A DNA stretch of 43,824 bases from Hydrogenophilales bacterium. GTDB lineage: Bacteria; Pseudomonadota; Gammaproteobacteria; Burkholderiales; Thiobacillaceae. The notes beneath the pieces were generated by a model. It ran no database searches, was not told where the DNA came from, and worked only from the letters and a program-made list of their open reading frames with translations. Positions 1-43,824 of this stretch are shown here, piece by piece. Both the position numbers and the translations under genes were made by a program. Numbering within the stretch: position 1 is the first letter of the stretch; each line of letters starts with the position of its first letter. The stretch covers positions 1 to 43,824 of the forward strand of contig JAGXGP010000103.1 of assembly GCA_024636775.1 (NCBI GenBank). The letters are read 5' to 3'.

Positions 1-1
1 A

Positions 2-220
2 ACCACCTATTACCTGCGCACCATGGGCGCCACCTCGGCCGAGAAATCCACCGGCAAGGGCGGCGAACTCAATGCGGTGTCGTCAAGCGGCGGCGCTAGC
101 ACCTCGCACAGCGCCATGAACAAGGCGGCGGCTAATTTGCCCACGCCCGAGCTCGACGGCATTGCCTGCACCATGCGGCCGGGCGATGTCGGGTTTGAAG
201 AATGCGAGTCGTGCCAGTAA
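2..220 (+). CDS. nrdA: Ribonucleoside-diphosphate reductase alpha subunit, C-terminal end (partial)
   Basis: The reading frame is open from the window edge and ends with TAA. It encodes the last 72 residues of class I ribonucleotide reductase large subunit, which reduces ribonucleotides to deoxyribonucleotides together with NrdB. The tail reads ACTMRPGDVGFEECESCQ: the CESC pair is the C-terminal redox-active cysteine pair that shuttles electrons from thioredoxin or glutaredoxin to the active site. The linker before it is rich in Ser, Gly and Ala, as expected for the flexible arm. The 5' part lies outside the window. nrdB follows about 610 bp downstream, an unusually large gap filled with repeats. 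Confidence 0.93.
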   Translation, partial: TTYYLRTMGATSAEKSTGKGGELNAVSSSGGASTSHSAMNKAAANLPTPELDGIACTMRPGDVGFEECESCQ

Positions 221-464
221 AGAGTAGGAGGAGGAGCGCCAGCAGCAACGGCGGTAAAAAAGAAGAGGCCAACCTGGCCAATGAGGGTTTCGCCATGCGC
301 GAGGGTTCATTGGCCGGGGGCAGCCCTGAAGAATTCTGATCTGCATGGGATTAAACACATGTGGAGAGGCATGCCCCCGAAGGGACTCCGATCCACTACG
401 CGCTAAAGCACGTGTGGAATCGTATGCCCGGCGGCAAGTGAAGAGGGTTATGCGTTAACCGTAA

Positions 465-705
465 GCCCTGATCAGACTCTGGTCGGGAGCTGCCGGTACA
501 TGGAAAGTAGTTATGCGTTAACCGTTCGCCCTGAGCTTGTCGAAGGGAGCCTGTCGCAGACAGGTAGGCATTTAAACCGTACGGGCTGAGCCTGACGAAG
601 CCTCGCCCTGATCAGAGTCTGGTCGAAGGACGCCGGTTCATAGAAAGTAGTTATGCGTTAACCGTTCGCCCTGAGCCTGTCGAAGGGAGCCTGTCGCAGA
701 CAGGT
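465..705. repeat. Two copies of a ~100-bp direct repeat between nrdA and nrdB
   Basis: Positions 465-565 and 605-705 are near-identical copies offset by 140 bp. Both contain TTATGCGTTAACCGTTCGCC, a CTGAGC(T/C)TGTCGAAGGG palindromic core and GAGCCTGTCGCAGACAGG. A partial third copy of the TTATGCGTTAACCG part begins near 449. The CCCTGAGC-TGTCGAAGGG core resembles REP-type extragenic palindromes widespread in proteobacterial genomes. The rest of the 221-833 gap shows no convincing gene. Near 752-804 there are two GTGGGC-CAGCCCAC palindromes just before the nrdB ribosome binding site. Confidence 0.8.
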
Positions 706-833
706 TGATAACTCGCCCTGCAAAGGGCGCCCGGCCAAGGCCAGTTAGATACACGGTGGGCACCAGCCCACCACCAGATTAAAAGTAGTGTGGGCCCAGC
801 CCACTTTGGTCAAACCAAAGGAGATTTAGAACG

Positions 834-1970
834 ATGCTGAATTTTGAAGATGATTTCACACCCGCCGCCCAGCCCGTCAACGTGCCGTCATTCCTGCGCA
901 AGGATGCGGCCCCGAGTGCGGCTGCTGACGAGGCACCCGCCGCGCCCAGCACCCAGCGTGTGCAAGCCTCCGACAAGCGCATCATCAACGGCGCAACGGA
1001 CGTGAATCAGTTGGTCCCCTTCAAATACAAATGGGCCTGGCAGAAATACCTCGACGCCTGCGCCAACCACTGGATGCCGCAGGAAGTGAACATGAGCCGC
1101 GACATTGCGCAGTGGAAAGACCCCACCGCGCTCACCGAAGACGAGCGCCGTCTGGTCACGCGCAACCTCGGTTTCTTTGTCACCGCCGATTCGCTGGCCG
1201 CCAACAACATCGTGCTCGGCACCTATCGCCACATCACCGCGCCCGAGTGCCGCCAGTACCTGCTGCGCCAGGCGTTTGAAGAAGCCATCCACACCCACGC
1301 CTATCAATACATCGTCGAATCGCTGGGCCTGGACGAAGGCGAAACCTTCAACGCGTATCACGAAATCGCCAGCATCCGCGACAAGGACGAGTTCCTCATC
1401 CCCTTCATCAACACGCTGACCGACCCCGAATTCAAAACCGGCACCCCGGAAAACGACCAGGCGCTGTTGAAGTCGCTGATCGTCTTTGCCTGCATCATGG
1501 AAGGCATCTTCTTCTACGTCGGCTTTGTGCAGATCCTCGCGCTGGGTCGCCAGAACAAGATGACCGGCGCCGCCGAGCAGTATCAATACATCCTGCGCGA
1601 CGAATCGATGCACTGCAATTTCGGCATCGACCTCATCAACACCATCAAGCTCGAAAACCCTCACCTCTGGACCAACGAGTTCAAGAAAGAACTCACCGGC
1701 CTGTTCCAGAAAGGTGTCGAGCTCGAATACCGCTACGCCGAAGACACCATGCCGCGCGGCGTGCTGGGCCTGAACTCAGCCCAGTTCAAGGAATATCTGC
1801 GCTTCATTGCCAACCGCCGCTGCCAGCAGATCGGGCTGGACGAAATGTTCCCCGGCGTCACCAACCCCTTCCCCTGGATGGCCGAAATGATCGATTTGAA
1901 GAAGGAGAAAAATTTCTTCGAGACGCGCGTCACCGAGTATCAGACGGGCGGGGCGTTGAGCTGGGATTGA
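834..1970 (+). CDS. nrdB: Ribonucleoside-diphosphate reductase beta subunit, class Ia
   Basis: 378-residue R2 subunit that generates and stores the tyrosyl radical used by NrdA. The iron-ligand helix [10 protein letters not shown] lies at about residues 148-157: E150 and H153 match the E. coli E115/H118 ligands, and Y157 sits four residues after the His, as the radical tyrosine Y122 does. A second ligand pair is in RDESMH further on. The Tyr is present, so this is a conventional Ia radical protein. The start ATG is preceded by AAAGGAG at good spacing. The C-terminal tail (ending GGALSWD) is the NrdA-docking peptide. A strong terminator follows. Degenerate copies of this gene's 3' end recur at 5949 and 40999. 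Confidence 0.97.
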
Positions 1971-1981
1971 TGTGTTAGATG

Positions 1982-2011
1982 AAAAAAGGCGCAGGTTACT
2001 GCGCCTTTTTT
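1982..2011 (+). terminator. Rho-independent terminator of nrdB
   Basis: AAAAAAGGCGCA, loop GGTTAC, then TGCGCCTTTTTT: a GC stem flanked by A and T tracts, 12 bp after the nrdB stop. The same stem is duplicated at 6122-6151. Confidence 0.93.
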
Positions 2012-2076
2012 GTTGGGGTGGTGTGTTAATGCAAAACCTAATCCCGTGTTCGTTTTCGTGAAATTAGAGCGATATA

Positions 2077-3033
2077 GTGACCAAGACAACGACTAAGAAA
2101 ACTTTGACTAAGAAGCCCGCTACGAGGAAGTCTTCAGTTTCAACCAGCTCGCAACGGTTCGAACCAGCGAAGCTCGATTCGCTTTTTATGGCGCTTGACG
2201 CTATCGCTTGGTTAGATGCTCCATCTAGTGGCCAAGTGGCACAGTTTGCCGGCATTGATCCTCGCACTGCTGGCAAGTTACTCAAGAACGCCGTTCAGAT
2301 TGGATTGGTCGATGTTGTAGGTGCGGGGTATGTATTGGTGTTGCCATACCCGTACAAGGGTTCGCAGGATCAGAAACAGGCTGTGGTCAAGGAAGCCCTA
2401 GTCCGCCTTCCCCTGCTGACAGGTGTGCGCCAGTTTCTCAGGCTTGGCGATAAAACGGAGGCAGCACTGCGTAAGGCCGCCACGGTCGCGGGTATTTCAC
2501 CTTTCGTGCCTGCAGATCTCAACCCGCTGCTGGAGTGGGCACAGTCGCTGGGCGCACTTCAGCCGAGTCTCGTGGCCGAAGACCTTGTTGATGAGGCTGA
2601 AACCAAGAAGGAGCGTCGTCACCTGGAGGCAAAGGATCAACGAGTGGCATTCTTATCCCACAGCTCTGCTGATAAAGCTTTTATCCGACAACTGGCCGCC
2701 GATCTCACTGCAAACGGGATCAGCGTGTGGCTTGATGAGCAGCGCATACGCGTGGGCGACTCTATTCCGGAGAAAATCGCCCAAGGTTTGGCCGAGTCGG
2801 ACTACTTTTTAATTGGCATGAGCCATAAGTCGAGTGAGTCAGCATGGGTGCAAAAAGAACTGAACAATGCATTGATGTCCGAGGTGCAGCGCCGCAAGGT
2901 CCATATCCTGCCGCTTAAATTGGATGACACGCCGATGCCGCAAATCATCGCCGATAAGAAGTATGCAGATTTTTCGAAGTCGTACAAAGCAGGACTAGAT
3001 GACTTGCTCTCTGCAATGAAGGGAACTGTATGA
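2077..3033 (+). CDS. TIR-domain protein with N-terminal winged-helix-like region
   Basis: 318 residues from a GTG start (weak upstream AGAGCG). The first 30 residues are basic and Thr/Lys-rich. Residues 30-160 look helical with a winged-helix flavour (LDAPSSGQVAQFAGIDPRTA). Residues 189-315 form a TIR domain: VAFLSHSSADK at the first strand and BB-loop area, SVWLDEQRIRVGDSI, and SAWVQKEL, whose Glu (E261) matches the catalytic glutamate of NAD-cleaving TIRs. Bacterial TIR proteins often act as anti-phage effectors that deplete NAD+. It overlaps the next gene by 4 bp (ATGA), so the two are translationally coupled. It lies in a segment bracketed by nrdB 3'-end repeats. A role in defence is inferred; the TIR assignment is well supported. 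Confidence 0.88.
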   Translation: MTKTTTKKTLTKKPATRKSSVSTSSQRFEPAKLDSLFMALDAIAWLDAPSSGQVAQFAGIDPRTAGKLLKNAVQIGLVDVVGAGYVLVLPYPYKGSQDQKQAVVKEALVRLPLLTGVRQFLRLGDKTEAALRKAATVAGISPFVPADLNPLLEWAQSLGALQPSLVAEDLVDEAETKKERRHLEAKDQRVAFLSHSSADKAFIRQLAADLTANGISVWLDEQRIRVGDSIPEKIAQGLAESDYFLIGMSHKSSESAWVQKELNNALMSEVQRRKVHILPLKLDDTPMPQIIADKKYADFSKSYKAGLDDLLSAMKGTV

Positions 3034-3854
3034 CTACAGCACCGGAAATGAAGATCCGTCAGATGCCGAAGGGTGGGCGAAAGGGCGGTAGCATCTTTCC
3101 GCGCTTAGCGCTCAACGATGCCATCGGTTATGCACGCAAGCTGGTCAGTAAAACCCATACAGCACCTCAGCCCCAAGATGTGATCCTCTCGGGTGTGATT
3201 GGAGTAAAAGGGGGAATAGGTGGCGTCCGTATGTCCGCCCTAAAGCAGTACGGATTTCTCAATGGCGACACGAAGACAAACTATTCCGCCGGTGACTTGG
3301 CGAAGAAGATCGCAGCTGCACCACACGAAGAGTTGGTTCCGTTGTACCGGCAGGCAATGCTCAAGCCCACAGTCTTCAAGAAGTTGTTCGACACTTTCCA
3401 TGGTGACACGGTGTCGAAGGCCAAGTTGAAGCAGCGGGCGGCAGACCTCAAGGTGCATCCGGATGAGACAGCGACCTGCGTGGACTTATACATTGCAGGT
3501 ATGACGATTGCGGATCTTGTGACCGTTGATGGGGATCAAGTCAAGCATCTGGCGTCGAGTGATGTCGCTTCTGCAGCCGCAAGCGCTGCTGCAGAAGCGG
3601 AGCTAGAAACGTCAGATGAAGAGTCAGGAGGTGAAGCGCTCGCCGAAGCTGAGGACAGAGCTGGTGAAGTAGAAGGAGAGGTGGCGAACGGTGCTAACGA
3701 CGATGAGAAGGTCGCCAAGGTGCGGGCGCTCAAAGGCACCGGTCAAGTAGGACCACGCGCAGTCTTTAACGTGAACGTCACACTTGATTCCAGCTTAGAC
3801 ATCGAGAAGCTCCAGAAGCAGTTGGAACTGCTAAAGCGTTTCGGCGCGATCTAA
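3030..3854 (+). CDS. Hypothetical partner protein of the TIR gene (DUF5343-like N-terminal region)
   Basis: 274 residues; the ATG overlaps the TIR gene stop, marking a two-gene operon. Residues 1-165 resemble DUF5343-type proteins: a segment ending VRMSALKQYGFLNGDTKTNY looks like a helix-turn-helix arm, followed by LYRQAML and a basic helical part. Residues about 175-225 are acidic, Ala/Glu-rich and low in complexity, a probable linker. The C-terminus (VFNVNVTLDSSLDIEKL) is a short strand-helix module often found at the end of such proteins. I assign no biochemical function. The tight coupling suggests a regulator, sensor or immunity partner of the TIR effector. The DUF5343 call is by appearance only. 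Confidence 0.75.
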   Translation: MTTAPEMKIRQMPKGGRKGGSIFPRLALNDAIGYARKLVSKTHTAPQPQDVILSGVIGVKGGIGGVRMSALKQYGFLNGDTKTNYSAGDLAKKIAAAPHEELVPLYRQAMLKPTVFKKLFDTFHGDTVSKAKLKQRAADLKVHPDETATCVDLYIAGMTIADLVTVDGDQVKHLASSDVASAAASAAAEAELETSDEESGGEALAEAEDRAGEVEGEVANGANDDEKVAKVRALKGTGQVGPRAVFNVNVTLDSSLDIEKLQKQLELLKRFGAI

Positions 3855-3869
3855 GCCCTGACTGCGAGA

Positions 3870-4033
3870 ATTAAAGGGGACACCTTCAGGTTGTTTTTGA
3901 TGGGTAAAATAAACAGAGATATGGGGTCAAAACACAACAATAGGGGACAGACCACGATTTCTTGAAATACTAGGTGCAGCTCAGGCTCGAACTATTTTTG
4001 CAAGAAAACAATAGGGGACAGACCCCGGTTTCA
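3870..4033. repeat. Cluster of GGGGACAGACC-type dispersed repeats
   Basis: Copies at about 3873-3900 (AATTAAAGGGGACACC), 3940-3967 (AACAATAGGGGACAGACCAC, then GATTTCTTGAAA) and 4008-4033 (AACAATAGGGGACAGACC, then CCGGTTTC). They belong to a degenerate family scattered through most gaps of the window. Confidence 0.75.
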
Positions 4034-4050
4034 TAATCCGAGAGGTGAGT

Positions 4051-4209
4051 ATGAGTCTCGATCAGGAAGATTACCTTCGCGCAATTCTTGACAAGCAAGA
4101 GCAAACCAACCAATGGCTAAGAGGGATTTTTCTTATCGCCACAATGATATTGGTTCTTCTCGCCGGTGCTAGATGGTCTTGGTGGTCGTTGTCTGTAGCT
4201 GTGACATGA
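4051..4209 (+). CDS. Small single-pass membrane protein
   Basis: 52 residues, beginning MSLDQEDYLRAILDKQEQ. There is an acidic/polar amphipathic N-terminus (residues 1-22), then one hydrophobic segment (about 24-42, GIFLIATMILVLLAGA), then a Trp-rich end. GAGGTGAGT upstream of the ATG is a good ribosome binding site; an in-frame GTG six bases earlier is an alternative start. It sits between two repeat copies and has no recognisable family. The hydrophobic segment and the binding site argue that it is real. Confidence 0.55.
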   Translation: MSLDQEDYLRAILDKQEQTNQWLRGIFLIATMILVLLAGARWSWWSLSVAVT

Positions 4210-4232
4210 AAGATCCTGAGAAGAACAGGTAA

Positions 4233-4286
4233 TTAAAGGGGCCAGGCTCGAAAAACAATAGGGGATAGACCACGGTTTCTTGAAAG
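4233..4286. repeat. Back-to-back dispersed repeats
   Basis: TTAAAGGGGCCAGGCTCGAA runs directly into AACAATAGGGGATAGACCAC and GGTTTCTTGAAA. This shows that the two sub-types of the family occur in tandem. Further copies lie at 4652-4690 and 5020-5085. Confidence 0.7.
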
Positions 4287-4376
4287 ACTTGGTTCAGTTC
4301 AGGCTCGAATTATTTTGGCAAGCATCAAAACCCGTCCTACCGCTTCATCCCGTCACCTTCAGGAGCGTCCGCAGCC

Positions 4377-4649
4377 ATGCAAACCGAAACTATCCCCGTT
4401 CGCGTCACCCAGTCCGGCCAGATCATGGACGTGGTGGTGTACGACAAGCGCGCCGATCACATTACCGTGGTGCTTGGCGAAGGCGCTAACTGCATGAAGT
4501 GTGAACTGACCCCCACGCGCACCGGCCAGGCCTACGTCGGCTCGCTGATGGGGCGGGAGATCGTGTACGAACACAGCCGCGCTCAGGTGCAGGCCGACCT
4601 GGACCGCGACAACCCGGCCTTGCGGCAGTCGACACGGCGAAAGAGCTGA
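4377..4649 (+). CDS. Conserved hypothetical protein (betaproteobacterial type)
   Basis: 90-residue cytoplasmic protein, no signal or membrane segment. The recognisable core is VVLGEGANCMKCELTPTRTG followed by AYVGSLMGREIVYE, a pattern I associate with a small conserved betaproteobacterial hypothetical family. The basic C-terminus ends RQSTRRKS. The ATG is preceded by AGGAGCG. No function is assigned. It lies between dispersed repeats and shares no operon with its neighbours. Confidence 0.75.
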   Translation: MQTETIPVRVTQSGQIMDVVVYDKRADHITVVLGEGANCMKCELTPTRTGQAYVGSLMGREIVYEHSRAQVQADLDRDNPALRQSTRRKS

Positions 4650-4720
4650 ACAATTGGGGGCAGACCACGATATAAGAGGTCAGGTTTGAATTGCCCTAGC
4701 TATATTAAAAGCCGAGAACG

Positions 4721-4981
4721 ATGCCCAAGCTGAGCGAATACGTCGAAATGGCTGCAACGGAATATTTGCAGGAGACCGGACAGGACGAACTGGATGCGCG
4801 CTGGGTTGCCGCGTTCTTCCAGGATGGGGGCGTGCAGGACGAATATCCGCGGCAGGACCTGATCGCTTTTTCGGACCTGGTGCAAAAAGAACTGACCAAG
4901 CGATCCGAGCGTGCCGGCAAACAAACGCGCTTTCAATTGGACAAGATCATCGACTTCGTCCGACGGCCGCGCAAGCCGTAA
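4721..4981 (+). CDS. Hypothetical protein
   Basis: 86 residues, mostly helical and charged, with an acidic first half (YLQETGQDELDARWVAAFFQ) and a basic C-terminus. No motif or family is recognised. It begins at an ATG after AAAGCCGAGAACG, which is a poor ribosome binding site. Codon use is like that of the neighbours. It is probably a real gene in the series of small genes within the nrdB-flanked segment. Confidence 0.6.
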   Translation: MPKLSEYVEMAATEYLQETGQDELDARWVAAFFQDGGVQDEYPRQDLIAFSDLVQKELTKRSERAGKQTRFQLDKIIDFVRRPRKP

Positions 4982-5018
4982 GAACGCATAACGGAACTCG
5001 GAATTAAAGTTCGAAACT

Positions 5019-5086
5019 TACGGGGTCAGGTCGTGCAGCACGACGGCGCAAGGTCTTGCCTTTAGCGCCAAAAACCAAACCCCGTA
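5019..5086. repeat. Nested palindromic element
   Basis: TACGGGGT (5019-5026) and ACCCCGTA (5079-5086) bracket two inner hairpins: GTCGTGC-A-GCACGAC, and GGCGC with GCGCC around AAGGTCTTGCC. It belongs to the GGGGTCAGGTC/CTTGCC hairpin family seen at 9553, 14833 and 15717. Confidence 0.65.
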
Positions 5087-5102
5087 CTTCGCTAACAAAA
5101 CG

Positions 5103-5300
5103 CTAGTGCACCGAACGGTCAGACTCGTCTTCCTTTTGGAGCGCTTCTGTTTCCTCGTGGTGCAGTTTCTGGGCAAATTCGACGGCCCATCGGTCCGTAT
5201 CGTATTCGCTCCAGTGATAATGGTGATCCTCTTTTTTCCAGGCGCGAGCCACCTCCTGGAGAGACATGTCGCCACCGTTCTTGCGTGTCATGAGTTGCAT
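5103..5300 (-). CDS. Small charged hypothetical protein
   Basis: 65 residues on the minus strand, beginning MQLMTRKNGGDMSLQEVARA. AGAGGTGG lies just before the ATG on that strand, a clear ribosome binding site. The protein is soluble, rich in His, Glu and Lys, with an acidic C-terminus. No family is recognised. It is convergent to the 4721 gene and lies inside the nrdB-bracketed segment. Confidence 0.55.
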   Translation of the reverse strand: MQLMTRKNGGDMSLQEVARAWKKEDHHYHWSEYDTDRWAVEFAQKLHHEETEALQKEDESDRSVH

Positions 5301-5948
5301 GTTCCACCTCTTTCCAAATCAGAAATTTACTGTTGCAGGATCACGAGGATGGGTCGTACTGACCTGACCTGACCTCGTGAAGGGTCACCACATGTGCGAT
5401 GACAGCGGTCACGCCCTCCATGTGGAACGAGGCGATTGAACCGCTCGCCTATAGCGGGCCGTTCGTTCAAGCAGACGGGCTGATATCTAAAGAAACGCCA
5501 GAAGTCGAGGTCGCACTTAGTGCTGCGACTCGACGCCCACGCCTTCCTGCCCTCTGCTTCTGTCGATCCCGTATCCGCCCCGTCGGATCGACTTGGTTCT
5601 TTATAGCAAACAATAAGCTGGCCGCTTCGTGGATGACCAGACTGCATCGCAAGCGGCAGCCCCACGGCGTGCGCCGTGCTCACCGTGCGAGGTGTCGGGG
5701 GAATTAAAGGGGCCAAGCTCGGATTGTTCTAGCTATATTCAATGCCTAGAATGATGTGAGCCTGGCCCTTAGGTTTACGCGTCACGGTAGAGCAGCATAA
5801 GTTGTGACCTGACCCTCGAGTGTGATGGCTTTTTGTGTGCTCATTGAGCGCGTGCACGGTGATGCCAACCCATAATCAAAGGGGCCAGGCTCGAATTGTT
5901 TCCGAGGTGTTCCGTTACAGGTGGAAATAGTTGGATAAATGAAGTTAG
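5301..5948. other. Gene-poor stretch with dispersed repeats
   Basis: No convincing gene in about 650 bp; the open frames here lack ribosome binding sites and family features. Recognisable repeat copies are at 5701-5727 (GAATTAAAGGGGCCAAGCTC) and 5876-5900 (AATCAAAGGGGCCAGGCTCG). GACCTGACCTGACCTC at 5361-5376 is a short CTGAC tandem. Confidence 0.6.
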
Positions 5949-6156
5949 CTGCGCTTCATAGCCAACCGGCGCTGCCAGTAGATCGGCCTCGACAAAATGT
6001 TCCCCGGCGTCACCAACCCCTTCTCCTGGATGGCCGAAAAGATCGATTTGTGAAGCAGAAAAACTTCTTCGAGATGCGGGTTACGGAGTGTCAGACAGAT
6101 AAGCTTGACCCGGCTGGAATGGAAAAAGGCGCATGTAAATGCGCCTTTTTTGTTGG
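5949..6156 (+). pseudogene. Decayed duplicate of the nrdB 3' end including its terminator
   Basis: This stretch aligns along its length with nrdB 1797-2016. The conceptual product starts [10 protein letters not shown], hits TAG, continues [20 protein letters not shown] and IDL, hits TGA, and after a frameshift resumes KNFFEMRVTECQT. The downstream stem GGCGCATGTAAATGCGCC plus T-tract matches the nrdB terminator. The copy has stop codons, a frameshift and about 80 percent nucleotide similarity by eye, so it is old and non-functional. Together with the intact 3' end it brackets about 4 kb containing the TIR pair. Confidence 0.9.
6122..6151 (+). terminator. Duplicated nrdB-type terminator
   Basis: GAAAAAGGCGCA, loop TGTAAA, TGCGCCTTTTTT. 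It is the copy of the 1982-2011 terminator within the nrdB tail duplicate and is likely still functional as a hairpin. Confidence 0.85.
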
Positions 6157-6338
6157 TTCATCAATAAATTGGATTATGTGTGGGTTATGGGAATAAGATC
6201 TGATACCCAATGCGGTTACGCCAACCGGCTATTCATCAATCGACTGCGAGAAGGCTTACGAAGATAGGCTTATGGGTGTCAAGGCAATTGCGGATGACTC
6301 ACTTATTTCTTTTTTGTTTAACCATGAAAGGGGATTTG

Positions 6339-6704
6339 ATGATGAATAAGATTGCGACTACCTTTGCAATGTCTTTCCTTCTATTTTCGTTTTCTCAGGT
6401 AAGTCATGCCGAAAAGATGCTCAGCGGTGACGAGATCAAGGTATTACTTAACGGAAAAACTGCCTATGTCACCCTGGATAGCAGTACGCAATGGCGCCAG
6501 TATTTCGCAGCAGACGGCAGCAGCTCACGGGATAATGGCGAAACAAGCGACTGGTCTGTTGAGGGAGACAAACATTGCAATACCGCGGCCAAGCTGCGCT
6601 GTGCGCCAGTCCGTGATAACGGCGACGGCACCTATGCAAGACTTAAGCCAAACGGCAGCCCAGCTGTGACCTGGACCAGGATTGTCGACGGCAAGGATTT
6701 TTAA
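6339..6704 (+). CDS. Small secreted hypothetical protein (DUF995-like)
   Basis: 121 residues. The tandem ATG ATG start follows AAAGGGG at proper spacing; earlier in-frame starts have no binding site. The signal peptide MMNKIATTFAMSFLLFSFSQ ends at VSHA|EK. The mature part starts KMLSGDEIKVLLNGKTAYVT, which resembles the opening of DUF995-type periplasmic proteins, and contains two Cys (HCNTAAKLRC) likely to form a disulfide. A periplasmic location is inferred. The family call is tentative. A terminator follows at 6731. Confidence 0.75.
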   Translation: MMNKIATTFAMSFLLFSFSQVSHAEKMLSGDEIKVLLNGKTAYVTLDSSTQWRQYFAADGSSSRDNGETSDWSVEGDKHCNTAAKLRCAPVRDNGDGTYARLKPNGSPAVTWTRIVDGKDF

Positions 6705-6730
6705 AGCGCATACGCTGTAGTGATTGATAC

Positions 6731-6768
6731 TGACTCCTGGAGGCCCGGCTTGCAGGAGTCATTTTTTT
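6731..6768 (+). terminator. Rho-independent terminator
   Basis: TGACTCCTG / CAGGAGTCA stem with a GC-rich loop, followed by TTTTTTT, 26 bp after the 6339 gene. Confidence 0.88.
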
Positions 6769-6812
6769 ACAACGGGATGGGGCAGGGCAAGCACCTGCGC
6801 TTGGAATAATCA

Positions 6813-6872
6813 GAATAAATGGGGTCAGACACGATTAATTTCTGGCGCGGCGAGAAATGGAGTCTGACCCTG
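6813..6872. repeat. Paired GGGGTCAGAC repeat in inverted orientation
   Basis: AATAAATGGGGTCAGACACG is followed by GATTAATTTCTGGCGCGGCG and then GGAGTCTGACCC, an inverted partner of the first core. A related arrangement (AATAAATGGG ... TTGGCGCGGTGGGGAACAGA) occurs at 27834-27888. Confidence 0.65.
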
Positions 6873-7009
6873 AGGTTTCCCCACGAATATCACTTGTGAA
6901 TCAATTTGTAAATTGGTGGCTTTCCGTAAAAACAGTGCATGCATGGCAGCGATTTGGTTTCCTTGAGGTGTAGTACCCGTCAAGGAGATCAAGAGAATAA
7001 ATGGGGGAG

Positions 7010-7052
7010 ACGCCATATCCATTTATTATGAAATCATGAATGGATATGGCGT
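7010..7052. repeat. 14-bp perfect inverted repeat upstream of the receiver gene
   Basis: ACGCCATATCCATT (7010-7023) and AATGGATATGGCGT (7039-7052) are perfect complements around a 15-nt loop, ending 38 bp before the receiver start. A second overlapping inversion pairs AATAAATGG (6997) with CCATTTATT (7019). It could be a repeat-family end or an operator. No T-tract follows, so it is not a typical terminator. Confidence 0.75.
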
Positions 7053-7089
7053 GGTGTAGTTGGGAGATGAGTTCGCCCGGAGGGTTTGT

Positions 7090-7479
7090 ATGAACAATTC
7101 GCTGAACACGATTTTGTACGTTGAAGACTCACCTTTTGTTCGCGCAGCGGCTCAGCTCGCGCTCGAAACCGTGGGCGGATTTACGCTCAAGATGTTTGAA
7201 AGTGGTGAAGAGGCTGTGCAGGCAGGATCGGCTTTCAAGCCGGACTTGATCCTGTTGGATGTGATGCTGCCGGGGATGGATGGACCGAGCACGTTCGCCG
7301 CCCTGCGCAAGGATCCTTTGATGGAGGATACCCCAGTGATCTTCATGACTGGCAAGGTCCAACCCAGCGACATCCAGTACTACCGGGATCTGGGCGCACT
7401 GGATGTCATTGCGAAACCCTTTGACCCCATGACCTTGGCGGAACAGGTGCTGAGCATCTGGACGCGTGCGCATAGTTGA
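7090..7479 (+). CDS. Stand-alone response-regulator receiver domain
   Basis: 129 residues forming one CheY-like domain with no output domain. Visible landmarks are the acidic pair in YVEDS, the phospho-acceptor Asp in LILLDVMLPGMDG, the Thr of FMTGK and the conserved Lys in IAKPFD. The PGMDG loop and overall sequence are like PleD/DivK-type receivers. The start is set at the ATG after GGAGGG; an upstream TTG frame extension is not supported. There is no kinase next to it. The only histidine kinase in the window (38958) also lacks a neighbouring receiver, so pairing is possible but unproven. Confidence 0.92.
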   Translation: MNNSLNTILYVEDSPFVRAAAQLALETVGGFTLKMFESGEEAVQAGSAFKPDLILLDVMLPGMDGPSTFAALRKDPLMEDTPVIFMTGKVQPSDIQYYRDLGALDVIAKPFDPMTLAEQVLSIWTRAHS

Positions 7480-7511
7480 ACCATTGTAGAAATCGCACAC
7501 CAACAGTGAGC

Positions 7512-7603
7512 TAATAAAGGGGTCAGGTTCGAATCAAAGGGGCCAGACTCGAATTAATTTCAAAAGGAACTAAAGGGGGCCGCTTCGGATTGTTTTTCCG
7601 AGC
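7512..7603. repeat. Three dispersed repeats in tandem
   Basis: TAATAAAGGGGTCAGGTTCG, then AATCAAAGGGGCCAGACTCG, then GGAACTAAAGGGGGCCGCTT followed by CGGATTGTTTTTCCG. The last form, GGCTTCGGATTGTTTTT, recurs at 15679 and 18834. Three sub-types lie side by side between two genes. Confidence 0.75.
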
Positions 7604-7650
7604 GTTCGGAAATTGAGGTGAATTCACCGCTCATTTGAAGGAAGTCAACC

Positions 7651-7998
7651 ATGGCCAAGAAGCTCGCAATCCTCCTCGCAGTATTCATGCTGGCAATCAT
7701 CGTCTGGGGGCTCTTTTTTGAGGGCAGCACCACCCGAGTCATCGTCAATGGCCAGGAGTTAAGCGGTCCATTTCAGGGGGCCATCGGATTGGCGGGCCTG
7801 GTCGTTGCCTGGGTTGCATTCTTCTGCGCGGCGATCCTCTTGTTGTTCGTATTCGCGGGGATTGGGATTTTCATTTTGGGGGGAATTGTCGCACTTGGCT
7901 TGATCGTTGCCGGTCTGATGTTTCCGCATCTGCTGATCATGCTTGTTCCCTTGGCGATCATTTGGGGTTTCATCGCCCTTACGCGACGTCGTGCCTGA
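7651..7998 (+). CDS. Small integral membrane protein
   Basis: 115 residues with an N-terminal hydrophobic segment (about 4-24), a short polar loop (GSTTRVIVNGQELSG) and two or three long hydrophobic segments (about 45-70, 72-92, 93-110), ending in TRRRA. GAAGGAAG upstream of the ATG is a good binding site. The strongly hydrophobic second half and positive C-terminal end suggest an inner-membrane protein with a cytoplasmic C-terminus. No family is recognised. Confidence 0.8.
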   Translation: MAKKLAILLAVFMLAIIVWGLFFEGSTTRVIVNGQELSGPFQGAIGLAGLVVAWVAFFCAAILLLFVFAGIGIFILGGIVALGLIVAGLMFPHLLIMLVPLAIIWGFIALTRRRA

Positions 7999-8146
7999 GC
8001 AGAACGCCGAATAAATAGGGGCAGAATCAAACAACAAGAACGACGGGGGCAGGTCTTGCAATGACACATTCCCCATGTCGCCAGGACGGCATCAATAAAA
8101 CAAGAAACCGGTAGACTCGCCGGCCATGACAAAAAGGGAGGGGGGT

Positions 8147-8731
8147 ATGCGTACCATCAAGGCAGGTCGTTTGGTCAGGGGCAGTGCATCTGTCAAGTTC
8201 ATGATCCTGCTTCTATTGCTGGCAGGATTGGGCATCGCTGTGGATTACCGCATGAGCACCCCCGGATCGAGCGTGGTCGACAGACTGTATGCCAAACCGA
8301 TCGTGCTGGACATGGATGCGCTGAGCGGGGATAGCCAACTCAGTATCAGGCAGACTTATCATTATCTCCACCATACCTGTGTCGCTGAACACGGCATCCT
8401 TGGCGATTCTGTCTGCTGGGCAACCATTTCAAAATTCAACGGCATCGATGCGCGCCTTGTCGCCTTTTTCTTTCGCAACGACCATCTATCAGCCGTACGG
8501 GTAGCCTTCCCCGCGAAAAGCCATCCAAAAGTGCTTTCGCTGATGCAAAAGCGATTCGGCCCGGAGCGTCGATTTGGGCAGCGTACTGATGCGTTCGGCA
8601 ACAAGATCGTCGGCTGGATGCGACCTTCTGGAGTCATTGCGATCAATGACAACGTAGAAGGCGACGAGGAACCTTTCGTGTTGTGGACATCTGCTGACGC
8701 GATATTGATGAAGGTGCTCGGAAAACCATAG
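8147..8731 (+). CDS. Membrane-anchored periplasmic hypothetical protein
   Basis: 194 residues from the ATG that follows GGGAGGGGGG; an in-frame ATG 21 bases upstream has no such site. One N-terminal membrane anchor (about residues 16-32, KFMILLLLLAGLGIAV) is followed by a soluble domain of about 160 residues with two Cys (HHTCVAEHGILGDSVC) likely to pair in the periplasm. No enzyme motif is seen. Function unknown. Confidence 0.75.
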   Translation: MRTIKAGRLVRGSASVKFMILLLLLAGLGIAVDYRMSTPGSSVVDRLYAKPIVLDMDALSGDSQLSIRQTYHYLHHTCVAEHGILGDSVCWATISKFNGIDARLVAFFFRNDHLSAVRVAFPAKSHPKVLSLMQKRFGPERRFGQRTDAFGNKIVGWMRPSGVIAINDNVEGDEEPFVLWTSADAILMKVLGKP

Positions 8732-8789
8732 CGAAAAACCACGGGGTCAGGTTTTGCCTTTTGTTGCAAAAAGCAAGCCTAAACCCTGG

Positions 8790-8875
8790 TTGTTTCTATC
8801 TTGCATAGTGCATTCCGAACGTCCGCTTAGCGTTTGTTTTTCGCGGGCTTGTTGACGGTTATTCCAATTAAATAT
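8790..8875. repeat. ~75-bp dispersed repeat (copy 1)
   Basis: The stretch around CTTGCATAGTGCATTCCGAA, CGTCCGCTTAGCGTTTGTTT and GTTGACGGTTATTCC is repeated with changes at 19483-19560. It lies just upstream of merB and is distinct from the GGGGACAGACC family. Confidence 0.7.
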
Positions 8876-8884
8876 GGATGGTGT

Positions 8885-9535
8885 ATGAACGCGAAGCTGG
8901 AGAAAGCATTAAAACGTTTGAAACGCATTTTGCCCTTAAAAGAAAGACAAGCGGAATGCAGCGAGCAGATCAGGGAGCTGCATCAACACGTTCTTCATTC
9001 ATTTGTGACCAGAGGACGTATCCTTACCCGGGAAGAAATGGCACAACGCGTCAACCATCTTGAAGATGCGGTGAATGTGTTGCGAGACAGTGAGTTGGTG
9101 GTGTTCTCGGAGGATGGGAAGCCTGTGGGGGCTTACCCGTTCACCATGGAGGCACGAGAGCATAAAGTACGGGTTAACGGTCATCAGGTCTATGCCATGT
9201 GTGCCCTGGATGCTTTGGCAGTCAGTCCCATGTTCGGGATGAAAACACACATTGCTTCTCGATGCAGAATCACTGGTGACCCCGTCAACATCCAGCAGTC
9301 AGGAAAAACAATTGAGAACCCGGATGAAGCGGGTGACATTCACCTTGGCATTGCTTGGGGAGCGGTAGACGCCGACACGTGCTGTGCAGATAGCCTGTGT
9401 ATGGAGATGATGTATCTGCGGGACAGCAAAGTTGCTCAGCAATGGCTTGCAGAGGACTTGGGGAACAGGGAAATCTTCACACTGCCGGAGGCGGTTGAGT
9501 TTGCCGACGGTTTTTTTGTACCGCTTACACACTGA
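8885..9535 (+). CDS. merB: Alkylmercury (organomercurial) lyase family protein
   Basis: 216 residues, close to the usual MerB length of about 212. MerB cleaves carbon-mercury bonds to release Hg(II). The catalytic pattern is visible: C106-A-L-D109 (YAMCALDALAVSPMFG) matches the Cys96/Asp99 pair, and C166/C167 in DADTCC matches the region of Cys159. Residues 1-75 form the helical wing (LTREEMAQRV). The ATG start with a weak GGATGG site fits the family start. No merA, merR, merT or merP lies next to it, so this is an isolated gene that may act with a reductase elsewhere or on another substrate. Confidence 0.85.
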   Translation: MNAKLEKALKRLKRILPLKERQAECSEQIRELHQHVLHSFVTRGRILTREEMAQRVNHLEDAVNVLRDSELVVFSEDGKPVGAYPFTMEAREHKVRVNGHQVYAMCALDALAVSPMFGMKTHIASRCRITGDPVNIQQSGKTIENPDEAGDIHLGIAWGAVDADTCCADSLCMEMMYLRDSKVAQQWLAEDLGNREIFTLPEAVEFADGFFVPLTH

Positions 9536-9552
9536 AACTCACGTGAAGTCAT

Positions 9553-9595
9553 GGGTCAGGTCTTGTCTTTTGCGTCAAAGGGCAAGACCTGACCC
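9553..9595. repeat. Perfect 13-bp hairpin element GGGTCAGGTCTTG/CAAGACCTGACCC
   Basis: Left arm 9553-9565, right arm 9583-9595, 17-nt loop. It lies 17 bp after merB and could terminate transcription, but it has no T-tract. Related hairpins are at 5019, 14833 and 15717. The rest of 9536-9897 holds only further repeat cores (9746-9770, AAATAAATGGGATCAGATACC). Confidence 0.85.
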
Positions 9596-9897
9596 CATGA
9601 TCGGATCGGAAATCTGATCTCATCCTGCCCCTCGCCCTGTCGGTTTGCCGGCACACCCTAAATGCGGATTGATTCGAACAATTAATGTTTGCTTGCGTAA
9701 AGCAAATGGAACCGCGCACGATTAATTTTTATTGCAGGGTTTGAAACAAATAAATGGGATCAGATACCATTTGTTCCCAGGGTCCTGCTGAGAAATCAAA
9801 GAGGGCCGAATTAAATGAGCTGGCCGGAAAACCCGGGGCGGCTCAGTAATTGTTTTCGGTGTCCTGCAATGCAGAGACGGTGGGCTCTTCTTCTCAG

Positions 9898-10479
9898 TCA
9901 GTTATCAATGAGCAGGTGGCCAAAATAGGCAAATATGCCAATCATGATTCCGGTGAGAAATTGGGCATGCACCAGATAGGAGAATTTTTTCAGTTCCTTC
10001 GGCGTATAACGCCATGTAAGAAACAGGCCAAAAACTCCCTGCCAAATGACCAGCGCCAATACGGCCGGAAAGAACAGGATCTGCATGGGGATACCCATCA
10101 TTGCAATGTGCAGCAGGATGATCGCCACCGTGGCAATGCCTACATAAACATGGGTTCGATCCAGAAAACTAAGCAGTTGCTGGAAAAGCGATGCGGCTAC
10201 GGGCGCTGAATAATCCGGGAGCAGGCGCTTTGCAAGAGGGCCTTTGCCCATGACCAGCTTCAGCAGGGTGCGTGCATAGATAAAAAGCAAGGCCCAAAGC
10301 CCAGCTTCACCCAACCCCTCGCCTATCTCGCTGAGAAATGTTTCCCGCTCAGGCAGGGTTGGATACACCGTATAGGCGTAGCCAAAGTACACAGCCGAAG
10401 CGATCAGGACAATCGCTGTGTAGATCAAGATACCTTTGATGCTTTTTATCATCGCGAACCAGGGTGACAGGCCTTGCAT
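9898..10479 (-). CDS. Polytopic membrane protein, cytochrome b561/ferric-reductase-like
   Basis: 193 residues from the ATG at 10479; a TTG at 10500 and an ATG at 10452 are alternatives. There are about five hydrophobic segments. Histidines lie inside or at the edges of segments (RTHVYVGIATVAIILLHIAM and YLVHAQFLTGIMIGIFAYFG followed by HLL), a spacing that could ligate two b-type haems as in cytochrome b561 or ferric-reductase-like domains. The haem role is an inference from these histidines. No partner gene is adjacent. Confidence 0.72.
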   Translation of the reverse strand: MQGLSPWFAMIKSIKGILIYTAIVLIASAVYFGYAYTVYPTLPERETFLSEIGEGLGEAGLWALLFIYARTLLKLVMGKGPLAKRLLPDYSAPVAASLFQQLLSFLDRTHVYVGIATVAIILLHIAMMGIPMQILFFPAVLALVIWQGVFGLFLTWRYTPKELKKFSYLVHAQFLTGIMIGIFAYFGHLLIDN

Positions 10480-10539
10480 TAACAAATTAACCAACGGCAA
10501 ATAAAGTAAGACCTACCCCCGAATACTTTAATCGCATAG

Positions 10540-10592
10540 GCCACGAGCAGTGGCTGGGCGCCCCGCACCGGCTTGGTGCGGGGCGCTTTTTT
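10540..10592 (+). terminator. Strong terminator preceded by a second hairpin; possible small RNA 3' end
   Basis: GCCAC-GAGCA-GTGGC (10540-10554) is followed by a perfect 12-bp stem GCGCCCCGCACC/GGTGCGGGGCGC with loop GGCTT and a T6 tract (10558-10592). The only neighbour upstream is the minus-strand gene starting at 10479, so this plus-strand terminator has no plus-strand coding gene to serve. A short transcript beginning near 10480-10520 is possible. No convincing promoter was found. Confidence 0.8.
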
Positions 10593-10769
10593 ATGTGCCG
10601 TTTTCTACCATTGAGGCGCTAAATTTCGCGGCATCATGAAGAAAGACTCTTGATCTTGAATCATTAAATTACATGGCACGGAGCATGCTTTGATCTGCAG
10701 AGCGAGGTCGGTGACGGTGCCGCGCGCTTTCGTTACGAATTGAATAATCTCGAGTATGACAGGATAAAA

Positions 10770-11060
10770 ATGGACCGCGAAACCCTGAATGAAATGGTAA
10801 AGCTAAAATTCGGTAGCCGTAAAGCCGGCGGGCCAGAGATCGACCTGGTGAAGTTGGCGGCGGATGCCGTTTACGCCGACCAAATGTTCAGTGCAGCCGA
10901 GAATCTGCACGACGAGACACTGGTGCTGCTGGCAATAACGCTGCGTGACAAATTCGGGTTGCTCGCCTCTCGCCCGCAAGGTCCGGCTAATCATCCCCCG
11001 GCTGTCGTAGAAAAGGTAGAGGTGCCGCAGTCGCGCTATATGAGTGGGGCGCGTAGCTAG
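10770..11060 (+). CDS. Hypothetical protein
   Basis: 96 residues from the ATG after ACAGGATAAA (AGGA site); an upstream TTG in frame is less likely. A mostly helical N-terminal two thirds (LNEMVKLKFGSRKAGGPEID, then LVKLAADAVYADQMFSAAEN) precedes a Pro-rich, probably disordered tail. No signal, membrane segment or known motif. Function unknown. Confidence 0.7.
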   Translation: MDRETLNEMVKLKFGSRKAGGPEIDLVKLAADAVYADQMFSAAENLHDETLVLLAITLRDKFGLLASRPQGPANHPPAVVEKVEVPQSRYMSGARS

Positions 11061-11145
11061 GTAGGTGAACGCCTCCGGGCCGCGACAAACAATAGAGGAC
11101 AGACCAGGACTTCCCCTGACCCCGTGCCAGATAATCGAGACCCCT

Positions 11146-12063
11146 TTATCCACGTTTTACTAATCGATGGGTAGCACCCAGAACCGCGCCGATCGTTACA
11201 AGCACGACGCCGGCAATCGTCACGGCATCGAGGGATTCCCCCAGCAATGGCACGGCTGCCACGGCCGAGATGCCTGGAACCAGGGCCAACATGAGCGTTG
11301 CGCGCTGCGTCCCGATGTTGTGTATGGCGTAGGCAAAGAGCAAGCCGGCAATTGAGGCAGCCAGGATGCCTTGATAAACGCCTTGCAACAGAATGAAGGA
11401 CAGGGGAACGGTGGTGATGGACTTGGGCAGAAACAGGAGATAAACGGGCGTGTAGCAAACCATGGAAATCACGGCGACACCGATCGTCGCGTCGAGGGGC
11501 GAGACATGCCAATGCTTGAGCAACAAGCCAAAGCTGGCGTAGCTGATTGCGGCAAGGAGAAAGAACACATCCCCCACCCATTGATGGGCGGGTACCCCGG
11601 AAAATTGACCAAAGCTGTGGATGCCGATCAACACGATCCCAACACCGGCGACCAGCAGGGCGATTTCAGACCGGAGTCCGGGGCGGTGCCCGAGTATGAG
11701 CCAGGCGATCAATGCACTCGCAAAGGGAATGCCGCCATTGACCAGAATGCCCGCATGGGCGGTGGGCGCAAGGGAAAATCCCGAGTAAACAAATAAGCCG
11801 TAACTCATGCCGCCAAACGCGGCAAGCACGGCGAGTCGCGGCCACTTGAGGCGTCGCCACCGGATCAACACAAACGGAAGACACACGATTCCCGAGAACA
11901 CAAAACGTATGGCAGCCATGTCATACGGCGTAAGCGGGCTGCGTCCTCCCAGTCGGGAGATGATGTTGAACCCGGACCAGACCACGACGACCGCAGCCGC
12001 AGCCGCAAGACCTTTGAGCAGGTGGAGACGGTAGTCCGGAACAGGAATGTCTTCATCTGTCAT
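11146..12063 (-). CDS. EamA/DMT-family transporter
   Basis: 305 residues with about ten hydrophobic segments in two repeats, typical of drug/metabolite (EamA) exporters of the inner membrane. First-repeat landmarks are VVVVWSGFNIISRLGGRSPL and AAIRFVFSGI; the second repeat holds VGDVFFLLAAISYASFGLLL and ends PLLGESLDAVTIAGVVLVTI, the usual EamA ending. The N-terminus is short and cytoplasmic, and the start ATG fits the family start. Substrate cannot be told from sequence. It is followed by dispersed-repeat sequence (11088-11125) and is likely monocistronic. Confidence 0.92.
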   Translation of the reverse strand: MTDEDIPVPDYRLHLLKGLAAAAAVVVVWSGFNIISRLGGRSPLTPYDMAAIRFVFSGIVCLPFVLIRWRRLKWPRLAVLAAFGGMSYGLFVYSGFSLAPTAHAGILVNGGIPFASALIAWLILGHRPGLRSEIALLVAGVGIVLIGIHSFGQFSGVPAHQWVGDVFFLLAAISYASFGLLLKHWHVSPLDATIGVAVISMVCYTPVYLLFLPKSITTVPLSFILLQGVYQGILAASIAGLLFAYAIHNIGTQRATLMLALVPGISAVAAVPLLGESLDAVTIAGVVLVTIGAVLGATHRLVKRG

Positions 12064-12260
12064 GCGATGGGCTTCTGGGATAAGCGGTAGCGCTCACATT
12101 ACCACTGACAGTTCAATCCATCGCGTCGAAAAAAATGGAGTTGGACACGATTCATTCCCGGGAACATGGAAAGGGTGGCTGATCCCATTTGTTCCAGCCA
12201 CCCCCCCCGTGGATAAACGCCAACCTCAGGCTCGGATAACCCTGTAGCGCGGCCGCGCAT

Positions 12261-13274
12261 TTATTCTTTTGGCGCTTCGGGATCGAGTAGGTTTTGTGCA
12301 TCTAATGCGCGCTCGTCGTGCTCGAGTTGGACTTGCAGCTCGGTATTGACGCCTGTGTCGACGGTTTCTGCGGTGAGGGGTGCTTTTGGCTTCGCCTTGG
12401 GGTGTGCCGCCATGGCTTCAACGGCCGGTGCGCGCTCGGTAATCTGCACGCGGTAGATGGGCTCGGGCAAGTCGAGCCCAGCCTGCTCCAGCGCCGACTT
12501 GACCTGCCGGATGGCTTCGCTTTTGAGCATCAAAAAATCGTGCGTACGCTGGTCCACCCAGCCGTAATAACGCACCTGGACGTTCGAATCGCCGAGTGCG
12601 GCGATGAAGGCGCGCGGTGGCGGATTATCCAGCACCCCGTCGAGCGCCAGCAGAACCCGTATGCCGATCTGTTGCGCCAGAACCAGATCTTCGTTGACGC
12701 CGATACCCACATCGAACTCGAAGCGCCGGTTGGGATTGCGCGTGTAGTTCAACATCACGCTGCGAAACACCAGCGCGTTGGGCAGGCGCAGGTGATTGCC
12801 GTCTGGCGTCATCAGAATGGTGGCACGGGAGGTCAGCGCGATGACGATACCTTCGTTGCCGTCGATCACCACGTGGTCGCGGGGAGAAAACGGTTGCCGC
12901 AGACTCATCAGGATTCCGGCCAAATAGTTTTCCAGTGTTTCCTTGAACGCGAATCCCAGGGCGATCCCAAGCACACCTGCGGTGCCCAATAACGCCCCAA
13001 CCAGGGCCGTCGCATCCAGGATCTCAAGCGCAATTAACAGGCCAAGGAGCGTCACGATCCACCGGACAGTGGTGCGGGTCAGGTCACGCAAAAACGGATT
13101 GCGCTGTGACACGCGATCAAGCACGGTACGTCGCGAGAGCCAACTGCCCACCATCCAGGTGACCCACAAGACCAACAGCGCCACGCCAAGCATCGGCAGG
13201 GCAGCAAGCAGGTCATAGACCTCTTGCAGCAGGCGTTGCAATACCGTATCGAAATTAAATTGGACGCGCTCCAC
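12261..13274 (-). CDS. MscS-family mechanosensitive channel
   Basis: 337 residues from a GTG start preceded by GGGGGATCGAGC. Three N-terminal membrane segments end in the pore-lining TM3 (ALVGALLGTAGVLGIALGFA), with the Gly/Ala packing typical of MscS. The beta domain follows (FSPRDHVVIDGNEGIVIALT, then the NHLRLPNALV motif), then the alpha/beta domain to about residue 280. The last 50 residues are an acidic, low-complexity tail not found in short MscS proteins. It releases solutes during hypo-osmotic shock. Family assignment is firm; no paralogue name is assigned. Confidence 0.95.
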   Translation of the reverse strand: MERVQFNFDTVLQRLLQEVYDLLAALPMLGVALLVLWVTWMVGSWLSRRTVLDRVSQRNPFLRDLTRTTVRWIVTLLGLLIALEILDATALVGALLGTAGVLGIALGFAFKETLENYLAGILMSLRQPFSPRDHVVIDGNEGIVIALTSRATILMTPDGNHLRLPNALVFRSVMLNYTRNPNRRFEFDVGIGVNEDLVLAQQIGIRVLLALDGVLDNPPPRAFIAALGDSNVQVRYYGWVDQRTHDFLMLKSEAIRQVKSALEQAGLDLPEPIYRVQITERAPAVEAMAAHPKAKPKAPLTAETVDTGVNTELQVQLEHDERALDAQNLLDPEAPKE

Positions 13275-13525
13275 GCTCGATCCCCCAGGCCGCTAGCGGC
13301 GTGTAAACCATCTTTATGATGATCTCGATTAAACCCGAAAGATGTAAAAAATAACAGCTTAGAGGCCAAGTCTTGCAATGACACATTTAAATCGATGAGT
13401 GACGAAAGACGATATCTACCCCGTTAATGTGCGATCCCCAGATGATAGGGCGCTCTGTCGGGGCCAATGAATCGGGATCAAAATTAACGGTTGGAAAAAT
13501 GCTGGCAGGGGGGCAGCGGAGGAAT

Positions 13526-13852
13526 TCAGGCCAGGTAAGCTTTGGCTTCTTCGCCCGGATTGGGAAGACCCGCGATACGCCATGCCTGGCGCGGGGAATC
13601 GAACAGCTGATGCAGACAATCCGCCTCTGAATTATTAAGGTGACAGATATGACTCAAGGCCGTAACCGCGCCATTTTTCTGGAATTCCTCGCGCAGGGTC
13701 AGTAACAGCGCCTGCTGTAAGTCATCCATTTCTCCCATGTTCTCGGAATTCGCGATGCGCTGTGCGAGCGCGATATCCCATTGTTCGGGATTGTTAAAAA
13801 AACCATCCTTATCAAAGAGGGCATTCAGGTCTTCCACGGCGGTCGGGTTCAT
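13526..13852 (-). CDS. DsrC/TusE-family protein lacking both C-terminal arm cysteines
   Basis: 108 residues, the normal length of the family. An early DKDGFF motif and the C-terminal IAGLPNP motif place it with DsrC, TusE and RspA proteins, which carry or sense sulfane sulfur. In DsrC the arm reads AC-IAGLP-P--C. Here the first position is Trp (QAWRIAGLPNP) and the terminal Cys is replaced (GEEAKAYLA), so neither persulfide-carrying cysteine is present. Two internal Cys (C70, C79) do not match those positions. It is most like the cysteine-poor RspA-type regulators. AGGA precedes the ATG. The presence of this family supports a sulfur-oxidising host. Confidence 0.82.
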   Translation of the reverse strand: MNPTAVEDLNALFDKDGFFNNPEQWDIALAQRIANSENMGEMDDLQQALLLTLREEFQKNGAVTALSHICHLNNSEADCLHQLFDSPRQAWRIAGLPNPGEEAKAYLA

Positions 13853-14054
13853 GCTGTTGTCCTGTGTAGGGCTGCCGATGTTAACTCACCCCAATCAATC
13901 AATATCGACTATGAGGCAATCTGGCTAATCGAAAACGATACCGGAATGATGCCGATAACGGCGACGTTTGGCAGCGTAAGGTCGTCCGATTTCCGTGTAA
14001 GCCCTGTCTGAAAACGGGAGTAGGTATTCGTCGCGCTGAGGGCAGTGCGCGGAG

Positions 14055-14711
14055 TCAAACCCAGCGCACCAAGTCCTCGATCACCTGCCGCGCCTTCTCC
14101 GGCTGCGGTTTGATGCGGTAGCCGAACGCGACCATGACGGCGAGGCCGAAACGCCCGTCTTCGAGCAGACCGGCCTCAGCTAGCACGGCCTCGGCGTCCT
14201 CGCGGTTGAAACCTTCTACCGGGCAAGAGTCGATGCGGATCAGCGCCGCCGCGGTCGTCATGTTGGCGAGCGCGATATAGGCCTGGTGGCAGGACCAGTC
14301 GAACAGCGCGCGCGGTGTGTCAATGCGGAAATCGTGCTGGTGGAACTGCGGGTAAAACGTGTGGCGCCGCGCGATGGCTTCGTCCGACATCTTTTGCACA
14401 TCGCGCATGACATGTTCGGTGTAGTCCGAGCCCGGCAGCAGGTCGTCCTTGCGCGCCAGGATGGCGATGACGTGGCTCGCCGTGGGGAACTGCCCCTGGG
14501 CACCCCAGCTCACCGCACGGAGCTTGTCGCGCAGCGCCATGTCCTGCACGACGACGAAGCGCCACGGCTCGTAGCCAAACGAACTGGGCGACAGGCGACC
14601 GCATTCCAGGATGTAACGGAAATCGGCGTCGGGGATTTTGCGTGCCGGGTCGAAGGTCTTGCAGGCGTGGCGGAAGTTGAAAGCCTTGAGAACGTCATGC
14701 TTGCTGATCAT
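14055..14711 (-). CDS. NAD(P)H nitroreductase family protein
   Basis: 218 residues from the ATG at 14711 (the frame extends to a TTG at 14741). It is a flavin (FMN) oxidoreductase of the NfsB/nitroreductase fold. The FMN-binding start is FNFRHACKTFDPARKI, in the place of the usual RRS-R-F; LSPSSFGYEPWRFVVVQD is the classic second motif, and LAVMVAFGYR is the C-terminal GYP-like motif. It reduces nitroaromatics, quinones or similar; the natural substrate is unknown. Nothing adjacent suggests a pathway. Confidence 0.93.
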   Translation of the reverse strand: MISKHDVLKAFNFRHACKTFDPARKIPDADFRYILECGRLSPSSFGYEPWRFVVVQDMALRDKLRAVSWGAQGQFPTASHVIAILARKDDLLPGSDYTEHVMRDVQKMSDEAIARRHTFYPQFHQHDFRIDTPRALFDWSCHQAYIALANMTTAAALIRIDSCPVEGFNREDAEAVLAEAGLLEDGRFGLAVMVAFGYRIKPQPEKARQVIEDLVRWV

Positions 14712-14832
14712 GGCAGGGTTCGGTTCGATGTGAGGATGCAAAAGCTTAAACGAACGTACCGCGCTTGTGCCAGTCGTCGGTCACTTCAGTTGAAACAAAC
14801 GGGGCAGACACGGTTAATTTTCGACATCGAGG

Positions 14833-14869
14833 TCAGGTCTTGTCATTTTCCGCAAAAGGCAAGACCTGA
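14833..14869. repeat. Hairpin element of the TCAGGTCTTG family
   Basis: Left arm TCAGGTCTTG (14833-14842), right arm CAAGACCTGA (14860-14869), followed by ACCCCG. It is preceded by a GGGGCAGACACGGTTAATTT repeat copy at 14801. Confidence 0.8.
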
Positions 14870-15031
14870 ACCCCGTCATTTCGTAGGATCCGGACTGGCT
14901 ACACGCATGTGGCACAACCCGACGCCAAGTCGCTTCACACTTTGGCATTTCTCGGCGAAAATTCGGGCGGATACCTCTGGGTGCCCATCGATAAAACTCA
15001 AAATCAATTCAATCAATAAGGGGGAGTGGTA

Positions 15032-15580
15032 ATGAACAAAAAATTGTTGTCTGTGGTTGCGGCTGCATTCATCCTTGCGGGATGCGCATCGGGTGTGACC
15101 CGTGCGCCGAGCGCGTCGGCCGAGCGGGTGAGCGCTCCGGCGTATAGCCAGTTCGCTTCTGTGTCCCTTTCGATGTCGGCCGCCGCCAAGGAAAAGGCGC
15201 TTGAAAATCTGAAATTCAACCCGGATGAGCTGCTCAGCCATGTCAAACGGGCGCTTGATTCTCGGTCCCTGATCAGTGCTTCAGGCAACCCTCAGCTTCC
15301 CAGGATCGAAGTGGTGGTCAAGGATATGCGTGTTCGCTCGAATTTCTCCGCGATCATGTGGGGGTTTATGGCTGGATCGGATTCGATTGAAGGCGAGATC
15401 GTGCTGACTGATGCGTTGGGTAAGGAGATCGATCGCTTTGTGGTTTCTACATCCTATGCCCTGGGCGGGATCGCGGGCGGCCAGGACGGCACGCGCATGA
15501 GCTGGCTATATGAGAAGTTTGCTGAAGAGACAGTCAAGGAACTCTCCAAACAACAGAAGTCGGTCGTGTCGCAACGTTAA
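15032..15580 (+). CDS. Lipoprotein, DUF4410-like
   Basis: 182 residues. The ATG follows GGGGGAG; the GTG six bases upstream is less likely. A signal peptide with lipobox LAGC places the lipid-modified Cys at about residue 18. The mature part has VVVKDMRVRSNFSAIMWGFM and a later DALGKEIDRFVV segment, as in DUF4410 lipoproteins that form a periplasmic alpha/beta domain. An outer- or inner-membrane anchored role is expected. Monocistronic; a terminator follows at 15601. Confidence 0.85.
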   Translation: MNKKLLSVVAAAFILAGCASGVTRAPSASAERVSAPAYSQFASVSLSMSAAAKEKALENLKFNPDELLSHVKRALDSRSLISASGNPQLPRIEVVVKDMRVRSNFSAIMWGFMAGSDSIEGEIVLTDALGKEIDRFVVSTSYALGGIAGGQDGTRMSWLYEKFAEETVKELSKQQKSVVSQR

Positions 15581-15600
15581 GAGTTCGATCAATATGAATG

Positions 15601-15628
15601 AAAATGGCCAGCCTAAGCTGGCCATTTT
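15601..15628 (+). terminator. Terminator of the 15032 lipoprotein gene
   Basis: AAAATGGCCAGC, loop CTAA, GCTGGCCATTTT: a near-perfect stem 20 bp after the stop codon. The flanking A and T runs make it potentially bidirectional. Confidence 0.88.
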
Positions 15629-15716
15629 CATTTGCAAAACAAATTGGGTTAGAGACCTTTTCATCTGGAAACGACAGGGGCGGCTTCGGATTGTTTTTCA
15701 AGTACACGTACACCAA

Positions 15717-15757
15717 GGTCAGATCTCGACTTTTGCCACAAAAGTCGAGACCTGACC
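15717..15757. repeat. 19-bp hairpin element with one mismatch
   Basis: GGTCAGATCTCGACTTTTG (15717-15735) pairs with CAAAAGTCGAGACCTGACC (15739-15757) around a 3-nt loop, with a single A/C mismatch. It is the longest stem of the hairpin family. A GGCTTCGGATTGTTTTT repeat copy lies just upstream at 15680. Confidence 0.88.
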
Positions 15758-15872
15758 CACACGTATTGTCTGCGCCGGCAACTTCTGGGTGATCAGGTGA
15801 AGACCCAGGCGTCCGGGGCTGTCGGTTGGTTTGCTGGTAGACTTTTGCGCTGACGTTGGATTAGAGACTCGC

Positions 15873-16397
15873 TTGGAATACGACTACGAATCTGCCCTGA
15901 TTGCCTGTGCGCGTGGCGAGGCTTACGCGCTGGAAAGCCTGTACGCTCGAGAATCGCGCTGGTTGCTGGGGGTGTGCCGGCGTATTCTGCGCGATACCGC
16001 ACTCGCTGAGGATGCGCTACAGGACGCTTTTTTGAAGGTCTGGCAGCGTGCCCACACTTATGACCGCAATCTGGGATCGGCCCGCGGCTGGATATACACC
16101 GTGGTGCGTCATAGCGCACTCGATGTGGTGCGAAAGTCGGGACGCGAAATCGCCCAGGAAGATCCGCACGCTTTGCTCGACGAACCCGGTCACCACGAAG
16201 ACGAACGGCAGGGCAATGCGATCGATATCGATCGGTGTCTGGAAGGCCTGGAAGATAGCCGGCGCGAATCAATCCTGCTGGCTTTTCTTGACGGGTATTC
16301 GCACGAGCAGGTTGCCACCGCGCTTGCAACGCCGCTGGGCACGGTGAAATCCTGGATTCGTCGGGGACTGCTGGCGTTGCGGGATTGTTTGTCATGA
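15873..16397 (+). CDS. ECF-type RNA polymerase sigma factor (SigK-like)
   Basis: 174 residues from the TTG at 15873; an upstream TTG at 15831 would add 14 residues, and neither has a strong binding site. Region 2 is seen in LYARESRWLLGVCRRILRDT and ALQDAFLKVWQRAHTY. Region 4 is seen in YSHEQVATALATPLGTVKSW, the -35 recognition helix. It directs transcription of a small regulon. Its stop overlaps the anti-sigma start (ATGA), giving a coupled pair like other SigK/RskA modules. The DUF3455 gene downstream is a plausible target. Confidence 0.93.
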   Translation: MEYDYESALIACARGEAYALESLYARESRWLLGVCRRILRDTALAEDALQDAFLKVWQRAHTYDRNLGSARGWIYTVVRHSALDVVRKSGREIAQEDPHALLDEPGHHEDERQGNAIDIDRCLEGLEDSRRESILLAFLDGYSHEQVATALATPLGTVKSWIRRGLLALRDCLS

Positions 16398-17077
16398 TTG
16401 ACGAAGAACGCCAGGCCGACGCTGCCGAATACGTGCTGGGTACGCTTGATCCCCAGGCGGCCGAGGCACTCCACGCCGCCGCCCGCGACGACCGTGAACT
16501 GGCGCGTGAAATATACCGCTGGCAGGATCGCCTGCTGCCCTTGTTCAACCGCGTCGCCCCTGCCTCGCCTCGACCCGAGACGTGGGCGCGCGTTCGCGAC
16601 ACCATTTCTCGCCCAATAGCACCCGCTCCGTGGTGGCAATCGCTGCGCCTGTGGCAGGGGTTGGTCGCGGCCACGCTGGTGGTGGCCGTGGGCCTTGGCG
16701 TTCAGCTCGCCCGCATCCCGGAGGCGTCGGACACGCGTTTTGTCGCCATGTTGCAGACGCCTGAGCAGAATATCGGCTGGATCGTTGAGCTGGCCGATGC
16801 GAAAACGGTTCGACTGCGACCGGTGGGGGTGCTGCCCGAGCTACCGGCTGGCCGTGCCTGGCAGTTCTGGACCAAGCCGCAGGGCGCGAGCAAACCGACT
16901 TCGCTGGGGCTGGTGCCAGCCAACGGCGTGATCGAGGTGCCGCGCGACACCTTGCCCGCCCTCGAAAACCAGCAGCTCTTCGAAGTCACGCTGGAACCGG
17001 AAAACGGCTCGCCAACCGGCAAGCCGACGGGTCCCATCCTGGCGGTGGGACGCATGGTGGCGCTGGCAGACTATTAA
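16394..17077 (+). CDS. Anti-sigma-K factor (RskA-family)
   Basis: 227 residues. The N-terminal cytoplasmic part (1-75) starts with DEERQADAAEYVLGTLDPQA, the usual anti-sigma helices. There is one membrane segment (about 88-106, LWQGLVAATLVVAVGLGVQL) and then a periplasmic RskA domain with the PAGRAWQFWT and LPALENQQLFEVTLEP motifs. It sequesters the sigma factor at the membrane until a periplasmic signal triggers release. The ATG overlaps the sigma stop by 4 bp. No zinc-binding HxxxCxxC motif is visible. Confidence 0.93.
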   Translation: MIDEERQADAAEYVLGTLDPQAAEALHAAARDDRELAREIYRWQDRLLPLFNRVAPASPRPETWARVRDTISRPIAPAPWWQSLRLWQGLVAATLVVAVGLGVQLARIPEASDTRFVAMLQTPEQNIGWIVELADAKTVRLRPVGVLPELPAGRAWQFWTKPQGASKPTSLGLVPANGVIEVPRDTLPALENQQLFEVTLEPENGSPTGKPTGPILAVGRMVALADY

Positions 17078-17181
17078 TTATTTTTGCCTGGCTGCATCTG
17101 GATGGCGATTTCATGGGTAGTACATGACAGAACGGCGCTTGCTGTTCCGATTTCACTCTAACCCATACAAGGAATTTACCC

Positions 17182-17727
17182 ATGAAAACCCGCAACCAGA
17201 CTGCTCTTATTGTTTCAACCCTTTTGCTCGCCGCTGCCGGCGCCGCCCAGGCCGACCATCACATGGTGCCGTCAGCCGTCATGGTGCCTGATGGCAACGT
17301 GGTCATGATGAATACCCTGGCGATGGGCCTGATCACCTACGAATGCATGGAGAAAAAAGACGCGCCGGGTGCCTACGCCTGGACGTTCAAAATTCCGCAT
17401 GCCTATCTGTTTGATTCCAACAACAATCAAATTGGCCGTTATTACGGCTCGCCCAAAGGCGCAACCTGGGAATCCAATGACGGTTCCAAAGTGATCGGCA
17501 AACAGCTTGCCGTGACACCGAATACGCACACGGTGGGCAGCATTCCCCTGCAACTGGTACAGCAGAATGGTTACGAGGGCAACGGTGCGATGAATAATGT
17601 CACGTATATTCAGCGCCTTGCCACAGCAGGCGGCACTGCCCCGGCCAAGGCCTGTGCAGCCGCGAATGCAGGCACGAAGGAAATTGTGAGTTATCAGGCT
17701 AATTACATCTTGTGGATGGCCAAGTAA
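17182..17727 (+). CDS. Secreted DUF3455 protein
   Basis: 181 residues. The signal peptide (LIVSTLLLAAAGAAQA) is cut near AQA|DH. The mature domain has the DUF3455 pattern: ITYEC, WTFKIPHAYLFDSNNNQIGR, a conserved W-E-ND-GS stretch, an IP-LL-like segment, YIQRLATAGGTAPAKAC and a final YQANYILWMA. Two Cys may pair. Its function is unknown; the family often lies beside ECF sigma/RskA pairs, as here (105 bp downstream), which suggests it belongs to their regulon. AAGGAA precedes the ATG. Confidence 0.9.
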   Translation: MKTRNQTALIVSTLLLAAAGAAQADHHMVPSAVMVPDGNVVMMNTLAMGLITYECMEKKDAPGAYAWTFKIPHAYLFDSNNNQIGRYYGSPKGATWESNDGSKVIGKQLAVTPNTHTVGSIPLQLVQQNGYEGNGAMNNVTYIQRLATAGGTAPAKACAAANAGTKEIVSYQANYILWMAK

Positions 17728-17760
17728 GCTGCGCGCCCGATTGAGGGGCGCACAGGGAAG

Positions 17761-17782
17761 GGCGGCTTCGGCCGCCTTTTTT
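17761..17782 (+). terminator. Terminator after the DUF3455 gene
   Basis: GGCGGC-TTCG-GCCGCC followed by TTTTTT, with an additional TGCGC/GCGCA hairpin just upstream (17730-17752). Confidence 0.9.
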
Positions 17783-17800
17783 ACGGGTTTCTATCGAAGA

Positions 17801-17832
17801 ATAAATGGGGTCAGACTGAGCTAGCCCGGTTT
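17801..17832. repeat. Dispersed repeat with GAGCTAGCCCGG extension (copy 1)
   Basis: AATAAATGGGGTCAGACTGA continues GCTAGCCCGG. The same combination, AATTAATGGGGTCAGCATGA then GCTAGCCCGG, is at 25661-25687. Confidence 0.7.
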
Positions 17833-18031
17833 ACACGGACACGTTAATGAAGCGCCGTGAGGGGCCCACCTGATAGGCTTTCCAGACCGAACCTTGCTTA
17901 TCCGGCAGCTCGGGTAGGAACCGCTGTCGTAATACTTGATTGTTTTTGTCAGGAATTAGCCTACAAAGAGGACTCCATGAGCCTGTTCACGCTTTTATCG
18001 GCTCATTCAAGATATTTCAAGGACCTCAATC

Positions 18032-18448
18032 ATGCGAAATATACAGATCGATTACCGTGGATCGGATCACGGCTTTCAGGCCGCCAGCCTTCTTGCAAAA
18101 GACGTTGCGAAGGAAAACAAGATGAAGGACCCAACCATCATGGCCTGGCATCAAGACAGCAAGCTGGGAACAATGCCCTACTACGACGGCGCCAACCCGG
18201 AAACCTGGTGGGAAAAATATGGAGAAGGTAATGGCGGCAGGCTGGAAGTCAGCGTGGGGGATGAATACCAGTTCATCATGATGGATGCACGCGGATACGA
18301 AACCTTGGGCGAGATGCCTCTGCGTAACCTGACGGATAGCGAGGGCAATCAGTATCTCTGCTACACACCCATTCAGGGCATGGATTCCTCAGTACCCAAG
18401 CAGGAAGCCTGCTCGCTGCTGGACGGTTGGCTGGCCGATCAATACTGA
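18032..18448 (+). CDS. AF1514-family protein
   Basis: 138 residues, soluble, no signal. The opening MRNIQIDYRGSDHGFQAASL then AKDVAKEN and the PTIMAWHQDSKLGTMP motif fit AF1514-family proteins, small proteins of unknown function. Here the family core is extended by about 50 residues with two Cys. AAGGACC precedes the ATG. The next gene, an HMA-fold-like protein, follows after 108 bp and may form a unit with it. Confidence 0.72.
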   Translation: MRNIQIDYRGSDHGFQAASLLAKDVAKENKMKDPTIMAWHQDSKLGTMPYYDGANPETWWEKYGEGNGGRLEVSVGDEYQFIMMDARGYETLGEMPLRNLTDSEGNQYLCYTPIQGMDSSVPKQEACSLLDGWLADQY

Positions 18449-18556
18449 AACAGCGCTGCCCTGACTTGCCCCCAGGCATGACTCAAGGATGAATTGTGGC
18501 GACGCCCGTCCAGTTTCTGGGCGGAATTATCTACAACTTTACAAAAGGATTGCAAG

Positions 18557-18784
18557 ATGGAAACCATAGATTTTCTGGTGCATATAGATGAGACCCTGGA
18601 TGAATCGGAGCTTGAAGTCATCGAGGACTCGATCCGCGATGGCAAAGCGGTGGCCGCTGCCAGCCACCAAGCCGACAATCCCCATGTCATCCAGGTCGTA
18701 TACGATTCGAACATGATCCACGCCAATGACATTGTTCAGGCAATTCGCGATCACGGCGTGCATGCACAGGCGGTTGGGCTTTAG
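18557..18784 (+). CDS. Small HMA-fold-like protein without CxxC
   Basis: 75 residues. The beta-alpha-beta layout (METIDFLVHIDETLDESELE ... HVIQVVYDSNMIHANDIVQA ... HAQAVGL) resembles a heavy-metal-associated ferredoxin-like domain. The metal-binding CxxC is missing, so ordinary copper binding is unlikely; several His are present. AAAGGA precedes the ATG. It follows the AF1514-family gene. Role unknown. Confidence 0.7.
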   Translation: METIDFLVHIDETLDESELEVIEDSIRDGKAVAAASHQADNPHVIQVVYDSNMIHANDIVQAIRDHGVHAQAVGL

Positions 18785-18821
18785 ACACTGAAAGCGCACG
18801 TCGCAACCGTGCCTTTCCCAC

Positions 18822-18955
18822 TAAAGGGGTCAGCTTCGGATTGTTTTTGAGTAAACGGTTGCAACCGAACAACAGGCGACAGGCCACGGTTTTGCGTGCC
18901 CCCCATTTGTTGGCGTGGCGTCCCTAGAAAACAATAGGGGACAGACCAAGGTTTC
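18822..18955. repeat. Cluster of dispersed repeats
   Basis: CTAAAGGGGTCAGCTTCGGA then TTGTTTTTGAGTAAACGGTT, then ACAGGCGACAGGCCACGGTT, then AACAATAGGGGACAGACCAA. The order TTTTTTGAGTAAACGGTT-CAA... GACAG/CAGACC...GTTTTGC recurs at 32937-32990. The rest of 18785-19155 shows no gene. Confidence 0.7.
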
Positions 18956-19155
18956 CACAGACCCCCACAAACTCTGTTGCAATGCAAGACAAGACCCCGT
19001 TTCCGCCTAATCTCCTGCATTCGATCAGGACCGCGCTTGGGTGCGCCCCTTAACCGGTGCAGTTCATGCTGACAGGTCCAACTACGCCCCAATTCTTTCT
19101 TCGTGGGCACGCTTTCAGGTAGAGTTGATCTACTCAGCTTCAGGGATGGCGAGCC

Positions 19156-19395
19156 ATGATCGGACACCTCGATAAATTTCCCTATGCGGACGCTAAAGGC
19201 TTTCTCGATCAAACAGAGGACGCGCAAGCCTTGCCGTTTTTAATTGATATCGCGCCATTCATGGACGAGCAGGAGTGGCTAGCGCTCCTTGATTTGACCT
19301 GGCCGCGTATCACGAACGCGGACACCTATCGAGACGCGCTACGCCAAACGCCTTACGGCAAGGCTGCGGATAAGACGGCACGCAGAAAAAAATAG
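19156..19395 (+). CDS. Hypothetical protein
   Basis: 79 residues, with acidic and hydrophobic helices (FLDQTEDAQALPFLIDIAPF, then MDEQEWLALLDLTW) and a basic C-terminus ending RRKK. The site before the ATG (GGGATGG) is weak. No family is recognised. Composition and codon use look genuine. Confidence 0.6.
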   Translation: MIGHLDKFPYADAKGFLDQTEDAQALPFLIDIAPFMDEQEWLALLDLTWPRITNADTYRDALRQTPYGKAADKTARRKK

Positions 19396-19915
19396 AGCGC
19401 AAAACCCCATACGCCGTTTGGGCCATGATCTTCAGCTTCAGTTTCACGCAAATGGGGTCAGCCATTTCCCACAAGAAAACCTACGCTATCTTTCATGGTG
19501 CAATTCCAAACGTCGACTTAGCGTTTGTTTCTCACCCTCTCGTTAACGTTGATTCCGGATAGGCAAGGATTCGGCGGTGGGGTAGGCATCTACGTCGATC
19601 TTCGATTTACTTACGTCGATACCCGATTTCGTCGTTTCTGACGCGCGAACGCGTGCCTTATATCCAACTCCATCGATGCCGTCCAGCTTGCCATCAGGGC
19701 GCCGCGACCGGGTTTCGGTGCGTAAGAAAGGTCCGGACAAAACTGAACATCACCCGGGTGTCGGTGCTGCGCTTCAGTCATTTCCTACAAACAGCATTGC
19801 CCGAGGATGACTTTTCGCGGTCGCGATCCGGTCTACGCTTGAGGTTCAATCCATCGATCCAGCCTGCCTGCTGTGCTGCGGGCGCTGGAATACTGTTCAA
19901 TGAAGGAGGACCATC
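19396..19915. other. Non-coding gap with a dispersed-repeat copy
   Basis: It holds a GGGGTCAG core at 19453 and, at 19483-19560, the second copy of the ~75-bp repeat seen upstream of merB (GTGCAATTCCAAACGTCGAC then TTAGCGTTTGTTT). The remaining 350 bp contain no frame with credible start signals. GAAGGAGGA at the end belongs to the next gene. Confidence 0.6.
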
Positions 19916-20599
19916 ATGCAAAACTCAGCGCAATCATCTGCCTTGGCATATCCGGATGAGGCACTGATCCACCACTTCGAAAAGTATATTTCTGCGGATT
20001 CATTCCCCTGCGTCGGCGCGAAGTCGGCGCTGAGCCGCGGACAGATCGTGTATCAGATCGAGCAGGATTTGCGATGCGGCCCTGCCGCTGCCACTGTGAC
20101 CTCACTGCAGCGTTTCAGCCAGGAATACGATCGCGACTCGGCTTTGTTCAGGAGCGTAGTCGTCCTGTTTCGCCATCCCGCTGAGTTTACGGAATTGTCG
20201 TTTGAGTCGGCGCTGTGGCGCTATCTGCAGAACATGCATCATACCGATGACATTCACCACTACTGGGACCCGAGTGTGAGCAATGATCCGGCATCGGCCG
20301 ATTTCAGTTTCAGCGTCGGCGGACGGGGCTACTATGTGGTGGGCCTGCATCCCCGGGCGAGCCGGACTGCGCGGCGTTTCATTTGTCCTGTCCTGGTGTT
20401 CAATCTGCATGATCAATTCGAACGATTGCGCAGCGACGGCAAGTTCCTGACGATACGCGATACCATCATCAAGCGTGACACGGAACTGGAAGGCACACCG
20501 AACCCCATGCTCCAAGCTTTTGGCAACAGCTCAGAAGCCGCTCAGTACAGCGGGCGCGAAGTCGACGACCAGTGGACGTGCCCGTTTCATGCGCGCTGA
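19916..20599 (+). CDS. YqcI/YcgG family protein, GntA-like haem-dependent N-hydroxylase
   Basis: 227 residues; the ATG follows GAAGGAGGACC, a strong site. Family marks are FPCVGAKSAL near residue 37, FSFSVGGRGYYVVGLHPRAS then RTARRF in the middle, NPMLQAFGNSSEAAQYSGRE and a final CPFHAR. The YqcI/YcgG family includes the haem enzymes GntA (guanitoxin pathway) and DcsA (D-cycloserine pathway), which N-hydroxylate guanidine or arginine substrates; that is family knowledge. The conserved Cys/His residues could ligate haem. The gene overlaps the DUF1989 gene by 11 bp, so the two are coupled. The actual substrate is not known. Confidence 0.85.
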   Translation: MQNSAQSSALAYPDEALIHHFEKYISADSFPCVGAKSALSRGQIVYQIEQDLRCGPAAATVTSLQRFSQEYDRDSALFRSVVVLFRHPAEFTELSFESALWRYLQNMHHTDDIHHYWDPSVSNDPASADFSFSVGGRGYYVVGLHPRASRTARRFICPVLVFNLHDQFERLRSDGKFLTIRDTIIKRDTELEGTPNPMLQAFGNSSEAAQYSGREVDDQWTCPFHAR

Positions 20600-21179
20600 A
20601 ATCCCCCCGCGCAGCGGAGTTGCCTTCGAACTGATGGCCGGCCAGCGGCTGCGGGTCATCGATCCCAGGGGCGAGCAGGTCTCCGATCTGATCGCTTTCA
20701 ATCGCGCCGACCCGCAGGAGTACCTGTCCTCGGGGCGCACGTTCGATTACGCGTCCAGACTCTTCCTGACAACCGGAGACCTCCTGTATTCCAGCCGCAG
20801 CAGGCCGATGTTCCTGATCGGCGAAGACCGTGTGCGGCGCCATGACTTTCTGCTGACGCCCTGCTCCGCGGACACCTTCCGCATCCTCTACGGCCATGAA
20901 CATCCGCACCGCGGCTGCCACGGCAACCTGTCCGAAGCGCTTGCACCTTTCGGCATCTCGCCAGACCAGATTCCGGTCACGTTCAATATATTCATGAATG
21001 TCGACGTCAACGGCGAAACCGGTGAAATCGCGGTCAGGCCGCCCCGAAGCAAGGCGGGCGACTACGTGGATTTTGTTGCGCAAATGGATTTGATCGTCGG
21101 CTTGACCGCGTGCTCCGCCGAGCAGTCCAACAACTACAGCTTCAAGCCCATCGAATACGAGGTGTTCGACGCCGAATAA
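20589..21179 (+). CDS. DUF1989 (urea carboxylase-associated type) protein
   Basis: 196 residues from the ATG inside the end of the preceding gene; longer frames upstream overlap that gene. It shows the usual DUF1989 progression: RLRVIDPRGEQVSDLIAFNR, then RPMFLIGEDRVRRHDFLLTP, HRGCHGNLSEALAPFGI, VTFNIFMNVDV, and a C-terminal CSAEQSNNYSFKPIEYEVF. A conserved Cys in RGCHGN and in TACSAEQ is expected; family members are linked with urea/guanidine nitrogen metabolism. The coupling to a GntA-like hydroxylase points to a two-step handling of a guanidine-type compound, which is inference. Confidence 0.88.
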   Translation: MRAEIPPRSGVAFELMAGQRLRVIDPRGEQVSDLIAFNRADPQEYLSSGRTFDYASRLFLTTGDLLYSSRSRPMFLIGEDRVRRHDFLLTPCSADTFRILYGHEHPHRGCHGNLSEALAPFGISPDQIPVTFNIFMNVDVNGETGEIAVRPPRSKAGDYVDFVAQMDLIVGLTACSAEQSNNYSFKPIEYEVFDAE

Positions 21180-21315
21180 ATAAGGTCAGGCCTTGCAAAG
21201 CCCCAGTGAACGACCGAACCCTGCGTTGCGATGATCAAATCCTGTTCTTCGTGACCTGTGCCGGGTTACACTTTCTCCTCTGTGGCCTTCTGGCCAATCT
21301 GGGGGAATAACAAAC

Positions 21316-22260
21316 ATGTCCCGGCAGCATCCCATCATCGCTGTAACCGGCTCGTCTGGAGCCGGCCTGTCCACGATACGCCACGCGTTCAAGTTCATTT
21401 TCGAGCGCTTGAACATCCAGCCCGCGATCGTTCACGGCGACGGTTTTCGGCGCCATACCGAGCGGCAGTTTGCCGCCCTGCTTGAGGAAGCGCGGGGCAG
21501 TGGCCGCAGCATTTCCTGGTTCGGACCCGATTGCAATCACTTCCCGGAGCTGGAATCTTTTTTCAGGACCTATGGCGAATGTGGCAGTGGTGTTGTTCGC
21601 CAGTATGCGCACACGGCCGAGCGTGGCACGGAATTGGGCGTGCAGCCGGGAGAGTTCACGCCCTGGTCGCCCCTGCAGCCGGGTAGCGACCTGTTGTTCT
21701 ACGAGGGGCAGCATGGCGGCCTGATGGCCAACACCTGGACCCGCCGCAAGGTCGATTCGCGCCACTTTCCGCCGGAAATAGACCGTCGCGCAGGGCGCCA
21801 GGGAATCGACGTGGCCCAGCATGTGGATCTGCTGATCGGTGTGGCGCCTGCCATCAATCTGGAGTGGATACAGAAGATCCACCGCGACCACAAAAAGGGC
21901 ACATGCTCGCCCGAAGAATCGGTGGAAACCATCCTGCGCCGCATGGACGACTACATCCATTACATCGTTCCCCAGTTCGGCCTGACCGATATCAATATCC
22001 AGCGCGTGCCGCTGGTGGATACTTCCGACCCGTTCATTGCGCGCGATGTGCCGCTGCCTGACGAATCGCTCTGCATCATCCATTTCCGCGACCGCGAGCG
22101 CCATGGTTTTCCCGACTTGCTCGAGCGCATTCCCGATGCCTACATGTCGCGTCCGACCACGATGGTGGTTCCGAGCAAAAGCCTGCGCTTGGCCCTGGGG
22201 GTGATTTGCGGTCCGATCCTGGCCCGGTTCATGGAATTAAAGGGGGCGGGCACGAGTTAA
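21316..22260 (+). CDS. prkB: Phosphoribulokinase
   Basis: 314 residues, slightly longer than the usual ~290. It phosphorylates ribulose 5-phosphate to ribulose 1,5-bisphosphate in the Calvin cycle. The P-loop reads VTGSSGAGLSTI, the proteobacterial form without the Walker Lys. HGDGFRRHTERQ holds the catalytic Asp, and FYEGQHGG is the Walker B-like motif. GGGGGA precedes the ATG. No other Calvin gene is adjacent. The last residues (ELKGAGTS) are encoded by sequence matching the dispersed repeat GAATTAAAGGGG, so the C-terminus appears to have been rewritten by a repeat. Confidence 0.96.
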   Translation: MSRQHPIIAVTGSSGAGLSTIRHAFKFIFERLNIQPAIVHGDGFRRHTERQFAALLEEARGSGRSISWFGPDCNHFPELESFFRTYGECGSGVVRQYAHTAERGTELGVQPGEFTPWSPLQPGSDLLFYEGQHGGLMANTWTRRKVDSRHFPPEIDRRAGRQGIDVAQHVDLLIGVAPAINLEWIQKIHRDHKKGTCSPEESVETILRRMDDYIHYIVPQFGLTDINIQRVPLVDTSDPFIARDVPLPDESLCIIHFRDRERHGFPDLLERIPDAYMSRPTTMVVPSKSLRLALGVICGPILARFMELKGAGTS

Positions 22261-22303
22261 TCGTTTTGCTTGGCAAAGCCTGGATCGCTCAGCTTCGCGG
22301 AAC

Positions 22304-22348
22304 AGATTAAATGGGGTTTGACGCAAACAAATAGGGGCAGACGCTTTA
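22304..22348. repeat. Dispersed repeats between prkB and the glutaredoxin-like gene
   Basis: GATTAAATGGGGTTTGACGC followed by AAACAAATAGGGGCAGACGC. Two sub-types lie next to each other within 45 bp. Confidence 0.65.
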
Positions 22349-22357
22349 ATACGAAAA

Positions 22358-22804
22358 ATGAGACCACACCTGATTCTGCTTGCCTCGCTGCTTGCATTCC
22401 CCGCGGCTGCCGGCGTTTATAAATGGACGGATGTGCAAGGCCGTATTCAGTACAGCGATACACCGTCCCCTGCCGCAAAATCCACGCAGCTCAAGTTGCA
22501 AAGCTTTACGGGACCGGTCCAGGTCAGTCAGGCAATCGGTGCAGATAGCGGGGTGACGATTTACACGACTGCATGGTGCGGGGTGTGCAAACGCGCCAAG
22601 GACTTTTTCAAACAGAGCGGGATTCCGTTCCAAGAATGGGACGTAGAAAAATCGGATTATGGTGAAACAAAGTTCAAGCAGCTAGCCGGGCGTGGTGTGC
22701 CGGTCATCACGGTGGGTGCGGAAAAAATGATGGGTTTTGACGCGGGTCAGTTTATGGCGTTATGGAACAAGACGCAAAATAAGCGGGGTATTCAGGAACA
22801 ATAA
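22358..22804 (+). CDS. Secreted DUF4124-glutaredoxin protein
   Basis: 148 residues. The signal peptide (LILLASLLAFPAAA) is cut near AAA|GV. DUF4124 opens the mature part (VYKWTDVQGRIQYSDTPSP). A glutaredoxin fold follows from about residue 65: VTIYTTAWCGVCKRAKDFF, with active-site C74-G-V-C77, then GRGVPVITVG as the cis-Pro loop and GFDAGQF. A thiol-disulfide role in the periplasm is likely, although glutathione chemistry there is unusual. It lies alone behind prkB. Start sits at the ATG after AATACGAAAA, a weak site. Confidence 0.88.
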   Translation: MRPHLILLASLLAFPAAAGVYKWTDVQGRIQYSDTPSPAAKSTQLKLQSFTGPVQVSQAIGADSGVTIYTTAWCGVCKRAKDFFKQSGIPFQEWDVEKSDYGETKFKQLAGRGVPVITVGAEKMMGFDAGQFMALWNKTQNKRGIQEQ

Positions 22805-23016
22805 ACGACCGCAACGCCGCGGTCCGGGATTGCATTAAGTTATTGCATTACAAGACTTGCCCCCAGCATTATTTCGATCGAAAAAGGATTCACTCATCGC
22901 TGGGCAACCGCATGTCTGATCAGATGGAGCAGATTGGGAATGGGCTGTATTAACCTGTCCGTCTAACCTGGGTTAGCTCAATCCGCCCTCTGTGTTTAGC
23001 CACTCAAACACCTTAA

Positions 23017-23799
23017 ATGCCAAGCAAACATAGTGACATGACATTACTTGAGTTTCCGCACTCGCATTATTGCGAGAAGGCTCGCTGGGCACTTGACTAC
23101 AAAGGCATTCCGTTTAAGGCTGTTGCGATCCTGCCCGGACTCCACATGATCACTGTGCGCAAGTACGCACCTGACACTTCTGTTCCCGTGTTGTTGAGCG
23201 ATAACGAAGTCGTGCAAGGTTCCAGTGACATCATCAGTTACCTCGAACAGAAGTATCCCTCGCATTCCTTGACGCCTACGGATGCTGATCAGCGCCAGAC
23301 GTGTTTGGAAATCGAACACGCCATGGATAAAAGGTTAGGAGAAAATATTCGTCGGGTCTTGTACGACGGGTTGCTGGCTTATCCTGAATTCATGCGCTAT
23401 TGCTTTACCCATCCGATGCCTAACGTGAAGCAGTTGTTCTTCAGGATTATGTATCCGATGTTGCGATACAAAATTTATAAAACTTATGTGGTTTCCGCTG
23501 TAAAGGTGGCGCGCGCCAGGCGCGAATTCGATGTCGCAATGAGCGAAATAGAGCAAACACTCAAGCAGAGAAAATATCTGGTTGGAGAACGGTTTACCCG
23601 TGCTGATTTGTCAGTCGCATCGATGCTCTCATTGCTGGTTATGCCTGCTGAGCATCCGTTTCCATGGAGAGAAATACCCAATCCAAAAACCAGAATATTT
23701 CTTGATGAATATCGAGATCACCCGGTGTCGGAGTGGGTCAGAAAAATGTATCAAGACCATCGTTTGAATCAAACCTTAATGGGGTCACCTATTCGCTGA
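23017..23799 (+). CDS. Glutathione S-transferase family protein
   Basis: 260 residues (253 if the ATG at 23038 is used). The N-terminal thioredoxin-like domain has FPHSHYCEKARWALDYKGIP, with Ser/Cys in the region of the catalytic residue, and TSVPVLLSDNEVVQGSSDII as the cis-Pro and glutathione-binding stretch. The C-terminal helical domain contains YLVGERFTRADLSVASML, the conserved N-capping motif with Asp. It conjugates or reduces electrophiles using glutathione; the substrate is unknown. The gene is monocistronic and ends close to a repeat. Confidence 0.92.
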   Translation: MPSKHSDMTLLEFPHSHYCEKARWALDYKGIPFKAVAILPGLHMITVRKYAPDTSVPVLLSDNEVVQGSSDIISYLEQKYPSHSLTPTDADQRQTCLEIEHAMDKRLGENIRRVLYDGLLAYPEFMRYCFTHPMPNVKQLFFRIMYPMLRYKIYKTYVVSAVKVARARREFDVAMSEIEQTLKQRKYLVGERFTRADLSVASMLSLLVMPAEHPFPWREIPNPKTRIFLDEYRDHPVSEWVRKMYQDHRLNQTLMGSPIR

Positions 23800-23898
23800 G
23801 CGCAGTGACGGGCGATTTAAGGGGCCAGGCTCGAATTGACCCTGAGCCTTTTTGCGGCCGGAGGTCTAGCATGAAAGAAATGTCCTCCCGCCCCACCC

Positions 23899-24324
23899 AT
23901 GACTGACATGTCCCCCGCCACCCTGCTTGCCGACGCGGTGCTGCTCGTGCACCTTGCGGTGGTGCTGTTCATCGTCGGAGGGCTCATTGTTGTTTGGGTG
24001 GGTAATCGGCTGGGCTGGCGGTGGGTGAATGCGTGGAGGTTCCGTTTGACGCATCTGGCTGCGATTGGCGTCGTCGTGGCCGAGTCGTGGCTGGCGATCA
24101 GCTGCCCGCTCACCACGCTGGAGGCGTCGTTGCGCGGTACAACGGGTCATGCGGAAGGATTCATCGCATACTGGGTGCAGCAGTTTTTGTTTTACGACGC
24201 TCCGCCGTGGGTTTTCATTGCGCTCTATAGTGGGTTTGGTGCGCTGGTTGTCGCGGCGTGGTGGCGGTTCCCGCCGCGGCGGACGCGGGGCCAGGTCGAT
24301 GAGGGCACTCAACGCGGCCATTGA
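23899..24324 (+). CDS. DUF2784 membrane protein
   Basis: 141 residues with four hydrophobic segments. The DUF2784 signature is visible: LLADAVLLVHLAVVLFIVGG, W-N-RLGWRW, CPLTTLEASLR, and YDAPPWVF near the third segment. It is an inner-membrane protein of unknown function. Upstream is a GGGGCCAGGCTCGAATTG repeat at 23821. The positively charged C-terminus is predicted to be cytoplasmic. Confidence 0.9.
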   Translation: MTDMSPATLLADAVLLVHLAVVLFIVGGLIVVWVGNRLGWRWVNAWRFRLTHLAAIGVVVAESWLAISCPLTTLEASLRGTTGHAEGFIAYWVQQFLFYDAPPWVFIALYSGFGALVVAAWWRFPPRRTRGQVDEGTQRGH

Positions 24325-24487
24325 TTGATACCCATCGCCCCGCAGGCTAGGCCTGATTTGTGGAATCCAGGTCGCGGTATACGACGGCTATAGGGTTAGG
24401 CAGTCATCACCCGGTTCAGGCACGACATCCGCCGGAGCTCGGTTACTATCCCTTATAAGCAAACCCTTGGCACCCAAACGCTATGCC

Positions 24488-24595
24488 ATGAAAAAATCAC
24501 GGAAATTTTCTGACACCAAAGGTGCGCCGCTGCTGATCAAGGCGTTGAATCAAAGCGAGCAGGTCAAGGTTAAAGTCGAGACCTGCGCCGCGTAG
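24488..24595 (+). CDS. Possible 35-residue peptide
   Basis: MKKSRKFSDTKGAPLLIKAL then NQSEQVKVKVETCAA. There is no clear ribosome binding site, and the second half overlaps AGGTCAAGG/GAGACCTG sequence similar to the hairpin repeats. It may be a fragment of a lost gene. Otherwise the 24325-24657 gap holds nothing recognisable. Confidence 0.25.
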   Translation: MKKSRKFSDTKGAPLLIKALNQSEQVKVKVETCAA

Positions 24596-24657
24596 TTCCG
24601 CCTGATTTCAGCATCGGGTTACCAGCTGCGTTTGATTCTTGAATAGGATAGAAGTCG

Positions 24658-25623
24658 ATGAGCCCGATCCCTGCAATGCTGCTACTGGCCGTCACCTTGT
24701 GTGGCTGTGCCTCCAACCCCCTCCCGGGTGCCCTCGACGTAAAAGATCCAGGGCGATTGCCCACCGCGCAACGCGTGGTGAGTGTTGCCGGGCTTCGTCC
24801 GTGCAACGATGGTCCGGAGCGGACACTGAAAATCGACCCGGACCAGCCCATCAACATTCTGGTTCATGGCTGTAACGGATCCACCGGACGATTCCGTACG
24901 CTCGCGGAAGTGCTGGCTTTTCATGGTCAGCAAACCGCCTGTTTCGAATACGATGATCGCGATAGCCTCATGGTGAGTTCCGGCCAGCTGGCTCGCGCTG
25001 TCGACACGCTTGCACTGCATCAGAATACGCCGCAAATAACGGTGATAGGCCACAGCATGGGTGGCCTCGTTGCACGCAAGGCGTTCATTGATAGCCATCC
25101 CAGCCCGTCACGCAACACACAACTCGACTTGCGTCTGGTCACGGTCTCGGCGCCATTTTCCGGCATTGCCTCGGCGCGAATGTGCGCAGCTCCGGCGTTG
25201 CGGGTCGCCACCCTCGGTCTGAATGATCTCTTGTGCTGGCTTGTCAGTGGCGATAACTGGTACGAGATCACGTCCGCTTCGGGTTTCATCCGGAATCCGG
25301 GCACGCTGATTCCTCAGGTGCGCAGCCATCTCAAGATAGCGACAGACGAGCGCGGCACCTGCCGACGTCACAACGATTCTGACCAATGCATTGAAGACGA
25401 CTATATTTTCAGCCTCGGTGAGCAACAGTATCCACCCGCCACCCATACGTCCCGTACCACAGATGTCGAAGTTGCCGCCGGGCACGTTGAAATTGTCGGT
25501 GAATCCGGTGTCACGCCATACAAGCTAATCAACGTATTTCAGCGCGAAGGCATCATCCGTGCCACACCGCCGGAACGGCTGTCTGCGTTTCAGGCGCTAT
25601 TGACGGAGCTGTATGGACGTTAA
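24658..25623 (+). CDS. Alpha/beta-hydrolase lipoprotein
   Basis: 321 residues. The lipobox LCGC is near residue 17, so the enzyme is lipid-anchored outside the cytoplasm. The alpha/beta-hydrolase fold is shown by the oxyanion-loop INILVHGCNGS and the nucleophile elbow VIGHSMGG (Ser in GHSMG). A His in DVEVAAGHVEIVGE is the likely catalytic His. Several Cys (CGCAS, RPCNDG, CNGS, CFEYDD, DLLCWL, CRRHNDSDQC) suggest disulfides. An esterase or lipase role is likely; the substrate is unknown. Confidence 0.9.
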   Translation: MSPIPAMLLLAVTLCGCASNPLPGALDVKDPGRLPTAQRVVSVAGLRPCNDGPERTLKIDPDQPINILVHGCNGSTGRFRTLAEVLAFHGQQTACFEYDDRDSLMVSSGQLARAVDTLALHQNTPQITVIGHSMGGLVARKAFIDSHPSPSRNTQLDLRLVTVSAPFSGIASARMCAAPALRVATLGLNDLLCWLVSGDNWYEITSASGFIRNPGTLIPQVRSHLKIATDERGTCRRHNDSDQCIEDDYIFSLGEQQYPPATHTSRTTDVEVAAGHVEIVGESGVTPYKLINVFQREGIIRATPPERLSAFQALLTELYGR

Positions 25624-25660
25624 GTACGATTAGTCTGGGTAGCGGGTATGTACAGCAGAA

Positions 25661-25720
25661 TTAATGGGGTCAGCATGAGCTAGCCCGGGCTTTCCGGTTA
25701 CGCAAACGATTGGTTTGCGT
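25661..25720. repeat. Dispersed repeat (copy 2) followed by hairpin ACGCAAAC/GTTTGCGT
   Basis: AATTAATGGGGTCAGCATGA then GCTAGCCCGG matches 17801-17832. The 8-bp hairpin with a GATTG loop follows at 25700-25720, upstream of the TMEM175-like gene. Confidence 0.68.
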
Positions 25721-25763
25721 TGTTGCCCCGGATATGACGTAATCCATGCAATGAAAGCGCGCT

Positions 25764-26369
25764 ATGAACGGACCTAAATCAATTATGGGAAAGGGCAGAC
25801 TGGAAGCCTTTAGTGATGGCGTTCTTGCCATCATCATCACCATCATGGTGCTTGAGATGAAGGTGCCTCATGGAGATGAATTGAACACTCTGCTACCGCT
25901 GATTCCCGTGTTCTTGAGCTATGTACTGAGCTTCGTCTACCTGGGCATCTACTGGAACAATCATCATCACATGCTTCACGCCACACAGTATGTGACCGGG
26001 ACGATCCTGTGGGCAAACCTGCATTTGCTGTTCTGGTTGTCGCTTCTCCCGTTTGTTACGGGCTGGATGGGTGAGAATCATTTCGCATCCGCGCCGACTG
26101 CGCTGTATGGTGTAGTGTTGTTGTTGGCTGCGATTGCGTACTGGATATTGCAGCGCGCCATCATATCCAGTCAAGGCAGCAACTCCTTGCTTGCAAAGGC
26201 AGTTGGACGGGACCTAAAAGGCAAGCTGTCACCCCTCCTCTATGCCCTGGCCATTCCCCTGGCTTTCCTTGAACAGTGGATTGCTGGTGGTCTCTATGTG
26301 TTGGTTGCACTCATGTGGCTGGTTCCTGACCGTCGTATAGTGCGGGTGCTTGGCGAGAAAGAAACATAA
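25764..26369 (+). CDS. TMEM175-type (DUF1211) potassium channel-like membrane protein
   Basis: 201 residues, six hydrophobic segments. The first segment holds FSDGVLAIIITIMVLEMKVP, the FSD-----T signature of the TMEM175 family, whose bacterial members are single-repeat K+ channels that tetramerise. The second segment has YVLSFVYLGIYWNNHHHMLH, also typical. The C-terminal end is basic. Channel activity is family knowledge. The start ATG follows AAAGCGCGCT, a weak site. It lies upstream of the ubiquitin-fusion gene but is separated from it by 257 bp. Confidence 0.9.
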   Translation: MNGPKSIMGKGRLEAFSDGVLAIIITIMVLEMKVPHGDELNTLLPLIPVFLSYVLSFVYLGIYWNNHHHMLHATQYVTGTILWANLHLLFWLSLLPFVTGWMGENHFASAPTALYGVVLLLAAIAYWILQRAIISSQGSNSLLAKAVGRDLKGKLSPLLYALAIPLAFLEQWIAGGLYVLVALMWLVPDRRIVRVLGEKET

Positions 26370-26626
26370 TCCAACGGGCTGCCTAAAAGCCACGTATTTT
26401 TCACGCCATCTGAATTTGCCAAGCTAACAGCGCTCAGGGACAGAGCTTGTCGCTAAAGGCAAGACCTGACCACCTCGTTTGTGGACGACCGGATTCAGGT
26501 CACGGTTTGCAGACGTGTATCCCGTTCTTGAAGCACGTCGTTAAAACTTCTTCGATACCCAGGAACCCGCAGAAGCAGATGCCCCTAGAATAGGCGTTGT
26601 TATTTTATGACAATAAGAAAATTTCC
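26370..26626. other. Upstream region of the ubiquitin-fusion gene
   Basis: It contains a hairpin-family half (CAGAGCTTGTCGCTAAAGGC then AAGACCTGACC, 26441-26471). A TAGAAT hexamer at 26586-26591 is the best -10 candidate, with GGAACC at 26562 as a possible ECF-type -35, both weak. The ribosome binding site before 26627 (AATAAGAAAA) is poor. Confidence 0.35.
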
Positions 26627-27793
26627 ATGCACCTGCTTTACGCCACTCTGTTATCTCTTTTTCTGATCAGCCCTGTATTCGCCATGCAGATATTCGTCAA
26701 AACACTCACGGGAAAAACCATTACGCTCGATGTCGAGCCGAATGACACGATCGAAAACGTCAAGGCCAAGATCCAGGAAAAGGAGGGCGTTCCGCCCGAT
26801 CAGCAAATTCTCGTGTTTGCCGGGAAAACCCTTGAAGACGGACGCACGCTCGTGGACTACAACATCCAGAAGGAAAGCACGCTCCATCTCTCGCTCGTAT
26901 CGGCTGCCTCGCGATCGGCCCCGCAATCTGCGATGCGTGCTGCGTCCGCCTTGCTTGCCCGCTCAGGGCAGCGTGCTGCGCTGCAGGTACTCGACTCGCC
27001 GCTGGGTTCGAGTTCGCCGTTGATTGCCTCGCAATATACCGAGGTTCTGACCCCTGCGGGGCAGCCTGACATCGCCGTAGGCGCGGGGGGAGCGTCGGCT
27101 CGCGGTGGCACGGGTGCCGACCGTTACGATTCGTCCCTGCGCCATGTTTTTCTGGGTGGCGATCTGTCGAGGAGCGCATCAATGCGTTGGGGTGCCATTG
27201 CGGCCTACGGGTTGGGCGAGCTGGATTGGGCCGGCGGGGTGTCGCAGGATGTCGCCCAGCTGGGCGCTTATGCCTACGTCCAGTCCATTCCCGGTGCTGC
27301 CGAGTGGTGGCGTTATTCGGGTGTACTCGGGTTGTTTTGCACACGCTATGACGAGGCGGATGCGTCGGCCACGCCAACACGCTTTGTCGCTCATGGTTGG
27401 CGAACCGACGCGATTGGCCGCGTGGAGTATCTTCCGAGCCCGATGATTTCTTTGCGCTCGACAATTGCGCTATCTGCCGAGCGTGTAGCGGATTCTCCTG
27501 TCTACGGGGGCAAGCGTTCGATGTTTCTGGCCGAGTGGGCCAACGCGGTTCGCGTGGTAGCTGCGGCGTCTTCTCTTGTTCGACCCTACTTTGAAGTGGG
27601 CGCGAATCTGGTCAACGCACCGGGTCTCATCTCACCCGGTGCGTCCCAACATCTCTTCGGTGAAGCTGCTGTCGGAATTGAAGCGCAGACACATCGCGCA
27701 GGCCCGGTCTTTTCGCTACATGCCCGCCATGCGCAGGGCCTGGATGACTATCGTTCCACATCTGCATCGATGGGGCTTGCCTGGAGGATTTGA
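26627..27793 (+). CDS. Ubiquitin fused to an autotransporter-like outer-membrane barrel
   Basis: 388 residues from the ATG at 26627; a TTG ten codons earlier is less likely because it would precede the signal peptide with charged residues. Residues 1-19 ([19 protein letters not shown]) form a signal peptide with a VFA cleavage site. Residues 20-91 are ubiquitin: [20 protein letters not shown] and onward, matching human ubiquitin at about 62 of 71 positions, with all seven Lys kept. The changes are E16D, S20N, D32E, I36V, R42I, I44V, Q49T, S57V and V70S; after Leu71 the sequence diverges, so LRLRGG is absent. Residues about 95-125 are an Ala-rich helix, and about 160-388 alternate as beta-strands ([32 protein letters not shown]) ending ASMGLAWRI, like an autotransporter barrel. 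Predicted secreted or surface-displayed. No E1, E2 or deubiquitinase gene is nearby. Confidence 0.92.
26684..26896 (+). other. Ubiquitin domain within the fusion (Met1 to Leu71 equivalent)
   Basis: Codon 20 of the gene is the ATG that corresponds to ubiquitin Met1, directly after the VFA signal-peptidase site. The codons are bacterial in style, without introns. Lys 6, 11, 27, 29, 33, 48 and 63 are all present. Leu8 and His68 are kept; Ile44 is Val, and Val70 is Ser. Confidence 0.95.
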
Positions 27794-27833
27794 CCCTCAC
27801 ACATCAACAGGGATGGCTCAGACTACGGTTTAA

Positions 27834-27888
27834 CAAATAAATGGGTTCAAACACCTTTTATTCTTGGCGCGGTGGGGAACAGAGACTG
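27834..27888. repeat. Dispersed repeat pair downstream of the ubiquitin fusion
   Basis: AAATAAATGGGTTCAAACAC, then CTTTTATTCTTGGCGCGGTG and GGGAACAGAGACTGGCCC. The layout matches 6813-6872. Nothing else is seen in 27794-28085 apart from the next gene's leader. Confidence 0.6.
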
Positions 27889-28085
27889 GCCCTATACCTC
27901 AAGCCTTTGGATTGCGCTACGCAATGGTGAGTCGCGTGACGAAAATATTGAAAGAAATATCCTAAGATAAGTGGCGATGCCTTGAAGCATCTGTTTTCTC
28001 AAAGCTTTCCCATGGCACTTCCACTTAGAACACGGTGCGTAGGTGATGCATGTTTCCCTTTCAATAGTGTTTAACGAGGTGTCTG

Positions 28086-28772
28086 ATGCCTGATGATTTG
28101 AATGACGATGAGTTGCTTGAAGTCAGCTTGAAATCACTACGATTACGCCCGGGTCTTTTTCTGACAATTCAGAGAATGCGCGAGGGCGCGCCGGTGCATG
28201 AAGCACAATTTATCGCAGCCATCGAAGGCAAAGGGGTGATGCTGACGCCAAGTGGCATGGATAGCCTTAAGACGGAGGTCGTCCTTGGCGAAGCGTATTT
28301 GATTCAGGGTTTTACGGGCCAATCCGACTTCTCTTTTACTGCGGTGGCCTTGAATGTCTTTAAGGCACCCTTTGCCCATGTGCTCTTTGCTTACCCGGCT
28401 ACAGCAAAAGCCAAACAGGTGCGCAAATCGATGCGCATGAAAACCGCTTTGCCTGCAACCATCTCGCCCTCTGGCCAGAATAATCCGATTGAAATCTCGA
28501 TCGTCGATTTAAGTGTTGCCGGCGCCATGATTTTGTCGCCCCGTTCCCTGGGGGTGATTGGCGGTCTTTTCGACCTGGTATTTCCAATCAGATTTGACGA
28601 CGTTCACTCCAACCTCAATTTGGTGACCAAGCTTCGCCACAATAATGGCACGGACAACGATGAGCGCAAGATCGGTTTGTCTTTCGAGAATCTATCCCGG
28701 GAACACAAGCTGCTTTTGAATTATTTTGTCGGCAGAATCACAGAAGAAAACTCTTTCATCATTGAGCCCTAG
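28086..28772 (+). CDS. PilZ-domain c-di-GMP receptor (YcgR-like)
   Basis: 228 residues in two parts. Residues about 10-105 form a YcgR-N-like beta domain. Residues about 110-215 are PilZ, with the c-di-GMP-binding motifs R113-KSM-R117 (RKSMRMKTALPATIS) and D141-LSVAG (the D/NxSxxG motif). Such proteins act as flagellar brakes or control surface behaviour when c-di-GMP is bound. The ATG follows AACGAGGTGTCTG. No flagellar or cyclase gene is near. Confidence 0.92.
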   Translation: MPDDLNDDELLEVSLKSLRLRPGLFLTIQRMREGAPVHEAQFIAAIEGKGVMLTPSGMDSLKTEVVLGEAYLIQGFTGQSDFSFTAVALNVFKAPFAHVLFAYPATAKAKQVRKSMRMKTALPATISPSGQNNPIEISIVDLSVAGAMILSPRSLGVIGGLFDLVFPIRFDDVHSNLNLVTKLRHNNGTDNDERKIGLSFENLSREHKLLLNYFVGRITEENSFIIEP

Positions 28773-28926
28773 CGTTTTTTTCCAGCAACGCCGCCCTTAC
28801 CCCGCAGCATCCTTAGCAGCCGCTTTCACAGGCACAGTCGACGGAAAGTGTATGCCTTCACTTTTTGATTCTGACAACTGCTAATTGCTCGTTTGGACCG
28901 CGTGCCCTTGCGGGTTCGGTAAAGCT

Positions 28927-29613
28927 TCAGGCAACCCCTACGGCACTCAACAAGACCTTGGCAGCGGCTTCGGAGGAGGCCGGGTTTTGCCCGGTAATCA
29001 GCAGGCCATCGGTCACGACATGGGGTTGCCAATCGGCTCCCTTGGTGTATTTGCCTCCGTTCGTGACGAGCATGTCCTCAACCAAAAATGGCACAACCTG
29101 GGTCAAGCCCACAGCGTCTTCTTCGGTATTGGTGAAACCCGTCACCGATTTGCCATGCACCACCGACTGGCCATCACTCGCCTTGGGATGGCGTAATACG
29201 GCCGGGGCGTGACAGACACACGCAACGGGTTTGCCTGAGTTCAGCATGGATTCAATCAGCGCAATCGACGCTGCATCCTCAACCAGATCCCATAGCGGGC
29301 CGTGTCCGCCCGGGTAAAACACCGCGTCATAGTCACGGGCCACCATCGCGCTCAGCTTGTTCGTACTGGCGAGGAGGGCTTGCGCTGCCTGATCGGTGCG
29401 GAAGCGACGGGTGGCGTCGGTGTGGAAGTCGGGTTCGTCGCTCTTGGGGTCAAGCGGCGGCTGACCGCCCTGCGGGGAGGCCAGTGTGATTGCGACACCT
29501 GCATCTTTGAACACATAGTAAGGCGCAGCGAACTCTTCCAGCCAGAAGCCGGTTTTTTTTCCGGTATCGCCGAGTTGGTCGTGCGAGGTTAATACCATGA
29601 GTATCTTTTTCAT
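28927..29613 (-). CDS. DJ-1/PfpI family protein (Hsp31-like type 1 glutamine amidotransferase)
   Basis: 228 residues. The class I amidotransferase fold has an early Glu in GFWLEEFAAPYYVFKDAG, the FYPGGHGPLWDL loop, and the nucleophile elbow VACVCHAPAVL with Cys before His. This arrangement marks the Hsp31/YhbO/glyoxalase III group, linked to methylglyoxal removal or protein repair. The expected 5' leader TTTGAAGGAAACCCG precedes the ATG on this strand. It is divergent from nothing and convergent with the PilZ gene. Confidence 0.93.
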   Translation of the reverse strand: MKKILMVLTSHDQLGDTGKKTGFWLEEFAAPYYVFKDAGVAITLASPQGGQPPLDPKSDEPDFHTDATRRFRTDQAAQALLASTNKLSAMVARDYDAVFYPGGHGPLWDLVEDAASIALIESMLNSGKPVACVCHAPAVLRHPKASDGQSVVHGKSVTGFTNTEEDAVGLTQVVPFLVEDMLVTNGGKYTKGADWQPHVVTDGLLITGQNPASSEAAAKVLLSAVGVA

Positions 29614-29667
29614 CGGGTTTCCTTCAAAGGGGTGAGTTGATCTGTGGGATTGTCGGAAAACGGGAGT

Positions 29668-30020
29668 TCAGTCTTTCGCTACCTGAACAATCAATTTGCT
29701 GAAATTCTTGCTTTCGTGCAGGCCGATAAAGGCTTGCGGAGTCTTTTCCAGGCCATCGACAACATCTTCTTTGAACTTGGTCTGACCAATGGTCAACCAT
29801 ACGCTCATCCGTGGAAAAACCTCAACATAGCGATGACTGTCGTCGTCAAAAATCATGAAGCCCTGCCTCGATGTTGCCAGCTTTCGGCTGGCCATAGTCG
29901 AGCAGCCCCATATAGGCAGTAAGCCAAGCACGCCCAATATCTGTGATGGCTGGCCAGGCTTGCATTCAGCTTGGTCAGGCCGCTTGCATCGGTTACAGCG
30001 GTGAATTCGCCATTCGTGAG
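29668..30020 (-). pseudogene. Remnant of an NADP-dependent oxidoreductase (CurA/MDR type)
   Basis: Reading from 30020 downward in shifting frames gives DASGLTKLNASLA, then LGVLG, then GLLDYGQPKAG (another frame), then FDDDSHRYVEVFPRM, then KFKEDVVDGLEKTPQAFIGL and a tail FSKLIVQVAKD. These are consecutive landmarks of a medium-chain dehydrogenase/reductase. The cofactor-binding middle (GASGAVG region, about 100 residues) is missing, and several frameshifts are present. It is clearly dead. Confidence 0.82.
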
Positions 30021-30265
30021 TTGGATCCCATCAATTGCTTGCTGCTGCAGAAGTTGCCTGGCTATGTTCGCTGCCGAACAGAAGCGTCGAGCCTGAATGA
30101 CTACGATAGCGTGAATACACAAGAGGGATCAGCATGTTCGGTCATTCGCTTCGACCGCTGACGCATCACCAAGGCAGTTTCCGTCGTCATCATATGTAGC
30201 TATGCCATCCACGATGGTTTATCAAACGTGATTGTTTTCATCATTTACCCCAAAGGGAAGCCAGT

Positions 30266-31168
30266 ATGAACATCACGTCCAAGCAAACAAGCAGTACACA
30301 CCATGCCAACGCACTGAAATCGTTGCCGGTTCTGACATTGGCGGTGATGGGCGTGTTTTGCGGCGCCTCCTCGGCATGGGCCACGCCTGTACTGGGTTCG
30401 GCTCAGAGCTTTGCGGTCCTGGGATCCTCGACGGTGACCAATACCGGCCCGACCACGCTCTGGGGCGATCTGGGTCTTTACCCGGGTACTTCGTACACGC
30501 CTGGGTCTGCGGGGGTGACCCAAACGGGAACGGTACACCTGGCGGATGGCGTTGCGCAGCAGGCGCTGATTGATGCCCGCAAGGCATACCATGCGCTTGC
30601 CGGTCTATCGGCCACCAGCGATTTGAGTAGCGTGGGTCTGGACTTCTACAACAGTGCTGCAAATGCGCTGACTCCGGGTGTTTATTCATTTAGCTCGTCG
30701 GCTTTATTGACTGGCGGCCTCTATCTAGACGCTCAAAACAATACCGATGCACTCTGGGTATTTCAGATCGGGAGCGCGCTCACGACGCTAAGCGGTTCGA
30801 GTGTCAATCTGCTGAATGGCGTTGCCGGTGCAGATTACGGACTGTATTGGCAGGTCGGCAGCTCTGCTACGCTTGGCACCAGCACGGCGTTCGCAGGAAA
30901 CATTCTCGCGGATCAGAGTGTTGCCCTGAATACCACGGCAACGATGTTGTGCGGCAGGGCTATCGCGTTGAATGGGGCGGTGACCCTGGATTCCAACACG
31001 ATCTCCAACGATTGTCTCAACGGCAGCATCAACGGACCCAGCGACTACGGCAGTATCGGCTACAGTGGCAACCCCGGTGGCGTCGTGGCTGTACCCGAAC
31101 CGGCAACACTGGCGCTGTTTGGACTCGGATTGGCGGGGCTCGGATTTACCCGCCGTCGCCTGACCTGA
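30266..31168 (+). CDS. DUF3494 ice-binding-like protein with PEP-CTERM anchor
   Basis: 300 residues. The signal peptide ends near SAWA|TP. The DUF3494 domain (about 43-255) opens with LGSAQSFAVLGSSTVTNTGP and contains GTSTAFAGNILADQSV and RAIALNGAVTLDSNTI, the right-handed beta-helix family first known from ice-binding proteins; many members act in adhesion. The C-terminus has VPEPATLALFGLGLAGLG followed by RRRLT, a PEP-CTERM sorting signal cut by an exosortase. AAAGGGAAG precedes the ATG. Export to the envelope or exopolysaccharide is expected. No exosortase gene lies in the window. Confidence 0.95.
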   Translation: MNITSKQTSSTHHANALKSLPVLTLAVMGVFCGASSAWATPVLGSAQSFAVLGSSTVTNTGPTTLWGDLGLYPGTSYTPGSAGVTQTGTVHLADGVAQQALIDARKAYHALAGLSATSDLSSVGLDFYNSAANALTPGVYSFSSSALLTGGLYLDAQNNTDALWVFQIGSALTTLSGSSVNLLNGVAGADYGLYWQVGSSATLGTSTAFAGNILADQSVALNTTATMLCGRAIALNGAVTLDSNTISNDCLNGSINGPSDYGSIGYSGNPGGVVAVPEPATLALFGLGLAGLGFTRRRLT

Positions 31169-31183
31169 GAGCACGCTTCTCCA

Positions 31184-31213
31184 CGACAAACCCCGCTGCT
31201 GCGGGGTTTGTCG
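31184..31213 (+). terminator. Hairpin after the PEP-CTERM gene
   Basis: CGACAAACCCCGC, loop TGCT, GCGGGGTTTGTCG: a perfect 13-bp stem 15 bp after the stop codon. A long T-tract is lacking, so it may be a weak or assisted terminator. Confidence 0.8.
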
Positions 31214-31400
31214 TTTCGTGAGAACGAAACACGGGACAATAGGTGACAGACCACAGTTTGTTGGTACCCAAACATCAGAACCTCGGATCAGGTCTTGAAA
31301 ATCCACGAACTTTAGGTGGCCTTTTGCTTTTCCGGTGACATACATAAGATCGGGTTATTCTGTGTCCCGAAATGAACTTGGGGTCAGCAGGAGGACGTAC

Positions 31401-31466
31401 ATGAACGATATCCAGCTCAAAAATCCACTGCACGGCATCACGCTTGAAAATATGTTCAACGAATGA
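31401..31466 (+). pseudogene. Truncated VF530/DUF2132-family gene
   Basis: After AGGAGGA, ATG starts MNDIQLKNPLHGITLENMFN then E and TGA. NNPLHGITLE is the hallmark opening of the small VF530 family (about 70-80 residues). The following codons (DIGIKSFDLS) faintly recall the later SI-SSLKFL part, but stop codons intervene. A premature end of a once-complete gene is the best reading. A GGGGTCAGCAGG core lies at 31379, next to the binding site, and a GTGACAGACC copy is at 31240. Confidence 0.65.
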
Positions 31467-31535
31467 GTCAGCGGCTACAGTTGACCCGTTATGGTGTATT
31501 CACCCCCATTGGACATCGGTATAAAGTCCTTTGAC

Positions 31536-32870
31536 TTATCGGTGCTTGTGGGCTCCTGATTCGATAGGGTTGCTCCGCAGAAACAGGAATTCCACCAAAA
31601 GAATCGCCAGCATGACAGCGACGGCGACGACAACCACCGTGGGATCAACGCTTATTTTGACCCAGACAAACCCTGTCAGCACTAACAGATCAAATAAAAT
31701 AGCGATGATCAAGATTGAGAGCCGTGCACCAATCTCGCCTCGAAGATGGCGCAATACACCCCAGTGAATTGCCATATCCATGACCAAATACAAAATGATG
31801 CCCAGCGCTGCAATTCGACTCAGGTCGAAGAAAGCAGTAAGCAGCAAGCCAAACACGAGCGTGTAGACCAATGTGTGTTTCTGAATGCTCCCCGGCATCC
31901 CGAAGTGACTGTGGGGGACCAGCTTCATCTCCGTCAACATCGCCAGCATCCGTGACACGGCGAAGGTACTTGCGATAATGCCGCCTGCCGTGGCGATCAT
32001 TGCCAGGATCACGGTGAACCACAGACCATAGTCACCCATTGCAGGTCGTGCTGCTGCGGCCAGCGAATAATCCTGGGTTTTGATAATTTCCTGAAGCGAC
32101 AGATTGCTGGAGACAGCAAAACCAACGAGCGCGTAAATGACAACGCAAAGAACAATCGAAATGATGATGGCCCTTCCAACATTTTGATGCGGGTTCTTTA
32201 ATTCAGAACCACTGTTCGTGATCGTGGTAAACCCCTTGAAGGCGAGGATGCCCAGCGCCGTTGCGCCGACAAACCCTTGTAACGTGGCCTCGGACTGGCC
32301 ACTGGACAAAATGACATCCGCCTTGTCGGCAACTGCGATACCCATCACGCCAAAGAGAATGATTCCCCCCACTTTTATGATCGCCATCGTCGATGCCACA
32401 CCTTCGATGAGGCGGTTACCAGACAGATTAATTAGAAAAGCGACAAGAAGGAGTGAGACACCAAGGACAGGAACCAGCACGCTGGTATCACTCATGTCAA
32501 ACAGTTGCAGCGTATAAGAACCAAAAGTCCGCGCCAGAAAGCTCTGTGCAATCACCATGGAAAAGTACATCAGCAAAGCATGGAAGGCAGTGGGCAACGT
32601 TTTGCCATAGGCTTTTTCCAAATACATCGCGATGCCGCCGGCTGAGGGGTAAGCGTTGGACATCTTGACGTAGGTATAAGCACTGAAAGAAACGACCACC
32701 GCGGCAGAAAGAAAAGCAAACGGAAAAAGTGCCCCGGTCATTTCAGCCATCTGACCGGTCAGCGCGAAAATGCCGGCACCAATCATTACACCGGTGCCTA
32801 GCGCAACGGCGCCGATCAGTGTCAGGCTGTTCTCACGGTACTTTGACGCGCGGTCTTTTGCTTGATCCAT
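31536..32870 (-). CDS. APC-family amino acid permease
   Basis: 444 residues, twelve hydrophobic segments. The start is set at the ATG just after AGGAGGAGCAT, a very strong site. The first membrane segment carries GAVALGTGVMIGAGIFALTG, the substrate-binding unwound G-x-G motif of the APC fold. FKGFTTITNSGSELKNPHQN matches the segment 6-loop-segment 7 signature of the family. It imports or exchanges amino acids; the specific substrate is not evident. No partner decarboxylase or regulator is adjacent. Confidence 0.94.
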   Translation of the reverse strand: MDQAKDRASKYRENSLTLIGAVALGTGVMIGAGIFALTGQMAEMTGALFPFAFLSAAVVVSFSAYTYVKMSNAYPSAGGIAMYLEKAYGKTLPTAFHALLMYFSMVIAQSFLARTFGSYTLQLFDMSDTSVLVPVLGVSLLLVAFLINLSGNRLIEGVASTMAIIKVGGIILFGVMGIAVADKADVILSSGQSEATLQGFVGATALGILAFKGFTTITNSGSELKNPHQNVGRAIIISIVLCVVIYALVGFAVSSNLSLQEIIKTQDYSLAAAARPAMGDYGLWFTVILAMIATAGGIIASTFAVSRMLAMLTEMKLVPHSHFGMPGSIQKHTLVYTLVFGLLLTAFFDLSRIAALGIILYLVMDMAIHWGVLRHLRGEIGARLSILIIAILFDLLVLTGFVWVKISVDPTVVVVAVAVMLAILLVEFLFLRSNPIESGAHKHR

Positions 32871-32929
32871 ATGCTCCTCCTCTTGCTTTCTTATCGAACT
32901 GTGGAGTAACCATAACAACTAAAGCGCAC

Positions 32930-33012
32930 CGCTTCGAATTTTTTGAGTAAACGGTTTCAATCAAACTAAGGGGCAGACCAGCGTTTTGCATGGCCGAGTG
33001 TTAAGGGGTCAG
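32930..33012. repeat. Composite dispersed repeat
   Basis: CCGCTTCGAATTTTTTGAGT then AAACGGTTTCAATCAAACTA and AGGGGCAGACCAGCGTTTTG, ending GTTAAGGGGTCAGGG. The layout parallels 18831-18900 and has three cores in 80 bp. Confidence 0.7.
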
Positions 33013-33365
33013 GGATGCGTGTACCCCCACACCAGCAGCAGCAACGCCGTTAGGGCCATGGCCGCGTGGAGGCCAACGCCAAACATCGGCGGGGGCGAGC
33101 GATGTTCGGGATTTCCCATGCGCAGGGCCAGCAGGACCAACCCGCCGAATAGCGCCAGAATAAACAGCAGCGCCGCATTGTTGTACAACATATGAACGGG
33201 ACTGCTGAAGATATGCCTGCCCAACAGGATCAGGCCCAGTAGGGCGACGCCGGCATGCACCGCCGCCAAGGCCCGGGAGCCCCGTCGATAGCGCACGCCC
33301 AATATCACGAGCCACAGGCCAAGCACCGCAGCCAGACAAAACAGAACGATTGCAGCAAGGATCAT
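33009..33365 (-). CDS. Small four-segment membrane protein
   Basis: 118 residues with four hydrophobic segments (about 2-24, 32-48, 62-82, 96-114), basic loop YRRGSRALAA and a short C-terminal tail WGYTHP. No family is recognised. ATG start; its 3' end runs into a repeat core (AAGGGGTCAGGG at 33003), which also supplies the stop region. Likely an inner-membrane protein of unknown role. Confidence 0.75.
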   Translation of the reverse strand: MILAAIVLFCLAAVLGLWLVILGVRYRRGSRALAAVHAGVALLGLILLGRHIFSSPVHMLYNNAALLFILALFGGLVLLALRMGNPEHRSPPPMFGVGLHAAMALTALLLLVWGYTHP

Positions 33366-33515
33366 GCGATTTTCCGGGCCTTAAGAGTGCGATACGGCGT
33401 TAAGTGCGGCTAAATTACTCGAGTCATGCTTTCGACCGTTGCGCTTTACCGCGTAGGGTTGCAAAGGCCGACGATCAGTTTAATGGGGAGTCACTTCACC
33501 CGTCTGAAATAACGC

Positions 33516-33755
33516 TTAACCAGACCGCCCAGGAAGATGGCCTGATTGCTGCCGGAGTGGTGTGAGGATGTCCGACAAGCCGTTGTGGTCGATTTCTTGC
33601 ATCAGGGCGAGCAAGCGGCCAATTTCACCCACAGGGAATCCCTTACGCGCAAACCAGTTGAGGTAGTTGCCAGGCAGGTCCGCGATGATTTTTCCCTTGT
33701 GCTTGCCAAATGGCATCTCCCGGGTGACAAGCAATTCGAGGTCTTTTGGACTCAT
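33516..33755 (-). CDS. DUF3820 family protein
   Basis: 79 residues from the ATG at 33755; a TTG extension at 33794 is less likely. MSPKDLELLVTREMPFGKHK then GKIIADLPGNYLNWFARKGF is the DUF3820 signature (MPFGKYKG---LPE-YL-WF). These are small cytoplasmic proteins related to an exonuclease C-terminal module; function unknown. Monocistronic. Confidence 0.9.
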   Translation of the reverse strand: MSPKDLELLVTREMPFGKHKGKIIADLPGNYLNWFARKGFPVGEIGRLLALMQEIDHNGLSDILTPLRQQSGHLPGRSG

Positions 33756-33861
33756 GCCACCCACACCTTCAAAGACTTGCGGTTCAAAAAACAAATGCGG
33801 GCAGGTTCCATTAGCGGGAATCTATCAATATGAGTAGGGCGAGTCTGAAGTGGCATGAGAT

Positions 33862-34134
33862 CTATTTGCTCTTTTTTTGACGCTCTGGCTTACGCCAATA
33901 TTGAAACTCATCTTCATGGACTTCGATATCGACCTCCATGATGCGCGCCTGGAGACGATCCTGAACATCTGCGACCGCCTTGTTGTAGACAATGGGCCCC
34001 AATTCTTCGAGAAAATAGTTCAGCAGACCCTCAGCGGCGAGATTACCGATTCTTTCTTCCATACTTTCCTGGAAGTATTGGACTTCCCCCAATTTACTGT
34101 AGGCAGGGTGTCGAGGCTTGTCAAAGCGAGCCAC
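33862..34134 (-). CDS. DUF2164 family protein
   Basis: 90 residues from a GTG start. The DUF2164 core is visible: ERIGNLAAEGLLNYFLEELG then PIVYNKAVADVQDRLQARI. There is a lysine-rich C-terminal extension (RKPERQKKSK) not typical of the family. It is a small cytoplasmic protein of unknown function. It is transcribed divergently from the RlmN-family gene, sharing an 83-bp gap. Confidence 0.85.
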   Translation of the reverse strand: MARFDKPRHPAYSKLGEVQYFQESMEERIGNLAAEGLLNYFLEELGPIVYNKAVADVQDRLQARIMEVDIEVHEDEFQYWRKPERQKKSK

Positions 34135-34217
34135 GAAGTCTTGCCATAACCCTTGGCAGCTGTCGGCCAGAAAGTCCCGCAGTCGACCGTATCCTCCGTG
34201 CTAACATCCCGCCCGCC

Positions 34218-35288
34218 ATGCGACTCCCTCAACTTCGACAACGTTTACGCGACATGGGCGCTGCGCCTTGCCATGAGGGGCGCGTGCTGCGGGCGTGGGT
34301 TCAGGGGCGCTCGCTCGACACCAAACGGCGGCGCGCCGAAGATTTTCTGCCACTGAGCCTGCGCGATAGTTTGCCCGGCTTGTTCGACGAATTGCACGGC
34401 CTGGCGCGGGTGCATTCCGAGCACTTTGATGAAGATGGCTCGGCCCGCTTGCTGGTGGCGCTGGCGGATGGGCAGACCGTGGAAAGCGTGCTGTTGCCGC
34501 GCGACGGCCTCTGCGTGTCGACCCAGGTCGGCTGTGCGGTGGGATGCGTGTTCTGCATGACCGGCCGCGCCGGTTTGCTGCGCCAGGTTTCCAGCGTGGA
34601 AATTGTTGCACAGGTGGTGCTGGCCCGCAGTCGTCGCACGGTGAAGAAGGTCGTGTTCATGGGCATGGGGGAGCCGGCCCACAATCTGGACAATGTACTG
34701 GAGGCTATCGAGCTGCTTGGCGTGGAAGGCGGCATCGGCCACAAGAATCTGGTCTTTTCGACTGTAGGCGACCGGCGCGTATTTGAGCGACTGCCGCAGG
34801 CCATCGTGAAACCTGCGCTGGCGCTTTCCCTGCATTCCACCGATGCCGATTTGCGCCGCCGTCTACTACCCAGAGCACCGGACATCGCGCCGGATGAACT
34901 GGTCGAACTGGGCGAGGCCTATGCGCGCCGTACTGGCTACCCGATCCAGTACCAGTGGACGTTGCTCGAAGGCATCAATGACACGGATGCCGAGCTGGAC
35001 GGGATCACCCGTTTGCTGGCCGGAAAATATGCGGTGATGAACCTGATTCCCTATAACAGCGTAGAGGGTATCGAGGGCTTCGACTTCCGGCGCCCAAGTT
35101 GGGAGCGGGCCGCCGAAATGGCACGCAGACTGCACCGGTCTGGCGTGCTCACCAAGATACGTCACTCTGCCGGGCAAGAAGTGGAGGGCGGGTGTGGTCA
35201 GTTGCGGGCGCGGGCGCTGGGTGGTGCTGCAGTCAAGGGAGCCCGGTTTGAGCTGATCCCCGCAGCCGTGAAACCCGGGCGGGCGTAG
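34218..35288 (+). CDS. RlmN/Cfr-family radical SAM RNA methyltransferase
   Basis: 356 residues. The radical-SAM iron-sulfur motif is C106-AVG-C110-VF-C113 (GCAVGCVFCMTG). The GGEP-type SAM motif reads MGMGEPAHNLDNV. The catalytic resolving Cys is C326 in GQEVEGGCGQL, and the methyl-carrying Cys is expected near C337-equivalent positions; RHSAGQE aligns with R-S-G-D in RlmN. It methylates adenine C2 (or C8) in 23S rRNA or tRNA; known for the family. Sequence features (RHSAGQEVEGG, M instead of A in CMTG) suggest a paralogue rather than the housekeeping RlmN. Confidence 0.88.
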   Translation: MRLPQLRQRLRDMGAAPCHEGRVLRAWVQGRSLDTKRRRAEDFLPLSLRDSLPGLFDELHGLARVHSEHFDEDGSARLLVALADGQTVESVLLPRDGLCVSTQVGCAVGCVFCMTGRAGLLRQVSSVEIVAQVVLARSRRTVKKVVFMGMGEPAHNLDNVLEAIELLGVEGGIGHKNLVFSTVGDRRVFERLPQAIVKPALALSLHSTDADLRRRLLPRAPDIAPDELVELGEAYARRTGYPIQYQWTLLEGINDTDAELDGITRLLAGKYAVMNLIPYNSVEGIEGFDFRRPSWERAAEMARRLHRSGVLTKIRHSAGQEVEGGCGQLRARALGGAAVKGARFELIPAAVKPGRA

Positions 35289-35327
35289 TTGGCCCGCCTT
35301 CGTTGTCACGTCTGGGTTGTCGGGTAA

Positions 35328-36494
35328 TTAAATTGGAGCTGGCCGTGGGTTTTGAACGTGGGCGGGGGGCGTCAGTTGCGCAATCGCATCGGGCGTCATT
35401 TTCATGGTATATCGCTCCATGAGCGGCTTGAAATACTTCGATGAGACTGCCGTCCTGGCGCCAATCTTGTGAAATGACGCAGAAATTTCATTCATGACGT
35501 ATGCGGTTAGACGGCTGTTCTGTGGCGTGTTATCCATCAACGCCATTTTCTCGGTCAGCAGCTGGGCCTTCTCCCGTTTGATATTGAGCCCGGGGCGCTC
35601 GGAGAGCAAACTGATATAGGCGTTCGTTATCTCGATCGAGGATTTTTTCAGGGAGACGAAAGCCTGCTCGTCCATCACCTTGTCGTTTCGTATGTCTTCG
35701 GCCATGAGGATGAGTCTTCCCGTCGCCATCCTGGTGAGACGCCGGTTATTAAAGGACGTCAACACATGTTCCACTGTCTGCGCGGTATTGTGCTCAACAT
35801 CCGCATTCAGCATGCCGATTCGGCGGAACTCCATTTGCATCCGGACGGTGTTCACGGCATCGTAATTCTGCAGCACGTATAGCGCGGCATAGGCATCTGC
35901 TGCCGACTCGCTGCGGTGCATGGCATAGGCCAGCCGCGTTTCCAATGCCCCTTCCCAGAAGGTCACCATTGAGCCTCTCAGATATTCGTAGCAGTGATAC
36001 ATCTCATGCGCGACGATGCTTGCCTGAATCACCTCGACATCAAGGGGCATCAGGCGGTTGCCTGAAACGAGCGCCTCATCGATTTTTTTGCTTAACAAGT
36101 TTGCGTAAGTTGCCTGCTCATTCTGGCGCACCGCCAGCACGCAGGCATTGCCTTTGGCGTTGTTGTCGGACAACCAGATCGGACGGGTGAAGCCGGTTTT
36201 GTCACGGCGGAACTGCTTTCTGATCGATTCAATAATCTGCGGCGCATCCTTGACGATTTTTTTGCTCTCGAGGAAGGATGCAATTTTTGCCATCTCCTGT
36301 CGCTCATCGCCATCGACGGATACAACAATGATGGTCGAGCCGCGCAACAGCGTCTGGAAGCCGTTCACCACGGATTCAACAAGGGGCGACACCTTGCCTG
36401 TTTCCGCATAAATGAGCCCATCCTGCGCCGCAGACGCGGGATTCACGATGGCGAGGCAGCAAACTAATGCCCATAGGTAAACGACGGATTTCAT
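35328..36494 (-). CDS. Secreted zincin-type metallopeptidase candidate
   Basis: 388 residues. The signal peptide (VVYLWALVCCLAIVNPASA) is cut near ASA|AQ. H163-E-M-Y-H167 in QASIVAHEMYHCYEYLRG is a HExxH zinc motif. SESAADAYAALYVL about 30 residues later supplies E196 or D200 as the likely third ligand, as in gluzincins and related families. The N-terminal 150 residues contain a strand-helix segment without a known motif, and the C-terminal third is helical. I do not recognise the exact family. A periplasmic or secreted protease is inferred. It stands alone, divergent to a 650-bp gap. Confidence 0.72.
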   Translation of the reverse strand: MKSVVYLWALVCCLAIVNPASAAQDGLIYAETGKVSPLVESVVNGFQTLLRGSTIIVVSVDGDERQEMAKIASFLESKKIVKDAPQIIESIRKQFRRDKTGFTRPIWLSDNNAKGNACVLAVRQNEQATYANLLSKKIDEALVSGNRLMPLDVEVIQASIVAHEMYHCYEYLRGSMVTFWEGALETRLAYAMHRSESAADAYAALYVLQNYDAVNTVRMQMEFRRIGMLNADVEHNTAQTVEHVLTSFNNRRLTRMATGRLILMAEDIRNDKVMDEQAFVSLKKSSIEITNAYISLLSERPGLNIKREKAQLLTEKMALMDNTPQNSRLTAYVMNEISASFHKIGARTAVSSKYFKPLMERYTMKMTPDAIAQLTPPAHVQNPRPAPI

Positions 36495-37150
36495 CAGATC
36501 TGTCGACCCTTGGCTGGGAGCGTTTCGTCAATTGAAAACCTGTTGGCGATGACACAGGCAGCGCAAGCCATTGCGCTTGAAGCAGCGTTCAATCGGGTCA
36601 TGCTTGTATGGGAACTCATCGCTATTTCCTTGTTTTACGAATGGAAGTGAAACGCCAACACGAAGCCAGCCAGTGGCGATCACATCGTCCCTAATTTCGT
36701 AGACATCTTTTGGTCTGACGCGCGAACGCCCGTTAGACCCGCAAACAGACGTACAACTCCACATTCTTAATGGGTGTATCGGCTCGTACAGGGGTTTCTT
36801 AAGCCTTGGCCGACGGCTGATGTCAGTCGAAAATAATGGGCTCTGATCGAGTTGGCCTGGGTATTGGGGTGTCTTAAAAGACTTTGACTTTTTTAACGTC
36901 GACTTGACTGATCGCGACTCGGCGATTGCTGCCTGTCGGCTGAATATCCAGAAAGTACCGCGATACCAGAAGACCGATTACTGTCTTTAGCGTACTAGAC
37001 AGATAGGTGTCGCTATGCCGCGTGATGGAGGGTTCTGTTCCTGATACCGATTTCCCGTACTGCCATTACAAGCAGTTATTTAGGGGACTTTTTGAGTGTG
37101 CTCGCTTGAAAGACAAACGGGTCAAGCATGTATGAATGGATGCGTTGAAT
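36495..37150. other. Gene-poor stretch
   Basis: About 650 bp without a convincing gene. A minus-strand frame at 36528-36764 lacks start signals. GGTCTGACGCGCGAACGCCC at 36712 resembles TTCTGACGCGCGAACGCGTG at 19636, a further shared fragment. The stretch AGTCGAAAATAATGGGCTCT (36826) may be a worn repeat core. Confidence 0.5.
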
Positions 37151-37426
37151 TTAGCCGGGCCGGCAATCAGTTGGCACCTCCACACCATAGAGGTCTATCA
37201 AGGGATCTCCGATTCTTTGTTGACCCTGCTTCCCAAGAATATTACGGAACTTGAGCTTTGCGCTGGCCAGCCGGATCGCGTCCTGATCCAGCGCATGCTC
37301 ACGGTCCCGTCGAATTGATACAGCACGCATCCGACGGTATCGCGGCATAACCCACATCAATACGATGCCCACCACAATGAACGCGATCAACGTAACAACT
37401 AACAGGTTGTCTATGAAAAACTTCAT
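37151..37426 (-). CDS. Small membrane-anchored protein
   Basis: 91 residues. The ATG at 37426 follows GGAGGGCGGAGGAA, a strong site; the frame extends six codons upstream but the start is set by this site. One hydrophobic segment (about 8-27, LVVTLIAFIVVGIVLMWVMP) is followed by a basic region (RYRRMRAVSIRRDREH) and a soluble tail of about 45 residues, suggesting an N-out, C-in inner-membrane protein. No family recognised. Confidence 0.7.
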   Translation of the reverse strand: MKFFIDNLLVVTLIAFIVVGIVLMWVMPRYRRMRAVSIRRDREHALDQDAIRLASAKLKFRNILGKQGQQRIGDPLIDLYGVEVPTDCRPG

Positions 37427-37902
37427 TTCCTCCGCCCTCCCCATGCTGATTATTAGGGTTCGTATTATCGAACAATAGGCAGCTGAGACGATAGGTAATT
37501 AAGTGACCCGTGAAATCCATCCGTCCGGGTCTTGCAATGACACGCGTTGAGGGCGCTCTGACGGGCTCTGTACGCCAGCGCACAGAGACTGTCAGAATTT
37601 CTCCCTATGATGCTTTGTAAGTAGAAATGTTAAGCGGTGAACGCAGGTGTGTTCGATCAGGTTGTGGTCAGAAGTCGTCTCTTTCAAGATTCAATGTCCG
37701 GTGGAATGGCGCACTGGCGTATGCTGCCGGTGCTCTTGTTGAGGTGGCGAGTACGCAGGCTGTTTCCGAAACATGAATGCGCCGGGTACCGGCCCGTAAT
37801 GTCAGTGAGCCAGGGCAATAGCGATAACAACCCACCTGAACCCCCCGTTTCTGATGAATACCCTCGTTGCCGCTTCCTGTGAGCTGAAATCAAGCTGTAA
37901 AT
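37427..37902. other. Gene-free stretch
   Basis: About 475 bp. A GTCTTGCAATGACACG core at 37531 matches the repeat at 8052 (GTCTTGCAATGACACATTCC) and 13373. No frame with a binding site is seen. Confidence 0.5.
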
Positions 37903-38949
37903 ATGAAAACTGTTTTGGATATCAATAAGCTCGGTTCACTGAAAATGCGCTTCAGTCTGTTTGTGCTGGCAGCGCTGATTATTGGCGGGGTGGCATTATG
38001 GGTGCTACGCACGCCTGTATCACCGGTATCACCGGTATCACCGGTATCACCGGTTACGATCGCAGTGCCCACTCAAATCAATAGCGCGCTGCCTATTATC
38101 GCTACATCCCAAGGCCTGTTCGAGAAGGCCGATGTCAATGTGACAAGCAAACCTTTCGTGCTGGGAAAAGATGCGTTGAAGGCCGTCATTGACGGTCAGG
38201 CAGACTTGGCAGTGGTTGCCGATACCGCGTTAATATTCTCGCTATACAACGGCAACAAACTCGATATTCTCGCCAGCATTTCGCAGGGACGTCGCAGCCT
38301 GGCGATCGTTACTCGCAATGATCGCGGCATCAAGACGTTGCAAGACCTGCGCGGGAAGTCGGTCGCGGCGACCATGGGGACCAACTTAACCTATTTCCTC
38401 GACATGATTCTCCAGGTCCAGGGTGTTCAAAGTAGCGAGATCAATTTCGTCGACCTGAATACTGCGGATACCTTGACTGCATTCGAGTCCGGGCGAATTG
38501 ATGCTGCGGTGGTCTACCAGCCTTTTCTTTCGCAGTTGGAAACAGAACTTGGAAACCGGATCCAGGTGTTCTACGGCGACGACGTTTACGCCTTCCGCTT
38601 TTTGCTGGTTGGCAAGCCGTTGTACATCGAACGTCATCCCGAGGAAGTCAAACGTGTCTTGAGGGCATTGGTTGCTGCCGAAACGTTGGTTCGTGACCAT
38701 CCGGCAGAGGCGCGTAAGTCGTTAGAGGATGCGGTCAATATCGATGATGCACTGATGGCAAAACTATTCAACACCGAAGACTATGCCATCTCGCTTGACC
38801 AGGCCATGCTGCTGGCCCTTGATGATCAGACCCGCTGGGCAATGCGACGCGGAATCATCGGGCCCGGACCGATTCCAAACTATCTGAAAAACGTAAAGTA
38901 TCAGTATCTCGAAGCCATCCTGCCGTCAGCGGTCAAGGTCATTCGATAG
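37903..38949 (+). CDS. ABC-type periplasmic substrate-binding protein (NrtA/SsuA/TauA-like), membrane-anchored
   Basis: 348 residues from the ATG at 37903 (an ATG at 37945 would remove 14). The hydrophobic anchor (about 17-36) lacks a clear cleavage site and is followed by a VSP-repeat linker (38018-38053). The binding domain starts VTIAVPTQINSALPIIATSQ, then GLFEKADVNV, and contains DLAVVADTALI, LRGKSVAATMGT and FESGRIDAAVVYQPFLS, all typical of NMT1/SsuA-like proteins. There are no permease or ATPase genes; the gene is followed after 8 bp by a histidine kinase. A ligand-sensing partner of the kinase is the best inference. Confidence 0.88.
   Translation: MKTVLDINKLGSLKMRFSLFVLAALIIGGVALWVLRTPVSPVSPVSPVSPVTIAVPTQINSALPIIATSQGLFEKADVNVTSKPFVLGKDALKAVIDGQADLAVVADTALIFSLYNGNKLDILASISQGRRSLAIVTRNDRGIKTLQDLRGKSVAATMGTNLTYFLDMILQVQGVQSSEINFVDLNTADTLTAFESGRIDAAVVYQPFLSQLETELGNRIQVFYGDDVYAFRFLLVGKPLYIERHPEEVKRVLRALVAAETLVRDHPAEARKSLEDAVNIDDALMAKLFNTEDYAISLDQAMLLALDDQTRWAMRRGIIGPGPIPNYLKNVKYQYLEAILPSAVKVIR
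38018..38053 (+). repeat. 9-bp in-frame tandem repeat TATCACCGG (four units)
   Basis: Four units encode repeated Val-Ser-Pro between the membrane anchor and the binding domain. Because the unit is 9 bp, changes in copy number would only alter linker length. Confidence 0.85.
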
Positions 38950-38957
38950 GTGCTGTT

Positions 38958-40943
38958 TTGAAGATACGTTCACAAATCAATGTATTGCTGGTCATTTCGT
39001 TACTGCTGATTCCGGCAACCTTTAGCATGGCGCTGTTCTCGGCGAGAAACGTCGAGCAGAAGCAGAACGTGATCAAGGGTGCCGAGGATTTGATCAATAG
39101 CGCCACCCAGTTACGTCAGGTTGCGGTTGAAACAGCCTTGTTTAATGAACCGCGTGCCCAGGATCAATGGATGCGCAAGATTGCCAGTGTGATACGTGAG
39201 CTTGATCACAGGCGTGTGGAAACTCCGCGTGACAAGGACGCCATCGAGCGCATCCGCAAGCGTATTGCACTCATGCAGTCCATTTATCCCCGCTTGCTCA
39301 GCGCACCCGCCTTAACGACAAAAATATCAGTTCCTGACCAGGTAGGGGGTCACAACAATCTCGATGCGCGCGCTGTTGCATCGCTCATGGTGGTGACTCA
39401 GGAAGTCATGGATATTTGTCATGACTTGATTCGAAGTAATCGTGCCGACGCTGAGCAAGCCTTGGGCATCATGAAATTGACCCTATTCGGGGCCTTTCTG
39501 GCTTTGAGCACCCTCATGGCATTTGCCTGGTATCTTGTAAGCCACAGGATATTGCGGCCTTTACGTGTTTTTGAGAAAGGGACCCAGCAGGTGGCCGCAG
39601 GAGACTATTCGCACCGCCTGGCAATCATGCAACACGATGAAATCGGTGATCTGGCGGACGCATTCGATTCCATGACTGTGCGTGTAGAAAAATCCATCGA
39701 TGAACTTTTGATCCACCGCAATAATCTTGCCGTTCTTGTTACGTCAAGAACGGCTGAACTTGCGGAAGCAAAGGACGTTGCGGAAGCCGCCTCTCAATAC
39801 GCACGCAGTCTGATTGACGCAAGTCTGGACCCGCTGGTTACGATTAGCGCAGAGGGCAAGATCACCGATGTCAACAAGGCAACGGAATTAGCGACCGGAA
39901 AGGACCGAGTAACGCTTATTGGCAGCGACTTCTCGGATAACTTTTCCGAGCCACAACTGGCGCGCACCGGCTATCAGCGTGCGTTTGCACAAGGCAGCGT
40001 GACCGACTACCCGCTGACGATTCAACATGTGTCCGGCGATGCGATCGATGTGCTCTATAACGCCAGCGTCTATTTCGATGGCAAGGGCAGGTTGGCCGGT
40101 GTGTTTGCTGCTGCGCGCGACGTAACGGAGCGCAAACGCCTGTTTTCGTCACTGCAGGAAAGAAACGCCGAGCTGCAACTCGCCACGTCTGTGGCAGAGA
40201 AGGCCAACCTCGCCAAGTCGGAGTTTCTGTCCAGCATGAGCCATGAGCTGCGCACCCCGTTGAATGCCATTCTGGGCTTTGCGCAATTACTGGAGATGGC
40301 AAACCCACCCCTCACACCAAAGCAGATTGAGAATCTGAAACAAATTGTCAAAGCAGGTTGGTATTTGCTGGAACTGATTAACGAAATACTGGATCTTGCG
40401 GTAATCGAGTCCGGCAGGCTTACGCTGTCACGCGAACCCGTGTTATTGACCGATGTCATACACGAATGCCTCGCCCTGATCGAAGTGCAGGCTCAGGAGG
40501 CTGGCATCCATATCCGCTTAATCCCTTTCGATCCAACCTGGATGGTGGATGTCGACAGAATCAGAATTAAGCAGGTACTGATCAATTTGCTATCGAATGC
40601 GATCAAATACAACTGCGAACATGGAACAATTGAGGTGGCCTGCTACGCTGGCAGCACAGAACGACTACATCTCTGCATCAAAGACACGGGTGCAGGCTTG
40701 TCCGCAGACGATCTGCAACAACTATTCCAGCCGTTCAATCGGCTCGGCCAGGAAAACAGCACTGAGGAAGGAACCGGTATCGGCCTGGCGTTAACCCAAA
40801 AACTGGTTGAGTTGATGGGGGGTACTGTCCGCGTGACAAGTACCCTCGGCGTAGGCAGCGAATTTTGCGTTGAAATGATCCGATCCGATATGTCTTTACA
40901 GGCGGGAGCGGACGACTATAAAGCAAAAAATGAGGTGAGCTGA
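38958..40943 (+). CDS. Membrane histidine kinase with HAMP and PAS domains
   Basis: 661 residues from a TTG start preceded by ATAGGTGCT. TM1 is about 8-26, a periplasmic helical sensor 30-170, TM2 about 172-192, HAMP 195-245, coiled coil 250-282, and PAS 283-390 (ending AARDVTERKR). HisKA has the phospho-acceptor H429 in SSMSHELRTPLN. HATPase_c shows the N-box LLSNAIKYN, DTGAGL (G1) and GTGIGLALTQK (G2). There is no receiver domain. The gene sits 8 bp behind a periplasmic-binding-protein gene, which likely passes the signal to the periplasmic region. The cognate response regulator is not in the neighbourhood. Confidence 0.94.
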   Translation: MKIRSQINVLLVISLLLIPATFSMALFSARNVEQKQNVIKGAEDLINSATQLRQVAVETALFNEPRAQDQWMRKIASVIRELDHRRVETPRDKDAIERIRKRIALMQSIYPRLLSAPALTTKISVPDQVGGHNNLDARAVASLMVVTQEVMDICHDLIRSNRADAEQALGIMKLTLFGAFLALSTLMAFAWYLVSHRILRPLRVFEKGTQQVAAGDYSHRLAIMQHDEIGDLADAFDSMTVRVEKSIDELLIHRNNLAVLVTSRTAELAEAKDVAEAASQYARSLIDASLDPLVTISAEGKITDVNKATELATGKDRVTLIGSDFSDNFSEPQLARTGYQRAFAQGSVTDYPLTIQHVSGDAIDVLYNASVYFDGKGRLAGVFAAARDVTERKRLFSSLQERNAELQLATSVAEKANLAKSEFLSSMSHELRTPLNAILGFAQLLEMANPPLTPKQIENLKQIVKAGWYLLELINEILDLAVIESGRLTLSREPVLLTDVIHECLALIEVQAQEAGIHIRLIPFDPTWMVDVDRIRIKQVLINLLSNAIKYNCEHGTIEVACYAGSTERLHLCIKDTGAGLSADDLQQLFQPFNRLGQENSTEEGTGIGLALTQKLVELMGGTVRVTSTLGVGSEFCVEMIRSDMSLQAGADDYKAKNEVS

Positions 40944-40998
40944 AGCGGTCAGTTTCGGGTTTTGTCCGGGATGTGAAATGGATCAGACACTCATGGTT

Positions 40999-41052
40999 TT
41001 CGAAATGTGCATCACCGAATATCAGTTGGATGGGATGTTGCGCTGGAATTGG
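40999..41052 (+). pseudogene. Second remnant of an nrdB 3' tail
   Basis: The frame reads FEMCITEYQLDGMLRWNW; nrdB ends [17 protein letters not shown]. About 40 of 54 bases match, with many differences at third codon positions, so it derives from a diverged coding sequence. No further similarity upstream was seen, and the terminator is not retained. A GTCAGTTTCGGGTTTTG repeat core lies just before (40951). Confidence 0.7.
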
Positions 41053-41100
41053 AAGGCTGTATGTAGAACGCCTGACACGATTTTAACCTAAGGAGCAGAC

Positions 41101-41634
41101 ATGGATAAATCAATGCTAATCGGGATCGTCGCAGGTGCCGTTGCGGTGACGGCTGTAGGTGGATTTGCTGGTTATAAAGCCTTAAAAGGCCCGGATTACG
41201 CCGAAGTCATCAGCGCAAAAGAGGTGACAGAAAAAATCAGGACGCCACGTGAGGAATGCCGGGATGTCTCCGTTTCGCACCAGGCACCGGTAAAAGATGA
41301 ACACCGAATCGCAGGTACAGCTATCGGTGCGGTGTTGGGCGGGGTGCTGGGTAACCAGGTCGGTGGCGGCAAGGGCAAAACGCTGGCCACCGTAGCAGGC
41401 GCGGCGGGTGGTGGCTATGCCGGTAATAAAGTGCAAGAGAATATGCAGAAATCGGATCAGGTAAACGAGATGCAAACGCGCTGCAAAACCGTCTACGATA
41501 CCCGCACCAAATCGATTGGATACGATGTGACCTATCAGCTTGGGGAGAAGCAGGGTGTCGTGCGGATGGATCACAATCCGGGGCAGCGCATACCGGTTAA
41601 AAGTGGCCAGCTGGTATTGGCACCGGGGGCTTAA
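41101..41634 (+). CDS. Glycine-zipper 2TM-domain protein
   Basis: 177 residues. The hydrophobic N-terminus (MLIGIVAGAVAVTAVGGFAG) is a signal anchor or uncleaved signal. The glycine-zipper 2TM part is GTAIGAVLGGVLGNQVGGGK then TLATVAGAAGGGYAGNKVQE. The C-terminal domain YDVTYQLGEKQGVVRMDHNP ending IPVKSGQLVLAPG matches SlyB-like envelope proteins. It is likely an outer-membrane or periplasm-facing envelope-stability protein. CTAAGGAGCAGAC gives a clear binding site. Confidence 0.92.
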   Translation: MDKSMLIGIVAGAVAVTAVGGFAGYKALKGPDYAEVISAKEVTEKIRTPREECRDVSVSHQAPVKDEHRIAGTAIGAVLGGVLGNQVGGGKGKTLATVAGAAGGGYAGNKVQENMQKSDQVNEMQTRCKTVYDTRTKSIGYDVTYQLGEKQGVVRMDHNPGQRIPVKSGQLVLAPGA

Positions 41635-41737
41635 CCCCCCCTTCTCGAGTTCCGATCCAAATCAGAGAAGCTTAAATATGGATGGCAATATGTCGGCGCA
41701 AACTGACTCCGGTTTCAAGAAAGTCCAAGCCGCACTG

Positions 41738-42334
41738 TCAGCGAACCGTAATACTTTTCACCCACACCAGTTCGCAAGCGCCGTCGCCCGAGTCACTCCG
41801 GGTCATGGAGCTATTCCAGTGCCAGCCATCCGCCGACTGCGCGCGCACCAGATAACCGCTCAACGCGATGACTTGGCCTTCACGCACCTGACCCAAGCGT
41901 TTTTTTATTTCATCATCGGCGGGAATCATGTGCATGTTTGCGCTGTGCTCGACGATGTCTGATGGGGGGATGGGAGGCTGGTCCGACCAGCGGTAGAAAT
42001 AGAAACGATTGCCCTGACTGATCTTCAACCGATTCAGCACCGCGCTATCCGACATCGGCCCCCAGCCGAGTGCGAGATCTATGGGTGAAAGATCGGCTTC
42101 GCGCCCCATGTGGTATTTCTCCGTCGAGAGGACACGGGCTTCGAGGGAAAACTCCGCAGCAGGCGTGATTTGATATCCCCCTACCGAAAATGGCTGCAGG
42201 CCGGAACGATTGACCTGCACCGGATCCTTAGGCGCGATGTTGATTCCAACGGAATGGGTGACAGGCAAGGTCGAGAAATGATTCCACGTGCCGCCCGTTA
42301 TGGCGACGAAGAGCAGGATGGGTACGAGTCTCAT
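41738..42334 (-). CDS. Exported hypothetical protein
   Basis: 198 residues with a short hydrophobic N-terminus (MRLVPILLFVAITGGTW) that may be a signal peptide or anchor. The conserved-looking core reads LALGWGPMSDSAVLNRLKIS then QGNRFYFYRW, a pattern found in proteobacterial hypothetical proteins. EGQVIALSGYLVRAQSADGW and a single Cys follow near the end. Function unknown. Convergent with the glycine-zipper gene. Confidence 0.8.
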   Translation of the reverse strand: MRLVPILLFVAITGGTWNHFSTLPVTHSVGINIAPKDPVQVNRSGLQPFSVGGYQITPAAEFSLEARVLSTEKYHMGREADLSPIDLALGWGPMSDSAVLNRLKISQGNRFYFYRWSDQPPIPPSDIVEHSANMHMIPADDEIKKRLGQVREGQVIALSGYLVRAQSADGWHWNSSMTRSDSGDGACELVWVKSITVR

Positions 42335-42557
42335 TGGGCAAGGTCAGGGTAAATGGTCACGCCCTTGTATCGGCCAAAAGGGGCGGACGATTGAGTTTTT
42401 CTGCGCCGGCCTAAGCTTCATTTATGGAAAGCCTACTGAACACGGGGTAGTCCCCAAACAGTTTTCAGCTGAGAATGAGAAGTGTGGGAGGGGGTATGTA
42501 TGGAAAATAAATGGCAGCACGCTTGAATTATTTTTATCAATCAAAGGGGCAGCCAGC
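42335..42557. other. Leader region of the interrupted membrane-protein gene
   Basis: It contains AAAAGGGGCGGACGATTGAG (42376) and AATCAAAGGGGCAGCCAGCA (42540). The second core supplies the AAAGGGG ribosome binding site of the next gene. A repeat copy has therefore apparently become the translation signal. Confidence 0.5.
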
Positions 42558-42877
42558 ATGAAAAAGCAAATCATCCGGGTGTCACCGATTCAAACTGCCA
42601 AGGTAGCCGCACTCATGTACTTTCTGCTGAGTATTCAAATGGTTGTCTTTATGGTGATGAGCTTCGCCTTCGCCTTCGCCTTCGCCCCGATGCCCAGCCC
42701 AGCCCAGCCCAGCCCAGCCCAGGATTTGGATTCGGGTTCATGATTCTGTTTCCGGTTTTGTATCTCGTATTTGGCTTTGTTTTCACTGCCATCGCTGCCT
42801 GGGTGTATAACCTCGAGGCAGGCTGGGTGGGCGGCTTTGAATACACCTCCATCACCGTGGATTCGCCGGGCCACTGA
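42558..42877 (+). pseudogene. Small membrane protein gene, frame broken by a CCCAG pentanucleotide repeat (possibly phase-variable)
   Basis: The first half (MKKQIIRVSPIQTAKVAALM, then a hydrophobic segment) runs into six CCCAG units and stops at 42743. The second half, in another frame from about 42723, encodes GFGFGFMILFPVLYLVFGFV then FTAIAAWVYNLEAGWVGGFE and ends at 42877. Removing one CCCAG unit joins the halves into a 104-residue protein with two hydrophobic segments and a SPGFGFGF turn, matching a conserved small membrane family (IRVSP-QTAKV ... YN--A-WVGGFE) that I recall from beta- and gammaproteobacteria. The gene is thus OFF at six units and ON at five. Confidence 0.85.
42693..42722 (+). 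repeat. CCCAG pentanucleotide tandem repeat (six units)
   Basis: Six perfect units within the coding region, preceded by four TTCGCC hexamers (42663-42686). Five-base units change reading frame with each gain or loss. Confidence 0.97.
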
Positions 42878-42972
42878 ACTAATGCGGTTAGGCACGATTA
42901 TTTATTGTGATTTCGGGTAGGGGATAAGAAGCCTGAATCGAGTTTGTTGATTCATGGAATTTTGGAGGAAAC

Positions 42973-43350
42973 ATGAACGTTGCTTACGTTTTTGCCACCA
43001 ATATGGCATCCACTTTTAAACTCAATACGATGATTCTGCCCCAGCTTGAAGCCGACAATCATGGTGCGGAGGTGGTGGGCATGATGTTCTTTGATGACAA
43101 TATCTACGCTTTGCGGTCCGGTGACCCCTACGGAGAAAGACTGGCGAAGGTCGCTAAAGAAAAAGGCATACTGCTGATGGCCTGCGATCAATGTGCAGTA
43201 CGTCGTGGATTGGCCGAAGGTGAGTTCGAGCAATGTGGGAGTGGCGAGGTTAAACCCAAAGGCCTGGTCGAAGGGGTGCTTGTGGGGTGTTTCCCGCAGC
43301 TATACGCGGCCTTGTCAGGCGTGGCTGATGTTCAGATTATTTCGCTCTGA
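42973..43350 (+). CDS. DsrE-like protein
   Basis: 125 residues. The DsrE/DsrF-like fold is suggested by the layout: MNVAYVFATNMASTFKLNTM at the start, GAEVVGMMFFDDNIYALRSG in the middle and KEKGILLMACDQCAVRRGLA, where C71 and C74 lie at the usual position of the sulfur-carrying Cys. GCFPQLYAAL follows. Such proteins pass sulfane sulfur in sulfur oxidation or tRNA thiolation. TGGAGGAAAC precedes the ATG. It is monocistronic, not next to dsr or sox genes. The DsrE call is moderately sure; the exact role is unknown. Confidence 0.82.
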   Translation: MNVAYVFATNMASTFKLNTMILPQLEADNHGAEVVGMMFFDDNIYALRSGDPYGERLAKVAKEKGILLMACDQCAVRRGLAEGEFEQCGSGEVKPKGLVEGVLVGCFPQLYAALSGVADVQIISL

Positions 43351-43466
43351 TTGTTTGGATAATCAGCGCGACAATTAGAGGTTTTAAACAGCATTATCAG
43401 CTTGAGTTCTTCTAGCGCGGCTTTAAAAGTCGTCAGGTCTTTGCCGGTTCAATTCTGTAATCAGCC

Positions 43467-43823
43467 TCACCGCTTAAGCTTCGAAAACGCTTCCGCCATG
43501 GCGCCACCGACTGGTGCTGCCGTAGGCGTAGTACGGTTTGGTTTGCCTGCCACCGGTTTGCCCTGGCCGCGATTGTCGCGCGGGGGGCGTTGCGCCGCTT
43601 GTGGCTTGTCACCTGGTTTCTCTGCTGCATCAGTCATTCGCATCGTCAGCGCGATGCGTTTGCGCTTCTCGTCCACTTCCAGCACTTTGACCTTCACGAT
43701 TTGCCCGGCCTTGACAACGCTGTGCGGGTCTTTGACGAAGGTGTTGGAGAGGGCGGAGATATGGACCAGACCGTCCTGATGCACGCCAATGTCGACAAAT
43801 GCGCCGAACGCCGCGACGTTGGT
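43467..43823 (-). CDS. tex: Transcription accessory protein Tex, C-terminal end (partial)
   Basis: The frame is open to the window edge (5' end missing). It encodes the C-terminal S1 RNA-binding domain: [20 protein letters not shown] then [20 protein letters not shown] and [17 protein letters not shown], followed by a Pro/Gly/Ala-rich basic tail ending AFSKLKR. Tex binds nucleic acids and affects transcription. The convergent gap to the DsrE-like gene (43351-43466) shows nothing recognisable. Confidence 0.95.
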
Positions 43824-43824
43824 G

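What the first reader, a model, noticed from the sequence alone, without database searches (positions are those of the whole stretch)
26627..27793. Secreted bacterial ubiquitin fused to an autotransporter-like barrel
The sequence shows a signal peptide, a ubiquitin unit (about 62 of 71 positions as in human ubiquitin), a helical linker and a C-terminal alternating beta-strand region. Ubiquitin is rare in bacteria; the precedent I know is the exported ubiquitin of Bacteroides fragilis, which also lacks the terminal Gly-Gly. Attachment to an outer-membrane translocator is, to my knowledge, undescribed. It predicts ubiquitin on the cell surface, perhaps for contact with eukaryotic grazers, hosts or their ubiquitin enzymes. 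The function is inference.
Basis: partly seen in the sequence, partly recalled or inferred. Interest (0 to 1): 0.96.

Follow-up and report, generated by a model that had tools for sequence, protein, structure and literature searches.

The report
Ubiquitin displayed by a bacterial autotransporter
A betaproteobacterial gene joins an export signal, a near-human but non-attachable ubiquitin and a predicted self-inserting outer-membrane barrel, and relatives in many other bacteria join exported ubiquitin to other surface anchors, so ubiquitin seems to have been recruited as a bacterial surface protein whose partner is unknown.

Summary

Wider result: exported ubiquitin is not a B. fragilis oddity. 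Of 74 further ORFs read, 65 pass a crude signal-peptide test directly before Met1. C-terminally many carry autotransporter barrels, S-layer domains, T9SS tails or membrane-plus-basic tails; 25 of 77 showed no anchor. Only two keep Gly-Gly.

Mechanism: a Sec-exported, autotransporter-displayed, non-conjugatable ubiquitin used as a contact ligand. Display rests on anatomy and a predicted structure; the partner is unknown. The window copy has R42I, I44V, V70S and R72V, which speaks against ordinary eukaryotic ubiquitin receptors; the one assayed relative (BfUbb) inhibits other bacteria. Nine literature searches listed no anchored bacterial ubiquitin.

The parts
26627..27793 (+). whole gene: signal peptide - ubiquitin - helical linker - 12-strand autotransporter barrel, 388 aa plus stop
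26627..26683 (+). signal peptide, residues 1-19, ends V-F-A directly before ubiquitin Met1
   Evidence: sequence, judged by eye: hydrophobic core, small residues at -3/-1; no signal-peptide program was on hand
26684..26896 (+). ubiquitin domain, residues 20-90 (= ubiquitin 1-71), 62 of 71 as in human; all seven lysines kept; changes include R42I, I44V, Q49T, V70S
26897..26911 (+). altered ubiquitin tail, residues 91-95 (V-S-A-A-S in place of R-L-R-G-G)
26918..26995 (+). helix 98-123, proposed pore-spanning linker helix
   Evidence: model secondary structure; structural alignments of NalP and AIDA-I begin at residues 97 and 93
26996..27067 (+). stretch between helix and barrel, residues 124-147, low confidence
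   Evidence: pLDDT under 50 at 126-146
27068..27790 (+). 12-strand translocator barrel, residues 148-388

Best explanation
The protein is a small classical (type Va-like) autotransporter whose passenger is a ubiquitin. It would be exported by Sec; signal peptidase I would cut after Ala19, which frees the natural Met1 of ubiquitin; the C-terminal 12-strand barrel would be inserted in the outer membrane, the 98-123 helix would thread its pore, and the 71-residue ubiquitin would fold outside and stay tethered at the very tip. Without Gly-Gly it can neither be conjugated nor be cut at that site by ordinary deubiquitinases, so it acts as a fixed, non-covalent contact ligand, not as a modifier. Inferred, not shown: surface exposure, and the partner. 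I lean slightly to a bacterial partner (antagonism or recognition, like BfUbb; about 0.35) over a eukaryotic one (about 0.3). The display part alone I hold at about 0.85.
For: Twelve strands plus a 26-residue helix in the model (best of five models: mean pLDDT 77.4, pTM 0.66, five sequences in the alignment). The 16 best structural rows are autotransporter entries, several of one protein (EspP); four of the first five lie within 2.3-2.6 A over 262-264 residues and the other at 3.1 A over 269. The profile of the window-type proteins also finds a stretch of a 1,196-codon ORF in another genome of the order (E 7.9e-7) that reads by eye like the end of a large autotransporter (not scanned with Pfam). 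Ubiquitin lies directly after the signal peptide, the passenger place of a type Va autotransporter. Parallel architectures among 77 parsed ORFs: 26 in the autotransporter set (PF03797 at E up to 0.01 in 26 of 27, the 26 plus the window), 4 SLH, 2 T9SS tails, 13 membrane-plus-basic tails by a crude rule, with IPTL-CTERM in 5 of 45; SLH fell only in Bacillota and T9SS only in Bacteroidota by record title. Ubiquitin is held at 75-87% between the five window-type proteins while barrels range over 33-77%.
Against: No localisation data. The model has low-confidence stretches and the other four models score lower (75.7 down to 64.3). PF03797 is below the curated cut-off for the window protein; profile comparison with canonical ubiquitin-autotransporter barrels is weak (probability 8.7, E 0.0038), and the barrel profile found no autotransporter among PDB sequences. 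The last residue is Ile in the window and Leu in its nearest relative; the other three end in Phe, Phe, Tyr. The passenger, about 71 residues, is far shorter than the 193-3,374 given for characterised autotransporters (PMC9289746, passage seen). Ubiquitin is hardly better kept than the barrel in the closest pair (80% against 77%). In the genus, the three carriers are all below 90% complete: 0 of 27 high-quality genomes have it. A fast-folding domain might jam translocation (inference). 25 of 77 ORFs showed no anchor by my rules.
Confidence: 0.75

Rival explanations
1. Eukaryote-directed mimic: the displayed ubiquitin is read by protists or hosts (ubiquitin receptors, phagosome machinery).
For: Sequence still 62 of 71 human; all seven lysines kept in 52 of 74 ubiquitins and L8/I44/V70 intact in 38 of 74; third-position GC of the ubiquitin stretch follows its surroundings (r 0.80, n 72), so the genes look long-resident and the protein kept; nematodes export ubiquitin as an effector (told in PMC5705921, passage seen). 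Several record titles name rumen or reticulum and a lake, where protists graze (inference).
Against: The window copy has R42I, I44V, V70S, R72V and no Gly-Gly. In the 74 the positions 8, 36, 42, 44, 48, 70, 71 are less kept than the rest of 1-71 (0.78 against 0.90, permutation p 0.026; the set comes from examples in PMC4862753 and was chosen after I had seen the conservation table; relatedness not corrected). Surface ubiquitin might also invite autophagy receptors (inference).
Confidence: 0.3
2. Antibacterial ubiquitin: a tethered (or shed) relative of B. fragilis BfUbb that inhibits or recognises other bacteria.
For: BfUbb inhibits other B. fragilis strains as a 76-aa synthetic protein, bovine ubiquitin was tested beside it as inactive control, no immunity gene seems needed, and it too has a signal peptide ending at Met1 and no terminal Gly (PMC5705921, abstract and passages seen). 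Patchy presence (3 of 56 genus genomes), two diverged copies in one congener and a broken one in another, and copies on phage contigs fit a competition gene.
Against: BfUbb is soluble, this one is tethered; no target, toxicity or immunity has been looked for; patchiness fits many gene classes, and the genus carriers are incomplete bins. An earlier paper reports that BfUbb binds human E1 and blocks ubiquitination in vitro (PMC3352274, first part and passages seen). A 2023 paper on BfUbb (cited in PMC12853789) was not held, so its mechanism is not used here.
Confidence: 0.3
3. Generic tip domain: ubiquitin is used only as a hard, protease-resistant cap on surface proteins, with no ubiquitin-specific partner.
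For: Domains behind it vary (Ig-like, GLUG, MBG, LRR, SLH) and some copies have drifted to 42-45 of 71 human-like positions (L126, L125).
Against: Most copies read keep surface positions that the fold alone may not need: by the yeast scans much of the ubiquitin surface tolerates change (PMC4862753, PMC6078352, passages seen). My scan favoured well-kept copies, which softens this.
Confidence: 0.2
4. Periplasmic ubiquitin on an outer-membrane porin: the N-terminal domain never crosses the outer membrane.
For: Ubiquitin folds fast (recalled); the barrel is divergent from PF03797.
Against: Helix plus 12-strand barrel aligns as one unit with autotransporter structures; relatives sit on SLH and T9SS tails, which lead to the outside.
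Confidence: 0.08

Closest known systems
BfUbb of Bacteroides fragilis (PMC3352274, PMC5705921)
   Same: exported bacterial ubiquitin; signal peptide ends at Met1; last residues altered, no terminal Gly; 63% identical to human there (48 of 76), 62 of 71 positions here
   Different: BfUbb is a free 76-aa secreted protein; here ubiquitin is followed by a helix and an outer-membrane barrel. Activity here unknown
Classical autotransporters, type Va (NalP, AIDA-I, EspP, EstA)
   Different: passenger is a ubiquitin of about 71 residues; the two autotransporter surveys looked into (PMC9289746, PMC3419190) contain the word ubiquitin 0 times in the main text
Secreted ubiquitin effectors of plant-parasitic nematodes (as told in PMC5705921)
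   Same: signal peptide on ubiquitin, extended C terminus
   Different: eukaryotic, soluble, delivered into plants
Bacterial ubiquitin-like conjugation systems (Bil and others; recalled)
   Same: ubiquitin fold in bacteria
   Different: those are cytoplasmic with E1/E2 genes alongside (recalled); here export, no Gly-Gly, and no such gene among the ten neighbours scanned at three loci

Membership tests
Classical (type Va) autotransporter | N-terminal Sec signal peptide | tested here: met
   residues 1-19, hydrophobic, V-F-A end; judged by eye, no dedicated program
Classical (type Va) autotransporter | C-terminal 12-strand barrel | tested here: met
   twelve strands between 148 and 387 in the model; best solved matches are autotransporters. 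A prediction, not an experimental structure
Classical (type Va) autotransporter | PF03797 over its curated cut-off | tested here: inconclusive
   21.4 bits against 26, E 2.4e-4; 5 of 5 window-type proteins match at E up to 1, best 5.7e-7
Classical (type Va) autotransporter | alpha-helical linker that spans the pore | tested here: met
   helix 98-123 lies inside the stretch aligned with NalP (97-388) and AIDA-I (93-388); that it sits in the pore is read from these alignments, coordinates were not inspected
Classical (type Va) autotransporter | passenger reaches the cell surface | not testable with these tools
   needs surface labelling
Ubiquitin (PF00240) | sequence and beta-grasp fold of ubiquitin | tested here: met
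Conjugatable ubiquitin modifier | C-terminal Gly-Gly | tested here: not met
   A-S at 75-76; so not filed as a modifier
Conjugatable ubiquitin modifier | E1/E2 partners in the genome | tested here: inconclusive
   no UQ_con (E2) match in the own genome, but the control rang nowhere; none among five window neighbours scanned; E1 not searched
BfUbb-type exported bacterial ubiquitin | signal peptide ending at ubiquitin Met1, no terminal Gly | tested here: met
   comparison from PMC5705921 and PMC3352274
BfUbb-type exported bacterial ubiquitin | free, unanchored secreted protein | tested here: not met
   about 297 residues with a barrel follow
BfUbb-type exported bacterial ubiquitin | growth inhibition of other bacteria | not testable with these tools
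   needs assays

The most novel reading that the evidence does not exclude
Ubiquitin has become a stock tip domain of bacterial surface proteins across many phyla: exported with a free Met1, fitted to whatever anchor the phylum uses (autotransporter barrel, SLH, T9SS, IPTL-CTERM), stripped of its conjugation tail, partly remodelled on its receptor-binding face, and sometimes carried by phages; it forms a so far undescribed class of surface ubiquitins for contact with other cells.
Probability: 0.5. Interest if true: 0.95.

Novelty: new variant of a known kind. Interest (0 to 1): 0.88.

Why it matters
Ubiquitin is the emblem of the eukaryotic interior; here it is predicted on the outside of bacteria, in a form that cannot be conjugated. 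If true, it names a class of surface proteins spread over many phyla, offers an autotransporter passenger shorter than any in the survey looked into (193 residues and up, PMC9289746, passage seen), useful for translocation mechanism and display, shows which parts of ubiquitin stay fixed once conjugation no longer matters, and makes directly testable whether bacteria use ubiquitin against each other or towards protists. It also warns that automatic annotation gives such proteins 'protein ubiquitination' terms (R. albus plasmid gene).

Tried and rejected
Contamination or chimera: rejected for the window-type proteins (own bin contig, two congeners, one MAG and the isolate Leeia), although 0 of 27 high-quality genomes of the genus carry it. 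Among the 80 loci, L053, L056 and L083 (no leader, LRGG; L056 polyubiquitin) were judged likely eukaryotic contamination by me and left out of the 74-ORF and 74-ubiquitin counts; L027 (cut) was also left out of the ubiquitin counts; L043, L071 and L078 were not parsed. Phage origin of the window gene: no match in the phage records. Conserved partner gene: none seen among ten neighbours scanned at window, congener and Leeia. Ubiquitin tree: 72 columns do not resolve single against repeated origin (2 of 73 inner branches starred); no claim made. dN/dS: dS saturated in most pairs (its linker and barrel columns were also wrongly cut, corrected); the codon run gave tree lengths (4.8 ubiquitin, 16.5 linker, 17.7 barrel) but I did not obtain a ratio. 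Barrel profile against PDB sequences: no autotransporter at E up to 10. Strand-alternation test of the barrel by my own script: 33 of 500 shuffles as high, so weak. Promoter scan: nothing. Foldseek 'pdb' and 'viral' searches were not obtained, so only the VIA-align second look was used. Ascertainment: the scan patterns fix ubiquitin positions 23-30 and the table keeps the 80 best of 145 confirmed by likeness to the window protein, so conservation and perhaps the share with leaders are overstated; profile finds L125 and L126 are only 45 and 42 of 71 human-like.

Full report
What is there. Window 26627-27793 on the + strand is one open gene of 388 codons. Residues 1-19 form a hydrophobic signal peptide that ends V-F-A; the next residue is Met1 of a ubiquitin. 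Ubiquitin is matched by PF00240 at E 1.3e-26 and aligns without gaps to PDB ubiquitin; 62 of 71 positions agree with human. The tail R-L-R-G-G is replaced by V-S-A-A-S. Residues 98-123 are a helix and 148-387 hold twelve strands in an AlphaFold2 model made from five natural sequences (best of five models: mean pLDDT 77.4, pTM 0.66; the others 75.7 to 64.3; under 50 at 11-17, 92-97 and 126-146).

Not an artefact. The window is a complete contig of a bacterial bin (2.8 Mb, 87.4% complete, 4.3% contamination) beside a TMEM175-family channel, a PilZ protein, a DJ-1/PfpI protein and a PEP-CTERM ice-binding-like protein. In the genus 3 of 56 genomes have a relative, 0 of 27 among those at least 90% complete and at most 5% contaminated: the own one, G022 with two copies about 16 kb apart (its contig has the length, 82,131, of JAGXGM010000037.1, titled Hydrogenophilales bacterium), and G020, where the orthologous gene between the same neighbours is broken by a frameshift and what looks by eye like an inserted transposase remnant. 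Further full-length relatives are L013 (betaproteobacterial MAG, 44%) and L014 (Leeia oryzae DSM 17879, 41%), the latter also met in a held genome that is 99% complete. The ubiquitin parts of these five proteins are 75-87% identical, the barrels 33-77%; in the closest pair the two are about equal (80 and 77%).

The wider family. One scan of species genomes matched 443 stretches, confirmed 145 and kept 80 loci. I parsed 77 ORFs and set 3 aside as likely eukaryotic. Of the remaining 74, which include the four full-length relatives, 65 pass a crude signal-peptide rule directly before ubiquitin Met1; 5 of the other 9 have a hydrophobic leader but an unusual -3 residue; 4 show none in frame. Only 3 of the 74 carry the scan pattern that reaches into the signal peptide, so this is not an effect of that pattern, although ranking by likeness to the window protein may favour leaders. 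By anchor (77 ORFs): 26 autotransporter set, 4 SLH, 2 T9SS, 13 membrane-plus-basic tail, 25 none seen, 4 cut by contig ends, 3 set aside. Support by family models: PF03797 at E up to 0.01 in 26 of 27 (the 26 plus the window, chosen by eye beforehand); SLH in 4 of 45 and Por_Secre_tail in 2 of 45; IPTL-CTERM at E up to 0.01 in 5 of 45. Which locus carries which SLH or T9SS match I assigned by eye. Record titles name isolates of Leeia, Iodobacter, Pseudovibrio, Paracidovorax, Cocleimonas, Brevundimonas, Pedobacter, Saccharibacillus, Cohnella and Ruminococcus albus, among others; R. albus 7 has one on a complete plasmid record, matched from query residue 4, leader included. Per genome it is rare: 2 of 369 genomes of the class over the cut-off, own one included, 5 at E up to 0.001; 6 of 399 of the order with any match to the five-protein profile at E up to 0.001, some weak or barrel-only.

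What the ubiquitin has kept and lost. Over 74 ubiquitins (window plus 73), 55 of positions 1-71 are human-like in 85% or more, but 72-76 fall to 54, 39, 19, 14 and 5%. Only L057 and L060 keep Gly-Gly at 75-76, and only 2 of 73 keep positions 42, 44, 48, 75 and 76 together. Positions named as needed in yeast (R42, I44, K48) or as examples of those needed under stress (L8, I36, V70, L71; PMC4862753, passages seen) average 0.78 against 0.90 for the rest (p 0.026 by permutation of positions); I chose this set after seeing the conservation table, and related sequences were not weighted. In the window 36, 42, 44 and 70 of these are changed, 36 and 44 mildly, while 8, 48 and 71 are kept. Third-position GC of the ubiquitin stretch follows the GC of its surroundings (r 0.80, 72 loci): these look like settled bacterial genes, not fresh contaminants. 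The scan patterns fix positions 23-30 and favour well-kept copies; two profile-found copies have only 45 and 42 of 71.

How it most likely works. Shown by computation: the domain order, the ubiquitin family and, as a prediction, both folds. Following from knowledge of type V secretion (PMC9289746 and PMC3419190, passages seen): Sec export, insertion by the BAM complex, helix in the pore, passenger outside. Inferred: signal peptidase frees Met1; ubiquitin stays tethered; without Gly-Gly it is a non-covalent ligand. Partner open. BfUbb inhibits other B. fragilis while bovine ubiquitin is the inactive control (PMC5705921, abstract and passages seen); earlier it was reported to bind human E1 and block ubiquitination in vitro (PMC3352274, abstract, introduction and passages seen). 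I lean slightly to a bacterial partner.

Novelty. Ten searches of the paper library were made; nine, all but, bore on bacterial or exported ubiquitin, its anchors or autotransporters. None of their listings, which were capped (12 to 20 papers of up to 663; two searches found no paper), showed a paper on a surface-anchored or autotransporter-borne bacterial ubiquitin; listings were read by title and start of abstract, and most subscription papers are not held. A 2024 review of ubiquitin evolution has no 'signal peptide', 'secreted' or 'bacteroides' in its main text (PMC11354881). The 2017 paper calls B. fragilis one of a few bacteria with a eukaryotic-like ubiquitin. Autotransporters and exported ubiquitin are each known, so the window protein is a new variant of known kinds; the many-phylum class of anchored ubiquitins would be the larger finding.

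Noticed in passing
L129, L130, L131 (L131:1800-2246 +): Three IMG/VR contigs carry signal peptide - ubiquitin - basic membrane tail (IPTL-CTERM by model in L131, near-identical ORFs in the others). In L131 terminase small and large subunit genes follow, in L130 terminase large and a portal match (L129 not scanned): exported ubiquitin as phage cargo.
   Followed up: partly
L125:1417-1812 -, L126:1429-1830 -: Two strongly drifted exported ubiquitins (45 and 42 of 71 human-like) with membrane-plus-basic tails, both directly downstream of a gene that looks like a transhydrogenase subunit (by eye).
   Followed up: partly
L057 and L060: Exported ubiquitins that keep L-R-G-G but run on C-terminally, so a deubiquitinase could in principle cut them.
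   Followed up: no
L132:2932-3258 +: Signal peptide plus ubiquitin ending in L-R-G-G, 67 of 71 human-like, on a contig labelled viral.
   Followed up: no
L003/L010 (genome G020): Syntenic broken copy: frameshift in the ubiquitin part and a transposase-like remnant (by eye) in the barrel part.
   Followed up: yes
L095 (Ruminococcus albus 7 plasmid pRUMAL01): Exported ubiquitin annotated with 'protein ubiquitination' terms, within a run of mostly hypothetical genes.
   Followed up: no
L096 (genome G245 of the class): Signal peptide - ubiquitin - fibronectin-like stretch - tail with a sub-threshold IPTL-CTERM match (19.5 bits against 20.5), in a 98% complete genome.
   Followed up: partly
L015, L016, L018: Very similar ubiquitin-autotransporter proteins in MAGs titled Methylophilaceae, cyanobacterium and Bacteroidota; the short contigs of the last two may be misbinned.
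   Followed up: no
L068 and L074: Two actinobacterial MAG loci with alike ubiquitin-like proteins without a leader in frame and with a common C-terminal domain.
   Followed up: no
window 30266-31168 +: Ice-binding-like protein (PF11999) with a PEP-CTERM tail.
   Followed up: no
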